64,000 nucleotides of DNA from Synechococcales cyanobacterium bin31.maxbin.ball.101 (GTDB taxonomy: Bacteria; Cyanobacteriota; Cyanobacteriia; Leptolyngbyales; Leptolyngbyaceae): positions 1 through 64,000 of the forward strand of contig JAAFJU010000009.1 in the NCBI GenBank assembly GCA_013298165.1, read 5' to 3'. Position 1 is the first letter of the stretch; each line of letters begins with the position of its first letter. Shown in pieces: positions 1 through 64,000 of this stretch. The position numbers and the translations under genes are program-made. The notes under the pieces were generated by a model. The model was given only the letters and a program-made list of their open reading frames with translations, searched no databases and was not told the DNA's origin.

Positions 1-2
1 AA

Positions 3-71
3 TCCTTCGAGTCTCTCCTCGCCGTCGCCGAAAACCTCCAAGTCAGCGTCGCCAAATTCAAGGTCAAGTAA
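3..71 (+). CDS. C-terminal end of a methyl-accepting chemotaxis protein (partial)
   Basis: The first 71 bases read as an open frame ending in TAA, with a terminal peptide LQVSVAKFKVK. Cyanobacterial PilJ-type receptors usually end in a similar amphipathic tail with a FKV-like motif. The stop overlaps the ATG of the following cheA by one base (TAATG), which indicates translational coupling and fits the usual receptor-then-CheA order of pil/hmp/pix-type clusters. Only 22 codons are visible, so the receptor assignment rests on the tail and the neighbour. Confidence 0.6.
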   Translation, partial: SFESLLAVAENLQVSVAKFKVK

Positions 72-3064
72 TGCTCTACGATTCTGCTACCTCCGATCGG
101 ATCTACCAGCTCTTTCTTCAAGAAGCTCCGGAGTTTCTTGAAGTGTTAGAGCAGGGCTTGCTCAGCATTCGCCAAGGCTGGGATGTCAAGGAACTCAACA
201 ATCTCATGCGAGCGGCGCACTCCATTAAGGGCTGCGCGGCCAGTGTGGGATTGAAATCCATTGAACAAATTTCTCACCAGCTTGAAGATGTCTTTCGAGC
301 GCTCTACCATCGCCAATCCCCCATTGACGAAGAACTTGAAGAACTCTTGTTCATGGCGTATGACTGTCTCCAAATGCCGATGCAATACGAGATTCAGCGT
401 AATCAAAGCCAGATTAATACAGAGCAAAATCAGGCTTCGATCGTTTGGTCAGAGTCGTCTCCTGACGATCGTGAAAGTATGGATTGGGTGGCACAGTCAA
501 TGCCTATCTTTGACAAACTCAAACTCCGTTTAGCCGATGAAATGGCGGCGGAAAATTCGTCGATGCCCTCTGTGGAAGAGTTGGGCATTGATATTGTCGA
601 AGTCATTTTCTCTGGTGATGTGGCTCAAGGAATCCAGCATTTAGCCAGCCTTTTGAAAGCCGAGCCAGAGGTTCTCACAGGTGAGCTTCGTGCCCAAACT
701 GAAGTCTTTGTTGGCGTGGGTGAATTGACCAATCTTCCGGGATTTCGATCGATCGCGGCGGCTATCCTGCAAGCCCTCGATCGCAATCCATCTGAAGTGA
801 CGACCATTGCCAAGGTTGCCGTTCGTGATTTCAAAGCGGCTTATCAATTAGTCCTCAATGGCGATCGAACCCAAGGGGGACAAGTCAGCGATCGGCTTCT
901 AAAATTGTCCACTCAAGATGTGGTCAAATCGGTTGCTAAGCCTGTTGCTGAACCTGTTGCCAATCTCTCTACGCCAGTGACTTCGACCCCTATTCAAGCT
1001 CCTGCAACGACCCAAGCCCTCGTCAAAACCCTCGTCAAAACCTTAGCCCAAACTCCCGTTCAAACGAAAACGCAAACGGCTGAACGAATTCAAAAAGCTC
1101 AAAATGCGGAACCCAGTGCGCCTGTCTTATCGAGCGTGCTACGGGTCGATCGTCAGCGCTTCGATCGATTAAGTGCCCATGTTGGGGATCTGGTCACGTA
1201 TGAAAGTGCGGAACAACTCCAGCAAAAACAACTCAATAGCATCATTCACAGCATTCACTATCGGATTGAACAATTTGAAAAAATTCAGTCTGCATTGCAG
1301 GAAATGAGTGAGCAAACTGAAAAGCAGAAATCCCTTAGCCCAAAAACTCAATTAAAATCCAGCCGATCGAAGGAATCCATTTCCGCTGCTTCCATCACCC
1401 AAATCCTCAGTGACCCACTCCAATTTGACACCTATAGTCCACTCCAAAACCTGACCCAGACTGCAACAGAAGAACTGGCCTGTCTGAAGGAAATTGTCCA
1501 AGATCTGGTCCTACTCTCTGGGAAAAAGAAGCAGCAACAACGCCGCCGCCTCCAAACCCTGCATCAAACTCAAAATGATTTGCTGTGGATTCGGATGTTG
1601 CCGATCGAACAGATCTTGCAGCGTTTTCCTCGGATGGTGCGAGATCTCTGCATTCAGCATGACAAAAATGTATCGGTCAATTTAATCGGCAGTGGCACTT
1701 TAATCGATAAAGCTGTCTTAGAAAAGCTCTTTGATCCATTGGTTCATTTAGTGCGGAATGCCTTTGACCATGGCGTCGAAGTTCCTGAAAAGCGGGAAGC
1801 CCAAGGTAAACCCGCGCAGGCTACGATCGAAATCAAAGCTTACCATCGCGGTAATCTCACCTATGTTGAAATCAGTGATGATGGCAATGGCATTGATCTC
1901 GATAAGATTAAGGCCAAGGCGATCGCGATGAATCTCATGACTTCAGTTCAAATGGAACAGATGAAGGCTGAAGAGATTTTAGAAGTGATCTTTGAGCCAG
2001 GTTTTTCCACTGCAATTCAAGTTAGCGAACTGTCAGGACGAGGGGTTGGCTTGGATTCTGTCCGGGAAAATCTGCGGTGTCTGAAGGGCGATGTGCGAGT
2101 CTTCTCGGAAGTTAACCGTGGCACGATGTTTCAGTTGACGTTCCCACTGACTCTGACGATCGCAGATCTACTCATCTTTCAAATCAAAACGCAGCTTTTT
2201 TCCATCACGGTTGATTCACTTTCAGAAATTTTAGTCATCGATCAAAGCAGTATTGAAATCATTGATCACCAATCGTTCTATCGAGATGGGGATGAATTGA
2301 TTATGATTGCTGATTCAGAGAGCTTGCTGCAACAGTATCCGCTCCCTACCACGATCGACACTCAACTTCCCAATATTGATCTTCCACAAAAAGGGGATAT
2401 TCCACTTCTCTTAATTGAAAGTGGCGATGACATCATTGCACTAAAAGTCGATCAAATCATTCAGCGCAATGAACAAGTCATTAAGCCCTTTAATTCCTTC
2501 GTTCCATTACCTGAATATCTCTATGGTTGTACGGTATTGGGAAATGGACAACTCGTCCCCGTTCTGGATAGTCGTGCTTTTATTCATCATAGCCACCAGC
2601 ACAGTCCGATCGTCGAAGCCGTAGATCATCCCCCTACATCCAGCTCCATTCCAGAATCCCCCACGCTCCTAGTCATTGATGACACCCTCACAATGCGGGA
2701 ACTGCTGAGTTACAGTTTGACTCAACTGGGATTCCGCTGTCTCACGGCGCGGGATGGGCGGGAGGCATTACATGTCCTGGAGCAAGCCGGGAATGTTGCG
2801 GGCGTTTTTACAGATTTAGAAATGCCTGTGATGAATGGCTTTGAATTCCTTCAAGAATGCCGTTTGCACCATCCTAAGGAGGCGCTCCCGATCGTCGTCC
2901 TCTCTTCACGCAATGGTCAAAAGCACCGAGATCTGGCCCAACAGCTCGGAGCTAACGACTACTTGACCAAACCCTTCCTTGAACATCAACTCATTCAGGT
3001 CCTTAACTCATGCGACGTCGTACCGCCCGCCATGCCCGCCCGATCGAATTGCAACTTAAGCTAA
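71..3064 (+). CDS. Hybrid chemotaxis histidine kinase CheA with C-terminal receiver (PilL/PixL/HmpE type)
   Basis: A 997-residue CheA-type kinase that would pass signals from a methyl-accepting receptor to response regulators controlling type IV pilus motility or phototaxis. Domains in order: an Hpt domain at the N-terminus with the phospho-acceptor in AAHSIKG (H50); a low-complexity linker around 290-370 rich in repeated VKT/VAKP/VQT units; dimerisation and HATPase domains with an N-box near residue 556 (HLVRNAFDHG) and G-boxes near 600 (DDGNGID) and 657 (GRGVGLD); a CheW-like domain around 690-850; and a receiver starting near 865 (LLVIDDT) with acceptor Asp in FTDLEMP and the conserved Lys in TKPF. 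The start overlaps the receptor stop by one base, and the stop overlaps the next ATG by one base. Which cyanobacterial tactic cluster this is (pil, pix, hmp) cannot be decided from this gene alone. Confidence 0.95.
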   Translation: MLYDSATSDRIYQLFLQEAPEFLEVLEQGLLSIRQGWDVKELNNLMRAAHSIKGCAASVGLKSIEQISHQLEDVFRALYHRQSPIDEELEELLFMAYDCLQMPMQYEIQRNQSQINTEQNQASIVWSESSPDDRESMDWVAQSMPIFDKLKLRLADEMAAENSSMPSVEELGIDIVEVIFSGDVAQGIQHLASLLKAEPEVLTGELRAQTEVFVGVGELTNLPGFRSIAAAILQALDRNPSEVTTIAKVAVRDFKAAYQLVLNGDRTQGGQVSDRLLKLSTQDVVKSVAKPVAEPVANLSTPVTSTPIQAPATTQALVKTLVKTLAQTPVQTKTQTAERIQKAQNAEPSAPVLSSVLRVDRQRFDRLSAHVGDLVTYESAEQLQQKQLNSIIHSIHYRIEQFEKIQSALQEMSEQTEKQKSLSPKTQLKSSRSKESISAASITQILSDPLQFDTYSPLQNLTQTATEELACLKEIVQDLVLLSGKKKQQQRRRLQTLHQTQNDLLWIRMLPIEQILQRFPRMVRDLCIQHDKNVSVNLIGSGTLIDKAVLEKLFDPLVHLVRNAFDHGVEVPEKREAQGKPAQATIEIKAYHRGNLTYVEISDDGNGIDLDKIKAKAIAMNLMTSVQMEQMKAEEILEVIFEPGFSTAIQVSELSGRGVGLDSVRENLRCLKGDVRVFSEVNRGTMFQLTFPLTLTIADLLIFQIKTQLFSITVDSLSEILVIDQSSIEIIDHQSFYRDGDELIMIADSESLLQQYPLPTTIDTQLPNIDLPQKGDIPLLLIESGDDIIALKVDQIIQRNEQVIKPFNSFVPLPEYLYGCTVLGNGQLVPVLDSRAFIHHSHQHSPIVEAVDHPPTSSSIPESPTLLVIDDTLTMRELLSYSLTQLGFRCLTARDGREALHVLEQAGNVAGVFTDLEMPVMNGFEFLQECRLHHPKEALPIVVLSSRNGQKHRDLAQQLGANDYLTKPFLEHQLIQVLNSCDVVPPAMPARSNCNLS

Positions 3065-3474
3065 TGGTCTTTCCCGTGGGAGATCGGGTCTCTTCGCCTA
3101 TTTATTGTGCGATTCCCATGCCTCAAGTGCGGCAGGTCCTGAATAAAGGTCAGCATTTGAAAGCAGAATTTCGTGATTATCCTAAGTTTGATCTCAATGC
3201 CTATGCGTTCGATCAAGCGATCGATCCAAAAGCTGCGTACACGCTTCTTGTCGAGGATCAATCTAACCCTTCAAAAGCTCTGTGGGGATTACAAATTCCG
3301 ACATTGCCGACCCTGATTAATGTTCCAGAGCAATCAGTCAAGATGTTCTCTAGCGATGATGCTCATCCGATGCGATCGATTCTTCACCGCTTTGTCACCT
3401 TGATTGAAGCAGAACCCAATCAAACGATTTTTCTACTGGATCTCGATCGGCTTTCCCATCTTCAGCAGGCTTAA
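3064..3474 (+). CDS. CheW-like protein
   Basis: A 136-residue protein from the ATG that overlaps the cheA stop (TAATG). An upstream in-frame ATG at 3010 would add 18 residues read inside the receiver domain, so the coupled start is preferred. The sequence (MVFPVGDRVSSPIYCAIPM at the start) looks like a compact CheW-type beta fold, which would link the receptor to CheA at the membrane. It is shorter and more divergent than a typical CheW of about 150-180 residues. Position directly after cheA supports a role in the same signalling complex. The exact family is uncertain. Confidence 0.6.
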   Translation: MVFPVGDRVSSPIYCAIPMPQVRQVLNKGQHLKAEFRDYPKFDLNAYAFDQAIDPKAAYTLLVEDQSNPSKALWGLQIPTLPTLINVPEQSVKMFSSDDAHPMRSILHRFVTLIEAEPNQTIFLLDLDRLSHLQQA

Positions 3475-3492
3475 CCAAAACCCAGTCTAGAC

Positions 3493-4557
3493 CTAGCCAA
3501 GACAAATATTGTACTGCGGCAAGAGTTCATGCAAAACGTAAAATCGATGGGCTTGTAGCGCGTCGTGGAAGAGTTTCCAATTGCTCTTCAAAAAATCGGG
3601 TTCATATTTGAAAATGGTATCTTTCTTATCTTCGATCGCTTCTGTTCCGATCGCTTGATGTTTCCAAGAACCTTTCCCTTTTGCCACGTAGGAAACCTGT
3701 TGAGGCCCAAAGCTAAATCGACCTTCGGCAATTGCAGAGAGCCAGATTGCATGACGCTCATATCCTTTAGAGTGAGTCAATGTATTGAAAAAATGCGCAA
3801 TTTGCTGCCGATCGGAGTCTAACAGTCCTGGAACATCCGCATCAGCATTGCCCAGTCGATATCGCTGCAGGGCCATGCAAAGGTGCTGTGCAGCCTCCAG
3901 ATAGTCTGTGGGATTATCTCGCATGATTCGTTCGCCCTTGCTATTGATATAGCCCCAGCGTAAAAAAGGTTTGTCAGGATTACTTAACACGGTTCCATGA
4001 CCAATGGGCAGCGCTTCTCCAATAAAAAAGCTGGTCAATCGATTCATGAGATTCAGATTCCGTTTTCCCTCCCCGTCTAGGAGTTCGATCGCATCATTTA
4101 GCTCATGGGTAATGCCTAAAAAGCCTTGATGTGCCCAGGTATCTGCGTAGACATGCATCGCAATTCCTAAACGGTGGAGGGAATAGGGATCATTCTGCTG
4201 GGCAATGCATTCTCGGACCATATCTTGCGCAATGTAGCTATTGGGTTTACAAATTAATTTTCGTTCTAGTTCACCTTCAGGGGCGATCGAGGCTGGAAGT
4301 CCGCCATTTCCCGGTAAAAAATGAAACGGGATCCAAACTCGATGGTTGGCGAGTTCTTCAAAATTGCGATAGTCTAGCATCTTATGGGCAGAACTAATCC
4401 GACTAAAGCTCCAGCCATTATCAAACTGAATTAAGCCGCTATTGGTTGCATCATCCACATATTGCGCGCAGTAGGCAATAATGTCAGCTTCATGATGGGG
4501 AAAGCCAGCCAGTCGAGCGACGACGTAGGTGACGCCATGGTGGAAATCAATCTGCAT
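3493..4557 (-). CDS. DUF6765 family protein
   Basis: A 354-residue protein that matches my recollection of the DUF6765 family: it begins MQIDFHHGVTYVVARLAGF and has an early YVDDAT motif. The segment around residues 131-147 carries H135, D139 and H143 in an H-x3-D-x3-H pattern. Together with H6/H7 and D35/D36 this suggests a mostly helical metal-binding fold resembling zinc-dependent phospholipase C or S1/P1 nucleases; that resemblance is inference. There is no signal peptide. It is convergent with the CheW-like gene and followed by rsmD on the same strand at 85 bases. Biological role unknown. Confidence 0.75.
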   Translation of the reverse strand: MQIDFHHGVTYVVARLAGFPHHEADIIAYCAQYVDDATNSGLIQFDNGWSFSRISSAHKMLDYRNFEELANHRVWIPFHFLPGNGGLPASIAPEGELERKLICKPNSYIAQDMVRECIAQQNDPYSLHRLGIAMHVYADTWAHQGFLGITHELNDAIELLDGEGKRNLNLMNRLTSFFIGEALPIGHGTVLSNPDKPFLRWGYINSKGERIMRDNPTDYLEAAQHLCMALQRYRLGNADADVPGLLDSDRQQIAHFFNTLTHSKGYERHAIWLSAIAEGRFSFGPQQVSYVAKGKGSWKHQAIGTEAIEDKKDTIFKYEPDFLKSNWKLFHDALQAHRFYVLHELLPQYNICLG

Positions 4558-4642
4558 AACTCACGTCACCCTGAATTAACTTCTATTATATTTACAGGAT
4601 TTTGTCTCTCTAAATCCTTTCATCTTCATAAAAATCGATACT

Positions 4643-5209
4643 CTACAGGTCCATATCACTGGAGACTCGCTTAAAAAAGGTCACACCCGTTTTGCCATAC
4701 TTTTTCTCACGACAAATCTCCAGACCCGGAATATCAAACGTTTTGCCCACTGCATGTTCTGCGGCGACTTCCCCGCATTCCGACAGCAATCCATACTCAA
4801 CGATCGCCTCCAGCACAGGTTCGTACAGTTCACTGCTGTAGGGTGGATCAAAATAAATCCGATCGAAGGGCAGATTGCCACATTGCGATAAAAGTGTTGG
4901 TATTTTTTTAAGAACATGACCCCGAATCATTAGGACTTTATGATCGGGTTTGGTCATGCGTTTAAGGTTGGCAGCGGCGACGGCGCAGGCTTCGGGTTCG
5001 CGTTCGATGCCGACGATCGTTTTGGCCCCGCGACAAAGGGCTTCGGCTCCCATAGAACCACTGCCTGCGCAGAGATCTAGCCAGCGACAGCCCTCGATCG
5101 AACCCTGCCAAATATTGAAAATAGCCTCTCGCACTTTGGAACTGGTGGGACGCATAACTTCGCCGGGAAGGGTTTCGATGAGGCGATTACCGTAGATTCG
5201 CAGGCTCAT
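4643..5209 (-). CDS. rsmD: 16S rRNA (guanine(966)-N(2))-methyltransferase RsmD
   Basis: A 188-residue class I SAM-dependent methyltransferase that modifies a 16S rRNA guanine during small-subunit assembly. It has the family start (MSLRIYGNRL) followed by RPTSSKVREAIFN, the SAM-binding motif DLCAGSGSMG at residues 45-54, and the N6/N2-type catalytic motif DPPY at 121-124. Length matches RsmD (about 185-200 residues). In many bacteria rsmD neighbours coaD; that is not seen here. Confidence 0.93.
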   Translation of the reverse strand: MSLRIYGNRLIETLPGEVMRPTSSKVREAIFNIWQGSIEGCRWLDLCAGSGSMGAEALCRGAKTIVGIEREPEACAVAAANLKRMTKPDHKVLMIRGHVLKKIPTLLSQCGNLPFDRIYFDPPYSSELYEPVLEAIVEYGLLSECGEVAAEHAVGKTFDIPGLEICREKKYGKTGVTFFKRVSSDMDL

Positions 5210-5275
5210 GGGGACTCGTTTTTAGAATGAAACACAGGTATAGCCTCATAGATTACCGTAAAGCGGCCTCATTCC

Positions 5276-6391
5276 CTAGACTCCCGTTGCAATAATATGT
5301 AAATCAATTCTTTTTTGCCAGATGCGACGCATGATGCGTTGGGTGAAGGAGCCTCGGAGAAGGTGTTTCCATCTAGATTGCTGGCTTTCTCCCAGAACAA
5401 TTTGAGTGATGCGTCGATCGTCTGCGACATTGGCAATTGTCTCAGAAACATTTTGACCCTGCATTTTTAAAAACTCACCTCCAAATTCCTCGCAGAGATG
5501 TTCGCAGGTTTCAAGATGTAGGCTTTCGTCCTTGGTTAAAAAACGATCGGAGTTCTCGACAAATAACACATAAAATTTAGCATTCATATAACTTGCAATT
5601 CGCGCACCCCGTCGAATGAGTTGGACAGAGTTTGGGTAAGTCGAAATACAGACTAAAACCCGCTCGTGAATGTTACAGTTTAGATCAGCTCGATTGCGGG
5701 AATCATCACTTTCTTCTTCAACCGTATCGGCCACTTCTCGTAGCGCCAGTTCTCGCAGTGCAATTAAGTTGCTGCGTTTAAAGAAATGAGTGAGGGATTG
5801 TTCAATTTTTTCAGGTGCATAAATCTTACCGTCCGTTAATCGTTCCTGAAGTGTTTCGGGTGTGACATCGACGACGACCACTTGATCCGCCTGTTCTAGG
5901 ACTCGGTCGGGGACTCGTTCTCTAACAATAACGGTTGTAATTCTAGCGACGATGTCATTTAAGCTTTCGATGTGTTGGATATTCAGCGTGGAGTATACAT
6001 TGATGCCTGATCGTAAGATGACATCTACATCCTGATAGCGTTTTTCATGCTCAGAACCGGGAATATTGGTGTGAGCGAGTTCATCAATGAGGACGAACTG
6101 GGGCGATCGGACAATAATGGCATCCATATCCATTTCGCTCAATCCTGCTCTCGCCAAACGAGGAATCATTTCTAGGCCGATCGCCTTTTCTGCGGTATCG
6201 TTTCGTCCGTGAGTTTCCAGCAGTCCAATCACCACATCCATGCCTGTTGCTTTCAAGGCATGGGCTTCTTCCAGCATCTTATAAGTCTTCCCGACGCCAG
6301 GAGACATGCCGATAAAGATTTTGTGTTTTCCTCGACGACGTACGGGTTGCTGAGCGGACCTAGTGGAGGCACTGGAATTGGGGTCAAACAT
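5276..6391 (-). CDS. kdpD: Short KdpD: N-terminal sensor/USP region without a histidine kinase
   Basis: A 371-residue protein equal to the cytoplasmic N-terminal part of KdpD, the sensor of potassium limitation. It has the Walker A motif GMSPGVGKT (residues 28-36), a Walker B-like segment FVLIDELAHTN around 99-109, and a universal-stress-protein domain in the second half. It lacks the four membrane spans and the kinase domain of full-length KdpD (about 900 residues). Such short KdpD proteins are known at the end of kdp operons in Anabaena, so this is a family trait, not a truncation. It is the last gene of the minus-strand kdp operon, 17 bases after kdpC. Confidence 0.92.
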   Translation of the reverse strand: MFDPNSSASTRSAQQPVRRRGKHKIFIGMSPGVGKTYKMLEEAHALKATGMDVVIGLLETHGRNDTAEKAIGLEMIPRLARAGLSEMDMDAIIVRSPQFVLIDELAHTNIPGSEHEKRYQDVDVILRSGINVYSTLNIQHIESLNDIVARITTVIVRERVPDRVLEQADQVVVVDVTPETLQERLTDGKIYAPEKIEQSLTHFFKRSNLIALRELALREVADTVEEESDDSRNRADLNCNIHERVLVCISTYPNSVQLIRRGARIASYMNAKFYVLFVENSDRFLTKDESLHLETCEHLCEEFGGEFLKMQGQNVSETIANVADDRRITQIVLGESQQSRWKHLLRGSFTQRIMRRIWQKRIDLHIIATGV

Positions 6392-6408
6392 AGAATTTAG
6401 ACTGGAAT

Positions 6409-6987
6409 TTAGAGTGCATCCAAAGATAGATTTAATTTCAAAACATTCACGCCTGGTTCCCCGAAAAGTCCCACAAATCGACCTTCGATCGCTTTAGAAA
6501 CTAATGCTTGAACGTCATATTCATTAAGTTTGCGCGATCGGGCAACTCGTTGAATTTGTGACTGTGCGGCTTCTAGACTAATGTGTGGATCGAGACCAGA
6601 ACCCGAACTGTAGAGTAAATCGGCAGTGGGTTTGGTTTGGGTAGCTTGAAGGCGTTGAGCTTCGGGCTTGAGGCGATCGAGTAAAGCGGGATTACTTGGG
6701 GCTAGATTGCTTGCGCCAGAAGCCCCAGTCTGAGCGATAGCAGGCTGTGTAGCATAGTCAACCGCACTGGGGCGACTCCAGAAATACTGATCGCTTTTAA
6801 AGGGCTGACCGATTAATGCCGATCCGATCGGCTGTCCTTCAGCGTTATTGATCACGCTTCCATTGGCTTGATAGGGAAAGGCCACTTGTCCGATGACTAA
6901 AATGATGGCTGGATAGACGATCGCTGTTAATAGCCAAAGCGCAATCACCAAGCGTAATGATCTGAAAAATTCCTGGGTCAAATTCAT
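6409..6987 (-). CDS. kdpC: Potassium-transporting ATPase subunit C (KdpC)
   Basis: A 192-residue accessory subunit of the high-affinity Kdp potassium pump, anchored in the membrane by one N-terminal segment (about residues 10-32). Family motifs include FKSDQYFWSRPSA and the DPHIS region, followed by a helical C-terminus (RVARSRKLNEYDVQALV) and a terminal NVLKLNLSLDAL. Length is typical. It follows the small KdpF/G gene by only 3 bases, consistent with one transcript. Confidence 0.95.
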   Translation of the reverse strand: MNLTQEFFRSLRLVIALWLLTAIVYPAIILVIGQVAFPYQANGSVINNAEGQPIGSALIGQPFKSDQYFWSRPSAVDYATQPAIAQTGASGASNLAPSNPALLDRLKPEAQRLQATQTKPTADLLYSSGSGLDPHISLEAAQSQIQRVARSRKLNEYDVQALVSKAIEGRFVGLFGEPGVNVLKLNLSLDAL

Positions 6988-6990
6988 AAT

Positions 6991-7206
6991 TTAAAACCGC
7001 TCCGGTTGAACAATAACAACGAATAAGTAAATGCTTAAGCTAAGGGTCGTCATTCCCAATAGCACCAAGGCAAACACCTGACCCCGATCGAGGCTAATCC
7101 CCGTTGCGGCCTGGACTGTAGGGGCGATCGTCACCGCACTCAACAGCACTAATAATAAACTCCTCGGAACTCGTTTTTGCCAAAATCGTCTCAACACAGT
7201 TTCCAT
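6991..7206 (-). CDS. Small Kdp subunit, KdpF/KdpG-like
   Basis: A 71-residue membrane peptide with two hydrophobic segments, ending in YLFVVIVQPERF. The terminal pattern matches KdpF (YxxxxxxxPERF), the small stabilising subunit of the Kdp complex. It is more than twice the usual KdpF length (about 29 residues) because of an extra N-terminal basic and hydrophobic region. In Anabaena an equivalent small gene between kdpB and kdpC has been called kdpG. Position here (kdpB, this gene, kdpC) is the same. Confidence 0.8.
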   Translation of the reverse strand: METVLRRFWQKRVPRSLLLVLLSAVTIAPTVQAATGISLDRGQVFALVLLGMTTLSLSIYLFVVIVQPERF

Positions 7207-7243
7207 TATGTTCTCCCAAATAAACTAACAACTTCTAAAAACT

Positions 7244-7285
7244 CCGGTCCCCCCAGAATTGGGGGTTAGGGGGCGGTTCGTCAGG
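7244..7285. repeat. GC-rich dispersed palindromic repeat (copy 1)
   Basis: The core CCCCCAGAATTGGGGG is self-complementary and is followed by a G-rich arm ending GGGCGGTTCGTCAGG. Related copies occur at 26604-26703, 35832-35918 and, inside a gene, 48451-48487. This half-copy lies between kdpB and the small kdp gene, where it could fold in the operon mRNA. Confidence 0.8.
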
Positions 7286-7290
7286 ATCTT

Positions 7291-9354
7291 CTACGCCAAT
7301 CCCACCGCCGCTACAATAATATCCAATGCCTTAATCGCAATAAACGGTGCAATCACTCCTCCCAATCCATAGATCAAGATATTACGTCCCAGTAATTGAT
7401 TCGCCGTCAGCGGTCGAAACTTCACCCCCTTTAATGCCAGCGGAATCAAGGCTGGAATAATTAGAGCATTATAGATCAAGGCTGAAAGCACTGCAGACTG
7501 GGTACTTGCGAGACCCATGACATTCAATTTCCCGATTCCCGCTCCCGCAAAAATAGCTGGAATTATTGCAAAGTATTTCGCAATATCATTGGCGATCGAA
7601 AAGGTCGTCAATGCTCCACGTGTAATTAGGAGTTGCTTACCGATCGTTACAATGTCAATCAACTTCGTCGGATCAGAATCCAAATCCACCATATTCGCGG
7701 CTTCCTTAGCGGCTTGGGTTCCCGAATTCATAGCCACCCCGACATTGGCTTGAGCCAATGCTGGTGCGTCATTGGTGCCATCGCCTGTCATTGCGACAAG
7801 TTTACCTTTGGCTTGTTCAGCCCGAATTACTTCAATCTTATCTTCCGGTGTAGCCTCCGCAATAAAGTCGTCTACTCCTGCTTCACGGGCAATCACCGAT
7901 GCAGTAATTCGGTTGTCTCCAGTCAACATGATGGTGCGAATTCCCATGCGTCGTAATTGATCAAACCGTTCTTTAATGCCGGGTTTAATGATGTCTTTGA
8001 GGTAGATAATGCCGTAAATGTCATTGTTTTGGCAGACGGCTAAGGGCGTTCCCCCTAATCCTGAAATGTGCTCATATTCGGCATCCAGTTCTGCTGGAAT
8101 GCTGCCGCCTCGCGATCGGACAAAGCCCTTGACGGCATCCACCGCGCCTTTGCGAACATGCGTGCCATCGGGCAAATCCGTGCCGCTCATTCGGGTTCTC
8201 GCTGAAAAATCAATGCCGTCTGATGCGGATCGATCGATCGTCACCACCACTCCTAATCGCTCGGCTAAGGAGACAATTGATTTGCCCTCTGGTGTCTCAT
8301 CAAAGATACTGCTGTCTAGTGCCACTTGGGCAATATCTTTGACCGAATAGCCATTCACTGGAATGAACGCCTCTGCAAGACGATTGCCCAAGGTAATCGT
8401 GCCTGTTTTGTCTAGAACCAGCGTATTAATATCTCCGCAAGCTTCCACCGCTCGGCCCGACGTTGCAATCACGTTAAACTGTGCTACTCGGTCCATTCCC
8501 GCAATTCCGATCGCACTCAGCAAGCCTCCGATCGTGGTGGGAATCAACGCAACCAGCAGCGAAACCAACACTGTAATACTAACGGGCGAGTTGACGTAAT
8601 TTGCGATCGGAGACAGGGTTGCGATCACGATGAGAAACACTTGCGTCAACACGGCTAGTAAAACTGTAAGAGCAATTTCATTGGGTGTTTTGCTTCGTTC
8701 GGCTCCTTCGACTAGGGCAATCATGCGATCGATGAAACCTTTTCCAGGATCAGAGGTGACTCGAATAGTCAGTTCATCTGACAGAATGCGGGTGCCCCCA
8801 GTTACGGAACTAGCGATATCGGTTCCGGGCTGTTTTAGCACTGGAGCCGACTCTCCCGTAATCGCCGACTCATCGACGGATGCGACACCTTGCGTCACTT
8901 CTCCGTCCACTGGGATGACATCTCCAGCAATCACCTTAATGACATCGCCCTTTCGCAATGCTGTTGAACTGATCTCCTGAATCGTTCCATCTTGAGCAAG
9001 TTTCCGAGCTAGCGAGTCTGACTGGGTTGCTCGAAGAGAGTCAGCTTGAGCTTTCCCCCGTCCTTCTGCCACCGCTTCTGCAAAGTTTGCAAACAGAAGG
9101 GTGAACAGTAAAATAAGGGTAACTAAGCCATTAAATAAGAGTGGATTCTGATCCGGCGGTGGACCGAATAGACTGGGATTGATCGTTAGTAATGCGGTGA
9201 CGATCGTCCCAATCCACACCAAAAACATGACGGGATTACGAATCTGCACTCTGGGATCCAGCTTAAGCACCGACTCCTTCATGGCCCGTTGGTAGAGTCC
9301 CTGACTAGCGGCTTTGGCCTTGGCTTGGCGAGACGATCGAGATTTAGTGTCCAT
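7291..9354 (-). CDS. kdpB: Potassium-transporting P-type ATPase subunit B (KdpB)
   Basis: The 687-residue catalytic P-type ATPase subunit that hydrolyses ATP to energise K+ uptake through KdpA. Visible motifs: TGES in the actuator domain, the phosphorylation site DKTGT near residue 313, the nucleotide-domain motif [16 protein letters not shown] and the hinge motif [16 protein letters not shown], with flanking membrane segments. Length is normal (about 680-700). It is 20 bases downstream of kdpA in the same operon. A plausible SD (AGGAA) precedes the ATG. Confidence 0.98.
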
Positions 9355-9374
9355 AGTATTCCTGAAGAGTGGAG

Positions 9375-11054
9375 TTAAGGAGAGAGTTGAAATGCTTCTG
9401 CGATCGGTCCCAATGCCAGCACAGGTAAAAATGTCAACACACCCAGAATCAAAATAACAACGCCAGTAATACTGGTAAACAATCCTGTATCTGTTCTCAA
9501 GGTGCCATCTGTCATCGGTACAGGCTGCTTTTGCGACATGCTTTCAGCGAGGAGGAGTAATGCCACGATCGGGACATAGCGACCCAGCAGGATTGACACC
9601 CCTGCACTTAAGTTCCACCAAACCGTTGCATCTCCCAATCCCTCAAATCCAGAACCATTGTTGGCAGAGGCGGAGGCATATTCATAGATGACTTGGGACA
9701 GTCCGTGAAAACCTGGGTTGCTAATACCCGCTAAGGCTTCTGGAAATGCTAGGGTGATTGCGGCAGGGATTAGAATGGCGATTGGGTGAACCAATAGAAT
9801 CACACTGGCAAATACAATCTCAGTCTTTTCAATCTTCCGTCCCAAAAACTCTGGTGTTCGCCCCACCATTAATCCGGTTAAGAACACCGCTAGGATTAAA
9901 TAGACGAAGAGATAAGCGGTCCCCGTGCCCTGGCCGCCCCAGACAATTTGCAAAAACAAATTGAGCAGCGTTGAAAAGCCGCCGGAGGGCATCAGAGAAT
10001 CGTGCATTCCATTAACAGCGCCGCACATGGTCGCCGTCGTTGTCACGGCCCACAGCGCGGTCTGTGCCCAGCCAAATCGGACTTCTTTACCCTCCAGGTT
10101 AGGCGAAATTTCGCCCAGGATGGCATTCACTTGTGGATTGCCCTGAAATTCTCCGATCGCCGTAATGATCACGAATGGAATAAAGAATGCCAGAACGATC
10201 GCATACACTAACCAAGCCTGTTTTAGATTGTGCGTGAAGATTCCATAGGTATAGATAAGTGAAGATGGAATGGCTACCATAGCAACGGTTTCAATCAAAT
10301 TAGTCCAGCCATTGGGATTTTCAAAGGGATGGGCTGAGTTGGCCCCGAAGAAACCGCCGCCATTTTCGCCCAGTTGCTTAATGATCTCAAAATGGGCCAC
10401 GGGGCCACGGGCGATCGTTTGCATTGTGCCTTCGAGGGTTTTGAGTTGGAGTGCGCCTGCAATCGTTTCGGGAACGCCTGCTGCGAGTAGTAGCAATGCT
10501 CCTACCAATGAAATCGGCAACAGGATTCGCGTAATAGATAGGACTAAATCTTGATAAAAGTTACCCAGCGATCGGCCCGTCAGCCCTCGAATAAACGCAA
10601 TCCCCACGGCAAGCCCCGTTGCCGCCGAAGTAAACATCAAAAAGCCTAGCGCAAAGACTTGAGATCCGTAGCTGAGCGTCGTTTCTCCGGAGTAATGCTG
10701 CTGGTCTGTGTTGGTTAGAAATGAAATGGTTGTATGCAGTGCAATATCCCAGTTCATCATCCCGACCCCTGTGGGATTGAGAGGCAAGAGCGGCTGTAAT
10801 AGTAGAACCATGAGTACCGCAGCACCCATCATAAAATTGCTAATCAGCACCGATCGAATGTATTGCCAACCCGTCATGTCTGGCATCGATCGCAGGCCGA
10901 TCGCCCTATACATCAGTCGATCGAGCGGATTTAGAATCGCATCGAGTCCTGTGCGTTCATTGAGGAAAACATGGGCAATATATCGACCCAATAGGGGTGT
11001 GATTACAATGACAATCAGAAGGGTTAATGCAATTTGAAGCCAGCCCTGAAGCAT
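9375..11054 (-). CDS. kdpA: Potassium-transporting ATPase subunit A (KdpA)
   Basis: The 559-residue K+-selective channel-like subunit of the Kdp pump, with about ten hydrophobic segments. Family motifs include [11 protein letters not shown], the [19 protein letters not shown] loop (read in two pieces, it forms part of a selectivity-filter repeat) and NNGSGFEGL near the C-terminus. First gene of the operon. Its upstream region is shared with a divergently transcribed kinase gene, so expression may be controlled from 11055-11292. Confidence 0.98.
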
Positions 11055-11202
11055 AAATTTGATCTCACATCATCGGCGAGGGTGGATACCGACTGATCAT
11101 CGCCAAAGCAAATCGCTTTGCACAGATATAGGGAGATATAGATTTTGATCCGATCGGTGAAGCCGTTGCAGCATCAGCTTTCTACGATAGTTTTAAAACA
11201 GT

Positions 11203-11221
11203 GTTTAGATCTAATCTAAAC
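11203..11221. promoter_or_regulatory. Perfect inverted repeat between kdpA and the divergent sensor kinase
   Basis: GTTTAGAT and ATCTAAAC form a perfect 8-base inverted repeat separated by CTA. It lies in the 238-base divergent intergenic region 11055-11292. Symmetry and position are what one expects of an operator for a dimeric regulator controlling kdp, the two-component genes, or both. No -10/-35 pair could be assigned with confidence. Confidence 0.45.
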
Positions 11222-11292
11222 GCTATGAGTCGCCCACTGAACCCTGAGATTATTTACAATAAAGAGGAATTAAGGTTGAGCGTAAACCCGCC

Positions 11293-12408
11293 ATGAAAAA
11301 CTTAGCGATCGATCCCTCTATGCAGCCCCCCCTCCAAGCAAGACCCCAAACTCAGGTTTGGCGCAAACGAGATGTGGTTCTGATCACGGTTGTCTTGCTT
11401 ACAATCTCGGCGCTCGACTTCTTTACACCTCCTGAGTACATTTTGGGGTTTCTGTATCTTTGCCCCTTACTGTTGGCGAATCGCCGTCTGTCTCAGCGAT
11501 TCGTGTTGATCATTACGGGAATTATTATTGTTCTAATGCTGTTGAATTTATGGCTTCCCAACGCGGCATTGGTGACATTACCTGCGATCGTAAACCGATT
11601 AATCGCAGCCCTTTCAATGGCTGTCACGTCGATCCTCAGCATTCGCAATAAAGAATATGCCAATACCATTTCAAGTCAGCAAGCCGATTTTGCCGCCCAA
11701 TCACAACTCACCAGCCTACGAGAAGATTTTGCCTCCACCCTCACCCACGACCTCAAAACCCCACTCCTCGGTGCGATCGCGACGTTAAACGCCTTTCTCG
11801 AAGGACAGTTTGGGGCTATTTCTCCGCTTCAAACCCAAGTGCTGACCACTATGGAGCGCAGTCATAAAACGAGTGTGCAATTACTCGAAACCCTTTTAGA
11901 TGTCTATCGAAATGATGCCACTGGATTGGTTTTGCATTTAGAAACCATTGATTTAACGACACTCGTTGAAGAAGCGGCGAACCAAGTGGCAGGACTCGCC
12001 CACCATCGCCAAGTTCACATTACGGTTTGGCATGACGAGTCAGACTTTCGTCGATCGCTTCGAATGCAGGCGGATGCGCTTCAGCTTCAACGGGTGCTAA
12101 TGAATTTACTGGTAAATGCCATTAATCATTCTAGTCGAGGCGATCGGGTTGAGGTGTGGCTGTCTTCCATGGGATCTCACCATCGTGTTTATGTTCGGGA
12201 TCAAGGTGCAGGGCTAAAGCCGGAGGTGATTGCACAGCTTTTTCAGCGGTTTTATCAAGGGGATAGCGATCGTCAAGCCAAGGGGACTGGGCTGGGACTT
12301 TACCTAGCTCGACAAATTATCGCCGCCCATCACGGTACAATTTGGGCTGAGCCGCTATCGCCCAAGGGAGCCGTTTTTGCATTCCAGATTCCCATTGCTC
12401 AACCCTAG
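11293..12408 (+). CDS. Membrane sensor histidine kinase
   Basis: A 371-residue kinase with about four hydrophobic segments in residues 25-120 and no evident periplasmic domain. A HisKA domain follows with the phospho-acceptor in THDLKTPLLGA (about H152), then a HATPase with N-box MNLLVNAINHSS, G1 DQGAGL and G2 GTGLGLYLARQI. It is divergent from kdpA and 53 bases upstream of a response-regulator gene, so the two probably form a two-component system. Because KdpD here lacks a kinase domain, this kinase is a candidate to supply that function, but the location is the only evidence. Confidence 0.93.
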   Translation: MKNLAIDPSMQPPLQARPQTQVWRKRDVVLITVVLLTISALDFFTPPEYILGFLYLCPLLLANRRLSQRFVLIITGIIIVLMLLNLWLPNAALVTLPAIVNRLIAALSMAVTSILSIRNKEYANTISSQQADFAAQSQLTSLREDFASTLTHDLKTPLLGAIATLNAFLEGQFGAISPLQTQVLTTMERSHKTSVQLLETLLDVYRNDATGLVLHLETIDLTTLVEEAANQVAGLAHHRQVHITVWHDESDFRRSLRMQADALQLQRVLMNLLVNAINHSSRGDRVEVWLSSMGSHHRVYVRDQGAGLKPEVIAQLFQRFYQGDSDRQAKGTGLGLYLARQIIAAHHGTIWAEPLSPKGAVFAFQIPIAQP

Positions 12409-12453
12409 CGTTTGTTAATCTTATTATTTCGGATAACCTTAGCGTTTCTTAAT
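12406..12453 (+). repeat. Direct repeat between kinase and regulator genes
   Basis: TAGCGTTTGTTAAT (12406-12419, starting in the kinase stop codon) recurs as TAGCGTTTCTTAAT at 12440-12453, with a 34-base period. It sits in the 53-base spacer just before the response-regulator start. It may be a regulator-binding site or chance; the length makes it modest evidence. Confidence 0.35.
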
Positions 12454-12461
12454 TTTGTTCT

Positions 12462-13112
12462 ATGTCTAATGATGCCCTTCGGTTATTGTTGGTTGAAGAT
12501 GATGAACTGTTTCGTTTAGGCTTGCGGGTGCGGTTACAGCAGGATGCCATGATTCAGGAGGTGGTGGAAGCGGAAGATGGGGAAACGGCACTGACGATCG
12601 CCGCCCAAACCCCGTTTGATCTTGTCCTCCTCGACATTGGACTCCCCGGCATCGGCGGCATTGAAACCTGTCGGCAACTCCAACTCCAACAGCCCAATTT
12701 ACCGATTCTAGTTTTGACATCCCGCGAAGATCCTGAATTACTCAATCGTTTGATTGCGTTGGGGGTGCAGGGCTATTGTCTGAAAGGAATTGCGGCGGAA
12801 AGTTTGATTTTGGCGGTGCGATCGGTGGCGGCGGGGGCCTCTTGGTGGGATGCGATCGCCACTCAACGGATTCGACAAACGCTAACGGATACGGTGTCAT
12901 TGACGATCAGCACGGCAAATCCTTTAACTCAACGCGAGCAGGAAGTTCTGGCATTGATGGCTGAAGGTAAGACCAATTCAGAGATTGCGAATCGGTTGTA
13001 TATTTGTACTGGCACGGTTCGGGTTCATGTTCATGCTATTTTGCATAAATTGCAGGTGAGCGATCGAAAACAAGCCACACAATTTGCTCAAACGCAAAAT
13101 TGGTTGAGCTAA
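12462..13112 (+). CDS. NarL/LuxR-family response regulator
   Basis: A 216-residue regulator with an N-terminal receiver (LLLVEDDE; acceptor D58 in LVLLDIGLPG) and a C-terminal LuxR-type HTH (LTQREQEVLALMAEGKTN, then GTVRVHVHAILHKL). The conserved receiver Lys lies in YCLKG. It would bind DNA as a dimer when phosphorylated by the adjacent kinase. It is not an OmpR-type KdpE, so if it regulates kdp it is a different regulator class. It ends 11 bases from the convergent ribokinase gene. Confidence 0.93.
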   Translation: MSNDALRLLLVEDDELFRLGLRVRLQQDAMIQEVVEAEDGETALTIAAQTPFDLVLLDIGLPGIGGIETCRQLQLQQPNLPILVLTSREDPELLNRLIALGVQGYCLKGIAAESLILAVRSVAAGASWWDAIATQRIRQTLTDTVSLTISTANPLTQREQEVLALMAEGKTNSEIANRLYICTGTVRVHVHAILHKLQVSDRKQATQFAQTQNWLS

Positions 13113-13123
13113 GATTGGCTGAA

Positions 13124-14062
13124 CTAATGGCCTAAAAACCGATCGAATTGAACTCGATCGCTCATGGCCACCTGTGCGCCGATCGTCAGCGTAGCCAAAG
13201 CGCCTGCTGCACAGCCTCGTCGCACGGCTTCAATCATGGGAAACCCTTCGACGATCGCCACGCCCAAACCACCCGCAAAGGCATCGCCTGCCGCTACCGT
13301 GTCGATCGCTTCTACTTTAAAGGCGGGAATAAAAGCCGTTGTGATTTCGGATCCTTGCTCTTCTGAATACAAGGCCCCTTGTGCGCCGAGTTTGATAATT
13401 ACCGCTTTTGCGCCTTGGTCATGCAAGACAAATGCTGCACTAGTTGCGGTTTCGATCGAATTCACTTCAAACCCAACCAATTGTGAGGCTTCGGTTTCGT
13501 TGGGAATGAGCAAATCAATGTGGGGATATAAATGAACGATCGACTCTTCCGGCACGGGAGCCGGATCCAAAATTACCATCACGCCTTCTTTTTGTGCCGC
13601 CTGAGCTGCGAGCTTGACCGCTTCGATCGATACTTCAAGCTGGAGCAGCAACACCTCGGCCTCGGGCAATAGCGGAACCAATCGATCGACATCGCTGGAA
13701 TTGAGCCGATCGTTTGCGCCATACACGCCAATAATTTGGTTCTCACCTGTCTCTGCCACGGTAATGATGGCCACCCCTGAATGAATCGTCTCATCCACGG
13801 TTACGCCGCTCGTCTCAACGCCGTAGGTCTGCAAACCTGCCGTTAACGATCGGCCCCAATCATCGTTTCCCACTCGCCCTACGAGCGCGGTTGAAACGCC
13901 GAGTTTTGCGGCTGCCACGGCTTGATTTGCGCCCTTTCCGCCCGGTGTCGTGAAAAATTCGCTGCCCATCAGCGTTTCACCGGGCAATGGCAAGCGCGAC
14001 ACCCGCGTCACCAAATCCATATTTAAACTACCGAAGACTACGATCGGCGCAGGTATCGTCAT
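13124..14062 (-). CDS. rbsK: Ribokinase (PfkB family sugar kinase)
   Basis: A 312-residue PfkB-type kinase that would phosphorylate D-ribose to ribose 5-phosphate. It has the N-terminal substrate motif (GSLNMDLV), the Gly-rich GGKGANQAVAAAKLG motif of ribokinases, and the C-terminal catalytic signature DTVAAGDAFAGGL with the catalytic Asp. Length is typical of RbsK (about 305-315). No ribose transporter genes are beside it. Ribokinase is the best call; a related nucleoside or sugar kinase cannot be excluded. Confidence 0.9.
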   Translation of the reverse strand: MTIPAPIVVFGSLNMDLVTRVSRLPLPGETLMGSEFFTTPGGKGANQAVAAAKLGVSTALVGRVGNDDWGRSLTAGLQTYGVETSGVTVDETIHSGVAIITVAETGENQIIGVYGANDRLNSSDVDRLVPLLPEAEVLLLQLEVSIEAVKLAAQAAQKEGVMVILDPAPVPEESIVHLYPHIDLLIPNETEASQLVGFEVNSIETATSAAFVLHDQGAKAVIIKLGAQGALYSEEQGSEITTAFIPAFKVEAIDTVAAGDAFAGGLGVAIVEGFPMIEAVRRGCAAGALATLTIGAQVAMSDRVQFDRFLGH

Positions 14063-14143
14063 GGGTTGGGGATTCCCTAAATTTGAGGCTGTTTTAGTCT
14101 ATCCTTTTGGTAGTAGCCTTCTAAAAAATTTGCGTCTCTTGTT

Positions 14144-14368
14144 ATGACTTCTACGATCGCCATTGGCTCCACTGTCAAGCTCAACAAAGTCCTCCCCTAC
14201 GTCAAGACCGCCGAAGCCAAACCCATGCTGCGTCCCGGCACGGTCATTTCATCTGAGGAAGTGGGAACGGTGATTTCCTGTCATCCCGCCAACAACTGGG
14301 GCGTGAGATTTGCGCGGGGATCGTTTTTGATCGACCAAGGGGATTTGGAGACGATCGAAGATTCTTAA
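14144..14368 (+). CDS. sipA: SipA (DUF3148), NblS-interacting regulatory protein
   Basis: A 74-residue protein with the DUF3148 signature PYVKTAEAKPMLRP and WGVRFARGSFLID. In cyanobacteria SipA is a small SH3-like protein that binds the essential NblS (Hik33) kinase and modulates signalling to RpaB in high-light and stress responses. Start ATG at 14144 gives the normal family length. It is divergent from rbsK, with 81 bases between the starts. Confidence 0.88.
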   Translation: MTSTIAIGSTVKLNKVLPYVKTAEAKPMLRPGTVISSEEVGTVISCHPANNWGVRFARGSFLIDQGDLETIEDS

Positions 14369-14410
14369 TTATTCTCAAGATTAAAACACTCAACTCATCC
14401 CCAATTTTTG

Positions 14411-16309
14411 ATGGCATTTGTTACCATGCCATCTATGAAATCAAATTCTTCGACCTCCCCTTCGTCATCTACCAAAATCGAACCTGCTGAAAAACCGGAT
14501 ATTCGTCAAGCCCTTTGGCGAAGTCTTCAGTTGGTCATGGAATCTGCGCCCAAGGAACTGTGGCAGATTGGAATTTTCAATTTAATCCGGGGTGCGGGTC
14601 CCTCTCTCGCCCTCTACTACAGCAAAGTCGTCATCGACCAAACCGCCTCCCTCGCAGGCACAGCCGCCAATAAACCGCTGGATTGGTCGATCGTTAATCA
14701 GTACCCACAATTATTGAGTGCGATCGTGGCCTTAATTGGCACGAACCTGTTTATTGAATCGGTGTCATCCATTGATACGCAAATGTTTGCAGCGTTGCGC
14801 GATCGGGTGCAGGGGACGATCGAAGGAAAGGTGATTTCAAAGATTGCCAACTTTAACGACATTGCACTCTTTGAACAGCCCGAGTTGCTAAATATTGTCC
14901 AGCTTACCAATAAAGGCATTCAACGAATGCAACGTCTGGCCTTTATTTTTGCCGCGTCATTTATGGGCATTTTTACCTTGATTCCTGCGGTCTTTTTGGC
15001 GGCGGGGATTTCTTGGTGGGTGCCATTGATGCTGTTGGGCTTTGCGGTGCCGGGGGTGGTGATTGACCTGCGCTACTGGAAGAAAAGCTGGCGGGTTGAG
15101 GAGTCCCAGGCGGGCCTGTCTCGGGAAAAAGAGATTTATGCCAAACTGCTCAAAGAAGAAAACTACGCCAAAGAAATGCGGTTGTTTTCGTTGCAGCATG
15201 TGATGCTCGATCGCTGGAATGAAATCTTTCAGCGTCTGTTCAAAGAAATGCAGGACATTCGCAAAGAAGGGGCGATCGCAATGATTTGCCTGTCGATTTT
15301 AGGCGGTATCGGCACCAGCATTCCTTATCTTTATGTGATTTTTGGTGTGATTACGGGACGCTTTACCTTGGGTGATATTGCGCTTTATACAGGCGTAATC
15401 ATGCAACTCAAACGCAGTCTGTACACGCTGGTGAGCAATCTGGGTGATATTTATGATGTTGCATTGGCGACGCGCCCCGTGTTTCAACTTCTCGATCTAC
15501 AGCCGATCTTAATCGATCGGCCTGACGCTGTACCATTGCCCGATCGGGGCAACGGTTTGAGTATCAAAAATCTCAGTTTCAGCTATCCCGGTAGTGAAAA
15601 GGCCATTCTTCACGACGTTACATTCAATGTAAAACCCGGAGAAATGGTCGTTCTGGTGGGTGAAAACGGAGCAGGTAAAACAACATTAGGTAAATTGCTA
15701 GCCCGACTCTATGATCCTTCTGCTGGCAACATTGAATGGAATGGCGTGGATTATAAAGACGCATCGCTAGACGAAATTCGATCGCGCATCGCTGTCGTCA
15801 TGCAAGACTACGCCCGTTTCCCCGCCACTGCCCGTGAAAATGTAGGCTGGGGCTATCTTCCAAAGCTTCAAGAGGATGGTGCTTTGGCGCAAGTTCTGAC
15901 AGAAGCGGGGATTAACCACGTCATTATGGAACTAGACCAAGGACTTGAAACACCCTTAGGCAAACAACTTGAAAAAGGCGTTGATCTGTCGGGTGGTCAA
16001 TGGCAACGGATGGCGATCGCCCGCGCCCTCCTCCGCCTCGGCACTTCAGAACTCGTGATTTTTGATGAACCCACGGCGGCATTAGATCCTAAAAATGAAC
16101 ATGAAATCTATGAAATCTTCCGCACGATCGCCCGTGGTCGCATGACCATTGTGATTAGCCATCGCTTGTCCTTGGCGAGGATAGCCGATCGGATCATTGT
16201 CCTAGAGCATGGTGCGATTTTGGAAGAAGGCAATCATGCGGAACTGATTGAACAGAAGGGTCGCTATGCTGAGATGTTTATGCGTCAGGCCCAAAGTTAT
16301 ATCAATTAA
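14411..16309 (+). CDS. ABC exporter half-transporter (membrane plus ATPase domains)
   Basis: About 632 residues from the ATG at 14411. An N-terminal transmembrane domain of roughly five to six spans is fused to a nucleotide-binding domain with Walker A GENGAGKTT, the signature LSGGQWQRMAIARAL and Walker B LVIFDEPTAALD, followed by the H-loop ISHR. This is the homodimeric exporter architecture (MsbA/LmrA type); the substrate is unknown. It is followed 122 bases later by a propeller-like gene on the same strand. A TTG codon just before the ATG is an alternative start. Confidence 0.92.
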   Translation: MAFVTMPSMKSNSSTSPSSSTKIEPAEKPDIRQALWRSLQLVMESAPKELWQIGIFNLIRGAGPSLALYYSKVVIDQTASLAGTAANKPLDWSIVNQYPQLLSAIVALIGTNLFIESVSSIDTQMFAALRDRVQGTIEGKVISKIANFNDIALFEQPELLNIVQLTNKGIQRMQRLAFIFAASFMGIFTLIPAVFLAAGISWWVPLMLLGFAVPGVVIDLRYWKKSWRVEESQAGLSREKEIYAKLLKEENYAKEMRLFSLQHVMLDRWNEIFQRLFKEMQDIRKEGAIAMICLSILGGIGTSIPYLYVIFGVITGRFTLGDIALYTGVIMQLKRSLYTLVSNLGDIYDVALATRPVFQLLDLQPILIDRPDAVPLPDRGNGLSIKNLSFSYPGSEKAILHDVTFNVKPGEMVVLVGENGAGKTTLGKLLARLYDPSAGNIEWNGVDYKDASLDEIRSRIAVVMQDYARFPATARENVGWGYLPKLQEDGALAQVLTEAGINHVIMELDQGLETPLGKQLEKGVDLSGGQWQRMAIARALLRLGTSELVIFDEPTAALDPKNEHEIYEIFRTIARGRMTIVISHRLSLARIADRIIVLEHGAILEEGNHAELIEQKGRYAEMFMRQAQSYIN

Positions 16310-16431
16310 GTAAGCCGTTAGCGAAGCCGATCGCTGGCGTCTTCCAGTTGTTTATTCCCGGATTTGAGACTTGGTCGTCGATGGGAAGCGTTTTGGTGGG
16401 TACAATAGGCCCGTCGCTATGCACAAAAGTC

Positions 16432-17601
16432 ATGATTTTTAAGGTTGCCTATCTTGCCAGTGGACAGTTACATCTCAAGACTGGAGATAGCCCAGCGCAA
16501 CTGATAGAAAGCGAGTTTGGCGAGTCTTTGCGCAACTCTCGCCGCCAGATTCAGCGTCGTAATGCCTGGAAGAAAAATCCTCTGGAGCAAATGGTATTTC
16601 AAGAGTCAGAGCGTAATGACCTGGAAACAAAGCAGCCGATTACGCTAACCGGAATCTGTAGTGGGGCCGTGGGACAGCTTTTCTATGCGCTCTCAACGGT
16701 GGGGACGGGCGGAATTCTATCCTTGGATGTCGATCGCCAGAAAGAGAATCGACTGTTCCATAGTGCAGATTTCTCCGTCCATGATTTGAGCTACCTTGCG
16801 GAACAAGATTTGCTCGCTTGCAGTCTGCGTCATCCCTCAGGGGAGGCGAATCTTGCCACGATGAGGGCTGATGGCATCCGCCCAGCGGAGATCACAGAGG
16901 GTGATTCCTTAGATTTGGCTCCTGCTTGGATTCCTGGACAGAAGAAGGCTTTGGTGTTTCAGTCAGCCGGGATTGCGCGGACGGGGGAGGGAGTCTTAAT
17001 CGCCCAGGGAGCCTTTTCGATCGAAAAGTTGGATTTTGAAGCAGGCACAGTTGATACATTGGTGTCGGACCCAAATTATGATTTTCTGGCTCCGCAGATG
17101 TTAGCAGATGGACGGCTTTATTATATTCGACGCCCCTATCGGCATCTTCCTAAGCCAAGTTTTTGGAATTTACTAAAGCGTGCTGTAGCGATGCCGTTTT
17201 TATTAGCCTATGCGTTGTTTCAATGGTTGAATCTGTTTACGCTGCGGTATACGGGAAAGCCCATGCTGAAACAACCCGATCGTCCGAAAGCCACAGGAAT
17301 TGGGCAGGCGGTGCTCCATGGTCAAGCGGTGAATACGAACCAAGAAGCGGAACGCAATCAAAAGTTTGAGGATGAGGATTCTCCGGCGTTGGTCCCTCGG
17401 AATTGGGAATTGGTCTGTCAGACGAGGGATGGCGAGGCCCTGACGATCGCCCGTGGGGTTGTGGCTTTCCATGTGGGGGAAGATGGCTCGGTGGTTTATA
17501 CGAATGGTGGTGCGATCTATGGAATTGTGCCGGGGGGAGGGGCGCAGCGGTTATTGAAGGAGAAGGGCCGATTGATTGAGCAGGTGAAATTGTTGGGGTA
17601 A
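16432..17601 (+). CDS. Predicted beta-propeller-like protein of unknown function
   Basis: A 389-residue protein from the ATG at 16432 (MIFKVAYLASGQLHLKTGD). Longer in-frame starts exist at 16348 (TTG) and 16381 (ATG), but the residues they add are not protein-like. Short repeated strands such as DLSYLAEQDLLACS, DLAPAWIPGQKKALVF and FLAPQMLADGRLYYI recall TolB/WD40-type propeller blades. A hydrophobic segment near residues 240-265 (AMPFLLAYALFQWL) may anchor it. An N-terminal IESEFGESLRNSRRQIQRR helix looks conserved-type. The function is unknown; it may act with the preceding exporter. Confidence 0.7.
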   Translation: MIFKVAYLASGQLHLKTGDSPAQLIESEFGESLRNSRRQIQRRNAWKKNPLEQMVFQESERNDLETKQPITLTGICSGAVGQLFYALSTVGTGGILSLDVDRQKENRLFHSADFSVHDLSYLAEQDLLACSLRHPSGEANLATMRADGIRPAEITEGDSLDLAPAWIPGQKKALVFQSAGIARTGEGVLIAQGAFSIEKLDFEAGTVDTLVSDPNYDFLAPQMLADGRLYYIRRPYRHLPKPSFWNLLKRAVAMPFLLAYALFQWLNLFTLRYTGKPMLKQPDRPKATGIGQAVLHGQAVNTNQEAERNQKFEDEDSPALVPRNWELVCQTRDGEALTIARGVVAFHVGEDGSVVYTNGGAIYGIVPGGGAQRLLKEKGRLIEQVKLLG

Positions 17602-17623
17602 ATTCACGATTTGGGTGAATTCA

Positions 17624-17722
17624 ATGGCGGCGTTGACGCAAGATGAGGTGACGGAGTTTATGGATTGTGGGTCACGGGGAACGGGGGTGAAGTTTTCGGA
17701 GGTGCAGGTGGAGGAGCTTTGA
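17624..17722 (+). CDS. Possible small ORF or gene remnant
   Basis: A 32-codon frame starting MAALTQDEVTEFMDCGSRG and ending VKFSEVQVEEL. The peptide has a sensible composition but no recognised family and a weak start context. It lies just before the HicB-like gene, where a HicA toxin might be expected, but it has no HicA motif. Could be the 3' remnant of a lost gene. Confidence 0.25.
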   Translation: MAALTQDEVTEFMDCGSRGTGVKFSEVQVEEL

Positions 17723-17769
17723 GGATTGTCGTTACAACGGTTGATTGAATCCGATCAGGAGGAACAGAA

Positions 17770-18009
17770 ATGATGATGGAATTAAAGCCACGCTATACCG
17801 TGATTGTTCAATGGTCTGATGAAGATCATTGTTTTGTAGTGAGTTTGCCGGAGTGGGGTGAGTTTTGTCATACCCATGGTGACACTTATGAAGAGGCGAT
17901 CGTAAATGCTCAGGAGGTGTTGGAGATGTTGATTGATGGAGCGATCGAGCGGGGTGAAGAATTGCCCGAGGTGCAGGTGTTCAGACCGATCGTGGCGACA
18001 GCAGCTTGA
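17770..18009 (+). CDS. HicB-family antitoxin-like protein (solo)
   Basis: A 79-residue HicB-type protein: partial RNase H-like fold with YTVIVQWSDEDHCFVVSLPE, then GDTYEEAIVNAQEVLEMLID. In type II systems HicB neutralises the HicA mRNA interferase. Here no HicA is visible on either side, and the C-terminal DNA-binding extension is absent. Solo HicB-like proteins are frequent in cyanobacteria. A good SD (GGAGGA) lies 6 bases before the start. Confidence 0.85.
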   Translation: MMMELKPRYTVIVQWSDEDHCFVVSLPEWGEFCHTHGDTYEEAIVNAQEVLEMLIDGAIERGEELPEVQVFRPIVATAA

Positions 18010-18036
18010 GATAGGGACGATCGAACTGTCCGTATA

Positions 18037-18246
18037 CTATGCCGTCTGAAGTAATGATTGATAGTGAAGTTTCATGATTTGACTCATGGTGAGGGTTTCT
18101 AGTGCGTAGGTTTTGCCTTGAAGATCGACGAACTCGACTTCAAATGCCTCAGGGGCATAGACTTCAACGATCGTTCCCACCTGTCCTTTGTAAAGATTTC
18201 GACCGGGAAGGTCGTGGGTGAGTGCAACAACATCTAAAAGATTCAT
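18037..18246 (-). CDS. DUF4926 family small protein
   Basis: A 69-residue protein from the ATG at 18246, with the DUF4926 pattern LLDVVALTHDLP, then GQVGTIVEVYAPEAFEVEF and a final LTMSQI motif. A longer frame starting at 18336 adds 30 residues that do not look conserved. The family is a small beta-rich domain often found as a stand-alone gene beside mobile or toxin-like genes; no activity is established to my knowledge. It is convergent with the HicB-like gene. Confidence 0.75.
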   Translation of the reverse strand: MNLLDVVALTHDLPGRNLYKGQVGTIVEVYAPEAFEVEFVDLQGKTYALETLTMSQIMKLHYQSLLQTA

Positions 18247-18413
18247 CGGGTTAATCATTGAGTGAATAGCCTTCCAGTTTCTCAAATGAAATGATGGCAC
18301 GATCGGGTTTTGGGCGCAAAACGGGCTGCATGTCAAATTATAGTCAGGATCCTAGTATTGCATTTTAGCTTAAACTTTTGGCAGGATGATGTGCTTGCAT
18401 GTGCTTAGGCGTC

Positions 18414-18419
18414 GGAGGA
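18414..18419 (+). promoter_or_regulatory. Shine-Dalgarno site supporting a TTG start
   Basis: GGAGGA lies 7 bases before TTG at 18427. The frame upstream is closed by TAG at 18406, and the first in-frame ATG is 14 codons further in. The site therefore supports translation of the deaminase-like protein from TTG as a free-standing gene. Confidence 0.65.
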
Positions 18420-18426
18420 TAACAGC

Positions 18427-18807
18427 TTGGAGGAGTTTGAGGATTTGGTGGCTTGTCGGGAACGTATGGGATTGCCGATCGCGGGAAGTGATGAGGATCG
18501 ATCGACTGTTGCTAAACTAGAGATGGGGAATGCGACATTCTTTGGATTTAACTCCGGCAGTAATCCCGTCCGTAGACGAATTACACTGAAGGTTAATCCG
18601 ATTAGTCGCACCCATGCGGAGGCAGATGTGTTTCAACAGGCATTTGATTTTGGTTTACGAGGTGGAATGGCTCGATTGATTGTCGATCGGGATTTATGTC
18701 GGGCTTGTGGGGAGAAAGGTGGGGTCAAGGGAATGGCTCGGCAGCTTGGGTTGGAGGTTCTAGAGGTGATTACGCCGAGCGGTCGTGAAGTCATTATTTT
18801 TTCATGA
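18427..18807 (+). CDS. Free-standing deaminase-fold protein, polymorphic-toxin type
   Basis: A 126-residue protein from a TTG start with a strong SD. It has the zinc-dependent deaminase signature: H63-A-E65 (RTHAEADVFQQA) and C91-x2-C94 (DLCRACG), separated by a helix and the strand ARLIVDRD. The continuation GGVKGMARQLGLEVLEVITPSG resembles bacterial toxin deaminases, perhaps the MafB19-like group (recalled, not checked). Such domains normally form the C-terminal tip of large secreted toxins that deaminate nucleic-acid bases. Here there is no N-terminal delivery region. The next gene, 8 bases downstream, is an Imm1-type immunity protein, which supports the toxin reading. It could be a stand-alone toxin or a relic cassette that kept its tip. 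Confidence 0.75.
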   Translation: MEEFEDLVACRERMGLPIAGSDEDRSTVAKLEMGNATFFGFNSGSNPVRRRITLKVNPISRTHAEADVFQQAFDFGLRGGMARLIVDRDLCRACGEKGGVKGMARQLGLEVLEVITPSGREVIIFS

Positions 18808-18815
18808 GGTGAGTT

Positions 18816-19229
18816 ATGTTTATTTCAACCGTATCTTGGGATGAGTGGGATAGAAATTACAATCGCGGCGATGTCATGGCTGTCACGACTTGGGATGAGG
18901 TTCGATCGAAAATCGAGGCATTAGATGGACGATCGCGGACGTTGGTGACGTTGGAAGGGGATGATGAGGTTCATATGTCGATCGGCGGTGGGGCGGGTCG
19001 ATATGTGGTGTATGTCACCTTTGATAATGAGGATTTTGAATATTTGGTCGATCGATCGCGGGACGGTTCTGAGATGGAGTCGATCGTGGTGGGTGGACAG
19101 ATGGGCGATTATGTTGGACGGCTTTGTGTGGGGTTGCCGATTGTATTGCAGGCGGCGCGGTTGTTTGGGGAGACGGGTGAGGTAGAGCGATTGCTGTGGG
19201 AACGGGATGATGTTCTGGAATTTGCTTAG
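18816..19229 (+). CDS. Imm1 family immunity protein
   Basis: A 137-residue protein of the Imm1 type. It has the VTTWDEVRSKIEALDG opening, a central beta-rich region (GAGRYVVYVTFDNEDFEYLV) and an acidic overall composition. Imm1 proteins are immunity partners encoded directly after polymorphic toxin tips, often of the deaminase fold. Spacing of 8 bases and a GAGGTGAG ribosome site suggest co-expression with the preceding gene. Confidence 0.75.
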   Translation: MFISTVSWDEWDRNYNRGDVMAVTTWDEVRSKIEALDGRSRTLVTLEGDDEVHMSIGGGAGRYVVYVTFDNEDFEYLVDRSRDGSEMESIVVGGQMGDYVGRLCVGLPIVLQAARLFGETGEVERLLWERDDVLEFA

Positions 19230-19310
19230 GTGCGCGGCGTTTGAACACTCCCCTAATCATGGCAATAATGTAGGTTGAGTGTTGAGTAGGTTGATGAAAA
19301 GGTTTTGGTG

Positions 19311-20456
19311 ATGAGCAAAAAACGGTGGTTTTCGGGCCGATCGGGGCTGACGATTCGCAATCTTATCTGTGTGCTGCTACTACTTGTAGGCATGGTTTTG
19401 AGTAGCTTGTGGTGGCCTGCACCGACGATCGCCCAATCCCCATCGGGAGAACTCCGGATCGCCACCCGCTTGCTGCCGCCCTTTGCGATGGACGATCGGG
19501 GGCAATATACGGGGTTTAGCATGGAGCTTTGGCAGAAGGTGGCGGCGGAACTGGGCAAAACGTCAAAGATCGTGGTGTATCCAACGTTGCCTGAAATGCT
19601 GTCCGCTGTTCAAGAGCAGAAAGTGGATGCGGCGATCGCGGCCATTTCAATCACGGCTGAACGCGAACAAATTTTCGACTTTTCCTATCCCATGTTCAAC
19701 TCGGGATTGCAGATTCTTGTGCGGAGTCCCCAGAAATCGGGCTTTATGCCGAATTTACTGCGGGATTTGTTCTCTCCCATGTTTCTTCAATTGTTTGCGA
19801 TCGCCCTGGGGATGGTCGTGGTCGCCGCTCATATCATTTGGCTTTTAGAACGGCGTCATCAGAAAAGTGCGATCGATGAAGCTTATTTCCCAGGAATTTT
19901 TGAAGCGGCTTGGTGGGCGGCGGCAACCTTGGCAACTCAGGCAGAAGAGATGCCAAAAGGTGCGTTTGGGCGATTAATGGCGGTGTTGTGGATGTTTATT
20001 GCGGTTGTGTTTGTGGCGTACTTTACGGCAACGGTGACGACTAGCATGACCGTACAGACGCTTCAGGGGGATATTAAGGGGTTGGATGATTTACAGAATC
20101 GGACTGTTGCGACGACGGCGGGAAGTACGGCGGCGAACTTTTTACGATCGAAGCAGATCAAAACCCTAGAAGTAGACAAAATCGAATCTGCCTACGATGC
20201 CCTACTCAAGCAACGGGCCGATGCTGTGGTGTTTGACGCGCCTGTGTTGATGTACTACGCCTCCCGTGAGGGCAAGGGAAATGTGCAACTGCTGGGAGAG
20301 ATGCTGCGGGAGGAAAGCTATGGCATTGCCTTGGCCAGCAATAGCCCCTACCGTAAACCCATCAACAGTGCCCTGCTCAAGCTTCGTGAAAATGGCGCTT
20401 ACCAAGCCCTCTACGACAAATGGTTCAAACCTTACGCCGATCGCGGGGCAAATTAA
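19311..20456 (+). CDS. Prokaryotic ionotropic glutamate receptor homologue (GluR0-like)
   Basis: About 381 residues. A signal/anchor segment (about 15-40) is followed by the first half of a type 3 periplasmic binding domain (LRIATRLLPPFA, then DAAIAAISITAERE, FDFSYPM). Next come a membrane segment (about 160-183), a re-entrant pore-loop region (about 197-213) and a second span (about 222-246, ending AYFTATVTTSMTV). The second half of the binding domain follows (TVATTAGSTAANFL, YGIALASNS). This interleaved layout is that of GluR0-type ligand-gated channels. The pore loop reads TLATQAEEMPKG, without the TVGYGD filter of Synechocystis GluR0. The ATG at 19311 is chosen over the upstream TTG. Ion selectivity is uncertain. 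Confidence 0.85.
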   Translation: MSKKRWFSGRSGLTIRNLICVLLLLVGMVLSSLWWPAPTIAQSPSGELRIATRLLPPFAMDDRGQYTGFSMELWQKVAAELGKTSKIVVYPTLPEMLSAVQEQKVDAAIAAISITAEREQIFDFSYPMFNSGLQILVRSPQKSGFMPNLLRDLFSPMFLQLFAIALGMVVVAAHIIWLLERRHQKSAIDEAYFPGIFEAAWWAAATLATQAEEMPKGAFGRLMAVLWMFIAVVFVAYFTATVTTSMTVQTLQGDIKGLDDLQNRTVATTAGSTAANFLRSKQIKTLEVDKIESAYDALLKQRADAVVFDAPVLMYYASREGKGNVQLLGEMLREESYGIALASNSPYRKPINSALLKLRENGAYQALYDKWFKPYADRGAN

Positions 20457-20579
20457 ATCAAGCGGCAAATAATTAAGAAATATAACAGTTTTACCGAGAA
20501 GGGGTTTCCCGATCGTCCGTAATGCCACCGACTCGAAATACAATAGGAGGATAAATCACCGTTCATCACATTACTCCTT

Positions 20580-21101
20580 ATGCCTCGTTCTCAGCGCAAC
20601 GATAACTTCATTGACAAAAGCTTTACCGTCATGGCGGACATCATCTTGAAGGTGTTCCCAGCCAGTAAGCGTGAGAAGGAAGCCTTCGCCTACTACCGCG
20701 ACGGCATGTCCGCCCAGGCCGATGGAGAATATGCAGAGGCGTTGGACAACTACACCGAAGCCCTCAACCTAGAAGAAGACCCCAACGATCGGGGCTACAT
20801 TCTGTATAACATCGGCCTGATCAAAGCCAGTAACGGCGATCACGAAGAGGCATTGGGCTACTACAACCAAGCCCTTGAAATCAATCCCCGAATGCCCCAG
20901 GCCCTCAATAACATCGCCGTGATCTATCACTACCAAGGCGAACAGGCCAAAGAAATGGGCGAAGACGAAAAAGGCGAAAACCTCTTCGACCAAGCCGCCG
21001 AATACTGGAAACGCGCCATCCTCATCGCCCCCAACAACTACATCGAAGCCCAAAACTGGCTCAAAACCACAGGCCGTTCCACCATGGACGTTTACTTCTA
21101 A
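20580..21101 (+). CDS. ycf3: Photosystem I assembly protein Ycf3
   Basis: A 173-residue TPR protein with the Ycf3 opening [20 protein letters not shown] and successive TPR helices ([57 protein letters not shown]). It ends with the family tail [15 protein letters not shown] (family normally ends LKTTGR). Ycf3 acts as a chaperone for photosystem I assembly at the thylakoid membrane. Length is normal (about 170). This gene is a firm marker of an oxygenic phototroph. Confidence 0.97.
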
Positions 21102-21143
21102 CACCTGTTTCCAACGCTTCTCCATTCAACCTTCTCAATTCTC

Positions 21144-22220
21144 ATGCGATCGACCCGGCGAAACTTCCTTCTCATGGGCGGAGCGGGGCTGTTATCTCTC
21201 AGTCGATCGCACCCCACCTCTGCCCAAACCGCTGCTCCCGTGTTTAACCGATTTCAACGACCTCAGTATTTAGGCACGACCTTTAGTCCGTTGCAGTGCT
21301 ATTACTTGGGGATTGATTACAAAAAAGCATTCCAAGAAATTTGTCAGTTGGGGTTCGATCGGATTCGGCTTGGGGCCTACTGGAACGAGATTGAACGGTC
21401 TCCAGGACAGTATGATTTTACCCAACTCGACTGGCTCCTTGAAGAAGCTGCCCGCCATAAGATTACCGTTGCCCTTGCTGTGGGTATGAAGGTTCCGCGC
21501 TGGCCGGAGTTTCATTTTCCGCAATGGGTGATCGATCGCTATGATACCAAGGCAGGCGATCGGGCGTTAGACCTGCGCAGTCCTGACGTTGCCGATCTTT
21601 CGCTTAAATTCGTCGATGCCGTTGCGAAACATTGTCGCTATTCCCAGGCGATTCAATATTGGCAGATTGAAAACGAACCCTTTACTCGATTGGAAATTGC
21701 GGGGGGACGGTTTCTGAGTCCGCAGTTTGTTAAGCGAGAAGTGGGCTTGATCCGATCGCATCTCTGGCGATCGCAGAAAGTATTGCTCACCAATGCCATT
21801 CATTTACCGACGCCAAAACTGAGTGAAGATTTGCCTGCCTTTCAAGACAGTTTAGAAGTAGCGGATGCGGTGGGCTTTAATGTCTACACCAAAGTCCCCG
21901 CAGGCAACTCTGGCACCTATCTCGAACCCGAAGCGGCGTTCTGGGATCAGCTTCAAAGCTGGCAGAAAGAGATTGTCCGATCGGGCCGCGAAGCCTGGAT
22001 CGCCGAAGCCCAAGCGGAACCCTGGGAGCCTCAACAATTGGTCGCTAAAAATAAACTGGATTATCCCAGTGCCTCTCCTCGCCGGATGAAGCAGCTTGTC
22101 GATCGGCTAGCAAGGGCGAATTATTCTACGGTTCTACTGTGGGGTAGTGAATATTGGTATTGGCAAAAGCTGCAAGGGCGTAATCTCTGGTGGTGGACCG
22201 TGAAAGAAATGACCCGGTAA
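21144..22220 (+). CDS. Exported glycoside hydrolase, clan A (GH42/GH5-like)
   Basis: A 358-residue (beta/alpha)8 hydrolase with a twin-arginine signal (STRRNFLLMGG) and a likely cleavage after TSAQT. The catalytic acid/base is in QIENEPF (about residue 177) and the nucleophile is probably the Glu in AWIAEAQAEPW (about 288). The region RIRLGAYWNEIERSPGQYDF is typical of beta-galactosidase or cellulase-like barrels. It would be folded in the cytoplasm and exported by Tat. Substrate unknown. The gene lies 42 bases after ycf3 but is functionally unrelated. Confidence 0.82.
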   Translation: MRSTRRNFLLMGGAGLLSLSRSHPTSAQTAAPVFNRFQRPQYLGTTFSPLQCYYLGIDYKKAFQEICQLGFDRIRLGAYWNEIERSPGQYDFTQLDWLLEEAARHKITVALAVGMKVPRWPEFHFPQWVIDRYDTKAGDRALDLRSPDVADLSLKFVDAVAKHCRYSQAIQYWQIENEPFTRLEIAGGRFLSPQFVKREVGLIRSHLWRSQKVLLTNAIHLPTPKLSEDLPAFQDSLEVADAVGFNVYTKVPAGNSGTYLEPEAAFWDQLQSWQKEIVRSGREAWIAEAQAEPWEPQQLVAKNKLDYPSASPRRMKQLVDRLARANYSTVLLWGSEYWYWQKLQGRNLWWWTVKEMTR

Positions 22221-22384
22221 TATGACTTCGGTAATATATCCCATTGTATGACTTAATTAATTTCGGAATGATTTGAAATGTACCTGTATCAAATTCAGTA
22301 ACGCCAAGCGATCGTAGAAAGACTGTTCTTAAGATGGCAGTATCTTTCAAATCCCTTGCGCTATTCAATTACAGGCAATCCATC

Positions 22385-22930
22385 ATGAAAAAAATTACAT
22401 TAGGTTTGGCATTATTCGGTACGATCGTTCCATTATCCTTAATGCCTCCAGTACAAGCCTCTAAGGCATTCCCACTCCAAGGAACTCCTGCTAAAGCTAG
22501 AATACAGGCGATTACCTGTGATGCAAGCATTGCTACGAGTAATGGCACTTTACTGTATAAAATTACAGGAAGTATTGAACTCAATGCCGCTGGACAACAA
22601 TTGCCTCCAACACAGGATCGTTCTAACCTCCAGATGACGGTACAACGTCGCGATCGTCAAGGCAATATCAAAACGCTATTGACCCGAGCACCCCTCCGGT
22701 ATTTTGAACGGATTGGCCCGGATGCAGACTATTCGCAGTTGCCTTTCAGTGCAGCTTTTCGGGGTAAACCGAATGATGGACGAGGTCTCTACAGCACACC
22801 TTCTACCCATACTATCTACACAAGCCTCCGCCCAGCTACAACGATTCCTCAACAGATTCAGATCATTCACTATCTCAGTTCTGGAAAATTTGTCCGATCG
22901 ATGCCGGGACGTTGTCAGACAAGAAACTAA
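22385..22930 (+). CDS. Secreted protein of unknown function
   Basis: A 181-residue protein from the ATG at 22385, which places a clean signal peptide at the N-terminus (MKKITLGLALFGTIVPLSL, cleavage after VQA). A longer frame from 22334 adds 17 residues ahead of the signal and is less likely. The mature part is beta-rich and has two Cys residues (ITCDAS, GRCQTRN) that could form one disulphide. No family recognised. Confidence 0.7.
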   Translation: MKKITLGLALFGTIVPLSLMPPVQASKAFPLQGTPAKARIQAITCDASIATSNGTLLYKITGSIELNAAGQQLPPTQDRSNLQMTVQRRDRQGNIKTLLTRAPLRYFERIGPDADYSQLPFSAAFRGKPNDGRGLYSTPSTHTIYTSLRPATTIPQQIQIIHYLSSGKFVRSMPGRCQTRN

Positions 22931-22971
22931 ATGAAACTAAATGTCTAGAAAATAGACTGTCAGTTGGTTAT

Positions 22972-23694
22972 TCAGTCGGGTAAAAGCCGTTTTAAGAAAT
23001 CTCGATAAATGGCTTTTCCCGCATTATTCAAATGGACGCCATCGAAGGTGACATCACCTCGTAATTCATTGCCTTTGTAAAGCTGTTCTAATCCCTCTGA
23101 AACGATCGGCAACTCCTGTTCCTGAGCCACTTGTTCCATCAGTCGGTTAATCTCATCGACGCGCTCTAAAGGTCCAGCCGCGAGGGGATTTTTGCTGGCG
23201 GCGAGGGTGGAGTAGAAGGCGGGGATCAGGGTGATTTGTTTGGCTCCCATGGATCGGACTAGATTGATCGAGTCTCGAAGGTTAATCATGAATTGTGTGT
23301 CTGAGATCACATACATCGCGTCATTGGTACCGATCGCAATGATGGCTTGGTCACAAGATATTTTGGCTTTCTTAAGAATTTCTAATTGTGTTCTAAGTGA
23401 CACAGTACTCAGTCCACCTGTGCCAAAATTTACATTGTTTGTACCGAGGGTCTGACCGAGTCCAGAGGAGATTGAATCACCAAATAAGCAGGCTGCATAG
23501 GTCTGATTTTTGTTCTGTTGAGCTTGTAGATTAATTTGTGCGGTCCACCAGGGCAAGCCTGAGAGCGTATCGGGTTTGGGCGCTTGAAGGGCGAGGGTTA
23601 GGGGTGTAGCAATGAGGACAGTGGTGGCAATGACGATCGCCCATAAACCGACGGTTGGCCAAGAAAACTGATTGTTCATAAGCTTAGGATGCAT
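22972..23694 (-). CDS. SGNH/GDSL-family hydrolase, membrane anchored
   Basis: About 240 residues from the ATG at 23694; ATG at 23679 and GTG at 23733 are alternatives and none has a strong SD. One N-terminal hydrophobic segment (GLWAIVIATTVLIATPLTLAL) is followed by SGNH blocks: I CLFGDSISSG with the nucleophile Ser, III IAIGTNDAM with Asn, and V DGVHLNNAG with Asp and His. Block II Gly is likely in FGTGG. It would be an ester hydrolase facing the periplasm. Its substrate could be acylated polysaccharide or lipid; not determinable here. Confidence 0.85.
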   Translation of the reverse strand: MHPKLMNNQFSWPTVGLWAIVIATTVLIATPLTLALQAPKPDTLSGLPWWTAQINLQAQQNKNQTYAACLFGDSISSGLGQTLGTNNVNFGTGGLSTVSLRTQLEILKKAKISCDQAIIAIGTNDAMYVISDTQFMINLRDSINLVRSMGAKQITLIPAFYSTLAASKNPLAAGPLERVDEINRLMEQVAQEQELPIVSEGLEQLYKGNELRGDVTFDGVHLNNAGKAIYRDFLKRLLPD

Positions 23695-23920
23695 AAGCGG
23701 GTTTGAAGGAACCGTATCAGAAGAGAGGCGCACAAAAACAGGATTCTGCGATTAATTTGCGGAATCTATCTTGATGTGGTTGTATCTCGTGATTTAGAGC
23801 GTCAACCTGGGATCAATGGTTTGAATAGATCACTTGATTCGGGTCGATGGAGATAAGTTCCCCATTCCACGGATGAAATGTTAGCTATCGTATAGTCTGC
23901 CCAAGAGACAGGTTTAGGTT

Positions 23921-24823
23921 ATGGCTCGACTGAAGAAAGTATTCATTTTGAGTGGTCTGACCACCCTGTTACTGGCGGGTGGGGGGTATTGGTATGTGTT
24001 CATTGCTGGCGTGCCTCAATTGGATGCGCCGCAGGTGGAGGTCGTTAAGGATCTCACCTTTGAAATTAAGTCTTTTAAGAGTGCAGCAATGGGACAGGAG
24101 CGGCGTTATGGCCTGGTTTTGCCACCGGGCTACAACCCTAAGGCTAAGGCCCGTTACCCGGTGATTGTGCTGCTGCATGGGGGGCATGGGGATGAGCGGG
24201 ATTATCAGCGTAGGGCGGGGCTGACGGCGGTCCTCGACAAGCTCTACCGGGAAGACCGTCTGCCACCTTCGATCGTAATTACCCCCGATGGCAATGATCT
24301 CCGTGGGACCAGTCCGTTTTGGGATTCGCAGTATTTTGATGGACCCAATGGCAAAGTGGCATCCTACATTACGGATGACCTTGTGAAGGAGGTTCGGTCA
24401 CAATATCAGGTATATGGGCATCCCAAGTACTGGGCGATCGGCGGGCTTTCATCAGGGGGCTGGGGGGCCATGAATATCGGAATGCGACGACCCGATCGCT
24501 TCAATGTGTTCTTTAGCCACACGGGGTACTTCAAAGATCCCAATGGTTCCGGTCAAGATCCCATCACGTTAGTCGATCGGATTGCACCGAAGTATCGATC
24601 GCGGTTCCGGGTTTATCTAGATGCGGGTCAAAATGACAACACGTTTCTGGATGCGACTCAGGAATTTAATCAGAAATTAAAAGACGCTGGGATTAAAAGC
24701 GAAATGCGGGTTTTTCCGGGAGGGCATGGCATTGTCGGACCGGATTCTGGCTGGAACTACTGGCGCAAGCATCTTCACGACTCTTTGACCTACGTTGGCA
24801 AACAATTCAGAGCAAAACCATGA
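23921..24823 (+). CDS. Alpha/beta-hydrolase esterase (esterase D / feruloyl-esterase type)
   Basis: A 300-residue protein with an N-terminal membrane segment (about 8-28) and a putative-esterase fold. Visible elements: VIVLLHGGHGDERD (oxyanion region), the nucleophile elbow GLSSGG with S177, an acidic residue in YLDAGQND and the catalytic His in FPGGHG near the C-terminus. It overlaps the following lysyltransferase gene by four bases (ATGA), so the two are translationally coupled. Acting in the periplasm or at the membrane surface is likely; substrate unknown. Confidence 0.87.
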   Translation: MARLKKVFILSGLTTLLLAGGGYWYVFIAGVPQLDAPQVEVVKDLTFEIKSFKSAAMGQERRYGLVLPPGYNPKAKARYPVIVLLHGGHGDERDYQRRAGLTAVLDKLYREDRLPPSIVITPDGNDLRGTSPFWDSQYFDGPNGKVASYITDDLVKEVRSQYQVYGHPKYWAIGGLSSGGWGAMNIGMRRPDRFNVFFSHTGYFKDPNGSGQDPITLVDRIAPKYRSRFRVYLDAGQNDNTFLDATQEFNQKLKDAGIKSEMRVFPGGHGIVGPDSGWNYWRKHLHDSLTYVGKQFRAKP

Positions 24824-26568
24824 CGATCGTTTATAAATTGCAATCTATTCGTTCTGTCCGTTCCGTCTGGAGAAAGGTGCTTCGACATCGCGTGGCCATT
24901 GGACTTTGGTCTACGTCGTTATTGACGGGTGCCATGGGGATGGTGAATTTGTGGTCTTCAATTTTTCCTGGGGATCCGGCTCGCATTGAATGGTTGAATT
25001 TGTTCTTGCCGATCGAGAGTCGGGCAGAAGCGCATCTGTTTGCGGCGATTTGTGGCTTTTTGTTTTTGACGTTGGCGATTCATTTGCGTCGCCGCAAGCG
25101 GATGGCCTGGTGGATGACGATCGGGCTTTGTGCGATCTCGGTGATTAGCCATATGATTAAGGGTTTGGATTATGAGGAATGTATCCTGGCGCTGATCCTG
25201 ATGGCGCAATTGATTGTGATGCGGGATGAATTTACGGCGCGTTCCGATCGGCCCACCATGGCGCAAGGGGCGAGGCATTTGGCGGCGGCGCTAGGGTTTA
25301 CGGTGGCCTATGGAACCCTGGGGTTCTCCATGTTGGATGGCCATTTTGAGCGGGCGGGGCAGGTGTATCATTTGGGATGGATGGATGCGTTATGGCAGAC
25401 GTTGGCAATGATGGTGATGTCGGATAATTCCGATGTGGTGCCGAATAGTCAATATGCGGCGTTGTTTACGCATTCTATATATACAGTGGGTGCGATTACG
25501 ATCGCCTATGCCATTTGGATGCTGTTGCGTCCGGTGTTGCTTAAAAATGTTTCTAAAGCCGATCGGCGTCTGGTTCGCCAAATTATTGATGAGCATGGTC
25601 ATTCTTCGCTGGCTCGTCTGGCGTTGCTGCCGGATAAAGAATACTACTTTAGTCCACAGCGTCAGTCGGTAGTGGCGTTTGTGGTGAAGGGGCGATCGGC
25701 GATTGTGCTGGGGGATCCGATCGGACCCATGGGCGATCGAATGGAGACCATTTATGGATTCCGTGAGTTTTGTCGCAATAATGATTGGTTTCCTGCCTTT
25801 TATGAGGTGCCACCTGAGCAATTAGAAACCTATAAACAAATGGGTTGGCATTGGATTCAGATTGGGGAGGAGGCGATCGTTGATCTTCAGAAGTTTCATC
25901 TCAAAGGCAAGTCGAATCAATCTTTGCGGACGGCCATGAATCGTCTGACGAAGACGGGCCATCGTCTAGAGGTGCATCAGCCTCCCATTAGTCCCGCCTT
26001 GCTGGAGCAGTTGAAGCCTGTGAGTGATGAATGGTTGCGCCATAAGAATGGGTCTGAGAAGCAGTTTTCCATTGCTTGGTTCGATCGGCGTCATTTGGAA
26101 AATTACCAGATTGCGGTGGTGTATGATGCGGACGATCGGATTATTGCGTTTACGGATTTGCTGTCGGGATATAACAAGAAGGAAGTGACGATCGATCTGA
26201 TGCGCCATCGGGCGGAGGTCGAGAATGGCACAATGGAGTTTCTCTTTGTGTCGCTGTTGAATTATTTCAAAGACGCGGGTTACGACACTCTAAGTTTTAG
26301 TCTGTCGCCGTTGGCAGGTGTGGGGGCGGCGAGTACGTCTCCGTCTATTGAGAAGGGATTGCGCCATTTTACGAAGTATCTGAATCGGTTTTATAGTTTT
26401 AATGGCTTGCACCAGTTTAAGCATAAGTTTCAGCCCGATTGGGAACCGCGTTATTTGGTTTATCCCAGTTTGAAGAGTTTGCCGGAGATTGCGGTGGGGT
26501 TAGTGCGGGCGGACTCGGGCGATCGGCTTTTTGATTATTTGAAGTCGGGGGATGGAGATTCGTTGTAG
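24820..26568 (+). CDS. MprF-type phosphatidylglycerol lysyltransferase domain protein (DUF2156)
   Basis: A 582-residue membrane protein with about five hydrophobic segments in the first 240 residues, followed by a cytosolic GNAT-like DUF2156 domain (SVVAFVVKGRSAIVLGDPIG, RTAMNRLTKTGHRLEVHQPP, ENGTMEFLFVSLLNYFKDAG). This C-terminal domain is the synthase part of MprF, which transfers an aminoacyl group from tRNA to phosphatidylglycerol. The long flippase domain of full-length MprF (about 840 residues) is reduced. Lipid aminoacylation lowers membrane negative charge and protects against cationic peptides. It is coupled to the esterase gene and lies 274 bases upstream of the peptide-export locus. 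Confidence 0.87.
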   Translation: MTIVYKLQSIRSVRSVWRKVLRHRVAIGLWSTSLLTGAMGMVNLWSSIFPGDPARIEWLNLFLPIESRAEAHLFAAICGFLFLTLAIHLRRRKRMAWWMTIGLCAISVISHMIKGLDYEECILALILMAQLIVMRDEFTARSDRPTMAQGARHLAAALGFTVAYGTLGFSMLDGHFERAGQVYHLGWMDALWQTLAMMVMSDNSDVVPNSQYAALFTHSIYTVGAITIAYAIWMLLRPVLLKNVSKADRRLVRQIIDEHGHSSLARLALLPDKEYYFSPQRQSVVAFVVKGRSAIVLGDPIGPMGDRMETIYGFREFCRNNDWFPAFYEVPPEQLETYKQMGWHWIQIGEEAIVDLQKFHLKGKSNQSLRTAMNRLTKTGHRLEVHQPPISPALLEQLKPVSDEWLRHKNGSEKQFSIAWFDRRHLENYQIAVVYDADDRIIAFTDLLSGYNKKEVTIDLMRHRAEVENGTMEFLFVSLLNYFKDAGYDTLSFSLSPLAGVGAASTSPSIEKGLRHFTKYLNRFYSFNGLHQFKHKFQPDWEPRYLVYPSLKSLPEIAVGLVRADSGDRLFDYLKSGDGDSL

Positions 26569-26603
26569 GTTGTACTAAATTAATGCGTTATGGCTACACC
26601 TGA

Positions 26604-26703
26604 GGCCCCCTAGCCCCCAATTCTGGGGGGACATGAAGCTAATCTAACTTCTGAAACTCAATCTAACTCCGGCTCCCCCAGAATTGGGGGTCGGGGGGCT
26701 TTG
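26604..26703. repeat. Large GC-rich inverted repeat (copy 2)
   Basis: Arms GGCCCCCTAGCCCCCAATTC (from 26604) and GAATTGGGGGTCGGGGGGCT (to 26700) face each other across about 55 bases that contain a short direct repeat AATCTAACT. Each arm also holds the self-complementary core. RNA from this region would form a strong hairpin between the lysyltransferase gene and the first peptide precursor, possibly acting as a terminator or mRNA boundary. Upstream, 26569-26603, and downstream, 26704-26842, I see no gene. Confidence 0.8.
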
Positions 26704-26842
26704 CCTTGCCCAAAACACAGCGCGAAAGAATTTTAAAATAAATCTGTCTTTTTTGCATAGCATGACCTCACATCGAACGATAGCTCACCGTAAGCACCGA
26801 ACAGGGCTTCCGAACAACCCATATTGAATTGGAGAAAGACCC

Positions 26843-27124
26843 ATGGCTATCGTGACACAACTTGAAGTCAATGAGATTAGTTTTGCAGGACCAGAACTCG
26901 AAAGCTCGATCTGCATTAGCTCTGAGAGCTTTGGTATCACTGAGTTAGATGAGAGTGAACTGGATATGAGTGGTGGTGGCGGACATCAGGCCAATTCCCA
27001 CTTTAACCGTCACCGATCGCAGACCAAAGCCACGAGCTTTGCAGGTCCAGAAGGCGCGGGTTCCACCTTTAGCCACCAAGAAGAAACGGTGTCTTCGGGC
27101 AACAGCGACTTTAGCTGGGACTAA
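26843..27124 (+). CDS. Double-glycine precursor peptide 1
   Basis: A 93-residue acidic precursor. The leader (1-45) ends in ELDESELDMSGGGG with four glycines at 44-47. The predicted exported part is about 46-49 residues, rich in Ser, His, Gly and Asn (HQANSHFNRHRSQTK, then TSFAGPEGAGSTFSHQEE and a SWD end). There is no Cys in this part, which argues against lanthipeptide rings. The hexapeptide SFAGPE occurs twice, in the leader (13-18) and in the core (65-70). SD GGAGAAAG precedes the ATG. Two further precursors and a C39-peptidase exporter follow on the same strand, so cleavage after the double glycine during export is the natural inference. Bioactivity is unknown. Confidence 0.8.
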   Translation: MAIVTQLEVNEISFAGPELESSICISSESFGITELDESELDMSGGGGHQANSHFNRHRSQTKATSFAGPEGAGSTFSHQEETVSSGNSDFSWD

Positions 27125-27227
27125 ACATCGGCTTATGTTTGGGGCGCGGCGAGCCATGCCCCATTCCGATCGCACCTACGATTGCGTCAATACAAGTTCA
27201 AACAATAGTAAATTTGGAGAATGAATC

Positions 27228-27509
27228 ATGGAAACGATCGCACCAGTTGAAACACAAGAACTCGAAATCCAACAGTCGGAACTCGCAGGAACGCTCGTCC
27301 TTGGATCAGATGAATCTGAAATGATGGAATTGGGTGATAGCGAACTCGATGTCAGCGGTGGCGGCGGGCATCAGGCGAACTCTCACTTCGATCGTCGCAA
27401 AGCCCAAACCAAAACCACCAGTTTCGCAGGTCCAGAGGGCGCAGGTTCGACCTTTAGTCATCAAGAAGAATCGGTGTCTTCGGGCAACAGTGATTTGAGC
27501 TGGGATTAG
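27228..27509 (+). CDS. Double-glycine precursor peptide 2 (twin of precursor 1)
   Basis: A 93-residue peptide that aligns with precursor 1 without gaps. From residue 44 to the end only 7 of 50 positions differ, whereas the first 43 residues are largely different apart from the SELD-x-SGG junction. The leader ends MELGDSELDVSGGGG. No cysteine at all. A clear SD (TTGGAG) precedes the ATG. The close match of the exported parts suggests a recent duplication with leader divergence, or selection on the mature peptide. Confidence 0.8.
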   Translation: METIAPVETQELEIQQSELAGTLVLGSDESEMMELGDSELDVSGGGGHQANSHFDRRKAQTKTTSFAGPEGAGSTFSHQEESVSSGNSDLSWD

Positions 27510-27537
27510 TTCCGATCGTGGTTGTTGCCATAATCCC

Positions 27538-27650
27538 GATCCCCCTAAATCCCCCTTGGAAAGGGGGACTTTGAATTTACTTAATTCATCAGGATTTGAG
27601 TAGATAGTCTCTTTTTCCGGTCCCCCCTTTTTAAGGGGGTTAGGGGGATC
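27538..27650. repeat. Inverted repeat between precursors 2 and 3
   Basis: GATCCCCCTAAATCCCCCTT at 27538 is matched in inverse orientation by AAGGGGGTTAGGGGGATC ending at 27650, with inner complementary runs (CCCCCTTGGAAAGGGGG is itself a hairpin). This is a common type of dispersed cyanobacterial repeat. It could fold in the mRNA and change the ratio of upstream to downstream products. Confidence 0.8.
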
Positions 27651-27717
27651 TTGTCTCAATCAGGAACCAGTCGCTCCGGCTGCTGGAGCTTTCCCTACCC
27701 TTATATTGGAGTCTCCG

Positions 27718-28023
27718 ATGATTCAGTATTTACGTTTAGAACCCGATCGAACGGTTAATCCAGTAGAGCCTCATGGCGAACAAGAATGCTCTGATTTAGA
27801 AGAACTTTCCGATGATGATTTGGATATATCCGGCGGCTGTGGAATGCGTCGTCGATCGCGCCATGGCTTTGGTAAAAAACGAGGCTCTCACTCCAGCTTC
27901 CAAAAACATAGTCGCAGCATCTCCGGTCAAACCATTACCAAACCCGATGGCACGACCATTACCTCCTTTTCAATCCAAGAAGAAACGATTTCTAGTGAAT
28001 CTAGCGAATTCAGCGATATGTAA
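27718..28023 (+). CDS. Double-glycine precursor peptide 3 (basic, divergent)
   Basis: A 101-residue precursor from the ATG at 27718. A TTG at 27706 in the same frame is part of the SD (TTGGAG) and is rejected as start. The leader ends LEELSDDDLDISGG (GG at 39-40). The exported part of 61 residues opens CGMRRRSRHGFGKKRGSHSS and is strongly basic, then ends in an acidic Ser-rich tail (SFSIQEETISSESSEF) that resembles the tails of precursors 1 and 2. Only one Cys would remain after cleavage. It ends 42 bases before the cyclic-nucleotide-domain gene. Confidence 0.78.
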   Translation: MIQYLRLEPDRTVNPVEPHGEQECSDLEELSDDDLDISGGCGMRRRSRHGFGKKRGSHSSFQKHSRSISGQTITKPDGTTITSFSIQEETISSESSEFSDM

Positions 28024-28065
28024 TTCAATTCAATCAAACCCCTTCAGATTCTCGCCCTAACCCCC

Positions 28066-29121
28066 ATGACAGATCTACTGCTCCAATGCCTCAGTCATCA
28101 GGATTGCACCTGGCTCACCACCGCCGGACAATCTCTCACGCTTCAAAAAGGTCAAACGCTAGAAACAACTCAATCAGGCCAGCAACAGGTCTATATTGTC
28201 TTAGCCGGACGACTCTCGGTTTTGCCTTATCCTCTGGAACATAGCGCCCGATCGCCGATCGCCCAATCCCTCACCCAAGTGACCGCAGGCCATTTCATCG
28301 GCAATCTCTCACAACCTGAGAATACGCCTGCCGCAACCCTCATTCAAGCGCTGGAACCCACGCAATTATTAGGGATTTCATGGGATGTTTTGCATCAAAA
28401 ACTCAAAGCAGATCCTCACTTTGCCGCCCATCTCTATCAAGCCGCTGCTCTCCTTCTGGCTCAACGGCTCCAGACGATCGCCCATACCAATATTCAAGCT
28501 CCGGCTCAACGGGAATCGGTGACTGTTTTTTCAGGATTGAATGATAGTGATCTGGCTTGGTTAATGACCGTTGGACAGATTGAATCGATCGCTCAAGATC
28601 AAGTTTTTAGCCATCCCGGCAAACCGTCCGATCGGCTCTCTATTATCTTAGATGGCGCATTCGTTATGCATCAAATCAATGACGATCGATCGCCTTTGAT
28701 GCAAACCTTGAGTGATTCTGAAACTATTTCAAACAGTGCGATCGGAGCGGAACTGGCTCGATTGTCGAAGGGGGATTGGATTGGCGATCGGATTTTTGTG
28801 AATGCAGCACCGACCAATACGTTGATTACGGCCATTCGAGAGACGCAATTGCTGTCGATTCCGAAATGGCGAATTGCTGCAAAACTCGTTCATGATGTGG
28901 AATTTGCCAGTCGATTTTATCAAGTGATTTGGATGCTGTTGAAGCGGCAGTATGACTTGATTTTGCAGCAGTTTCGCCAGGATGATCCGGATGAACGTGA
29001 GGATCTGAGTGATGGTCAATTTTTAGATCGAGTTCCTTTGGCAGAAGCCAATTTCGAGTGGATGCTGAATCAAATTCAAACACAGTTAGGCACCGGGAGG
29101 ACAATTCAATGGCAATCATGA
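28066..29121 (+). CDS. Tandem cyclic-nucleotide-binding-domain-like protein
   Basis: A 351-residue soluble protein with two Crp-like cupin domains, one around 8-130 (LQKGQTLETTQSGQQQVYIV, LAGRLSVLP, AGHFIGNL) and one around 150-290 (QDQVFSHPGKPSDRLSIILD, LSKGDWIGDRIF). No HTH is evident at the C-terminus, so DNA binding is unlikely. Similar domains sit at the N-terminus of cyanobacterial peptide exporters, including the ABC protein at 32861-35809. It overlaps the HlyD gene by 13 bases. A gating or assembly role in export is inference. Confidence 0.72.
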   Translation: MTDLLLQCLSHQDCTWLTTAGQSLTLQKGQTLETTQSGQQQVYIVLAGRLSVLPYPLEHSARSPIAQSLTQVTAGHFIGNLSQPENTPAATLIQALEPTQLLGISWDVLHQKLKADPHFAAHLYQAAALLLAQRLQTIAHTNIQAPAQRESVTVFSGLNDSDLAWLMTVGQIESIAQDQVFSHPGKPSDRLSIILDGAFVMHQINDDRSPLMQTLSDSETISNSAIGAELARLSKGDWIGDRIFVNAAPTNTLITAIRETQLLSIPKWRIAAKLVHDVEFASRFYQVIWMLLKRQYDLILQQFRQDDPDEREDLSDGQFLDRVPLAEANFEWMLNQIQTQLGTGRTIQWQS

Positions 29122-30611
29122 AGGGGAAAAGCCATATTTTTCGCGATCGGGCGATGGAACAAGCCAACTCCCCGGAACAGCTCGATCGATTGGTTCGCGT
29201 CGCGGGGCCTCGCCGCTGGCTGTCGCTTACGGCCTTTGGATTGTTAATGGCATCAGGAACGGCCTGGAGCTGTCTTGCGGATATTCCGACAACGTTGACG
29301 GGCAAAGGCATATTGGTTTATCCCAACAAAGTGGTGGCGGCTCAGGCTAATACGGTGGGACAAATTTTAGATCTAAAGGTCAAACCGGGTGATGCGGTTA
29401 AAAAAGGGCAGGTGATTGCCACGATCGATCAATCTGAACTGAAGCAACAACTCCAACTTTCTCAAACCAAACTCGAAGACTTACAGCGTCAAGATCGAGA
29501 TGCTAGCTTTATCCGATCGCAGCGCGAACAGTATGAGCAACTCACCGCCACGCAGCAGCGACAAAGCCTACAGCAAAACATTGACACGCTCCGATCGACC
29601 TCCCCCGCCCTACAAACCACAGGCATCGCCTCCCTAGAACGGGAACGCCAATCCCTACGCCAAAAGCTACAAACCTTACAAAACTCACTGCCCGGTTATC
29701 GTCTACGCTGGGAAAAGCGTCAGGAAATCTTTGAAAAAGAACGGGCGATTACTCAGGATGTCGCCATTCAAGCTCGGACAGAATACGAAGGCGTCCAAGC
29801 TCAAATCAATGACATTGAAGTTCAACTTAAACAATTAGATGCGAAGGAAGTGGAGACCACGACCCAAGCCTCTAATAGTTTGGACAAAATCACGTCCTTA
29901 GAAGCGCAGCTTAAAGCCTTGGATTCGGATAAAGTGGGTAAAGTCGAAAATGACTTTAGCGCCACGACGGGACGACAAAAAGAAATCCAAGAAATTCAAC
30001 GGACGATCGCTCAACTCACCACTCAACTGCAAAAAAGCAGTGAAGTCGTTAGTACCTATGATGGCGTGTTTTTAGAAGTCTTAGTGAAGTCAGGACAGCG
30101 AGTAGAAGCCAATTCCAGCATGGGTAGCATTTCGGTGAGAACTGCATCAGACCAGCTTCAAAGCATTGTTTTTCTAGATCAAGAATCCGGCAAAAAAGTC
30201 GAAGCAGCCTTTCAAAAACATCAAACCCAAAATCAATCTAAACTCCCCGTCAAAATCACCCCCACCACGGTCAAACGGGAGGAATATGGTGGCATTAAAG
30301 GCATGGTCGAAAGTATTTCTCCAGTATCTGTGACCCAGGCAGGTGCAGCGAGTTTAGTGGGGCATCCTGATTTGCTCAAAGGCATTCTCTCAGAGCAAAG
30401 TTCACAGGTCGTTGTGTTCACGTCCCTAGAATGCAAAGTGCCAAATCCCAAAGGTGCCGATTGTCAAAAATATCAATGGGCAGGCTCAGAGGGCACGGAC
30501 CAACAGCCCACCGCAGGCACGACAACGACCGTAAAAATTACGATCGAAGAACGTAAACCCATCACCTACATCTTGCCCTTCTTGAAAAATCTTATCGGCA
30601 TTCCCACATGA
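29109..30611 (+). CDS. HlyD-family adaptor of a peptide export system (NHLM secretion-protein type)
   Basis: A 500-residue periplasmic adaptor. The ATG at 29109 has a strong SD (GGGAGGA) and is preferred over an upstream in-frame codon at 29058. One membrane span (about 37-57) is followed by a lipoyl/barrel half (GQILDLKVKPGDAVKKGQVI), a long coiled coil rich in Gln/Leu (about 110-320) and the second barrel half. It would bridge the inner-membrane exporter to an outer-membrane channel, not encoded here. It overlaps the next gene by four bases (ATGA). Confidence 0.88.
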   Translation: MAIMKGKSHIFRDRAMEQANSPEQLDRLVRVAGPRRWLSLTAFGLLMASGTAWSCLADIPTTLTGKGILVYPNKVVAAQANTVGQILDLKVKPGDAVKKGQVIATIDQSELKQQLQLSQTKLEDLQRQDRDASFIRSQREQYEQLTATQQRQSLQQNIDTLRSTSPALQTTGIASLERERQSLRQKLQTLQNSLPGYRLRWEKRQEIFEKERAITQDVAIQARTEYEGVQAQINDIEVQLKQLDAKEVETTTQASNSLDKITSLEAQLKALDSDKVGKVENDFSATTGRQKEIQEIQRTIAQLTTQLQKSSEVVSTYDGVFLEVLVKSGQRVEANSSMGSISVRTASDQLQSIVFLDQESGKKVEAAFQKHQTQNQSKLPVKITPTTVKREEYGGIKGMVESISPVSVTQAGAASLVGHPDLLKGILSEQSSQVVVFTSLECKVPNPKGADCQKYQWAGSEGTDQQPTAGTTTTVKITIEERKPITYILPFLKNLIGIPT

Positions 30612-32860
30612 CCTCCAGCCTTCCCATTCATTCAAATCCATTTGCACCGATCGTTCAGGTTTACGAAAAATACCAGCAAGCAATTACCAAACGCTTTCGA
30701 TGTCGTCGTCGCACACCCACCATTCTTCAAATGGAAGCCGTGGAATGCGGGGCCGCTTCTCTGGCCATGATTTTGGCGTACCACAAACTTCGAGTTCCCT
30801 TGGCCGAATTGCGCGTCTCCTGTGGCATTTCACGGGATGGCAGTAAGGCGTCTAATTTGCTGACAGCGGCGCGAAACTATGGGTTGCAAGCGAAAGGGTT
30901 TAAAGCTGAAATTTCGGCGTTGTCGAGGCTGTCGTTTCCCTGCATCATCTATTGGAATTTCAATCATTTTCTGGTTCTTGAAGGCTTCTATGGCAAGAAG
31001 GTCTTTCTCAATGATCCGGAAACTGGGCCACGATCGGTTTCTATAGATGAATTCAGCGAAAGTTTTACGGGCGTTGTGCTGAGCTTTTCTAAAGGCGACA
31101 CGTTCAAACCAGGTGGGGCAAAACCCAATATCTTTCGTGGCTTGTGGCAACGCTTGCGCCGATCGACCAGTGCATTGATTTTTGGGCTGGTGGTGGGGTT
31201 ATTGCTGGTGGTGACGGGATTAGTCATGTCCAGTTTTTCCCAGATCTTCATTGACCAAATTCTCATTCAGCAACAAACCGAATGGCTGTCCTCATTAATT
31301 ATGGCCATGTTTTTCATTGCAGGACTAACGGGACTCCTCACCCGCCTCCAACTGCAAAACCTGCGCCGTATGAAGGTCAAGCTGTCTATGGTCATGTCGG
31401 GGCAATTCATTCAGCATTTGCTTCATTTACCGATCGGCTTTTACGCCCAGCGTTTTTCCGGTGAGATTAGTGGTCGGATTCAACTCAACGATCGGCTCGC
31501 AGATTTGATTTCCGGCCAAATTGCCAGTACGTTAATTGCGTTGATTATGGTGATCTGTTATGGCGTCGCTATGTGGTGCTATGACCCAGAGTTGACCAAG
31601 ATTGCGATCGGATTTGTCTTGATCAATGTCGTCATTTTGCAATGGGTGGGGCGATTGCGATCGGATAATAATACTCGGGTGATGCAAGAACAGGGTAAAG
31701 TAAGTGGAACGGCGATCGCTGGACTGCAAAGTATTGAAACACTGAAAGCTTCGGGATTGGAATCAGATTTTTTCACTCGATGGGCTGGGTACTATGCCAA
31801 ATCTCTGAATTCCCAGCAGGAAATCGATAGTCTCAACCAGTGGCTCGGCGCACTTCCGTCGCTTTTGTCGGGATTGAGTTCTGTTTGTCTTTTGGTCTTT
31901 GGGGGAGCGCGGGTGATGGATGGTGCGATTACGATCGGGAAATTAATCGCATTCCAATCGCTGACGCAGCAGTTCATGCAGCCGATTCATCAATTGATGC
32001 AGGTGAGCCAAGATCTCAAAGAATTGGAAGGCACCATGGCGCGACTGGATGATATTTTGGAAAATCCGATCGATGAGGGGCTGATCTCGGAACCGGAGAC
32101 GCTGATTCCGCATCCTAAACTGCAAGGCCATTTAGAACTGAAAAACATTACCTTTGGCTACAACCGCGCTGCGCCGCCATTAATTGAAAACTTTAATCTA
32201 TCCCTACAGCCCGGACAGCGAGTGGCTCTAGTGGGCGGTAGCGGGTCAGGGAAGTCAACGATCGGCAATCTAGTCAGCGGCTTGTATCAACCCTGGTCTG
32301 GTGAAATTTGTTTTGATCACAAACCTCGTCACCAAATTCCCCGATCGGTCATCGTTAATTCTGTTGCGATGATTCAACAGGATGTGCTGCTAATTTCTGG
32401 CTCTGTGCGGGACAATTTGACGCTGTGGGATACCAGTGTCACGGATGATGAACTTAGCCGAGCTTGCCAAGATGCGGCCATTCAGGACGTTATTTTATCG
32501 ATGTCCGGGGGCTACCAAGCGGATCTATTAGAAGGGGCGAGTAATCTCAGTGGTGGACAACGACAGCGCTTAGAAATTGCCCGTGCGTTTGTGAACAATC
32601 CAGCCATTTTGATTTTGGATGAAGCCACCAGTGCCCTAGATGCCGAAACCGAACAAATCATTGATCAAAATCTCCGCTTAAGGGGCTGTACTTGTTTAGT
32701 CGTAGCGCATCGACTCAGCACCATTCGAGATTGCGATGAAATCATTGTGCTCGATCGTGGAAAGGTCGTCCAACGGGGCACCCATGACGAATTACGAGCC
32801 GTTGAAGGACATTATTTAGAGTTAATTCGTAGCGAAGGCGATGCCTTGGAGGCAGCTTAA
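30608..32860 (+). CDS. Peptidase-containing ABC transporter (C39 family)
   Basis: A 750-residue bacteriocin-type exporter. The N-terminal C39 peptidase has Q41, catalytic C47 (VECGAASLAMIL), H120 (NFNHFLVL) and D136 (FLNDPETG), so it looks active and should cut leaders after the double glycine. About six membrane spans (190-460) precede the ATPase with Walker A GGSGSGKST (near 543), signature LSGGQRQRLEIARA and Walker B ILILDEATSALD. The match is to the NHLM-type peptidase/ATP-binding protein. It is fused tightly to the adaptor gene upstream and the second ABC gene downstream. Confidence 0.95.
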   Translation: MTSSLPIHSNPFAPIVQVYEKYQQAITKRFRCRRRTPTILQMEAVECGAASLAMILAYHKLRVPLAELRVSCGISRDGSKASNLLTAARNYGLQAKGFKAEISALSRLSFPCIIYWNFNHFLVLEGFYGKKVFLNDPETGPRSVSIDEFSESFTGVVLSFSKGDTFKPGGAKPNIFRGLWQRLRRSTSALIFGLVVGLLLVVTGLVMSSFSQIFIDQILIQQQTEWLSSLIMAMFFIAGLTGLLTRLQLQNLRRMKVKLSMVMSGQFIQHLLHLPIGFYAQRFSGEISGRIQLNDRLADLISGQIASTLIALIMVICYGVAMWCYDPELTKIAIGFVLINVVILQWVGRLRSDNNTRVMQEQGKVSGTAIAGLQSIETLKASGLESDFFTRWAGYYAKSLNSQQEIDSLNQWLGALPSLLSGLSSVCLLVFGGARVMDGAITIGKLIAFQSLTQQFMQPIHQLMQVSQDLKELEGTMARLDDILENPIDEGLISEPETLIPHPKLQGHLELKNITFGYNRAAPPLIENFNLSLQPGQRVALVGGSGSGKSTIGNLVSGLYQPWSGEICFDHKPRHQIPRSVIVNSVAMIQQDVLLISGSVRDNLTLWDTSVTDDELSRACQDAAIQDVILSMSGGYQADLLEGASNLSGGQRQRLEIARAFVNNPAILILDEATSALDAETEQIIDQNLRLRGCTCLVVAHRLSTIRDCDEIIVLDRGKVVQRGTHDELRAVEGHYLELIRSEGDALEAA

Positions 32861-35809
32861 ATGACCACTTTAGTCTCTCCTATTCAATCCAGTTCTACCA
32901 AACAGCCTGTTTATCGGATTGGACCGAAATCACTGAATAGTAATGCCTCAGTTTTATTAGACGATCCGACAATGATTTGGCAGGTTCGATCGGGGACGAT
33001 CGCGGTCTTTATCATTCCAGTGGTTAATGGCGTTCCGAGAGGACGACGACAATATCTGTTTACGGTGAAAGCAGGTGAAATGATGTTTTCAATTGAGCCG
33101 ATCGTGAGCTATCAACTGCTCGCAGTGGCGTTAGAAGAAACAATTTTAAATCCTGTTTTTACCAGTCGGTTTTGTGAGGAAATGGCCAAGTCGCCCTTTA
33201 AGGCGATCGAAAAAATCGAATCCTGGGCCAATCATTTGGGATTAGCATTATCGAAATTTCGACCGATCGTTGCACCGACAAAGTTAGGCGGCTGTGGCGT
33301 TTTGGATCGGGGTGAAGTGTTTCAACCGATGCAAGGTCAGCTAAGCTGGACGCGGGTTTTGCAAGGTCAGGTGAGTTTTGTGGGATTAGAGAATCTGCGG
33401 ATTTCTAGTGGTTCTGGCTATCTTCCCTTAAGCTCTCACCTCTGGCTTCAAGCTCAAACCATTGTTGAAATTGATCTGACGCCTCAAGATAAAATTGATG
33501 ATCCTGAGAAATTTCTCGCAGGATTGCAAACCATTCAAACCATCATTTTACGAGCGCTGCAAGTTTTAGAAGATCAGAAAAATCAGCAGGAAATCGATCG
33601 CATTCAAGAGCAGCGCAATCTGAATGCCAAATCCATGACCCAAACCCTCGATCGGCTCTCCTCTCTTTTCCAAAATGCCCAACCTCAAACGCGCCAGTCT
33701 TCCCTGCTCACTCAAACAAAGCCCCAGAGTCATGACATTGCACTAGTTCAAGCCGCACAAGCGGTCGGGCAACGCCTGAATTTACAAATTGTCGCTCCGG
33801 CAGCTTCAGAAGATTTACGACGGGTGGCGGATCTGACGGATGCGATCGCCCGTGCATCCCAGATTCGGACTCGACGAGTGGTCTTGCAGGATAACTGGTG
33901 GAAAGCAGACTGTGGGCCGCTCCTGGCCTATATGCAGGAGGACGATCGGCCCGTTGCGCTCCTGCCCAAATCCGAGCATTCCTACGAAATCTTTGATCCC
34001 CTGAACCAAGCCTGCTATCCCTGCGATCGGACTATTACAGAACAATTAGCACCGATCGCCTATACGTTTTATCGTCCGTTTCCCCACGTGATTAATCCCA
34101 TGGCATTGCTCAAGTTTGCCACTTGGGGACATCAAAAAGAAGTGATTACGTTAATTTTAACGGGAATTGCTGCGACGTTGGTGGGAATGGTGACGCCCTA
34201 TGCAACGGGATTGATCATTGATGAAGCGATTCACAGTCACAACCGATCGCTCCTTTGGCAAATGGGCTATGGCTTAGTCGCTGCAACCGTCGGTGCGACC
34301 CTTTTTCAGCTTACTCAAGGGTTTGCGATTACGCGGCTGGAAAGTTTTGCGGATTCTTCTACGCAGTCTGCGGTTTGGGATCGTCTACTCAAACTACCCG
34401 TCTCCTTTTTCCGACAGTATTCCGTCGGGGATCTCAGTTCACGGGTCTCTGCGATCGTCAAAATCCGTCAAAAACTCAGCACGACCATTTTAAAAACGCT
34501 GTTTTCCAGTTTGTTTTCACTATTGAATCTGGCTCTACTCTTTTCCTATAGTGCCAATTTAGCCTTGATTGCAACGATCGTGGCGCTGTTGAATATCGCC
34601 GTCACCACAACCGTCGGCATCATGACCCTGCGCAGAACTCGCCCTCTACTCAATGAACAAGGCAAACTGTTTGGCATTATGGTTCAGATGATTAATGGGG
34701 TGTCCAAGTTTCGTTTGGCTGGGGCTGAAAATCGAGCCTTTGCCTATTGGGGGAATCAATATGCTCACCAACTAAAGCTGATGATGGCGACACAAGGGAT
34801 TGAAGATAATCTGGCTGTGATTAATATGCTACTCACAACGGTGACTCCAGCGGTCTTATTTATCTTCGCAACCTTTATGCTGCAACACGCTCAATCCCAG
34901 GGACAAGCGTTTACCACAGGAACATTCTTAGCCTTCAACAGCGCCTTTGGAACCTTTATCAGCGGCACGACCAGCTTGAGTAAAATTGCGATCGAAGTCT
35001 TAGAGACGTTACCGATCTGGGAACGAACACAACCGATTTTAAACACGATTCCTGAAGTGGATTTGGACAAGTCTGATCCCGGTCGTCTGACAGGAAAACT
35101 GTCGGTCGATCGGGTAATGTTTCGGTACCGATCGGACGGAAACTTGATCTTAAATGACGTTAGCATTCAAGCCGAACCGGGGGATTTTATTGCCCTGGTC
35201 GGTCCCTCTGGAAGCGGGAAATCGACGCTCTTACGATTGCTATTAGGCTTTGATGTGCCTGAATCGGGGGGTGTTTTCTACGATGGCCAGGAGCTATCTG
35301 GACTGGATATTCCGGCGGTGCGACGGCAGTTGGGGGTGGTGTTGCAAAACAGTCGATTAATGTCAGCTTCGATTTTTGACAATATTGCCAGCGGTGCATT
35401 AATTACCATGGATGAAGCTTGGGAAGCGGCCAAGATGGCAGGCTTTGCAGAGGATGTCGAATCCATGCCCATGGGAATGCATACGGTCGTCAGTGAAGGG
35501 GGCAGCAATATTTCTGGAGGTCAGCGCCAGCGGCTGATGATTGCCCGTGCTTTGGCCTTGCGTCCGCGCATTTTGTTTTTTGATGAGGCGACGAGTGCGC
35601 TGGATAATCGGACGCAGGCGATCGTCAGTGAAAGTCTCGATCGGCTTAAGGTCACGCGCATTGTCGTGGCCCATCGGCTGAGTACCATTCGGAATGCCGA
35701 TCGGATTTATGTTTTACAAGCAGGTCAGGTGATTGAACAGGGAAGTTTTGATCAACTTTCACAGCAGAATGGTTTGTTTAGTCAATTGATTCAGCGTCAA
35801 AAACTGTGA
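32861..35809 (+). CDS. Second ABC half-transporter of the peptide export system (NHLM ATP-binding type)
   Basis: A 982-residue protein whose ATG directly follows the stop of the C39 transporter. The N-terminal half (about 15-400) has a Crp-like cupin region (IWQVRSGTIAVFIIP, GEMMFSIEP) and an extended soluble region. A six-span membrane domain (about 425-710) and an ATPase follow (Walker A GPSGSGKST near 781, signature ISGGQRQRLMIARAL, Walker B ILFFDEATSALD, H-loop VAHRLSTI). It lacks a peptidase, so it probably pairs with the C39 protein as a heterodimer. The cupin region may sense the same signal as the 28066-29121 protein. Confidence 0.92.
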   Translation: MTTLVSPIQSSSTKQPVYRIGPKSLNSNASVLLDDPTMIWQVRSGTIAVFIIPVVNGVPRGRRQYLFTVKAGEMMFSIEPIVSYQLLAVALEETILNPVFTSRFCEEMAKSPFKAIEKIESWANHLGLALSKFRPIVAPTKLGGCGVLDRGEVFQPMQGQLSWTRVLQGQVSFVGLENLRISSGSGYLPLSSHLWLQAQTIVEIDLTPQDKIDDPEKFLAGLQTIQTIILRALQVLEDQKNQQEIDRIQEQRNLNAKSMTQTLDRLSSLFQNAQPQTRQSSLLTQTKPQSHDIALVQAAQAVGQRLNLQIVAPAASEDLRRVADLTDAIARASQIRTRRVVLQDNWWKADCGPLLAYMQEDDRPVALLPKSEHSYEIFDPLNQACYPCDRTITEQLAPIAYTFYRPFPHVINPMALLKFATWGHQKEVITLILTGIAATLVGMVTPYATGLIIDEAIHSHNRSLLWQMGYGLVAATVGATLFQLTQGFAITRLESFADSSTQSAVWDRLLKLPVSFFRQYSVGDLSSRVSAIVKIRQKLSTTILKTLFSSLFSLLNLALLFSYSANLALIATIVALLNIAVTTTVGIMTLRRTRPLLNEQGKLFGIMVQMINGVSKFRLAGAENRAFAYWGNQYAHQLKLMMATQGIEDNLAVINMLLTTVTPAVLFIFATFMLQHAQSQGQAFTTGTFLAFNSAFGTFISGTTSLSKIAIEVLETLPIWERTQPILNTIPEVDLDKSDPGRLTGKLSVDRVMFRYRSDGNLILNDVSIQAEPGDFIALVGPSGSGKSTLLRLLLGFDVPESGGVFYDGQELSGLDIPAVRRQLGVVLQNSRLMSASIFDNIASGALITMDEAWEAAKMAGFAEDVESMPMGMHTVVSEGGSNISGGQRQRLMIARALALRPRILFFDEATSALDNRTQAIVSESLDRLKVTRIVVAHRLSTIRNADRIYVLQAGQVIEQGSFDQLSQQNGLFSQLIQRQKL

Positions 35810-35831
35810 GTTTGGGTTAAGCCCGATCCTC

Positions 35832-35918
35832 CGGCGAACCGCCCCCAACCCCCAATTCTGGGGGCTTCGGAACTTCATATCCCCCCAGAATTGGGGGCTA
35901 GGGGGCGGTTCGTCAGGG
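35832..35918. repeat. Full-length GC-rich inverted repeat (copy 3)
   Basis: Two arms, GAACCGCCCCCAACCCCCAA and the inverse CCCCCCAGAATTGGGGGCTA followed by GGGGGCGGTTCGTC, face each other around a short TTCGGAACTTCATAT centre. It lies between the convergent ends of the exporter operon and the debranching-enzyme gene and could terminate both. This is the most complete copy of the family in the window. Confidence 0.82.
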
Positions 35919-35939
35919 ACTTTATTTGGACGCAGATCC

Positions 35940-38423
35940 CTACGCCTCGATCACCACCCGCAAATTCCCGCGCTTGCGAATCACGCGACAGGACGTGGTC
36001 GTTCCACTGCGTTCCTTCGAGGAGGATCCCTGACGAATGAACTCCAAATCCACCAAAGTCGATCCCACATGCAAATTGGTGATCGTCAGATGTTGAATAT
36101 TCGTCGGTAATGCCGGATCGATAATTCGCAAACAGTTCCCCGGCGCATCCGGCACCAAATTCGTCATCATCTGCAAAAGCTGAAACACCGTCCCCGTCGC
36201 CCATGCCTGCGGCGAACAAGCCACAGGATAGCGCACCGGATCGCTGTCGCCCTGACGCTCGTAGCCACAGAGCAACTCAGGAGGACGCTGGTATGGTTGA
36301 CGTAACGTCATATCCAACAACGCCTGCCCCAACTCCAACGAATGATCCACATGGCCGAGCGATCGCAACCCCAACGCAATCATGCCATTGTCATGGGGCC
36401 ACACCGATCCCAAATGGTAGCCCATGGGATTGTAAGCCGGAGAAAAACTGCTCAAGGTCCGAATCCCCCAGCCGTTGAACATGTCCGGCGCTTGCAGCCG
36501 TTCCGCGACGCTGTTGGCTTTGTCTACTTCGAGAATGCCCAGATTCAGACAGTGACCAGGATTGGAGGTAATACTGTCCACCTGCTTGCCTTCACCGTCC
36601 AGCGCCAACGCAATAAACCCTTCTTCTTCCATCCAGAAGTCTTTATTGAAACGCGCCTTTAATTGCTCGGCTTCTTCGGACCACCGATCGCCCAAATCAG
36701 GCCGTTTCCGGGAATGAGCCAGTTCACTCATCCGCACCTTCGCGGCGTAGACATAGCCCTGCACTTCGCAGAGGGCGATCGGTCCCGTGGCCATTTTGCC
36801 ATTGCGATCGACGATGCAATCCCCCGAATCCTTCCAGCCTTGATTGACGAGACCGCGCTTCGATCGTTTGTTATAGCTCAGGTAGCCCGTGTCCTTCAGT
36901 TCCCGATCGACCCAAGCCATGGCGGATAGCGCATTTTCCCAGAGTTTCTCCATGGTCTCGCGATCGCCCGTCCAGGCGTAATATTCGGCATAGAGCATCA
37001 GCCAGAGCGGCGTTGCATCAATGGTTCCGTAGTAGGGCGTATGAGGAATTTTTTCGCAGCGGGCCAGTTCACCCAGGCGAATTTCATGGAGAATTTTACC
37101 CGGTTCCTCTTCGCGCCAGTCGTCGTCCTGTTTGCCTTGGTAATGGGCTAGGACCGTTAGGGTGTCGCGGGCAATGACAGGATTGAGGATCAAACTTTGA
37201 GAGGCCGCAATAATCGAATCTCGCCCAAACAACGTACAGAACCAAGGCACCCCAGCGGACAGCACTTTCCCCTGCTCAAAAGTTTGGCGTAGGAGGTAAA
37301 TATCCTGCTCAGCCCGCTCAATGACTTGATTAATCGCCTTATTATCCGTGCGAATCTGCGTCGCCGATCCGCGCCATTCCTGCTCCTCCATCATCTCCGC
37401 CGCTTTCGCCTGAACCAAGGTCATGGGCACGGGGACGCGGGAAACGGGTTGGCTATTGGTCAGGAGGCTGATGCGATAGCTGAGGCGTTCTGTGGTGTGG
37501 GACTCCATCTCAAAACTCCAGACGGCGGTGTAGCCTTTGAAGGTCTGGGGTTGATTGTGGAAAAACTGAATGTGGGATTCCATGATGCTGCCATCTAGCC
37601 CTTGGTAGGCCATGCTCATCTCGCTGGGATCCTCGTAAAGCGCATAGCTGGCACTGTCGTCAGCCGGAGCATCATCCGATCGCACCACCCGTCGCAGCAG
37701 TTGCCCATGCTCCTTACGATCGAAGCCCCGAATCTCAAACAAATCGGTAAAGTCTGCGTCAAAACTCAAACTCAATTCGAACTTAACGGTTTCAGATCCA
37801 AAGTTCGTCAGGGTGATTTCTTCAAAGAGTCCGCCGTTGAGGACCAGTTCGCGCTGAATGCCGATCGTCTCTGCCGGAACATCATCTAGACGGGGATTTG
37901 CGCAGAGGACTGAGAGGGAAAAGCCGCGCTGGGCCGTGCTGCTGAGCAGAATGGGCGATCGGTGATTGATCTGTAGCTCCAACCGACTGAGAAACCGCGA
38001 ATCGCGACAAAACAATCCCATGCTGGTCACGACGCCATCATCCAGGCAGCCCGAAATATTGCCCAAGGTATCGGTGATCAGAAAGAGATCGTCATCCTTG
38101 ACCGTCAACGTCTGCTGCATTCGTTCCGTAAAGCTACAGCCCCAACTGGGAATCGGAAACTTATCCGCCGCGCCGTAGACCCGCCGATCGACTTCCACAA
38201 AATAGTCCTCACCCCCGGTCTCCAAAATATCCGCCTGAATCAAACTCTCCGGCAAGGTCGAAACGATCGCATTCGTGACGGCAGGATTTGGAGCTACGGC
38301 CTGAGATGTGGCCTGAGATACGGCTTGAGATATTTCTGCGGGAGCTGTTTTGGGTGTGGCTTGGGAATTCGTCTGGGCGGCGTCACCCTTGGATTTTGAC
38401 GAGGTCTTAGATTGAGATGTCAT
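35940..38423 (-). CDS. Amylo-alpha-1,6-glucosidase / glycogen-debranching-type enzyme
   Basis: An 827-residue protein. A low-complexity N-terminus (Ser/Lys then Ala/Gln/Thr/Pro, about 1-55) is followed by a GDE N-terminal domain (RVYGAADKFPIPSWGCSFTE, FCRDSRFLSRLELQINHRS) and an (alpha/alpha)6 catalytic domain with LFGRDSIIAASQSL, YGTIDATPLWLMLYAEY, NQGWKDSGD and HLGSVWPHDNGMIALGL. Enzymes of this fold hydrolyse alpha-glucosidic bonds in storage polysaccharide or related glucosides. Whether the substrate is glycogen is not shown by the sequence. It is single, with no glycogen genes nearby. Confidence 0.88.
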   Translation of the reverse strand: MTSQSKTSSKSKGDAAQTNSQATPKTAPAEISQAVSQATSQAVAPNPAVTNAIVSTLPESLIQADILETGGEDYFVEVDRRVYGAADKFPIPSWGCSFTERMQQTLTVKDDDLFLITDTLGNISGCLDDGVVTSMGLFCRDSRFLSRLELQINHRSPILLSSTAQRGFSLSVLCANPRLDDVPAETIGIQRELVLNGGLFEEITLTNFGSETVKFELSLSFDADFTDLFEIRGFDRKEHGQLLRRVVRSDDAPADDSASYALYEDPSEMSMAYQGLDGSIMESHIQFFHNQPQTFKGYTAVWSFEMESHTTERLSYRISLLTNSQPVSRVPVPMTLVQAKAAEMMEEQEWRGSATQIRTDNKAINQVIERAEQDIYLLRQTFEQGKVLSAGVPWFCTLFGRDSIIAASQSLILNPVIARDTLTVLAHYQGKQDDDWREEEPGKILHEIRLGELARCEKIPHTPYYGTIDATPLWLMLYAEYYAWTGDRETMEKLWENALSAMAWVDRELKDTGYLSYNKRSKRGLVNQGWKDSGDCIVDRNGKMATGPIALCEVQGYVYAAKVRMSELAHSRKRPDLGDRWSEEAEQLKARFNKDFWMEEEGFIALALDGEGKQVDSITSNPGHCLNLGILEVDKANSVAERLQAPDMFNGWGIRTLSSFSPAYNPMGYHLGSVWPHDNGMIALGLRSLGHVDHSLELGQALLDMTLRQPYQRPPELLCGYERQGDSDPVRYPVACSPQAWATGTVFQLLQMMTNLVPDAPGNCLRIIDPALPTNIQHLTITNLHVGSTLVDLEFIRQGSSSKERSGTTTSCRVIRKRGNLRVVIEA

Positions 38424-38909
38424 GCGTCACTCCGACCTTTGGTAAAGAATTACTGTTCACAGAATTTCAACCTCTAAGCTACTGTGCCCCCCCTGAAATT
38501 GTCTTTTCTTCAGAAAGCTTTAAGGTCTTTGTTAAGGATTACGATCGCAGGTTGCGAGATGACACGATTCGGTGCGATTGGTTTCAAATCTGATTTCAAG
38601 TCAGAGGTTTGGGGATTGGTCTTCTAGAATACTGCCACTTTCCCAAAATACTCGCTATGATGGGTTGTTAAGAATCCTGAAATACTTCGAGATTTCCACC
38701 TCTATTTGTTGTGTTTTTCATCTCCATATCTCTGTTCTAGAGTTCGCGATCGTTTTTTACTTCATGGCTGGGATCATTTAAAAGCTGGATTGCCGTTGAG
38801 ATTACGAGCAATCTGCGTTAGCTAACCTTTTCCAATGACCCCATGAAGCCAGCCGATCGCCTGTCTATAGTTTGCAATCTACACCTACGTAATATTTGAG
38901 AGGTTTCCT
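38424..38909. other. 486-base divergent intergenic region, no gene seen
   Basis: This spacer separates the debranching-enzyme and adenosine-deaminase-like starts. It contains a C-run (CCCCCCC near 38487) and AT-rich stretches but no tRNA fold, convincing hairpin terminator or repeat copy that I could identify. A 69-codon frame at 38572-38781 has non-protein-like composition and is not called. It must hold the promoters for both genes; none can be placed reliably. Confidence 0.5.
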
Positions 38910-39971
38910 GTGGCTTTGTATGCAGAACTTCACCGCCATTTAGGTGGCTCCGTCGTACCCAGAATTTTATGGCGTTACCTGGAACGCAGCCATTCTCCCT
39001 TGACTGCGAACTACGAGACCTACGCGAATTTCGAGTCGTTCTACACCCGTCCGCGTAATACGTTGGAGGAATATCTAGAGCTGCACAGTCTGGTCGAAAA
39101 AGTGCAGACGCCCGAAAGCCTGCCCTATTTCATTTGTCGCTTGCTGCGCGGGGCGTACATTTTTGAAAATCTGGCTTATTTAGAACTGCGATCGACCCCC
39201 TACCTCCGCACCGATGAAACGCTCTCCCAATCTGCCCGCATTGAACAAATGGGCGAGGTGATCAACATCATCGGCCAATCGGCGCGGCAAGTCGAATATC
39301 CGATCGTCATGAGTCAGATTGTCTGTATGCACACCAAGTTGCCCTATGAGGTGAATAAGGCGATCGTGGACTTGGCGATCGACTATCCGCACTTTGTCTG
39401 TGGGATTGACCTGGCGGGGAGCGATCGAATTTATGGAGAGCGGATGCCGGAGTTTGTCAAGCTCTATGCCTATGCTCGCGATCGGGGCGTCAAGACCACG
39501 GGACATTTATATGAAACCGTGAATGGCTGTTATCCGGAGCTATTGCCCTACTTGATGCGCATCGGTCACGGCATTCAAATTCCGTTGAAGTATCCCGAAT
39601 TGCTTAAAGAGATTGCTTCTAATGGTCAATGTCTGGAAGTTTGTCCTTCGACCTATCCCAAGACCGGGACATTGAAGGATATTTCAGAGTTGAAGGTGGT
39701 GTTCGATCGGGCCTTTGATGCCGGAGTCGATATTGCCATTTGTACCGACAATGCGGGGCTGCATAATGTGCGTCTGACCCAGGAATACGAGAACCTATTG
39801 ACGTTGGATATCATTGGCTTTGAAGAGCTGCAAGCCTGTCAGGAATCCGCCTTCCGCCATGGCTTCGCTTGGCAATACCATGAACGTCCGGCTTCCATGC
39901 TCAATCGCTTGATGCAATGGGATGAGCCAGCGCATGATCCAATCACCAAAGGATTTGTCTCGGTTCGTTAG
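38910..39971 (+). CDS. Adenosine-deaminase-like metal-dependent hydrolase
   Basis: A 353-residue amidohydrolase-fold protein with a GTG start. The zinc ligands H8 and H10 are in AELHRHLGGS; the catalytic motif appears as TTGHLYE (HAGE in classic enzymes, Glu kept), then MRIGHGIQ, and the late motif ICTDNAG, where classic adenosine deaminases have two consecutive Asp residues. The first Asp (metal ligand) is kept and the second is Asn. Length is typical. The substrate may therefore differ from adenosine; N6-modified purines or unrelated amines are possible. Monocistronic. Confidence 0.78.
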   Translation: MALYAELHRHLGGSVVPRILWRYLERSHSPLTANYETYANFESFYTRPRNTLEEYLELHSLVEKVQTPESLPYFICRLLRGAYIFENLAYLELRSTPYLRTDETLSQSARIEQMGEVINIIGQSARQVEYPIVMSQIVCMHTKLPYEVNKAIVDLAIDYPHFVCGIDLAGSDRIYGERMPEFVKLYAYARDRGVKTTGHLYETVNGCYPELLPYLMRIGHGIQIPLKYPELLKEIASNGQCLEVCPSTYPKTGTLKDISELKVVFDRAFDAGVDIAICTDNAGLHNVRLTQEYENLLTLDIIGFEELQACQESAFRHGFAWQYHERPASMLNRLMQWDEPAHDPITKGFVSVR

Positions 39972-40008
39972 GGATCTTTGGAGTCCTAAATAACCCTAGC
40001 GACTAAAG

Positions 40009-40201
40009 GATACTGCTGGCGAATTCATCATGACCGCCCAGTCCGCCCAGGAATGAATTCCAGGGCTAATGTGCGAAAACCCGCTTCACGGGTTGAAGAA
40101 GTTGTTTCCCGTCTCTTGAACCCTTCATGGGTTTTGGCTATGAGCCTCGGAATGAATTCCGAGGTGGTCATGACGGCAACGATGAATTCGTCAACAGTAT
40201 C
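40009..40201. mobile_element. MITE-like element with imperfect terminal inverted repeats
   Basis: The 193-base segment begins GATACTGCTGGCGAATTCAT and its other end, read in reverse complement, is GATACTGTTGACGAATTCAT. The similarity continues into an ATGACC block on both sides. Inside are hairpins such as AACCCGCTTCACGGGTT and AACCCTTCATGGGTT and the pairs GGAATGAATTCC. There is no ORF. No target-site duplication is obvious at the borders. The structure fits a non-autonomous transposable element or an IS-derived palindromic repeat. Confidence 0.7.
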
Positions 40202-40245
40202 TTCCAATCGCCGGGTTCTAATTGGGTAACTGGATCTGCGTAGTA

Positions 40246-41583
40246 TTACGCTTCAGGAATCACGTCAGGATTTCTGACCATTACTACCGACTGCTCGGTA
40301 TCTCGACGGGGTGCAATGAACGAACTTCCCACCATCGAGGCACTAATATTGGTCGTTGCTCGCAAGGGATTGAGCACAGGGTCGATCGCAATCAGCAATA
40401 CCAACACCGAATCCAGCGGCAACGCCAAGGGCTTGAAGACAATTTCCAAAGCAGGTAACGTTGCAACGCCCGCTGACCCAGAGGAAGCCACCGCCCCAAA
40501 CATCGATCCAACAATGATCAGCAAGCCTTCGTTAAAGCCAATATGGACCCCATACAGTTGCGCCGCAAACACCGTGACCAAGGTAAAGTAGGTCACAACC
40601 CCATAGCGGAATGCGATAATACTAATGGGCAAGACCGCATTGACGATTTGGGTATCGAACTTCAGTTTCTCGGTTAGGGAATAGATGGCAGAAGGCATTC
40701 CCGCAGAGGAATTGGAGGTGGCCATGGTAATCATGGAATACTCACGACTTGACTTCAGAACAGTTCTAAAGGACTGACCCGATCGAATCCACAGCATCAC
40801 CAGATTGACGATATAGATCAAAATCAAAGTGATCGAGGTAATGATCACAAATTTACCCATGAGAACGATCGTTGCAAATCCGGTTTTTGCAATCTGTGCC
40901 GAAATCAAGCTAAATAACCCCAAAGGTAAAATAGCGGTCAACCATTTAATGATCATCCGGAAAGACGTATAAACCTCTTCCAGCGCCAGCAAAATCCGAT
41001 TGCTCGAATAGCCTTTCATCAGTCCTAATGATACGCCAAATAGAATGGAGAAGAACACCACCTGGAGACTGCGACTCTCGGAAAGTGCCTCAAAAATATT
41101 GCTAGGGACAGTGGATGAAATGAGATTGAGGAAGGGGTTTTCGGTATCGGCTTTAGGGGGACTATTTAAAGCAATTTCATAGTTGATCCCGCTGACGTTA
41201 ATTTGTCCACCCAAGGAGGCCAGGGTTTGTTCGTTAATCCCCGCTCCCGGCTGAAAGACCAAGCCTGCCGCCAATGCTAGCGCTCCAGCTAGGAACTGGG
41301 TTGCGATCAAGGTGAAGCACAATTTAAAAATCAACTTTCGAGAATCTTGAATGTTGATCAGTTGGGCCGTGCTGATACAGATGGCAGAGAACAAAATCGG
41401 TAAGACACAGAGTTTCAGCAGATCGACATAAATGCGACCAATGAACTCAATATTTTTAGAAAACTCGGGTGCCATCGTTCCTAATCCAATTCCCAGAATA
41501 ATACTGAGGAGTAGAAGGTAGGGCGCACTCACTTTTTTGACGAATTTAGAGACGTTCTTGGCAAGGGTTTCCGGAATTAACAT
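40246..41583 (-). CDS. Dicarboxylate/amino-acid:cation symporter (DAACS/SDF family)
   Basis: A 445-residue membrane carrier with about eight spans and two re-entrant loops. Family features are the Ser-rich loop TSNSSAGMPSAI, the SGSAGVATLPAL motif, and an N-terminal ISAPYLLLLSIILGIGLG-like segment (here VSAPYLLLLSIILGIGLG). It would import glutamate, aspartate or C4-dicarboxylates with Na+ or H+. A periplasmic binding-protein gene lies 13 bases upstream on the same strand, so the two are probably co-transcribed. The Ser-rich loop differs from the common SSSAATLP form. Confidence 0.9.
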   Translation of the reverse strand: MLIPETLAKNVSKFVKKVSAPYLLLLSIILGIGLGTMAPEFSKNIEFIGRIYVDLLKLCVLPILFSAICISTAQLINIQDSRKLIFKLCFTLIATQFLAGALALAAGLVFQPGAGINEQTLASLGGQINVSGINYEIALNSPPKADTENPFLNLISSTVPSNIFEALSESRSLQVVFFSILFGVSLGLMKGYSSNRILLALEEVYTSFRMIIKWLTAILPLGLFSLISAQIAKTGFATIVLMGKFVIITSITLILIYIVNLVMLWIRSGQSFRTVLKSSREYSMITMATSNSSAGMPSAIYSLTEKLKFDTQIVNAVLPISIIAFRYGVVTYFTLVTVFAAQLYGVHIGFNEGLLIIVGSMFGAVASSGSAGVATLPALEIVFKPLALPLDSVLVLLIAIDPVLNPLRATTNISASMVGSSFIAPRRDTEQSVVMVRNPDVIPEA

Positions 41584-41596
41584 GGGGCTTCAAATC

Positions 41597-42529
41597 CTAT
41601 TTAACGATCGAGTAATCTAGCAGTTGATTGGGAGTTCGCTGTTTATATTGGGTTTCCAAAAACAGATTGGTGTAGTCCATTAAAAATTGTTTTCCAGCAG
41701 ATGTCGCAATCCCTTTCGTATCACTCGTATCGGTCAAAACGACCGTTCGGAGCTGGATTGCCAGCTCTGGCTGGTTCACGACAATGCTGCGCACTTCCAA
41801 CTCATCGCGAAACAAGGCCATGACTTTGTCCGTTACCACCGCATCGATCGCATCTTTCCAGTTGGCAAACTCAACAATTTCGGCTTTTGGGAAGGTCTGA
41901 CGGGCATATTGGACATAGGCCGATCCCGCATAGACGCCAATTTTGCCTTGAAAATCTTGAACGACCTGGTCAGTACTTAACCCACGAGATTTCTCCTTTG
42001 CAAGGGCTAGGCGATTCACGAGTAACGCCTGTCGGAAGGTCAGGTAAGATTTTGAAAATAAAACTTTCTGCGCTCGGGGCATCGATCGCGCTAGTTTAGA
42101 GATTGCTAGGTCTGCTTCTCCGCGATAAACCGTATCAATCACTTCATCAAAGTTTTTGGCAGTCCTCACAAACTCTGCCTTCACCCCCAATGAATCCGCG
42201 ATCGACTGTCCCATTTCCACATCGGTTCCCACCAGTTTTCCCTCTTTCGATTCACTAAAAAAGGGTGGATTATTTTTGTTCACCATGGCGATGACTAATT
42301 TGCCCTTGGCTTTAATCTGCTCAATGTCAGATTTCAGTTGAGGCGTCGGAACAGGTGGAGTTGACTCGGCGCTCGGCGGGGCGATCGGTGCTGCGATCGG
42401 CTCTGAGGACGGCTCAATACCTGATTGAGCGATTGCGGGCTGCATCGAACAAGCAAAAAACACCAATGCGATCGGGCAGATGATCAGAACGGCATAGCTC
42501 CTAATCTGGGACAAAAGTCTAACGACCAT
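41597..42529 (-). CDS. Periplasmic amino-acid-binding protein (SBP family 3)
   Basis: A 310-residue binding protein with an N-terminal signal (SYAVLIICPIALVFFACS) that has a lipobox-like FFAC, so lipoprotein anchoring is possible. After a Pro/Ala/Ser-rich linker, the binding domain starts KGKLVIAMVNKNNPPFFS and has GTDVEMGQSIADSLG, GEADLAISKLARS and IGVYAGSAYVQYA. The ligand is probably a polar amino acid. It is paired with a secondary symporter and not with ABC permease genes. Confidence 0.87.
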   Translation of the reverse strand: MVVRLLSQIRSYAVLIICPIALVFFACSMQPAIAQSGIEPSSEPIAAPIAPPSAESTPPVPTPQLKSDIEQIKAKGKLVIAMVNKNNPPFFSESKEGKLVGTDVEMGQSIADSLGVKAEFVRTAKNFDEVIDTVYRGEADLAISKLARSMPRAQKVLFSKSYLTFRQALLVNRLALAKEKSRGLSTDQVVQDFQGKIGVYAGSAYVQYARQTFPKAEIVEFANWKDAIDAVVTDKVMALFRDELEVRSIVVNQPELAIQLRTVVLTDTSDTKGIATSAGKQFLMDYTNLFLETQYKQRTPNQLLDYSIVK

Positions 42530-42664
42530 GAGGATTACAGCAGTGAGAGAAAATTATAGGTTTATCATGCCCAACCTGACGATAAATGAAACAGCTTTGT
42601 CATTTTCTCGTCACCAATAGACTATTTTTCAGTTAAAATCTTTCTTACAAAACCAGAAATTGAT

Positions 42665-44716
42665 ATGTTCCAATCCACTTCATCCTCTTTTGTTGGCGCT
42701 TCTGTTGGCGCTCCTGTTGGCGCTCATATTGTTGTCTGTGGTTTAGGGAGTCTGGGACAGCATTGTGTGGCGGTGTTGAAGGAGTTTGGGGTGAGGGTGA
42801 GTGCGATCGAGATTGCGGAGATTATGGATTGGGAGATTAACGATCTTCCGACTCAGGTGGATGCCTTGGTGCGGGGAGATTGTTGTCAGTCTAAGATATT
42901 GGAGCAGGCGGGGGTGCCGGATTGTCGGGCGGTGCTGCTGGTGACGAGTAGTGAAAGTGTCAATATTGAAGCGGCGTTTGCGGTGCGATTGATGAATCCC
43001 CGTGCGCGGATCATTGTTCGATCGAGCAAACAAAATCTGAACCAACTGATCACCACGCATTTGGGGGACTTTCTCGCGTTAGAAGCGACACAGTTGTCCG
43101 CACCTGCCTTCGCGATCGCGGCTTTAGGCAGTGAAATGCGCGGGTTTATCAATCTAGCGGGATCCCTGCTACGCGTGGTCAAAGTGCAAATCAATGGATC
43201 ACATCCTTGGTGCGATCGTAAAACTGTGAATGACTTGAATAGCCCGACTCGACGCGTCTTAAGTCATATCCCTGCCAAGATGGATTTGCCGACGGAGTTT
43301 CATACTTGGCAACCCGATCGGCAATTGCGATCGGGGGATCTCGTCGCCTATGTGGAAGTTTTTGAAGGCGCGGGCGGGATGATGCCGATCGCATTGCCTT
43401 TCGCGCCAAAGTCGAGTCGAAAATCAAGATTGACCTTCAAACAAATCACCGCACGCCTCACCTCTCGCCCCTACCTCCGCAAACAACTGAAAGCCTTCTG
43501 GAAATCCACCGCAGAACAGCAGAGTAAACGAGTGGCGATCGTCGTCGGAGTTATGATCTTCATCGTGTTTCTATTGGGAATGGGAATTTTGAAACTGACC
43601 TATCCTGACCAACACTGGCTGGCTTTGTTCTATACCGTTGGTGTGATGTTGTTAGGTGCGTATGATGCGGTGTTTGCGGTGTTTGATCCCGCGAGTTCGA
43701 TTCCGTTGTGGCTGCGGTTGATGAACTTACTCTATATGCTGATCGGAACGGCTTCGATCGCTGTCCTCTATGCCCTTCTCACCGAACGCCTTCTCTCTGC
43801 CAAATTCCAACTCCCGAAAAAACGTCCCCCCATTCCAATCCAGAATCACGTCGTGTTGATTGGACTTGGGCGGGTGGGTCAGCGAGTTGCAGCGCTCTTG
43901 CAGCAATTGAATCAACCCTTTGTGGCGGTGAGTTCAGAGCCGTTATCCTCAAGTATTTTGCCCAATATGCCGCTGGTGGTGAGCGAATTGACGAGCGCCC
44001 TCACCAAGGTGAATCTCGAAACCGCCCGCAGCGTCGTCGTTGTCACCGACAATGAAATGGAAAATCTCGAAATCGGACTCATGACCCACGCCGCTAATCC
44101 CGGCTGTGCGACTACGATTCGGGTATTTACGCCGCAATTTGGGGAGAGTATTCAACAATTGGTGCCCTTTGCGAAGGTGTTGAGTGCCTATGCGTTGTCG
44201 GCGGAGGCATTTGTGGCGACGGTGTTTGGAGAAAACGTATTGAGTTTGATTCGGCTGAATGAACAGACGGTTTTAGTTACAGAATATGAAATTGTGATCG
44301 GGGATACATTGGATGGATTATTGCTCTCAGAAATTGCCTATGGTTATGATGTCGTTCCCATTTCCCATCAGAAAGGTCAAGAACCCACTCGACTGATGCC
44401 ATCGGATGATTTGCGGATTCAGGCGGGCGATCGGCTGGTCCTCTTAGCCACATTGGATGGGTTGCAGCAGATTGAGCGGGGCGATCGGCGGCTTCCCACT
44501 TGCTGGGTGAATATTGAAAAAACTGTAACAAAAGATGCCATTTTTGACGGAGAACGGGTGATTGCGATCGTCACAGGTTGTAGTATTAATGAAGCGAGTC
44601 AATTGATGAAACAGTTGCCGCAACGTTTGCCGATTCCTTTGTATTCTCATCAAGCTCAACGCTTAGTTCGAGAATTACGAAAGGCCCAGGTGATCGCAGA
44701 TGTTATTTCGACCTAG
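42665..44716 (+). CDS. Membrane protein with two RCK (TrkA-N) domains
   Basis: A 683-residue protein with RCK/TrkA-N domains on both sides of a membrane region. The first has HIVVCGLGSLGQHCV (about 21-35), the second VVLIGLGRVGQRVA (about 397-410), each followed by a TrkA-C-like segment. Three hydrophobic spans lie around 295-380. The segment between the first and second spans has FYTVGVMLLGAYDA, where a K+ channel would have TVGYG. The first residues carry a 12-base triplicated repeat. Probably an ion-transport regulator or channel-like protein responding to NAD(H) or another nucleotide. Confidence 0.8.
   Translation: MFQSTSSSFVGASVGAPVGAHIVVCGLGSLGQHCVAVLKEFGVRVSAIEIAEIMDWEINDLPTQVDALVRGDCCQSKILEQAGVPDCRAVLLVTSSESVNIEAAFAVRLMNPRARIIVRSSKQNLNQLITTHLGDFLALEATQLSAPAFAIAALGSEMRGFINLAGSLLRVVKVQINGSHPWCDRKTVNDLNSPTRRVLSHIPAKMDLPTEFHTWQPDRQLRSGDLVAYVEVFEGAGGMMPIALPFAPKSSRKSRLTFKQITARLTSRPYLRKQLKAFWKSTAEQQSKRVAIVVGVMIFIVFLLGMGILKLTYPDQHWLALFYTVGVMLLGAYDAVFAVFDPASSIPLWLRLMNLLYMLIGTASIAVLYALLTERLLSAKFQLPKKRPPIPIQNHVVLIGLGRVGQRVAALLQQLNQPFVAVSSEPLSSSILPNMPLVVSELTSALTKVNLETARSVVVVTDNEMENLEIGLMTHAANPGCATTIRVFTPQFGESIQQLVPFAKVLSAYALSAEAFVATVFGENVLSLIRLNEQTVLVTEYEIVIGDTLDGLLLSEIAYGYDVVPISHQKGQEPTRLMPSDDLRIQAGDRLVLLATLDGLQQIERGDRRLPTCWVNIEKTVTKDAIFDGERVIAIVTGCSINEASQLMKQLPQRLPIPLYSHQAQRLVRELRKAQVIADVIST
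42691..42726 (+). repeat. Threefold 12-base tandem repeat within the RCK gene
   Basis: Units TGTTGGCGCTTC, TGTTGGCGCTCC and TGTTGGCGCTCA are adjacent and in frame, encoding V-G-A-S, V-G-A-P, V-G-A-H. They sit just before the first nucleotide-binding strand. Such repeats expand and contract by slippage without frameshift. Confidence 0.9.
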
Positions 44717-44749
44717 CCCACCGATTTAAGAACAATCTAACGAGATTCT

Positions 44750-45661
44750 ATGAAATCTGCACCCTCTCCTATTCCTTATTTACTCGCGATCGCTGCACTG
44801 TTAGCCGGGGGCTGGTGGTGGTTTTCGGGCAAGTCTTTACTGCCTAATATGGCTGAAAACCCCAAACAATCTGTCTCGGATAAAGGCGTTGCGAAAAATC
44901 CGACCCCCAATGCCCCGCCTCAATTTCCAATGCCTCAAAGCGTTGCGGCTAATACCAGTATCCGAATTGACGGCTCTACGAGTATGGTGACAATTAATCA
45001 AAAGCTAAAAACTGGATTTGAAGCGAAGTTTTCTGGAACCCAAGTTGAGACTAAGTCTGGGGGATCGGATAAAGGATTGAGTGGCTTGCAGAATGGGCAA
45101 GTGGATGTTGCCGCTGTCTCGCGACCGTTGAATCCCCAGGAAATCTCTCAGGGGTTAAAAGCTATCTCGATCGCCACCGATCCCGTTGCGATCGTCGTGG
45201 GAATTAATAATCCCTTCAAGGAAAGCCTAACGGCAGAGCAAGCGATCGGCATCTTCAATGGCAGCATCACAAATTGGTCCCAAGTCGGCGGCGCAAACGG
45301 TAAAATTCGCATTATCAATCGTCCAGAAGTCAGCGGGACGCGACAAGTGTTTCAGGACTTAGTGCTGAAGGGCAAAGGGTTTGGGACAGGACCTAATTTT
45401 GTCACCCTTCAAGAAGATGCCACAACGCCATTACTGCGGGCCTTAGAATCCGACGGAATTGGCTATGCCACCTACACCCAAGTCTTTGAACAAAAAACGG
45501 TCCGAGTCCTATCCATCAATTCCCTATCTCCCTTACAAAACGGTTATCCCTACGGACGATCGCTCCTCTACGTCTACAAAGATCCCCCATCAACCGCCGT
45601 CAAAGCCTTCCTAGGCTATGGCTTATCGCCAGACGGCCAAAAGGCCCTGCGATCGGATTAG
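44750..45661 (+). CDS. PstS-like phosphate-type binding protein, membrane anchored
   Basis: A 303-residue protein with an N-terminal hydrophobic anchor (IPYLLAIAALLAGGWWWFSG) and a Pro/Asn-rich linker. The PBP-like domain follows (SIRIDGSTSM, VETKSGGSDKG, VDVAAVSRPL, RPEVSGTRQVFQDLVL). Those Ser/Gly/Thr/Arg motifs match the oxyanion-binding loops of PstS proteins. There are no pstC, pstA or pstB genes nearby, so it may be a sensor or scavenging protein. The gene is 33 bases downstream of the RCK gene. Confidence 0.83.
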   Translation: MKSAPSPIPYLLAIAALLAGGWWWFSGKSLLPNMAENPKQSVSDKGVAKNPTPNAPPQFPMPQSVAANTSIRIDGSTSMVTINQKLKTGFEAKFSGTQVETKSGGSDKGLSGLQNGQVDVAAVSRPLNPQEISQGLKAISIATDPVAIVVGINNPFKESLTAEQAIGIFNGSITNWSQVGGANGKIRIINRPEVSGTRQVFQDLVLKGKGFGTGPNFVTLQEDATTPLLRALESDGIGYATYTQVFEQKTVRVLSINSLSPLQNGYPYGRSLLYVYKDPPSTAVKAFLGYGLSPDGQKALRSD

Positions 45662-45669
45662 TTCGATAA

Positions 45670-45710
45670 TTGAGGGCTGAGCTGAGCTTGAGGGCTGAGC
45701 GGAGTCGAAG
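45670..45710. repeat. Short dispersed repeat (TGAGCGGAGTCGA family)
   Basis: TTGAGGGCTGAG occurs twice in a row here and continues into GCGGAGTCGAAG. The same motif is found in both orientations at 63012-63137. It occupies the spacer between the PstS-like gene and the following operon. Confidence 0.6.
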
Positions 45711-45742
45711 CCCGGTGCTATAACTCATTGAGCGTTTTATTT

Positions 45743-46366
45743 ATGACCGATCGATTAACCGAATCCCAACTCAGTCAAGTCATTGCCGAAGTCCAGCGCC
45801 TTTCCGATCGGCGAGATCAAGAGCTAGACGAGGCTCAAATGCAAAAAATCCTCACGGAACTCAGCCTTCCTCCCGAGTTATTGGATGAAGCGGTGATCCA
45901 AGTGCGGCGGCGGAAAGCTCTAGAAAACCAAGAGCGGCGAAACCGATTGATCACGGCTGGTGTCGGTGCGCTCATCGTCTCCATCATTGGCGGCGTCTTG
46001 TTTTTCCAGCACCAATGGCAACAAAAACTCGATCGCGTCACCGCTCAGCAATCCCGCATTACCCTTCCCCGTGATGACGGCAGCGATCGTCAAACCATTA
46101 CCCGTCAAAACACCTCGGAAATCAACTATCGAGTTGTGTTGAAAGATGTTCCCATGGGTGAAAAGCTTTCTCTGTCCTGCGATTGGGTTAACCCCAGTAA
46201 CCAAACCGTCAAACAAAATCGCTACGAAACCCAGCCCATTACCACCCCCGAATGGCAAACGGTTTGTCGTCATCAGATCAATCCCAATAGTCCTACAGGA
46301 ACTTGGAAAGTGAAGATGTTGCTGGGCGATCGGACGATTTCCGATCGAAGCTTTGAGGTCAAATAA
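45743..46366 (+). CDS. Single-span membrane protein of unknown function
   Basis: A 207-residue protein from the ATG at 45743 (a TTG at 45728 is an alternative). The N-terminal helical cytosolic region (LTESQLSQVIAEVQRLSDRR, then LTELSLPPELLDEAVIQVRR) is followed by one membrane span (LITAGVGALIVSIIGGVLFF, about 69-88) and a periplasmic beta-rich domain ending GTWKVKMLLGDRTISDRSF. It is the first gene of a closely packed operon, with the next ATG 2 bases after its stop. No family assignment is secure. Confidence 0.72.
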   Translation: MTDRLTESQLSQVIAEVQRLSDRRDQELDEAQMQKILTELSLPPELLDEAVIQVRRRKALENQERRNRLITAGVGALIVSIIGGVLFFQHQWQQKLDRVTAQQSRITLPRDDGSDRQTITRQNTSEINYRVVLKDVPMGEKLSLSCDWVNPSNQTVKQNRYETQPITTPEWQTVCRHQINPNSPTGTWKVKMLLGDRTISDRSFEVK

Positions 46367-46368
46367 CA

Positions 46369-48066
46369 ATGGAGAGAATCGGACAGATTTATCCACTGGA
46401 TCAGGCACCCCATTTTATCGGTTATTGGGGTGTTGATAAGGAGGTAGAAGCCTGGATTCGATCCATCCCGACGGCATCAGCAGTTCCGGTGAAACACATT
46501 GCGATCGCAGCGGCTTATGGCATTACCAATCGCGATCGGGCGGATGCATGGGTGGAGATAACGGGAGATTGCTTAATCCTGGGGCGGGAAGCCTTTGGGC
46601 GGGTTCCACTGTATTGGATGCGACAAGATAAAACCATTTGGTTTGCGTCGCAGTTACAGTTGCTGTTGCCATTGCAAAGAAATACCGTCAGTATTCCTGC
46701 GGTCTATGGCTATAGTTGTTTTTCCTATGTGCCGAATCCGTTGACTCCTGTGGAGGGAATTTTTACGATTCCAGCGGGAACGGAGCAGGTTTGGCAAGGG
46801 CAGGATGAAAGTTTACAACCGCGATCGGTGCGACTGAATCAATGGCAAGAAGCAGATGAGTTAATCACAGATGAAACGCTAGCCGTGTCGGAATTGAAAC
46901 GGTTATTGAAGAAGTCGATCGATATCAAAACTACCGATTTGTCGTCATCTGAACCGATCGGCGTTTTGCTTTCCGGGGGATTGGATTCTTCAGTGGTGGC
47001 GGCGTTGCTGGTGCAGGCGGGGCTGAAGGTGCGAGGCTATACGCTGGATTTTGGCGATGCGGTGAATTCAGAAGTCCCCTACGCAGAACAGGTCGCCCAC
47101 CATCTCAATATTCCCCTCGTCAAAGTCGATGCCAGCGCAAAACGAGTTAAACAAGCCTTAATCTCGACCGTGAAGGCATTGGATTTACCCTTTGGGGATG
47201 GAGTGACGGTACCGCTATATTTGCTTTGTCAGGCGGCCAGTCAGGACGTGCAGGTGATCTTTAATGGGGAGGGCGGGGACCAATTGTTTGCGGGATGGAC
47301 GAATAAGCCGTTGATTGCGTCGGGGGTGTACCGATCGCTCCAGCCCGAGTCAAATTCACCCCTGGACGAGTTCACCGAAGCCTATCTCCGCACCTTTCAC
47401 CGTCTCTGGGGGTATGAATCGCAGGTGTATTTGCCAGCAATCTATGACCAAATCCGATCGCTTCAACCCGCTGACTGGCTTCAGGACGCGCTCGATCCTA
47501 CCCACACCACCGATCTTCTTCAACGTCTACGACGGGCAACCTTAATGCTAAAAGGCGCACAAAACATTCATCCTCGGGCGACGGCGATCGGCTGGGCACA
47601 TGGGTTACAGGTGCGATCGCCGTTTTGCGATCGGGACCTCGCCGACTGGACTTTTCGGCTCTCGGGAGCGCTGACGCTACAAGGCTCCTGCGAAAAATAC
47701 ATTCTTAAACGAGCGGTGGAAGACTGGCTTCCTGAGGAGATTGTTTGGCGAGAAAAACGGGGAATGGGCGTTCCCTTAACCTTGCGATGTTTTAATAATT
47801 GGTGGTCGTCTTTGGGCGATTGGCTTAATCCCGCGAAACTCCGGGCTGAGGGCCTTTTAAAGCCGGATATCGCCGAGCAAATTGTGGCTGGGCGATTGGG
47901 GGCGCACATTCAAGGTCGTCGCATTGGGGAAACCCTGTGGTTGCTGATGATGTGGGAGCTATGGCGATCGGAAGTCCTCGGATCAGAGGCCGTCAAACCT
48001 AGTTGGGATCATCCGTTTTGGATGCCCAAAGCCATTTGGAGTTACCGTCGGAGGTGGCAAGAATGA
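46369..48066 (+). CDS. Asparagine-synthetase-like enzyme without glutaminase Cys
   Basis: A 565-residue protein with a degenerate glutaminase-like N-terminal domain (LILGREAFGRVPLYWMRQD) and an asparagine-synthase domain with the ATP-pyrophosphatase loop VLLSGGLDSSVVAALL near residue 200, FNGEGGDQLFAGW and LQVRSPFCDRDLADWTF. The nucleophile Cys normally at position 2 is missing (protein begins MERIGQIYP), so it cannot hydrolyse glutamine in the standard way. Enzymes like this use ammonia or catalyse other adenylation-amidation reactions (beta-lactam synthetase, lasso-peptide cyclase). Its stop overlaps the next gene start (ATGA), so it is coupled to the decarboxylase-like protein. The substrate is unknown. 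Confidence 0.85.
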   Translation: MERIGQIYPLDQAPHFIGYWGVDKEVEAWIRSIPTASAVPVKHIAIAAAYGITNRDRADAWVEITGDCLILGREAFGRVPLYWMRQDKTIWFASQLQLLLPLQRNTVSIPAVYGYSCFSYVPNPLTPVEGIFTIPAGTEQVWQGQDESLQPRSVRLNQWQEADELITDETLAVSELKRLLKKSIDIKTTDLSSSEPIGVLLSGGLDSSVVAALLVQAGLKVRGYTLDFGDAVNSEVPYAEQVAHHLNIPLVKVDASAKRVKQALISTVKALDLPFGDGVTVPLYLLCQAASQDVQVIFNGEGGDQLFAGWTNKPLIASGVYRSLQPESNSPLDEFTEAYLRTFHRLWGYESQVYLPAIYDQIRSLQPADWLQDALDPTHTTDLLQRLRRATLMLKGAQNIHPRATAIGWAHGLQVRSPFCDRDLADWTFRLSGALTLQGSCEKYILKRAVEDWLPEEIVWREKRGMGVPLTLRCFNNWWSSLGDWLNPAKLRAEGLLKPDIAEQIVAGRLGAHIQGRRIGETLWLLMMWELWRSEVLGSEAVKPSWDHPFWMPKAIWSYRRRWQE

Positions 48067-49280
48067 ATGTAGATCTTGCAACAGCATTGTTAGAAAAATA
48101 CGGGTCGCCATTATATGTCTATGATGGCGATCGATTGCGCGATACGATTCGCCACATTACCCAATCCGTTCCCTATCCCCATACCCAATTTCGATTTGCC
48201 AGCGTTACTAATGGCAATGTTGCTCTGTTGCAAATCTTTCGATCGATCGGTTGGGGACTGCACGCGAACACGCCAGGAGACATCTATCTCGGACTCCAAG
48301 CCGGATTCTCTCCAGACCAAATCGTCTATAGCGGCAGCAATCTCGATCGGTCTGAAATGGAGCAGGTTTTAAATTGGGGAATCACCACGCTGAATCTCGA
48401 TAGTTTGGCGCAATTGGAATTGTTGTGTGATGTGTACCAAACCGTTGGCCGAACCGCCCCCCAGCCCCCAATTCTGGGGGAGCCGGACAATTTGCACCTC
48501 GGCTTCCGGCTCAATCTTCCCGAACTCACGGGCGACAGTCGCATTGGGGTGCGTCCTGAGGAGTTTCCTGCAGCCGTGACGATCGCTGCTGCCGCCGGAC
48601 TCAAAATCACCGGACTCCACTTCTATCGCGGCACCGGAACCAATGCAACGCAAGCCTTCACCCAAGTCATCGATAAAGTTTTAGAAACCGCTAGCCTGTT
48701 ACCGGATTGGCAATACTTGGACTTCGGTGGCGGGTTTGGCTATCCCTATAAGCATGGCGGCGTGGCGTTTGATTGGGAATGGTTCGGGCGAGAATTGACC
48801 GATCGCTTTGAAAAACAAACTAAAAAAATTAATCTGGTCATCGAACCGGGACGAGCGGCGATCGCAGGTTGTGCAACACTCCTCGCGAAAGTGATTTCCG
48901 TCAAATGGCAAGACGAAATTCAGGTTGTCGGTGTCGATACCACGGTGGCAAACCTTTCGGTACCTTCGGTCCACGGCGGCTACCGAGAAATCGAAGTTTT
49001 AACGACTCAAGATTCAATCACTCATCCTACTAATGTATGCGGGAACACAACCTATTCCCGTGATTATCTCGGCAAAAATTGTCAGTTGCCTGCGCTCAAA
49101 ATAGGCGATATTATTGCAATTCTGGATGTGGGAGCTTACGGGTATGCCATGTCGTCACATTTCCTTCATCGTCCGCGTCCACCGGAGGTTTTGCTTGAAA
49201 ATGGAACCGATCGGCTGATTCGTCACCGAGAAGATTACAGCGTTTTGCTCAATCATCAGATCTTTGCTCCCTCAATCTAG
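48063..49280 (+). CDS. Diaminopimelate-decarboxylase-like fold III protein, probable pseudoenzyme
   Basis: A 405-residue protein from the ATG overlapping the preceding stop. The overall fold III pattern is clear: LLEKYGSPLYVYDGDRLR, YLDFGGGFGYPY (219-228), LVIEPGRAAIAG (258-269) and IAILDVGAYGYAMSSHF. However, the segment equivalent to YAVKAN, which carries the PLP-binding Lys, reads FASVTN (45-50), with V48 in place of Lys. The active-site GPTCESGD motif reads GNTTYSRD (327-334), with Thr in place of Cys. PLP phosphate-binding motifs are kept. A dispersed repeat encodes residues 129-142. It may bind a ligand without classical decarboxylation. It is part of the 45743-53339 operon. Confidence 0.8.
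   Translation: MNVDLATALLEKYGSPLYVYDGDRLRDTIRHITQSVPYPHTQFRFASVTNGNVALLQIFRSIGWGLHANTPGDIYLGLQAGFSPDQIVYSGSNLDRSEMEQVLNWGITTLNLDSLAQLELLCDVYQTVGRTAPQPPILGEPDNLHLGFRLNLPELTGDSRIGVRPEEFPAAVTIAAAAGLKITGLHFYRGTGTNATQAFTQVIDKVLETASLLPDWQYLDFGGGFGYPYKHGGVAFDWEWFGRELTDRFEKQTKKINLVIEPGRAAIAGCATLLAKVISVKWQDEIQVVGVDTTVANLSVPSVHGGYREIEVLTTQDSITHPTNVCGNTTYSRDYLGKNCQLPALKIGDIIAILDVGAYGYAMSSHFLHRPRPPEVLLENGTDRLIRHREDYSVLLNHQIFAPSI
48451..48487 (+). repeat. Intragenic copy of the GC-rich palindromic repeat (copy 4)
   Basis: CGAACCGCCCCCCAGCCCCC followed by AATTCTGGGGGAGCCGG matches one arm of copies 1-3. It lies in frame inside the decarboxylase-like gene and encodes RTAPQPPILGEP. The frame is kept on both sides. 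Confidence 0.85.
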
Positions 49281-49289
49281 AAACCCGCT

Positions 49290-50612
49290 ATGAAGTGCAT
49301 CAAATGTTATACCGATAATATCTTGACCGATCGCACGGCTAATAATGGTCGCTGTAAAAGCTGTAATCATCCCTTTGCCTTTGAACCCACTGCGATGACC
49401 AAGGTGAAGATCACCGATCCAAAATTTCAAAAAGCGATCGATGATTTATCAGCCAATAACACCCTCTTTTTTACCCAAACCCAGCTTGCTTACTTTCTCG
49501 ATCGGCGATTAAAACAATCAATGGATAGCTTATATGGTTGTCTGGCTGCTTATCTGATACTCAGTATTTTCCTCTCCATTCCTGCAGTAATATTCGTAAA
49601 TCAAGTGTTTACCATTCTTTCTATGAGTATCGGTACTCGAACTCAGGATGGATTTCCACAAGCTGTTGGGGCGCTTCTTATTCAGACGTTAGGCGTGACT
49701 GCAGCCTATTTCTCTGCAATATCCAATAAATCAAGTAACCGATCTCGCTTAGTCAGCGCTAAAGCACTCCGAATCATCGGTCTATTTTTAATTTTTTTAG
49801 GGGGTGCGATAGTGATTCACCTTTTCCCCTCATTTTTTCTGTTTGCATGGACCGTATTACTGGGAGTGATAAGCATTTATCTCGGAAATTTTCAACTGAG
49901 CCAACCGTCGATCAGTCAAAAATTCTTATTCTTAGTTTCTGATTTGAATGGCTGGCTAGACTCATGGAAAAAAGCGAATGGGACAATCCCAAAACTCCTC
50001 TCATCGCCTCGTTTAGCCGCTGCTAGTGCCAGTATTAATCCTGATGTAAGTGCTTATAGCTTCGATCGTCTCGTCGTCTGCGATCGCGCTGAAATCGCCC
50101 AACTCCTCATTGCCAACAACTTCCACTTTGAGAATAACTGCGCCGTTTTAAGTGTCACTGGATACCCTGAAAGTATTTTTGATACCACCATGCAAATGCT
50201 TTATCGAAATCCCAATCTCAAAGTTTTTGTGGTGCATGATTGTAGTCCTAAGGGAATGGGGTTAGTGCAGAAGCTGCAATCTAGCGATCGATGGTTTAAA
50301 AATCGAAATGTCCTAATCATTGATATCGGTTTAACCCCTCGCCAAGTCGCATCTGCAAGAGGAATCTTTATCCAAACCTCCGAGGCATCTGCAAAAGAAG
50401 CCAAACAAGCGAATCGATCGCAATGGCAAGGACTCGCCCCCGACGAAATCAAATGGTTACAAGCTGGAAATTATGTCGAACTTGAATCATTTACTCCTCA
50501 ACGCCTGATTCAAGTGATCAATCAGAGCATTGCTGGAAATCGAGATCTATCTGACAGCGGTGGCTATGCAGGAGATGGCGGTTTTATTTCGAGTTCCGAT
50601 AGCTTTGGTTAA
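49290..50612 (+). CDS. Zinc-ribbon, four-span membrane protein with Toprim-like C-terminus (paralogue 1)
   Basis: A 440-residue protein of no family I can name. The N-terminal zinc ribbon uses C3, C6, C22 and C25 (MKCIKCYTDN, GRCKSCNHPF). A conserved soluble stretch follows (KITDPKFQKAIDDLSANNTL, FFTQTQLAYFLD), then about four membrane spans (75-205). The C-terminal region from about 250 is soluble (YSFDRLVVCDRAEIAQLLIA, CAVLSVTGYPES, VFVVHDCSPKGMGLVQKLQ) and ends in a Gly/Ser-rich tail finishing SSSDSFG. The alternation of strands with VHDCSPKG recalls Toprim domains, with the D-x-D pattern incomplete; this is inference. Nine bases separate it from the decarboxylase-like gene. Confidence 0.85.
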   Translation: MKCIKCYTDNILTDRTANNGRCKSCNHPFAFEPTAMTKVKITDPKFQKAIDDLSANNTLFFTQTQLAYFLDRRLKQSMDSLYGCLAAYLILSIFLSIPAVIFVNQVFTILSMSIGTRTQDGFPQAVGALLIQTLGVTAAYFSAISNKSSNRSRLVSAKALRIIGLFLIFLGGAIVIHLFPSFFLFAWTVLLGVISIYLGNFQLSQPSISQKFLFLVSDLNGWLDSWKKANGTIPKLLSSPRLAAASASINPDVSAYSFDRLVVCDRAEIAQLLIANNFHFENNCAVLSVTGYPESIFDTTMQMLYRNPNLKVFVVHDCSPKGMGLVQKLQSSDRWFKNRNVLIIDIGLTPRQVASARGIFIQTSEASAKEAKQANRSQWQGLAPDEIKWLQAGNYVELESFTPQRLIQVINQSIAGNRDLSDSGGYAGDGGFISSSDSFG

Positions 50613-50651
50613 TTTCAGATCCTGACACGCTAAACTCTCTGAGAATTCATC

Positions 50652-51971
50652 ATGAAATGCATCAAATGTGGCACCGACAATATTTTGACCGATCGCACCA
50701 CTAACAGTGGTCGTTGTAAAACCTGTAATCATCCCTTCGTCTTTGAACCTACGACAATGGCCGGGGTAAAAGTTACTGATCCAAGATTTAAAAAAGCGAT
50801 CGATGATATCTCTGCAAACAATACTCTCTTTTTCACACAAACTCAGCTTGCTTACTTTTTAGATAGTCGATTACGACGATCGAATAGTTCGACGCAGATG
50901 GGCTGTCTTTATATCTTTATGAATGTTTGGTTTACAGGGTTTTTTGGTGGAATGTCTTACAGTTTTTTAGGTAACTCGATCGCGCTAATGGGAATTCCAA
51001 CGCCACCTGGATTCTACGCACTGGCTGCAAACTTAGTCTTTCAATTTTTAACGCTTTCAAGTCTCTATTCTCAGTCTAAATCTAAAAAAGTAGATAGTCG
51101 ATCGCGTCGCTGGAGTCTTAAATATCTGCAGTTAATTGGAAAACTAGTTTTAGGCATTGGCAGTGTTTTAACAGTATTCTTTATTCCATCATTTTTACTA
51201 TTTTCTATGGTTGTGGTGATGGGTGTTGGCGCAATTTACCTGGGTAATCGACAGCAAGCGCTTCCACCTGTGAATCAGGATTTTCTATTTTCAAAGCTAG
51301 ATTTCCAAGGTTGGATTTTACGCTGGAAAGCAACCAATCAATCCATTCCAAAACTACTCGAACCCCCCATCGAACAGTTGCCCATGGCTGCTGTTAGCTC
51401 GGATGTGTCGGCCTATAGCTTCGATCGGCTGGTTGTCTGCGATCGCGCTGACATTGCCCAACTTCTGATTGCCAATAACTTCCACTTTGAAAATAATTGC
51501 GCTGTTTTAAGCATCACTGGATATCCTAAGAATATCTTTGATACCACCATGGAAATGCTACATCGCAACCCTAATCTCAAAGTTTTTGTGGTGCATGATT
51601 GTAGTCCTAAGGGTATGGGATTAGTGCAGCGGTTGCAGTCTAGCGATCGATGGTTTAAAGGTCGAAATGCATTGATTGTTGATATTGGTCTGACACCCCG
51701 TCAAGTCCTTGCTGCGAAAAACATTTTTATTCAGACTTCAGAGGCTTCGGCTAGAGAGGCTCAACAGGTGGATCGATCGCAATGGCAAGGACTCGCGACC
51801 GAAGAAATCAAATGGTTAGAAGCTGGAAATTATGTCGAACTTGAATCATTCACTCCTCAACGACTGATTCAAGTGATCAATCAGAGCATTGCTGGAAATC
51901 GAGATCTATCTGACAGCGGTGGCTATGCAGGAGATGGCAGTTTTATTTCGAGTTCCGATAGCTTTGGTTAA
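50652..51971 (+). CDS. Zinc-ribbon, four-span membrane protein with Toprim-like C-terminus (paralogue 2)
   Basis: A 439-residue tandem paralogue with the same plan: CxxC pairs at the N-terminus (MKCIKCGTDN, GRCKTCNHPF), diverged membrane spans at about 75-205 (WFTGFFGGMSYSF, LQLIGKLVLGIGSVLTVFFI), and a C-terminal domain nearly identical to paralogue 1 (RLVVCDRADIAQLLIANNFH). The tail again ends SSSDSFG. The spacer before it (50613-50651) shares the motif ATTTCAGATCCTGACAC with the spacer after it. The membrane region is the only strongly different part, suggesting different membrane contacts or partners with the same cytosolic machinery. Confidence 0.85.
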   Translation: MKCIKCGTDNILTDRTTNSGRCKTCNHPFVFEPTTMAGVKVTDPRFKKAIDDISANNTLFFTQTQLAYFLDSRLRRSNSSTQMGCLYIFMNVWFTGFFGGMSYSFLGNSIALMGIPTPPGFYALAANLVFQFLTLSSLYSQSKSKKVDSRSRRWSLKYLQLIGKLVLGIGSVLTVFFIPSFLLFSMVVVMGVGAIYLGNRQQALPPVNQDFLFSKLDFQGWILRWKATNQSIPKLLEPPIEQLPMAAVSSDVSAYSFDRLVVCDRADIAQLLIANNFHFENNCAVLSITGYPKNIFDTTMEMLHRNPNLKVFVVHDCSPKGMGLVQRLQSSDRWFKGRNALIVDIGLTPRQVLAAKNIFIQTSEASAREAQQVDRSQWQGLATEEIKWLEAGNYVELESFTPQRLIQVINQSIAGNRDLSDSGGYAGDGSFISSSDSFG

Positions 51972-52010
51972 TTTCAGATCCTGACACACTAAATCCTCTG
52001 GGAATCCATT

Positions 52011-53339
52011 ATGAAATGTATTAAATGTGGCACTGATAATATTTTGACCGATCGCACTACTAACAGCGGTCGATGTAAAAGCTGTAATCACCCCTTCGCC
52101 TTTGAACCCACTACGATGACTGGGGTAAAGATCACTGATCCACAATTTAAAAAGGCGATCGACGAAGTCTCTTCAAACAATACTTTATTTTTCACCCCAA
52201 CTCAATTGGCATACTTTCTAGACAGTCGGGTCAGGCGAGCTTCTGTTAAGTCCATACTCAGCTCTGCTCCTATACTGTGTCTGTTTTTCAATATATTTGG
52301 AACTATTTTTGGAGTAGGCATAACAGCAGTTGTTCTTCGAGTGATTTCTATAATAACAGGCAAAATAATTCCTGATGAGTGGTCATTGATTATTGCAAAT
52401 TTATTTATTCAGGGATGGACAATATTTTGGTTATTTGAAAATATAACTTCTAGTAAATTTGATAACCGAGGACGACGAAAACTGGCCCAATACCTCAAGA
52501 TACTGGGATATATAATACTATTCGTCGGAACATTGGTATCTATCGCTATTGTCCAGTCATTTTTCCTCTTCTTCGTCGTAGTGTGTATGGGAATAGGAGC
52601 CATTTATTTGAGTGCTCTTCGATCGTCTCAACCAACCAGTAGCCAAGAATTTCTATTTAAAAATAGTGAGTTTCAAGATTGGCTAAAGCGTTGGCAAGTG
52701 GTCAATCAGGAAATGCCAAAGCTTCTTCCATCTCCGCGTCAGCAGTTGTCGGGTACGATGGTTAATCCCGATGTGACCGCCTATAGCTTCGATCGGCTCG
52801 TCGTCTGCGATCGAGCCGAAATCGCCCAACTTCTGATTAGTAATAATTTCCACTTTGAAAACAACTGTGCAGTTTTAAGCATCACTGGATACCCTGAAAG
52901 TATCTTTGACACCACGATGCAAATGCTTCATCGAAATCCCAATCTCAAAGTTTTTGTGCTGCATGATTGTAGTCCGAAGGGGATGGGATTAGTGCAGAGA
53001 TTGCAGTCTAGCGATCGATGGTTTAAAAATCGAAATGTTTTAATCATTGATATCGGCCTAACGCCTCGGCAAGTTCTTTCTGCAAAAGGAATCTTTATCC
53101 AAACATCAGAAGCTTCTGCAAAAGAAGCTTCGCAAACCAATCGATCGCAATGGCAAGGACTCGCCCCTAATGAAATCAAATGGTTAGAAGCTGGAAATTA
53201 TGTCGAACTCGAATCCTTTACCCCACAACGACTGATTCAAATTATCAATCGTGGTATTGCCGGAAGTCGGGATCTATCCTACGACGATGGCTATTCGGGA
53301 AGTGATGGTTTTATTTCGAGTTCCGATAGCTTTGGTTAA
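52011..53339 (+). CDS. Zinc-ribbon, four-span membrane protein with Toprim-like C-terminus (paralogue 3)
   Basis: A 442-residue third tandem copy. Zinc ribbon (MKCIKCGTDN, GRCKSCNHPF) and C-terminal domain (RLVVCDRAEIAQLLISNNFH, VFVLHDCSPKGMGLVQRLQ) are conserved; the membrane region (FNIFGTIFGVGITAVVLRV, LKILGYIILFVGTLVSIAIV) is again distinct. The tail differs slightly in its Gly-rich part but keeps FISSSDSFG. Its stop lies one base from the end of the convergent asparagine-synthetase-like gene, so it closes the operon. Confidence 0.85.
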   Translation: MKCIKCGTDNILTDRTTNSGRCKSCNHPFAFEPTTMTGVKITDPQFKKAIDEVSSNNTLFFTPTQLAYFLDSRVRRASVKSILSSAPILCLFFNIFGTIFGVGITAVVLRVISIITGKIIPDEWSLIIANLFIQGWTIFWLFENITSSKFDNRGRRKLAQYLKILGYIILFVGTLVSIAIVQSFFLFFVVVCMGIGAIYLSALRSSQPTSSQEFLFKNSEFQDWLKRWQVVNQEMPKLLPSPRQQLSGTMVNPDVTAYSFDRLVVCDRAEIAQLLISNNFHFENNCAVLSITGYPESIFDTTMQMLHRNPNLKVFVLHDCSPKGMGLVQRLQSSDRWFKNRNVLIIDIGLTPRQVLSAKGIFIQTSEASAKEASQTNRSQWQGLAPNEIKWLEAGNYVELESFTPQRLIQIINRGIAGSRDLSYDDGYSGSDGFISSSDSFG

Positions 53340-53340
53340 C

Positions 53341-55074
53341 TTAATGATTGCCCCTGAGCCAAATTTCTAAACTCGTGAGTAACCAGAGTTTCACACCATA
53401 GCGTCCCCAGACATCCCCACGATAGTTCAACCACTCCCGAATCACGTCTTGATTAATATAAGGTGCGATCGCCGCTTTCTTATCGAGCAAAAGCGATCGT
53501 GCTTCCCGATTCCAATACTCTCGAAACCCGAGTTGCACAGGCACCATCATGCCGCTCTTCGGTCGGTTAATAATCGCATCCGGCAACAGATCCGCCACTG
53601 CGGCTTTAAGAACTGCCTTCTCCTCCACCCCCGACAGCTTGTACTCCGGCGGAATCTCCATACTCAAATCCACCACCCGCTGATCAAACAACGGCGATCG
53701 GCCCTCCACTCCCGCCGCAAACGTTAAATTATTCACCTTCGTTAAAATCTGATCGGCCCCTTTGAAATTAATATTCAACGCCATCAAACGGTTAAGATAG
53801 CTGCGATCGGAATTCAAATCCGCCGAAAACACCCAAGGCTGAGACTCAATAGCCGCCCAAATTTTAGGCTTTAAAAGCTGGGGTAAATCCGTCGCACATT
53901 TTTGATAGGAAATCAAATAAGCCTGCAAACTATCCTGCTGCGTCACCGCCCCATACAATCTATTAATCAACATCGGCTGATTCTTCGGTCCCCCAAAGCA
54001 AGGATCCCCGCCCTCGCCATTCAGAATCACGTTCACATCTTGTTTCGCTAACTGTCCCAGTAACAAGTTCGGCACCGTCAGCGGATCACCGATCGGATCA
54101 TCCAATGCCGCCATCGTCTCCGGCAATCGGTCCCACATCTCTTGAAACTTAATTTCTAAAATATGATGTTGAGTTTGGCAATGTTGGGCGACCAAACTTG
54201 AAAACTCTAACTCGTGGGGAGTCCGATCGCCGAAATGAATCGAATAAGTATGCACAGGTGCCGCGTGAAACTTCGCAACTAGTGCTGTAATGCAACTTGA
54301 ATCCAAACCACCCGAAAGAAACACTCCGACAGGCTCACCCTCCTTTGGCAATGCCTCTTTCACCACTTGATCTAATAAGCGTCGCAACCGATCGCCATGC
54401 CATTCCAGCGATTGGTCCGCCGCAATAATCTGCTCCTGCAATTCCCAATACACCTGCATCGTGCCATCCGGCTGCATCACCTTCCCCGGTCGCACCTCCC
54501 GCACACCCTCCCACATCGTCCGATCGCCCGGTACAAACGAACAACACAGATAATCCCGCAACGCAACCAAATCCACTGTGCGCGAATGGTACGGTAACAA
54601 CGATCGCAACTGCGGCGCAATCCACCTCGTCGCCCCTTGAGTCGTGTAATATAGTGTCCGCGCCCCCGCCCGATCGCGCCCAAACCAAAGCTGCTGCTGC
54701 TCCCGATCCCACACCACCAGATTCGCCATCCCAATCAATAATGGCCAGGTTTCAATGCCATATTTTTCCCATAGATGGGCTACGAGGTCTAAATCATTAT
54801 CTGGCTTGGGTAAAGCGCTTCCCAGCATCTCCCACAACGCCCCAGGCTGGCTCAACCACACCTCCCCCACGACGACAAATCGCTCTGAAGGACTGAGCCG
54901 CCAAGATGAAGATCCACTGGGGTTGATAATTGCAAACTGCCGATCGTGCCATGTGGGCATTTCTGAAAGATGCTCTAGATTGCCCCAAGCGACTCGCCAA
55001 GTGGTTTGAGGAGTGATAGGTGATATATCAATATTCGCTTGTTTTCGAGCTGACAGCCACGATCGAAATGCCAT
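53341..55074 (-). CDS. Second asparagine-synthetase-like enzyme without glutaminase Cys
   Basis: About 577 residues from the ATG at 55074; a TTG at 55167 would add 31 unconvincing residues. A degenerate glutaminase-type domain (VVVGEVWLSQPGALW, LWFGRDRAGARTLYY) precedes the synthetase domain with the ATP loop VFLSGGLDSSCITALV near residue 250, LNGEGGDPCFGGP and GVEGRSPLFDQRVVDLSMEI. It starts MAFRSWLS with no Cys2. It is convergent with, and touches, the last zinc-ribbon gene. It belongs to the same broad family as 46369-48066 but is clearly divergent, so a lineage-specific pair with related chemistry is plausible. Product unknown. Confidence 0.83.
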   Translation of the reverse strand: MAFRSWLSARKQANIDISPITPQTTWRVAWGNLEHLSEMPTWHDRQFAIINPSGSSSWRLSPSERFVVVGEVWLSQPGALWEMLGSALPKPDNDLDLVAHLWEKYGIETWPLLIGMANLVVWDREQQQLWFGRDRAGARTLYYTTQGATRWIAPQLRSLLPYHSRTVDLVALRDYLCCSFVPGDRTMWEGVREVRPGKVMQPDGTMQVYWELQEQIIAADQSLEWHGDRLRRLLDQVVKEALPKEGEPVGVFLSGGLDSSCITALVAKFHAAPVHTYSIHFGDRTPHELEFSSLVAQHCQTQHHILEIKFQEMWDRLPETMAALDDPIGDPLTVPNLLLGQLAKQDVNVILNGEGGDPCFGGPKNQPMLINRLYGAVTQQDSLQAYLISYQKCATDLPQLLKPKIWAAIESQPWVFSADLNSDRSYLNRLMALNINFKGADQILTKVNNLTFAAGVEGRSPLFDQRVVDLSMEIPPEYKLSGVEEKAVLKAAVADLLPDAIINRPKSGMMVPVQLGFREYWNREARSLLLDKKAAIAPYINQDVIREWLNYRGDVWGRYGVKLWLLTSLEIWLRGNH

Positions 55075-55176
55075 TGGACTCACTTCCGTAGAGCAATACG
55101 TTCCCTTTCTATCATCGCACAAGCGGTCTGAATGAATCAGAAATAGTGGGCGATGCGATCGGGTCAAAGAATTCTA

Positions 55177-58100
55177 TCAAGTTGCATCGGTCTGACAAAT
55201 TTTAAACTGTTCTTTGGTCTGTGGGTAGAGTGCGAAATACTCTTCAAGGTGTTGACATCCCTTTTTGAGTAACGAGTCTAATTTTAAATTCCACACATGA
55301 ATCCGGATCCCATCCGTGGCCACGATCGCGGTCCCATCATGGTTAAACATCAGCGCATTATTGATAGAGCCACCCAGATCGGCACTATAAATCAGCCGTC
55401 CATCGGATTGCCAAACATACAGGCCACCATCCTGTGATTTGGAGGCTAGAAGATCGCCCGTAGGATTGAGAATGGTAGCGGTCCCCTGTCCTGTAAAACC
55501 TGTACGATCGAACGATCGAACTTGCTGTCCAGCTCGGTTCCAAAGCGTAACGCGATGATCCCGCGAGATAATTCCAAAGAACTGGCCATTTGAGGATTCA
55601 GGATTTTCTGATAGATAGGAATTCATCGTTACTTTTTGGAAGTTTGTCCCATCAGGTTTATATAGAACCAGTTCATTATTTTCTCCTATCTCCATTGAAT
55701 AACCATTTATAAAGGTAGTTGTCCAGGAGTTATTAAGCTGCTGCTTAAATAGAACTTTCTTGGTTTTAAGATGGAGATTATGATGAAAGATAGGCTGATT
55801 TTTTGAACTCTCGGGGGTTTGGATATTAGGTGTCGAAATAAATTCATGATTAGAAGTAAAATGAATCTGTTGGGTTTGAGTCAGTGTCTGGAGTCGTTGG
55901 CCCTTGATGTCGTAGATTTCGATCGTCTCGTCCACACCCGCTTCACCTGCGATCGCTACTGTCTTACCATCAGGACTCACAGTAAAAAAGTCCCATTCCA
56001 GCTTAACAGGCATGGTTTTGATTAAAGTTCCATTTAATTGTCGAATCTGGAGTACTTTCTGATTTTTTGAAATTATAAAAAGATGGTTCCCCGAGGCATC
56101 GATCTTTATTGATGGCGTTTTTAAAGCAGACTCAAATTTCTGTAGAACACGGCCTTCTAAATCCTGAATAGTAATCTGTCCATTATTTCGACTATAGATC
56201 AAGAGATCCTGCTGAGGATGGAGAATCACTTGATTAATTCTGAGATCGGCTTGAATAGCTTCTGCTGGCTGTACTCGCTCTGTCATTGGTTTGTACTTCA
56301 GGTTCCAAGCCTGAGGCGGTTTTTCGACCTCGGTGAACCAGTCAATGGCAGGTTCGTAATATCCTTGAGCGGTTTGATTGAAAGCAGGGGCGAGAAGACC
56401 TTGAGAATCAGTCTTCCAGAGGCTAATCTCAGTATTGGATAAAATGGCCATAAAATGACGATCGGGACTATAGGAAAAATCCTGAATTGCAAACTGACTG
56501 GGCATAATAGATGAGATAAGTAGCCCTTCAGAATTCCAAATATTTAAGGTATTAGACTCCGCAGAGACATAGCGTTGATCCGAATGAAAGTAAGCATGAC
56601 GAAGGATTGTATTCGAGGATAGCGTAATTTTAGGATAGCGCTTTAGTAAATTCCCTGTAATGATATCTATCACTTCAGGCTGGTTTTGATCATTGCGGAA
56701 AACAATTGCATCTCGATCGGCAACAAATGAGAAAAAACGAACGAATTCTTGTTGAGGCTTTCGATCGCTGATGGGATACGATCGAAGTAGGTTGCCTTGA
56801 ATGTCGAGACTCAGCACAAGCCCTCGTTGTGTTACTCCGATTAAGGATTTGCCATCGTTACTGTAGACAAGTCGTCGCAATTTCTCACGCGGTGGAGTGG
56901 GGGCTGAAAACTGATGGATTATTTGCCCGCTCTGAGACTCCAAGATAGAAACTTGATTGTCTAAATTCAGCGCTACGATTTGGTTTTTAGATGGATGATA
57001 ATCCACGTAAAGAATGGGATGGGATGGCTTTTTGGGGTCTTGAGATGGATGGAGGGTAAACTGCTTTAGTCGTTGTCCCTGAAGATTCCAAAGGGTTAGA
57101 GTTCCCTCAAAATCACCTGTGACGATCGTTTTCCCATCCGCACTAAAGTCAATATTAGAGGTTCCTTCACTCACCTTCCATCGATTGCGCTGCTGTATCC
57201 GCCCTAATACATCCTGAAGGGCAAAGATCGGAGCATAGGTCGGCGGCTGAGCATGGCTTTTGGTGTCCATGATTTGCTTTAGTTTTGTCGCATTTTGGAG
57301 TGCTGTAAGTAAATCAGGAATTTGGGTGGCATCCGATCGGGACTGAAGTAATCGATCGGCGGCCTGCTCCATGGCCTGTATCTCCGATCGGGACTCTAGT
57401 ACTTGATTTGAATGGCGGAAGGAGAGGTAAACGGCGATCGTGCTGCCCAAGGAGATAGTAAGAATTCCTAATCCAATCATCAACCATTGTTTGGTTTGAT
57501 GTTGCACATTTGTGAGCCGTTGTCTGGCATCAGATTCCTGGGCTGTGGCTTGGATTGTTTTGGATTGAGCCAATTCGAGTTGTTGGGCTTGACTGGCAGA
57601 GAGATATTGATAGTCAATTTGACTGAGACTGAGTCCTTCGGCCCAGTTCAGGGCTGTCTGTAAGGCGTGAACGGGCAGTAAATACTGTGTCTGACGGTTT
57701 CCCAATTCCCAGGCTGACAATTCTGCACCATAGGGTCGAATTTGTCGAAGGACTTGCTTTGTCCAGGTCTGATCAAAAATGCTGCGGTAAATTCGATTGT
57801 AAATGAAGACTTTGTTTTGCCGTTTAATCACCAGGCCAGACAGCCGAAATTGCATTAATTCAGGGCAATCCTCGATCGTCATTTCCCCCTGATTTAAAAG
57901 CTGTTGATATAGTCCCAAGGCCCATACTGTAAAGGTTGAGTGATTTAAAATTCGATCGCGAATGGTTTGAAAATGCTGTTGACGATCGTGGGTCATCCAG
58001 GATTGAATGATCTGCTGTCGAACTAGGGTTTCTACGGTTTGGATTTCTAGCCCGAAGGCGATCGACTGTTCTGTGCTATTGAGAGATTGGTACAGCACCT

Positions 58101-58848
58101 GACAAACCCATTGCGTGAGAAAAGGCTGCCCACCCGTCCAGTCTAAAATAGCGGCCATGACCGCAGTCGGACGATCGGACCAGCGCGAAAATCCAATCTC
58201 CAAGGGCTTAGCTTCTTCGAGTGTAAAACCTGTTAATTCGATCGATCGGCTTTCAATATTCCAGGGCGTGACGCTTTGATCATCAATCAAGTCAACGGGA
58301 GTCGCTACGCCAAACAATGCAAAGTTTAATCGCTGAAACTCAGGTTTATCCGATCGTTTACTATAGCAAGATCGCAAAAAGGCAAAGAAATCATCTTTGA
58401 ACTCTAAGTTCAGAATCGTATCCACCTCATCAATGAAGATCACGATCGTCTCCTCAATCTGCCGCAGGAGAACCTCTTCGACAAACTTATTCAACCGCAA
58501 AAAAGGATGAAACAATTCATGCTGTTGCCACCAAGCGGACAGATCAATTGTAAGATTCAAAGCATTGGCTAAATGACTGACAAATCCACCATAAAATTCA
58601 TCTGCCGTCACCCCCTGCACACAAAGTTCTCGCATTTCAAAGGCAATACAGCGATATCCATCCGATCGTAAGCGCGACATGGTCCGCACGCGCAAGCTGG
58701 ACTTTCCCATTTGTCGGGAATTGAGGACATAGCAAAACAAGCCTGATTTCAGGCCCGAATACAAGTCTCCATCGGCTTGACGCGGAACATAAGTGCTAGA
58801 GGTCTCCTGTAAGCTACCCCCGACTTGGTAGGGCTGAAGCGAAATCAT
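55177..58848 (-). CDS. AAA-like ATPase with membrane segment and WD40-like propeller
   Basis: A 1223-residue multidomain protein. The N-terminal AAA-like (AAA_35 type) domain has a Walker A variant NSRQMGKSSL near residue 47 and Walker B IVIFIDEVDTIL near 135, followed by a winged-helix-like region (TGGQPFLTQWVCQVLYQSLN). A hydrophobic segment near 460-482 (WLMIGLGILTISLGSTIAVY) follows a helical linker. The rest (about 545-1210) carries WD40-like blades such as NIDFSADGKTIVTGDFEGTL and LTLWNLQGQRL. The design resembles signal-transducing NTPases with propeller sensors. The start overlaps the stop of the upstream AAA gene (ATGA), so both proteins are coupled. Function unknown. Confidence 0.85.
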   Translation of the reverse strand: MISLQPYQVGGSLQETSSTYVPRQADGDLYSGLKSGLFCYVLNSRQMGKSSLRVRTMSRLRSDGYRCIAFEMRELCVQGVTADEFYGGFVSHLANALNLTIDLSAWWQQHELFHPFLRLNKFVEEVLLRQIEETIVIFIDEVDTILNLEFKDDFFAFLRSCYSKRSDKPEFQRLNFALFGVATPVDLIDDQSVTPWNIESRSIELTGFTLEEAKPLEIGFSRWSDRPTAVMAAILDWTGGQPFLTQWVCQVLYQSLNSTEQSIAFGLEIQTVETLVRQQIIQSWMTHDRQQHFQTIRDRILNHSTFTVWALGLYQQLLNQGEMTIEDCPELMQFRLSGLVIKRQNKVFIYNRIYRSIFDQTWTKQVLRQIRPYGAELSAWELGNRQTQYLLPVHALQTALNWAEGLSLSQIDYQYLSASQAQQLELAQSKTIQATAQESDARQRLTNVQHQTKQWLMIGLGILTISLGSTIAVYLSFRHSNQVLESRSEIQAMEQAADRLLQSRSDATQIPDLLTALQNATKLKQIMDTKSHAQPPTYAPIFALQDVLGRIQQRNRWKVSEGTSNIDFSADGKTIVTGDFEGTLTLWNLQGQRLKQFTLHPSQDPKKPSHPILYVDYHPSKNQIVALNLDNQVSILESQSGQIIHQFSAPTPPREKLRRLVYSNDGKSLIGVTQRGLVLSLDIQGNLLRSYPISDRKPQQEFVRFFSFVADRDAIVFRNDQNQPEVIDIITGNLLKRYPKITLSSNTILRHAYFHSDQRYVSAESNTLNIWNSEGLLISSIMPSQFAIQDFSYSPDRHFMAILSNTEISLWKTDSQGLLAPAFNQTAQGYYEPAIDWFTEVEKPPQAWNLKYKPMTERVQPAEAIQADLRINQVILHPQQDLLIYSRNNGQITIQDLEGRVLQKFESALKTPSIKIDASGNHLFIISKNQKVLQIRQLNGTLIKTMPVKLEWDFFTVSPDGKTVAIAGEAGVDETIEIYDIKGQRLQTLTQTQQIHFTSNHEFISTPNIQTPESSKNQPIFHHNLHLKTKKVLFKQQLNNSWTTTFINGYSMEIGENNELVLYKPDGTNFQKVTMNSYLSENPESSNGQFFGIISRDHRVTLWNRAGQQVRSFDRTGFTGQGTATILNPTGDLLASKSQDGGLYVWQSDGRLIYSADLGGSINNALMFNHDGTAIVATDGIRIHVWNLKLDSLLKKGCQHLEEYFALYPQTKEQFKICQTDAT

Positions 58849-60221
58849 CCTCGACCTCCCAATCGCTCCCCAAAATACTGCTCATACAAGCGATAGCAAA
58901 ATGTGGCCTGCTGCAATCCGGCAACTTGGGTTAATGCGATCACTCCCACATCGAATAATTTGACCGCTAATTCAATTTGATCTCCTGTTCTTAAGATTAA
59001 TGGCTGCTGAAGCAATTGTACTAAAAAGTCTTGCAGTGCAGGTTGAGATTGAATGAGGTGCCATTGTCGCTCTAGATGGCTGCGATAAATGCTATTGGGG
59101 GCGGTTGCGTTATTTATTAGCTGCATTAAGGTACAGGAAGACTGGACGATCGATCGCAACGCCTGCGTAATCAAATAGGGCTGTCCACCGACCAGATCCA
59201 TCAATCGATCGACGCTCTCATCAGTCCAATTTAAGCCATAGGCTTGGACGAGTTGTACAACTTGAGACCGATCGAAGTCCTGTAAACAAAACTCAACGCC
59301 CGCATTGAAGGGGGATTGATTAATATCAAGCTGAGTATAGATTTCAGTATATAAAACCATAAACCGAACAAAACCCCAGATAGGTTTTGTTTTTGCATCT
59401 TCATGCCACGTCCGCAGCATTCCGAGGAATTCTCCAGCAATCGCGGGATAGGCGAAGATGCGATCGAGTTCATCAATGGCAATCACTAGGGGTAAATTAG
59501 TGGCTGAATCCGTCGTTAAGACATTCTTTTCTAAAAAAGTTCGGCATTTAATTTTGCTATTACCCAGACTCGTTTTCCAATGGGTTTCGATCGGAATCGT
59601 CAGCCCCACCGCCTGGGAAATGACCTCTAGAAACCAAACTAAAAATCGATCGAGACTGGCAAAATCATCCCCCACGGCATCGCGTAGATTAATCATCACA
59701 GTCCGGTATTGCTGCTGTTCGGCATAGTGCAAGACCTTTGACATGAGGGTGGTTTTGCCGCATTGTAGGGGTGCTTTAAGCCGTAGTAGCGCACCCGATC
59801 GGCCAATCTCACTGTAACAGCAAGATTCTAAAGGCGGACGATCGATATAGGGGACGGCATTGGGCATCGGGGTATCAGATGCAGAGGGGCTAGCTGACCG
59901 CGTTGGGTTTGCGAGTTTGCGGCGATCGTTTTTTTGGATATGCCGAAGTAATGCAGGTCGGAAATTGGATTTCTTAACGTCTTCATTGAGCACTTGTCCG
60001 AGCATTTGCCACAGTCTGCCACCGACTTCACTGACATACTTCACCGTCAAATAGGATTCTGTGGCGATCGCATCATAGGTTTTCCCCCGCCAAGCCCCCT
60101 GCAAGACCTGAAGTTCAACATCACTCAAATGACGCTGATGCACCACCACAAACCATTCATCGACCCATTCGCAGATCTGCCGATCGGAGTGATCTGTTTC
60201 AGAAAGAGAAACCTGGGACAT
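58845..60221 (-). CDS. AAA-like ATPase with HTH-like N-terminal domain
   Basis: A 458-residue protein. Residues 1-95 form a helical domain (LSDVELQVLQGAWRGKTYD, AIATESYLTVKYVSEVGGRL) that resembles the HTH-like N-terminal domain of vWA-MoxR-associated proteins. An AAA-like domain follows, with Walker A variant LKAPLQCGKTTL and Walker B VIAIDELDRIF, plus the downstream GGQPYLITQALRSI motif shared with its neighbour. It is first in a two-gene unit with the propeller ATPase, sharing a four-base overlap. A signalling or conflict-type NTPase pair is inferred. Confidence 0.82.
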   Translation of the reverse strand: MSQVSLSETDHSDRQICEWVDEWFVVVHQRHLSDVELQVLQGAWRGKTYDAIATESYLTVKYVSEVGGRLWQMLGQVLNEDVKKSNFRPALLRHIQKNDRRKLANPTRSASPSASDTPMPNAVPYIDRPPLESCCYSEIGRSGALLRLKAPLQCGKTTLMSKVLHYAEQQQYRTVMINLRDAVGDDFASLDRFLVWFLEVISQAVGLTIPIETHWKTSLGNSKIKCRTFLEKNVLTTDSATNLPLVIAIDELDRIFAYPAIAGEFLGMLRTWHEDAKTKPIWGFVRFMVLYTEIYTQLDINQSPFNAGVEFCLQDFDRSQVVQLVQAYGLNWTDESVDRLMDLVGGQPYLITQALRSIVQSSCTLMQLINNATAPNSIYRSHLERQWHLIQSQPALQDFLVQLLQQPLILRTGDQIELAVKLFDVGVIALTQVAGLQQATFCYRLYEQYFGERLGGRG

Positions 60222-60383
60222 AGCATCAAGAAAAACGTCTAGATTAGGGGCAAATTTAAGGCCGAGTTGAAGACCGAGTTCTATGGTTTTACCACAGAAC
60301 GATCGAGACCTCTCTCAACAACCGGAGAAAACCAGAATTTTTCTGGCTGACGAAACTATGGTCATCCTTTGATACTAGATGAA

Positions 60384-62531
60384 ATGAATGCTCCTGTATG
60401 GTTTCCTATGAAATTAGTATTGATAGCTTTAGCTCTATGCACCCTACCCTTATCATCTCGCGTGATGGCAACTCCTGCTCGCCCAGCGCCACCGATCATC
60501 AATCTCCAGCAGTCCTGTCCGGTTGGAGATAGTTTCATGCGTCAGGTGGCGATCCAGCATCTGATCGCCCTAGGAGATGAACAGATTCAGAATGGATTTC
60601 CAGATGCTGGCCTGTTGCAACTCGATCGGGCATTGCGTCTCACTGCAAAATCTAAATCACCAGAAATGGCGCAAATCACCTTGAGTACTCTGATGCCTCA
60701 GCCACTATGGACAGCGGCTGTCAGCCCTCAGCGTTCCGATCGGACCCGACGTCTCGAACAACTGACACAACTGGCTAATCAATATCAATTGCTCAATCCA
60801 ATCATCAAAGCACAGGCATTAATTAAAATTGCACAGGCGCATCAAGCCGCGAATGCAATGCCCATGGCATTAAAAACGATCGAACCTGTTCACGAATTGA
60901 CCAAGAATTTAGACCCGCTCGATTCTAATGGTCTTGCATTGCAATTGGACATCGCCGAACTTTATGCCGTTTTGCAGCCCGACCGATCGCGAAAAATCCT
61001 GAATCAAGTGATAGAAAGACTCGAACCACTCGAATCCAAGACCTCACCCGACGATCGACATTTTGTCCTGAATCCTCGCTATGATTCGATCGTTCGGATC
61101 TATGGACTCCTCGGTCAGCCGGACCTTGCGGAGAGCTTTGCAAAGCGAGTGACCTTGTCATCGAATGTACCCGCCAATGAACTATCAGCGTTTGAGATGC
61201 AAACTAGACTTAAGCCTCAAGTCAGTCTTGCAATCGCCTACGCTAATGCCAAACAGCAGGCAAAAGCAAATCAGATCCTGACTAAAATTTTAAACAGCAC
61301 AGAGGACGCATCAGTCTTAATTGATGTCCTGCTCCAGTATGCAAAAGCTGGACAATGGACTGCCGCAACTCAGGCTACAGGCTTACTCAAAAATCCTCAA
61401 ACCAAATTCCGAGCCAGACTGGATTTAGGGGTGCTGGCGGATCAGCAGGGGAAACCCGATCGGGCGATCGAACTCGGTAAATTAGCTGCAAAACATGCTG
61501 GAGAAGCGGGTAGTTTTTCTGTGGGGCGTGATGACGTCATTCAATGGTTAGGCTTATGGCTGTCCTCTGAATTCAGCACCAATGCGCTACTCCCCGTCTT
61601 TGAGAACCTAGAACTCTATGTCTACGATGACTTAGTGGACAGCCTTCTTAGAGGAGCCGTCAAACAGAAGCAAGAATCTGTACTTAAACAAGCTTTAGTC
61701 TGGGCTGATCAAAAAGCGCAACCTAATTCACCCCATGAAGCCATTATGATCTATGCCGATCGCAATCAGCCTGATGCCGCTATTCGATCGGCCTTGCGCG
61801 CGAAAAATCCCTATGGTCAATTGGCGGCGTTAGCGTCCTACTATCAAAGGATGCAACAACCCAGCAATATTGCAAAAGTCAAGCAAGCTGCTTCATCTCG
61901 TCTAGCGGTTGAGACCTTTGGAGACGTGAAGCAAATCACGGAAGTGGGTATAGCGATGAGTGCGATCGAAGCCGCTTCTGGAAAGCTCCCCGCTGCTAGA
62001 ATCTCTGTCAGACAAGCCCTTCAAAATGCCAAAAAGAAACTCTCAAAGGATGCCTATTTTGTCCTAACCCGAGAGCTAGCCAATCAGCTTTTGTTCTATG
62101 GTCAACCTGAGTTAATGACGCTCGTTATTGCAGAAATTCCTAGAGAGCGACAAGCAGTGGTCCAGGAACTTTTACAAATGGGACAGACCTTTAGTGGACA
62201 GTTTTCTTTGAGGCATTCTTCGATCGATTCTGTCCTGCGAGGTCTTGTCTCCAGCATGAATTTAGAACCTGAAACATCGATAGAGACCTTGACTAATATG
62301 GCTGATTTACAAATTAGAAAAAATCAGTTGAATGAGGCTAAACAAACTCTTAGAGTTGCAATAGATCTAATTTCTAAACTAACTCCAGAAGCCAGGAACT
62401 CTCGAAGCCCAATGCTCGTCCATTCAATTATGAAAGTCAATCAACCAGACTTATTTCCACCTGTCATCGCCTCAATTTCTAACAGCGATATTCGTCAAAT
62501 GATGCAACTACTTGCAGGATGTTCATTATGA
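60384..62531 (+). CDS. Exported helical-repeat (TPR-like) protein of unknown function
   Basis: About 715 residues from the ATG at 60384; ATG at 60408 would also give a good signal peptide (MKLVLIALALCTLPLSSRVM). The mature protein is mostly alpha-helical repeats (AQALIKIAQAHQAANAMPMA, LALQLDIAELYAVLQPDRSR, VLIDVLLQYAKAGQWTAATQ), similar to TPR or HEAT-like arrays, with two early Cys and one at the very end. It would be periplasmic or outer-membrane associated. It is coupled to the next gene through an ATGA overlap. Confidence 0.72.
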   Translation: MNAPVWFPMKLVLIALALCTLPLSSRVMATPARPAPPIINLQQSCPVGDSFMRQVAIQHLIALGDEQIQNGFPDAGLLQLDRALRLTAKSKSPEMAQITLSTLMPQPLWTAAVSPQRSDRTRRLEQLTQLANQYQLLNPIIKAQALIKIAQAHQAANAMPMALKTIEPVHELTKNLDPLDSNGLALQLDIAELYAVLQPDRSRKILNQVIERLEPLESKTSPDDRHFVLNPRYDSIVRIYGLLGQPDLAESFAKRVTLSSNVPANELSAFEMQTRLKPQVSLAIAYANAKQQAKANQILTKILNSTEDASVLIDVLLQYAKAGQWTAATQATGLLKNPQTKFRARLDLGVLADQQGKPDRAIELGKLAAKHAGEAGSFSVGRDDVIQWLGLWLSSEFSTNALLPVFENLELYVYDDLVDSLLRGAVKQKQESVLKQALVWADQKAQPNSPHEAIMIYADRNQPDAAIRSALRAKNPYGQLAALASYYQRMQQPSNIAKVKQAASSRLAVETFGDVKQITEVGIAMSAIEAASGKLPAARISVRQALQNAKKKLSKDAYFVLTRELANQLLFYGQPELMTLVIAEIPRERQAVVQELLQMGQTFSGQFSLRHSSIDSVLRGLVSSMNLEPETSIETLTNMADLQIRKNQLNEAKQTLRVAIDLISKLTPEARNSRSPMLVHSIMKVNQPDLFPPVIASISNSDIRQMMQLLAGCSL

Positions 62532-62971
62532 AAAAATCATTGCTCCCGATCGCTCTTTCTGTCCTTCTAATCCCTCTATCAGTCGCTTATTCAAGCTCGA
62601 TCGCCACCGCGTTACCCTCTCAGATTTTAGCGTCTTCCATACCATCATCGCTGAATCAAAAACAGCAACTGATTGTCCAAGCAGCCAATCTTGAGGTGAT
62701 GGAAGCAACGGAATCTTCACTATACAGGCAGGACTCTCCTAGGATTCAGTATATCAAGAGTCAGCAGAGAATTGTCGCTCAGAAACTCAGAAAAATTGAT
62801 CCAACAGATCATAGCAAACAAATCAGGCTCGTCAGAAACCAAATCGTTAAGCAAGAAATTAATTCACTGGAAAAACAGATTAAAACACGATCGCTAAAGT
62901 TTTCTAAAAACTCTCCGCAGATCATGGTTTTAAAAGATCAAATTGCAAATCTCCGCAAACTAATCTCTTAA
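62528..62971 (+). CDS. Small secreted helical protein
   Basis: A 147-residue protein from the ATG that overlaps the upstream stop (ATGA). Signal peptide MKKSLLPIALSVLLIPLSVA, probable cleavage near TALP. The mature part is basic and helical (RIQYIKSQQRIVAQKLRKI, VKQEINSLEKQIKTRSLK) and likely forms a coiled coil. The tight coupling suggests that it works with the TPR-like protein. No family recognised. Confidence 0.7.
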   Translation: MKKSLLPIALSVLLIPLSVAYSSSIATALPSQILASSIPSSLNQKQQLIVQAANLEVMEATESSLYRQDSPRIQYIKSQQRIVAQKLRKIDPTDHSKQIRLVRNQIVKQEINSLEKQIKTRSLKFSKNSPQIMVLKDQIANLRKLIS

Positions 62972-62981
62972 AAATTTCTGG

Positions 62982-63137
62982 AATCAGAACCCGATTTGTT
63001 GAACCGGACTTCGACTCCGCTCAGTCCTCAATCTTTCAATCAGAACCTGATTTGTTGAACCAGACTAGTTCTTACGGACGTAAACTACGACTCCGCTCAA
63101 TCCTCAAGCCGTGAATTTGGGGGGTGAGCGGAGTCGA
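62982..63137. repeat. Cluster of short direct and inverted repeats
   Basis: AATCAGAACCCGATTTGTTG (62982) recurs with one change at 63038; CGACTCCGCTCAGTCCTCAA (63012) recurs with one change at 63088; and TGAGCGGAGTCGA at 63125 is the inverse complement of part of the latter. The rest of 62972-63212 shows no gene. The motif is shared with 45670-45710. Confidence 0.75.
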
Positions 63138-63212
63138 ACCCAAAACCCATCGCAAGCTTAATTATATGCTTCCAATTAATCCAAATCCAACAATTGATCA
63201 ACGAGGTAAATT

Positions 63213-63932
63213 ATGAATAATTCAAAAATTGCTCTATCTGGTTTAGTCCTGTCAGCAATGACAATGACTCTAGCCAGTCCCGCTCAAGCATCACTCTACC
63301 GATCGGCTAGTGGGAGTACTCAACTCGGAATCATCGAACGTAATGTCAGTGCTGAAAAGCATACAGGAAGTTATGTAACGGTGATGGGTGGCCAAACTTG
63401 GAATGGCAGCTTTAAAGCAATAGGTGAAGGAATCCTCGGCAGTTATCTTTACCAAGGAGAGTTTGAAGATTCGCCCGCTGGTAAACCCAACGTCAAATGT
63501 ACGGGAACCATTCAAATGAGTCGAAGACCCTTGGGCCGATCGGCAACCATGTCCCTAGAAACAACCTGGAATGTAATGGGTGGAACACAGTGTCCTTCGA
63601 TCGGTAAGATGTTTAAACTCACCTTGATCGAGTCATTGCCCAAGGCAAATGCAAAAGGCGATTACACAGAAGGCTGGGGACGCTGGAAAGTCACCTCCAC
63701 AGATGGCAAACTCAACTGTCGAGCCACTCCCAATGGCAAGATTCTTCTCACCTTTCAAGGCACGGACACCATCACGATCGATGGTCGTGCAGGAGGGCCA
63801 TTTACCCGTCTCAATGGCGATAGCTGGATGTATCTTGCCTATCCGCGCTACCCCGCCACTGACGCAGATTTCAAACCCTGCTATGTCCGTGCTAATTCGC
63901 AATATATTCAACCTCTCTCCATTGGATTTTAG
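63213..63932 (+). CDS. Secreted beta-rich protein of unknown function
   Basis: A 239-residue protein with a signal peptide (ALSGLVLSAMTMTLASPAQA, cleavage near residue 26). SD GAGG lies upstream of the ATG. The mature part is rich in Gly, Thr and aromatic residues with alternating strands (SYVTVMGGQTWNGSFKAIGE, GRWKVTSTDGKL) and has four Cys (VKCTG, TQCPS, LNCRA, KPCYV) that could form two disulphides. It looks like a periplasmic or extracellular beta protein. It stands alone after the repeat cluster. The last 68 bases of the window hold no visible gene. Confidence 0.72.
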   Translation: MNNSKIALSGLVLSAMTMTLASPAQASLYRSASGSTQLGIIERNVSAEKHTGSYVTVMGGQTWNGSFKAIGEGILGSYLYQGEFEDSPAGKPNVKCTGTIQMSRRPLGRSATMSLETTWNVMGGTQCPSIGKMFKLTLIESLPKANAKGDYTEGWGRWKVTSTDGKLNCRATPNGKILLTFQGTDTITIDGRAGGPFTRLNGDSWMYLAYPRYPATDADFKPCYVRANSQYIQPLSIGF

Positions 63933-64000
63933 CTGAAAACAAATCAAATAGAATTGGCTCAGAAAAGAGATCATAGTCAGAAAACGTTCAATTCCTTTCC

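Follow-up and report, generated by a model that had tools for sequence, protein, structure and literature searches.

Three tandem genes in the window (the whole 64,000-nucleotide stretch of DNA that was analyzed) encode membrane proteins of an apparently undescribed family, whose C-terminal domain is, as judged from profile matches and a predicted structure, a Toprim domain of the TopoVI-A/Spo11 type with a degenerate metal site. They lie within a conserved cassette, spanning about 45743 to 55167, that comprises, in order, a small TM protein, the asparagine-synthetase-like AsnB1, a LysA-like protein, one to three Toprim-like copies and a convergent AsnB2. A plausible reading, which we favor without quite calling it probable, is that these disarmed TopoVI-A/Spo11-like membrane proteins are non-nuclease, tail-presenting subunits in a complex with the two AsnBs and the pseudo-decarboxylase. 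The features are as follows.

45743..46366, + strand: gene 1, small protein with one TM helix and an Ig-like outer domain; the start is the family-invariant Met, with a TTG at 45728
46369..48066, + strand: gene 2, AsnB1, asparagine-synthetase-like, without the N-terminal Cys, PP-loop SGGLDSS kept
48003..49280, + strand: gene 3, LysA-like, PLP lysine lost (K to V) and another sequence in place of the CEsGD motif; start codon uncertain
49290..50612, + strand: copy A, 440 aa; zinc ribbon, membrane region, degenerate Spo11/TopoVI-A-type Toprim domain and FG tail
50049..50537, + strand: Toprim-like domain of copy A (PF21180, E 8e-5; alignment)
50652..51971, + strand: copy B, 439 aa; architecture as in copy A
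51408..51896, + strand: Toprim-like domain of copy B (PF21180, E 4.5e-4; alignment)
52011..53339, + strand: copy C, 442 aa; architecture as in copy A; used for the AF2 model
52011..52112, + strand: zinc ribbon of copy C, residues 1-34 (C3, C6, C22, C25)
52257..52628, + strand: fast-evolving membrane region of copy C, residues 83-206 (AF2 helices)
52776..53264, + strand: Toprim-like domain of copy C, residues 256-418, acid positions D267, D319 and S321 (PF21180, Foldseek, column counts)
53265..53336, + strand: disordered tail of copy C, Asp/Gly/Ser-rich, ending in Phe-Gly; pLDDT below 50
53341..55167, - strand: gene 5, AsnB2, convergent, without the N-terminal Cys, SGGLDSS kept, GEGGDPxFGGPKNxPML signature; start codon uncertain

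The preliminary description had reported three tandem related genes of 439-442 residues, and they are indeed same-strand ORFs of 440, 439 and 442 aa, with 39 bp between neighbors. The copies share nucleotide repeats of 300 nt (84-87% identity) and 230 nt (76-80%), which cannot be due to chance, and the encoded proteins are 65-66% identical. The motifs quoted for them are present, with small differences between copies: FFTQTQLAYFLD occurs in copies A and B and FFTPTQLAYFLD in copy C, VVCDRAEIAQLL in copies A and C and VVCDRADIAQLL in copy B, and AVLSVTGYP in copy A becomes AVLSITGYP in B and C, while HDCSPKGMGLVQ and SSSDSFG are common to all three. The zinc ribbon, also noted earlier, has its four Cys in 80/80 of the aligned relatives whose sequence extends over this part. 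The proposed count of about four spans agrees with the AF2 model of copy C, in which residues 63-206, the membrane region, form four long helices, but less well with hydropathy alone, which gives one to four segments among relatives and only one strong segment in copy B and two in copy C. The membrane regions share just 30-35% amino acid identity between copies, with silent sites saturated or nearly saturated, whereas the Toprim domain and tail have remained similar, with signs of gene conversion, a pattern that supports the earlier suggestion of subunit diversification. No further copies of the family were found in the source genome.

That the family is undescribed, as had been supposed, is supported within the scope of the searches made. 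Pfam and NCBIfam gave no whole-length match, only Toprim and weak zinc-ribbon matches; the NCBIfam matches to Bcr/CflA, SipW and AccD were rejected because they fall far under cut-off and are confined to hydrophobic or zinc-ribbon parts. RefSeq annotates members as ‘hypothetical protein’, the literature searched yielded no published description of the family or its cassette, the viral contigs searched held no relatives, and no PADLOC model, the JetD model included, matches the family.

The assignment of the C-terminal domain draws on two agreeing lines, profile and predicted fold, and here the preliminary description, which had guessed at a Toprim-like domain with an incomplete acidic motif, proved accurate on both counts. 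Copy C scores 24.5 bits against PF21180 (cut-off 24.1), and the profile matches 39/40 relatives at E up to 1, the best at E 3.6e-8. With the AF2 model of copy C (pLDDT 84.9), the eight top-ranked Foldseek hits in the PDB are TopoVI-A or Spo11 without exception (probability 0.99-1.00, E 2.4e-3 to 1.7e-2), the full-length TM-scores being low (0.2-0.3) because the match covers one domain only; the family profile found no match at E up to 1 among the sequences of solved structures. The fold, the motif order and an H-D-x-x-x-x-G segment are shared with TopoVI-A/Spo11, and a number of members exceed the Pfam cut-off. The earlier description had looked to a Toprim match with conserved acids for support; the match was found, but the acids are not all conserved. 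At the Toprim Glu position, 81/82 members have Asp (D267), and the DxD reads [D/N]-x-[S/N/T]: D319 is kept in 70/82 and replaced by Asn in 11, and the last position (S321 in copy C) is S, N or T in 82/82 and acidic in none (0/82), while C266 and H318 are invariant by column counts. The metal site is thus degenerate, which makes a nuclease function unlikely. Further differences from TopoVI-A/Spo11 are the added zinc ribbon and membrane region and the lack of a detectable winged-helix domain, residues 1-80 giving no match to the Top6A N-terminal domain; for that reason the resemblance of QLxY to RQLYY, in which a K/R64...Y68 pair has the spacing of TopoVI-A R102...Y106, is only a lead. The JetD/MksG Toprim nucleases of Wadjet are distant relatives, and one cyanobacterial protein (in locus L084) weakly matches both groups; unlike them, the present family is membrane-bound, has lost acids and has no SMC-like partners, no SMC/kleisin or SMC-like neighbor being recognized among the recurrent neighbors.

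The partners, too, have lost catalytic features. Compared with 2p3e, the LysA-like protein has V for the PLP lysine (K) and TT for CE, replacements also seen in the consensus of 50 family sequences, and the genuine LysA of the source genome lies on contig C227; the cassette protein is, by its sequence, a decarboxylase-like pseudoenzyme. The conserved N-terminal glutaminase Cys is absent from 44 AsnB1 and 17 AsnB2 sequences, and the ATP pyrophosphatase loop (SGGxDSS) reads SGGLDSS in both consensus sequences, so that both AsnBs look glutaminase-dead with the ATP site kept. AsnB-like enzymes elsewhere modify the C-termini of peptides (PMC13060819; PMC4525488), and a Glu and a Tyr are reported to be conserved in PesC and in the AS-like enzymes examined alongside it (PMC13060819). 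In our reading of the GEGSDEVFGGY motif, AsnB2 has Pro and Pro at these positions and AsnB1 Gln and Trp, and canonical carboxylate activation by the AsnBs is therefore uncertain. They share the AsnB fold, the PP-loop and a link to peptide or carboxylate substrates with the C-terminal modifiers TsrC, ScdTA and PesC and with lasso and beta-lactam synthetases, but differ in lacking the N-terminal Cys and, again in our reading, the Glu/Tyr pair, and in that the putative substrate would be a large membrane protein rather than a small precursor peptide. The preliminary description, whose observations were confirmed and whose interpretation was partly supported, had overlooked this cassette with its AsnB and LysA-like genes, the Phe-Gly with which every member ends and the fact that the degeneration argues against a nuclease role.

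What sets the tail apart is its very end. SSSDSFG, described earlier as the end of a Gly/Ser tail, is present in all three copies, but the tail is in fact rich in Asp as well, and a C-terminal Phe-Gly ends 82/82 family members versus 2/518 background genes, a frequency estimated from neighboring genes and not from a proteome. The gene order is conserved in most of 46 loci, and an AsnB2-type neighbor is also found in another class within the phylum. Distribution is patchy (about 10% of genomes have the Toprim-like family), many of the cyanobacteria with the cassette are filamentous, and a complete cassette was also found on a conjugative plasmid. Across 386 genomes, co-occurrence is nearly perfect (Fisher p about 1e-40 to 1e-44): the Toprim-like family is present in 35/36 genomes with the LysA-like gene, 32/32 with AsnB1 and 37/41 with AsnB2, and in one genome (G385) the cassette genes decay jointly. 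Two genomes (G087 and G116) have an intact AsnB2 without the Toprim-like family; no other FG-ended neighbor was found near it in G116, and the one found in G087 is a short, unrelated ORF at a distance of 7 kb, so AsnB2 may have another role. In a Streptomyces version, a single record from one plasmid outside Cyanobacteriota, all three Toprim-like proteins lack the FG tail, and a separate one-TM protein encoded between them and the AsnB ends in SDDDFG. The invariant Phe-Gly end of the cyanobacterial members is a hint that a new system of protein modification may act on the tail.

In the reading we favor, the Toprim-like proteins, AsnB1, AsnB2 and the decarboxylase-like pseudoenzyme would form a membrane complex. 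The zinc ribbon and Toprim-like domain would face the cytosol, where they would serve for docking or for sensing a ligand, and the flexible tail would present its Phe-Gly to AsnB2. AsnB2 might then activate the tail carboxylate with ATP and convert it to an amide, or use the tail as a docking peptide; chemical modification is speculative, and we regard it as rather unlikely. The fuller scheme, also to be doubted, is one in which the tail belongs to the disarmed Spo11-like protein embedded in the membrane, or to the separate small membrane protein in the case of Streptomyces, a glutaminase-less AsnB activates and conjugates its Phe-Gly end, the pseudo-decarboxylase serves as a specificity or amine-binding subunit, and the paralogs in an array differ in the membrane module, their tail and Toprim platform being held uniform by gene conversion. 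A parallel, of logic only, is offered by the related PP-loop enzyme QatC, which targets a flexible tail that has glycine as its terminal residue (PMC13279940); QatB/QatC and the type IV CBASS Cap9 (QueC family) likewise pair a PP-loop enzyme with such a protein, but there the tail is N-terminal and the enzyme QueC, not AsnB.

Alternatively, the Phe-Gly tail may be no more than a signal for assembly, sorting or degradation on a structural Toprim-like scaffold, the AsnBs having a small molecule or some other protein as their substrate. This possibility, unlikely yet to be taken seriously, fits a disordered tail, as expected of a short linear motif, the two genomes with an orphan AsnB2 and the altered Glu/Tyr positions, but sits uneasily with Streptomyces, where the tail moves to another protein yet stays beside AsnB. 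It is improbable that these genes form a biosynthetic cluster whose amide-containing product, a small metabolite or a component of the envelope, is exported or anchored by the membrane proteins: the AsnB and decarboxylase homologs do match the exosortase/EPS-associated models TIGR03108 and TIGR03099, below cut-offs, and the Ig-like domain of the one-TM small protein resembles in fold, among others, Wzt carbohydrate-binding domains, but the catalytic lysine is missing from the decarboxylase homolog, and no gene for an acyl ligase, a transporter or a glycosyltransferase was recognized when the recurrent neighbors were inspected. A stress or anti-phage sensor, whose zinc ribbon and degenerate Toprim domain would have nucleic acid or a nucleotide as ligand and pass a signal on by way of the membrane region, seems more improbable still; other Toprim proteins do work in defense (PMC13040014), and patchiness, plasmid occurrence and a diversified membrane region would suit such a role, but the family is without any PADLOC match and the AsnBs have only weak QueC-type PP-loop matches there. 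A membrane-tethered active nuclease, topoisomerase or primase, as the PF21180 match, the retained D267 and D319 and the K/R64...Y68 spacing might suggest, is very improbable and was dropped, given the loss of the third acid in every member, Asn for D319 in some, the undetected winged helix and the failure to recognize a TopoVI-B-type ATPase or SMC-like partner among the recurrent neighbors.

If the favored reading is right, a Spo11/TopoVI-A core would have been reused as a membrane platform, away from DNA cutting, and a single conserved cassette would unite a Toprim domain and a decarboxylase without catalytic residues with AsnBs without glutaminase; a new kind of protein modification would then be possible in cyanobacteria and in one or more actinomycetes.

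The three tandem Toprim-like genes claimed in the preliminary description are present, encoding 440, 439 and 442 amino acids on one strand with 39 bp spacing. They share 65–66% mutual identity, and no Toprim-like copies beyond them were found in the 5.4 Mb assembly. The features of the region are:

44750–45661 (+), PstS-like phosphate-binding protein, immediately 5′ of the cassette; a non-recurrent neighbor
49290–50612 (+), Toprim-like copy A
50652–51971 (+), Toprim-like copy B
52011–53339 (+), Toprim-like copy C, the modelled protein, whose residue numbering is used here
53341–55167 (−), AsnB2, convergent
55177–58848 (−), 1223-aa AAA_35 and WD40-repeat protein, immediately past AsnB2; outside the conserved cassette

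First, a Toprim domain and its degeneracy in copies A–C are well supported. In a single-sequence Pfam scan, the one noteworthy family was PF21180 (TOP6A-Spo11_Toprim), at E = 8e-5 for copy A, 4.5e-4 for copy B and 3e-5 for copy C. Copy C exceeded the curated cut-off, which both A and C passed in a whole-genome search; 39 of 40 aligned relatives also matched (E up to 1, best 3.6e-8). With an AlphaFold2 model built on 40 sequences (pTM 0.78, mean pLDDT 84.9), Foldseek placed topoisomerase VI A subunits and Spo11 at ranks 1–8 against the PDB, the E-values being modest (best 2.4e-3) because the match covers a single domain within a larger protein. Sequence profile and predicted fold both bear out the Toprim-like domain suggested in the preliminary description, and its incomplete acidic motif is borne out too. 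Compared with Methanosarcina mazei TopoVI-A (E202, D254, D256 and E342; PMC13040014), the Glu position of the metal site is Asp in 81 of 82 members; the first Asp position keeps Asp in 70 and has Asn in 11, and all 82 carry Ser, Asn or Thr at the last Asp position. Since C266 and H318, which adjoin the acid positions, are invariant and found in Streptomyces relatives too, the pocket may have been repurposed for a new function. E399, within a VELES motif, may be the counterpart of E342, and the K/R64…Y68 spacing equals that of TopoVI-A R102…Y106; both correspondences stay leads because a winged-helix domain, searched for in the family, was not detected. A cyanobacterial Toprim protein of 487 aa whose acids are intact (VEK...HDFD; L084:4974-6437, −, genome G036), intermediate between TopoVI-A and JetD/DUF2399 and likely catalytic, is alignable across the same stretch and links the family with catalytic TopoVI-A/JetD-type proteins.

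Second, the copies differ unevenly along their length. Pairwise, their membrane regions share 30–35% identity with silent sites saturated or nearly so, whereas the Toprim parts share 84–94% (pS 0.42–0.55) and the tails have pS 0–0.24; at another locus, L033, pS between the two copies is 0.03 for the Toprim part versus 0.38–0.41 upstream. Toprim trees group same-genome copies (L033, L034) while upstream trees do not, and copies A, B and C form a single clade in trees of either part. These patterns fit duplication within lineages, with gene conversion acting on the 3′ half and the membrane module diverging.

Third, conservation of the cassette is well supported. Of 46 loci in other cyanobacteria, most have the order small TM protein (~207 aa), AsnB1, LysA-like and one to three Toprim-like copies, often closed downstream by convergent AsnB2. 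Packing in the window is tight (genes 1/2, 2 bp; genes 2/3 overlapping; gene 3/copy A, 9 bp; copy C/AsnB2, 1 bp). In a second class of the phylum the family adjoins an AsnB2-type gene and, in two genomes, a LysA-like gene as well. Among 386 genomes, the 39 with the Toprim-like family include 35 with LysA-like, 32 with AsnB1 and 37 with AsnB2 (Fisher p 3e-40 to 1e-44). These p values are overstated because related genomes are not independent, but the sets reach across many families, one genome (G385) has stops in every cassette part, and a conjugative linear plasmid in Gloeothece PCC 7822 carries the entire cassette, its Toprim-like protein labelled hypothetical in RefSeq. A few kb 5′ of the plasmid cassette lies a TIGR04222 membrane protein whose terminal tail, GGCGCGC, is likewise odd (L113:1-769).

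Decay is also seen elsewhere. In genome G123 a single 618-aa frame (L118:7103-8959, −) fuses AsnB1 and LysA-like, both partly missing, and probably arose by deletion; the Toprim-like gene is intact. AsnB2 broken by apparent transposase genes in G011 (L116:7841-10537) is a cassette relic. At L114:8486-10228 and L115:8417-10132, AsnB2-type genes are intact with the remaining cassette absent, and no tail-bearing membrane partner was found beside them.

Finally, the enzyme-like partners are disarmed in part. The LysA-like protein aligns full-length with diaminopimelate decarboxylase 2p3e, yet Val stands in place of the PLP lysine and TT replaces CE in the CEsGD motif, both changes conserved across its family; the genome's true LysA (YASKAWN, HCESGD) sits on a separate contig. 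AsnB1 and AsnB2 retain SGGLDSS as well as the lysine region at the synthetase site; neither has a conserved N-terminal Cys, so both are presumably without glutaminase activity. AsnB2 is marked by a signature of its own, GEGGDPxFGGPKNxPML, which recurs in the outgroup class and Streptomyces.

The Phe-Gly tail is well supported as a family feature, ending all 82 members after a disordered Asp/Gly/Ser-rich stretch, against 2 of 518 neighboring genes by chance. A diverged cassette on a Streptomyces sp. NBC_01237 plasmid (NZ_CP108509.1, 6423–12101) has three diverged tandem copies, all without the tail (DxD position HDAD in copies 1 and 2, HDAS in copy 3); directly 3′ lie a single-TM-helix protein of 179 aa, which ends ...GAWSDDDFG, and then an AsnB 41–43% identical to AsnB2. 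In this single record the tail, borne by a separate protein near AsnB, thus behaves like a module that can part from the Toprim-like proteins yet remains with AsnB. AsnB-like modifiers of peptide C-termini are known (TsrC, ScdTA, PesC; PMC13060819, PMC4525488), and another PP-loop enzyme, QatC, works together with a partner whose unstructured tail carries a terminal glycine motif (PMC13279940). By our own motif reading, however, the Glu/Tyr pair described for PesC and its relatives appears replaced in both AsnBs, which counts against a simple transfer of such chemistry. That AsnB2 chemically modifies the Phe-Gly tail is put forward as a tentative and rather doubtful proposal; that the cassette products form a single membrane complex can fairly be inferred.
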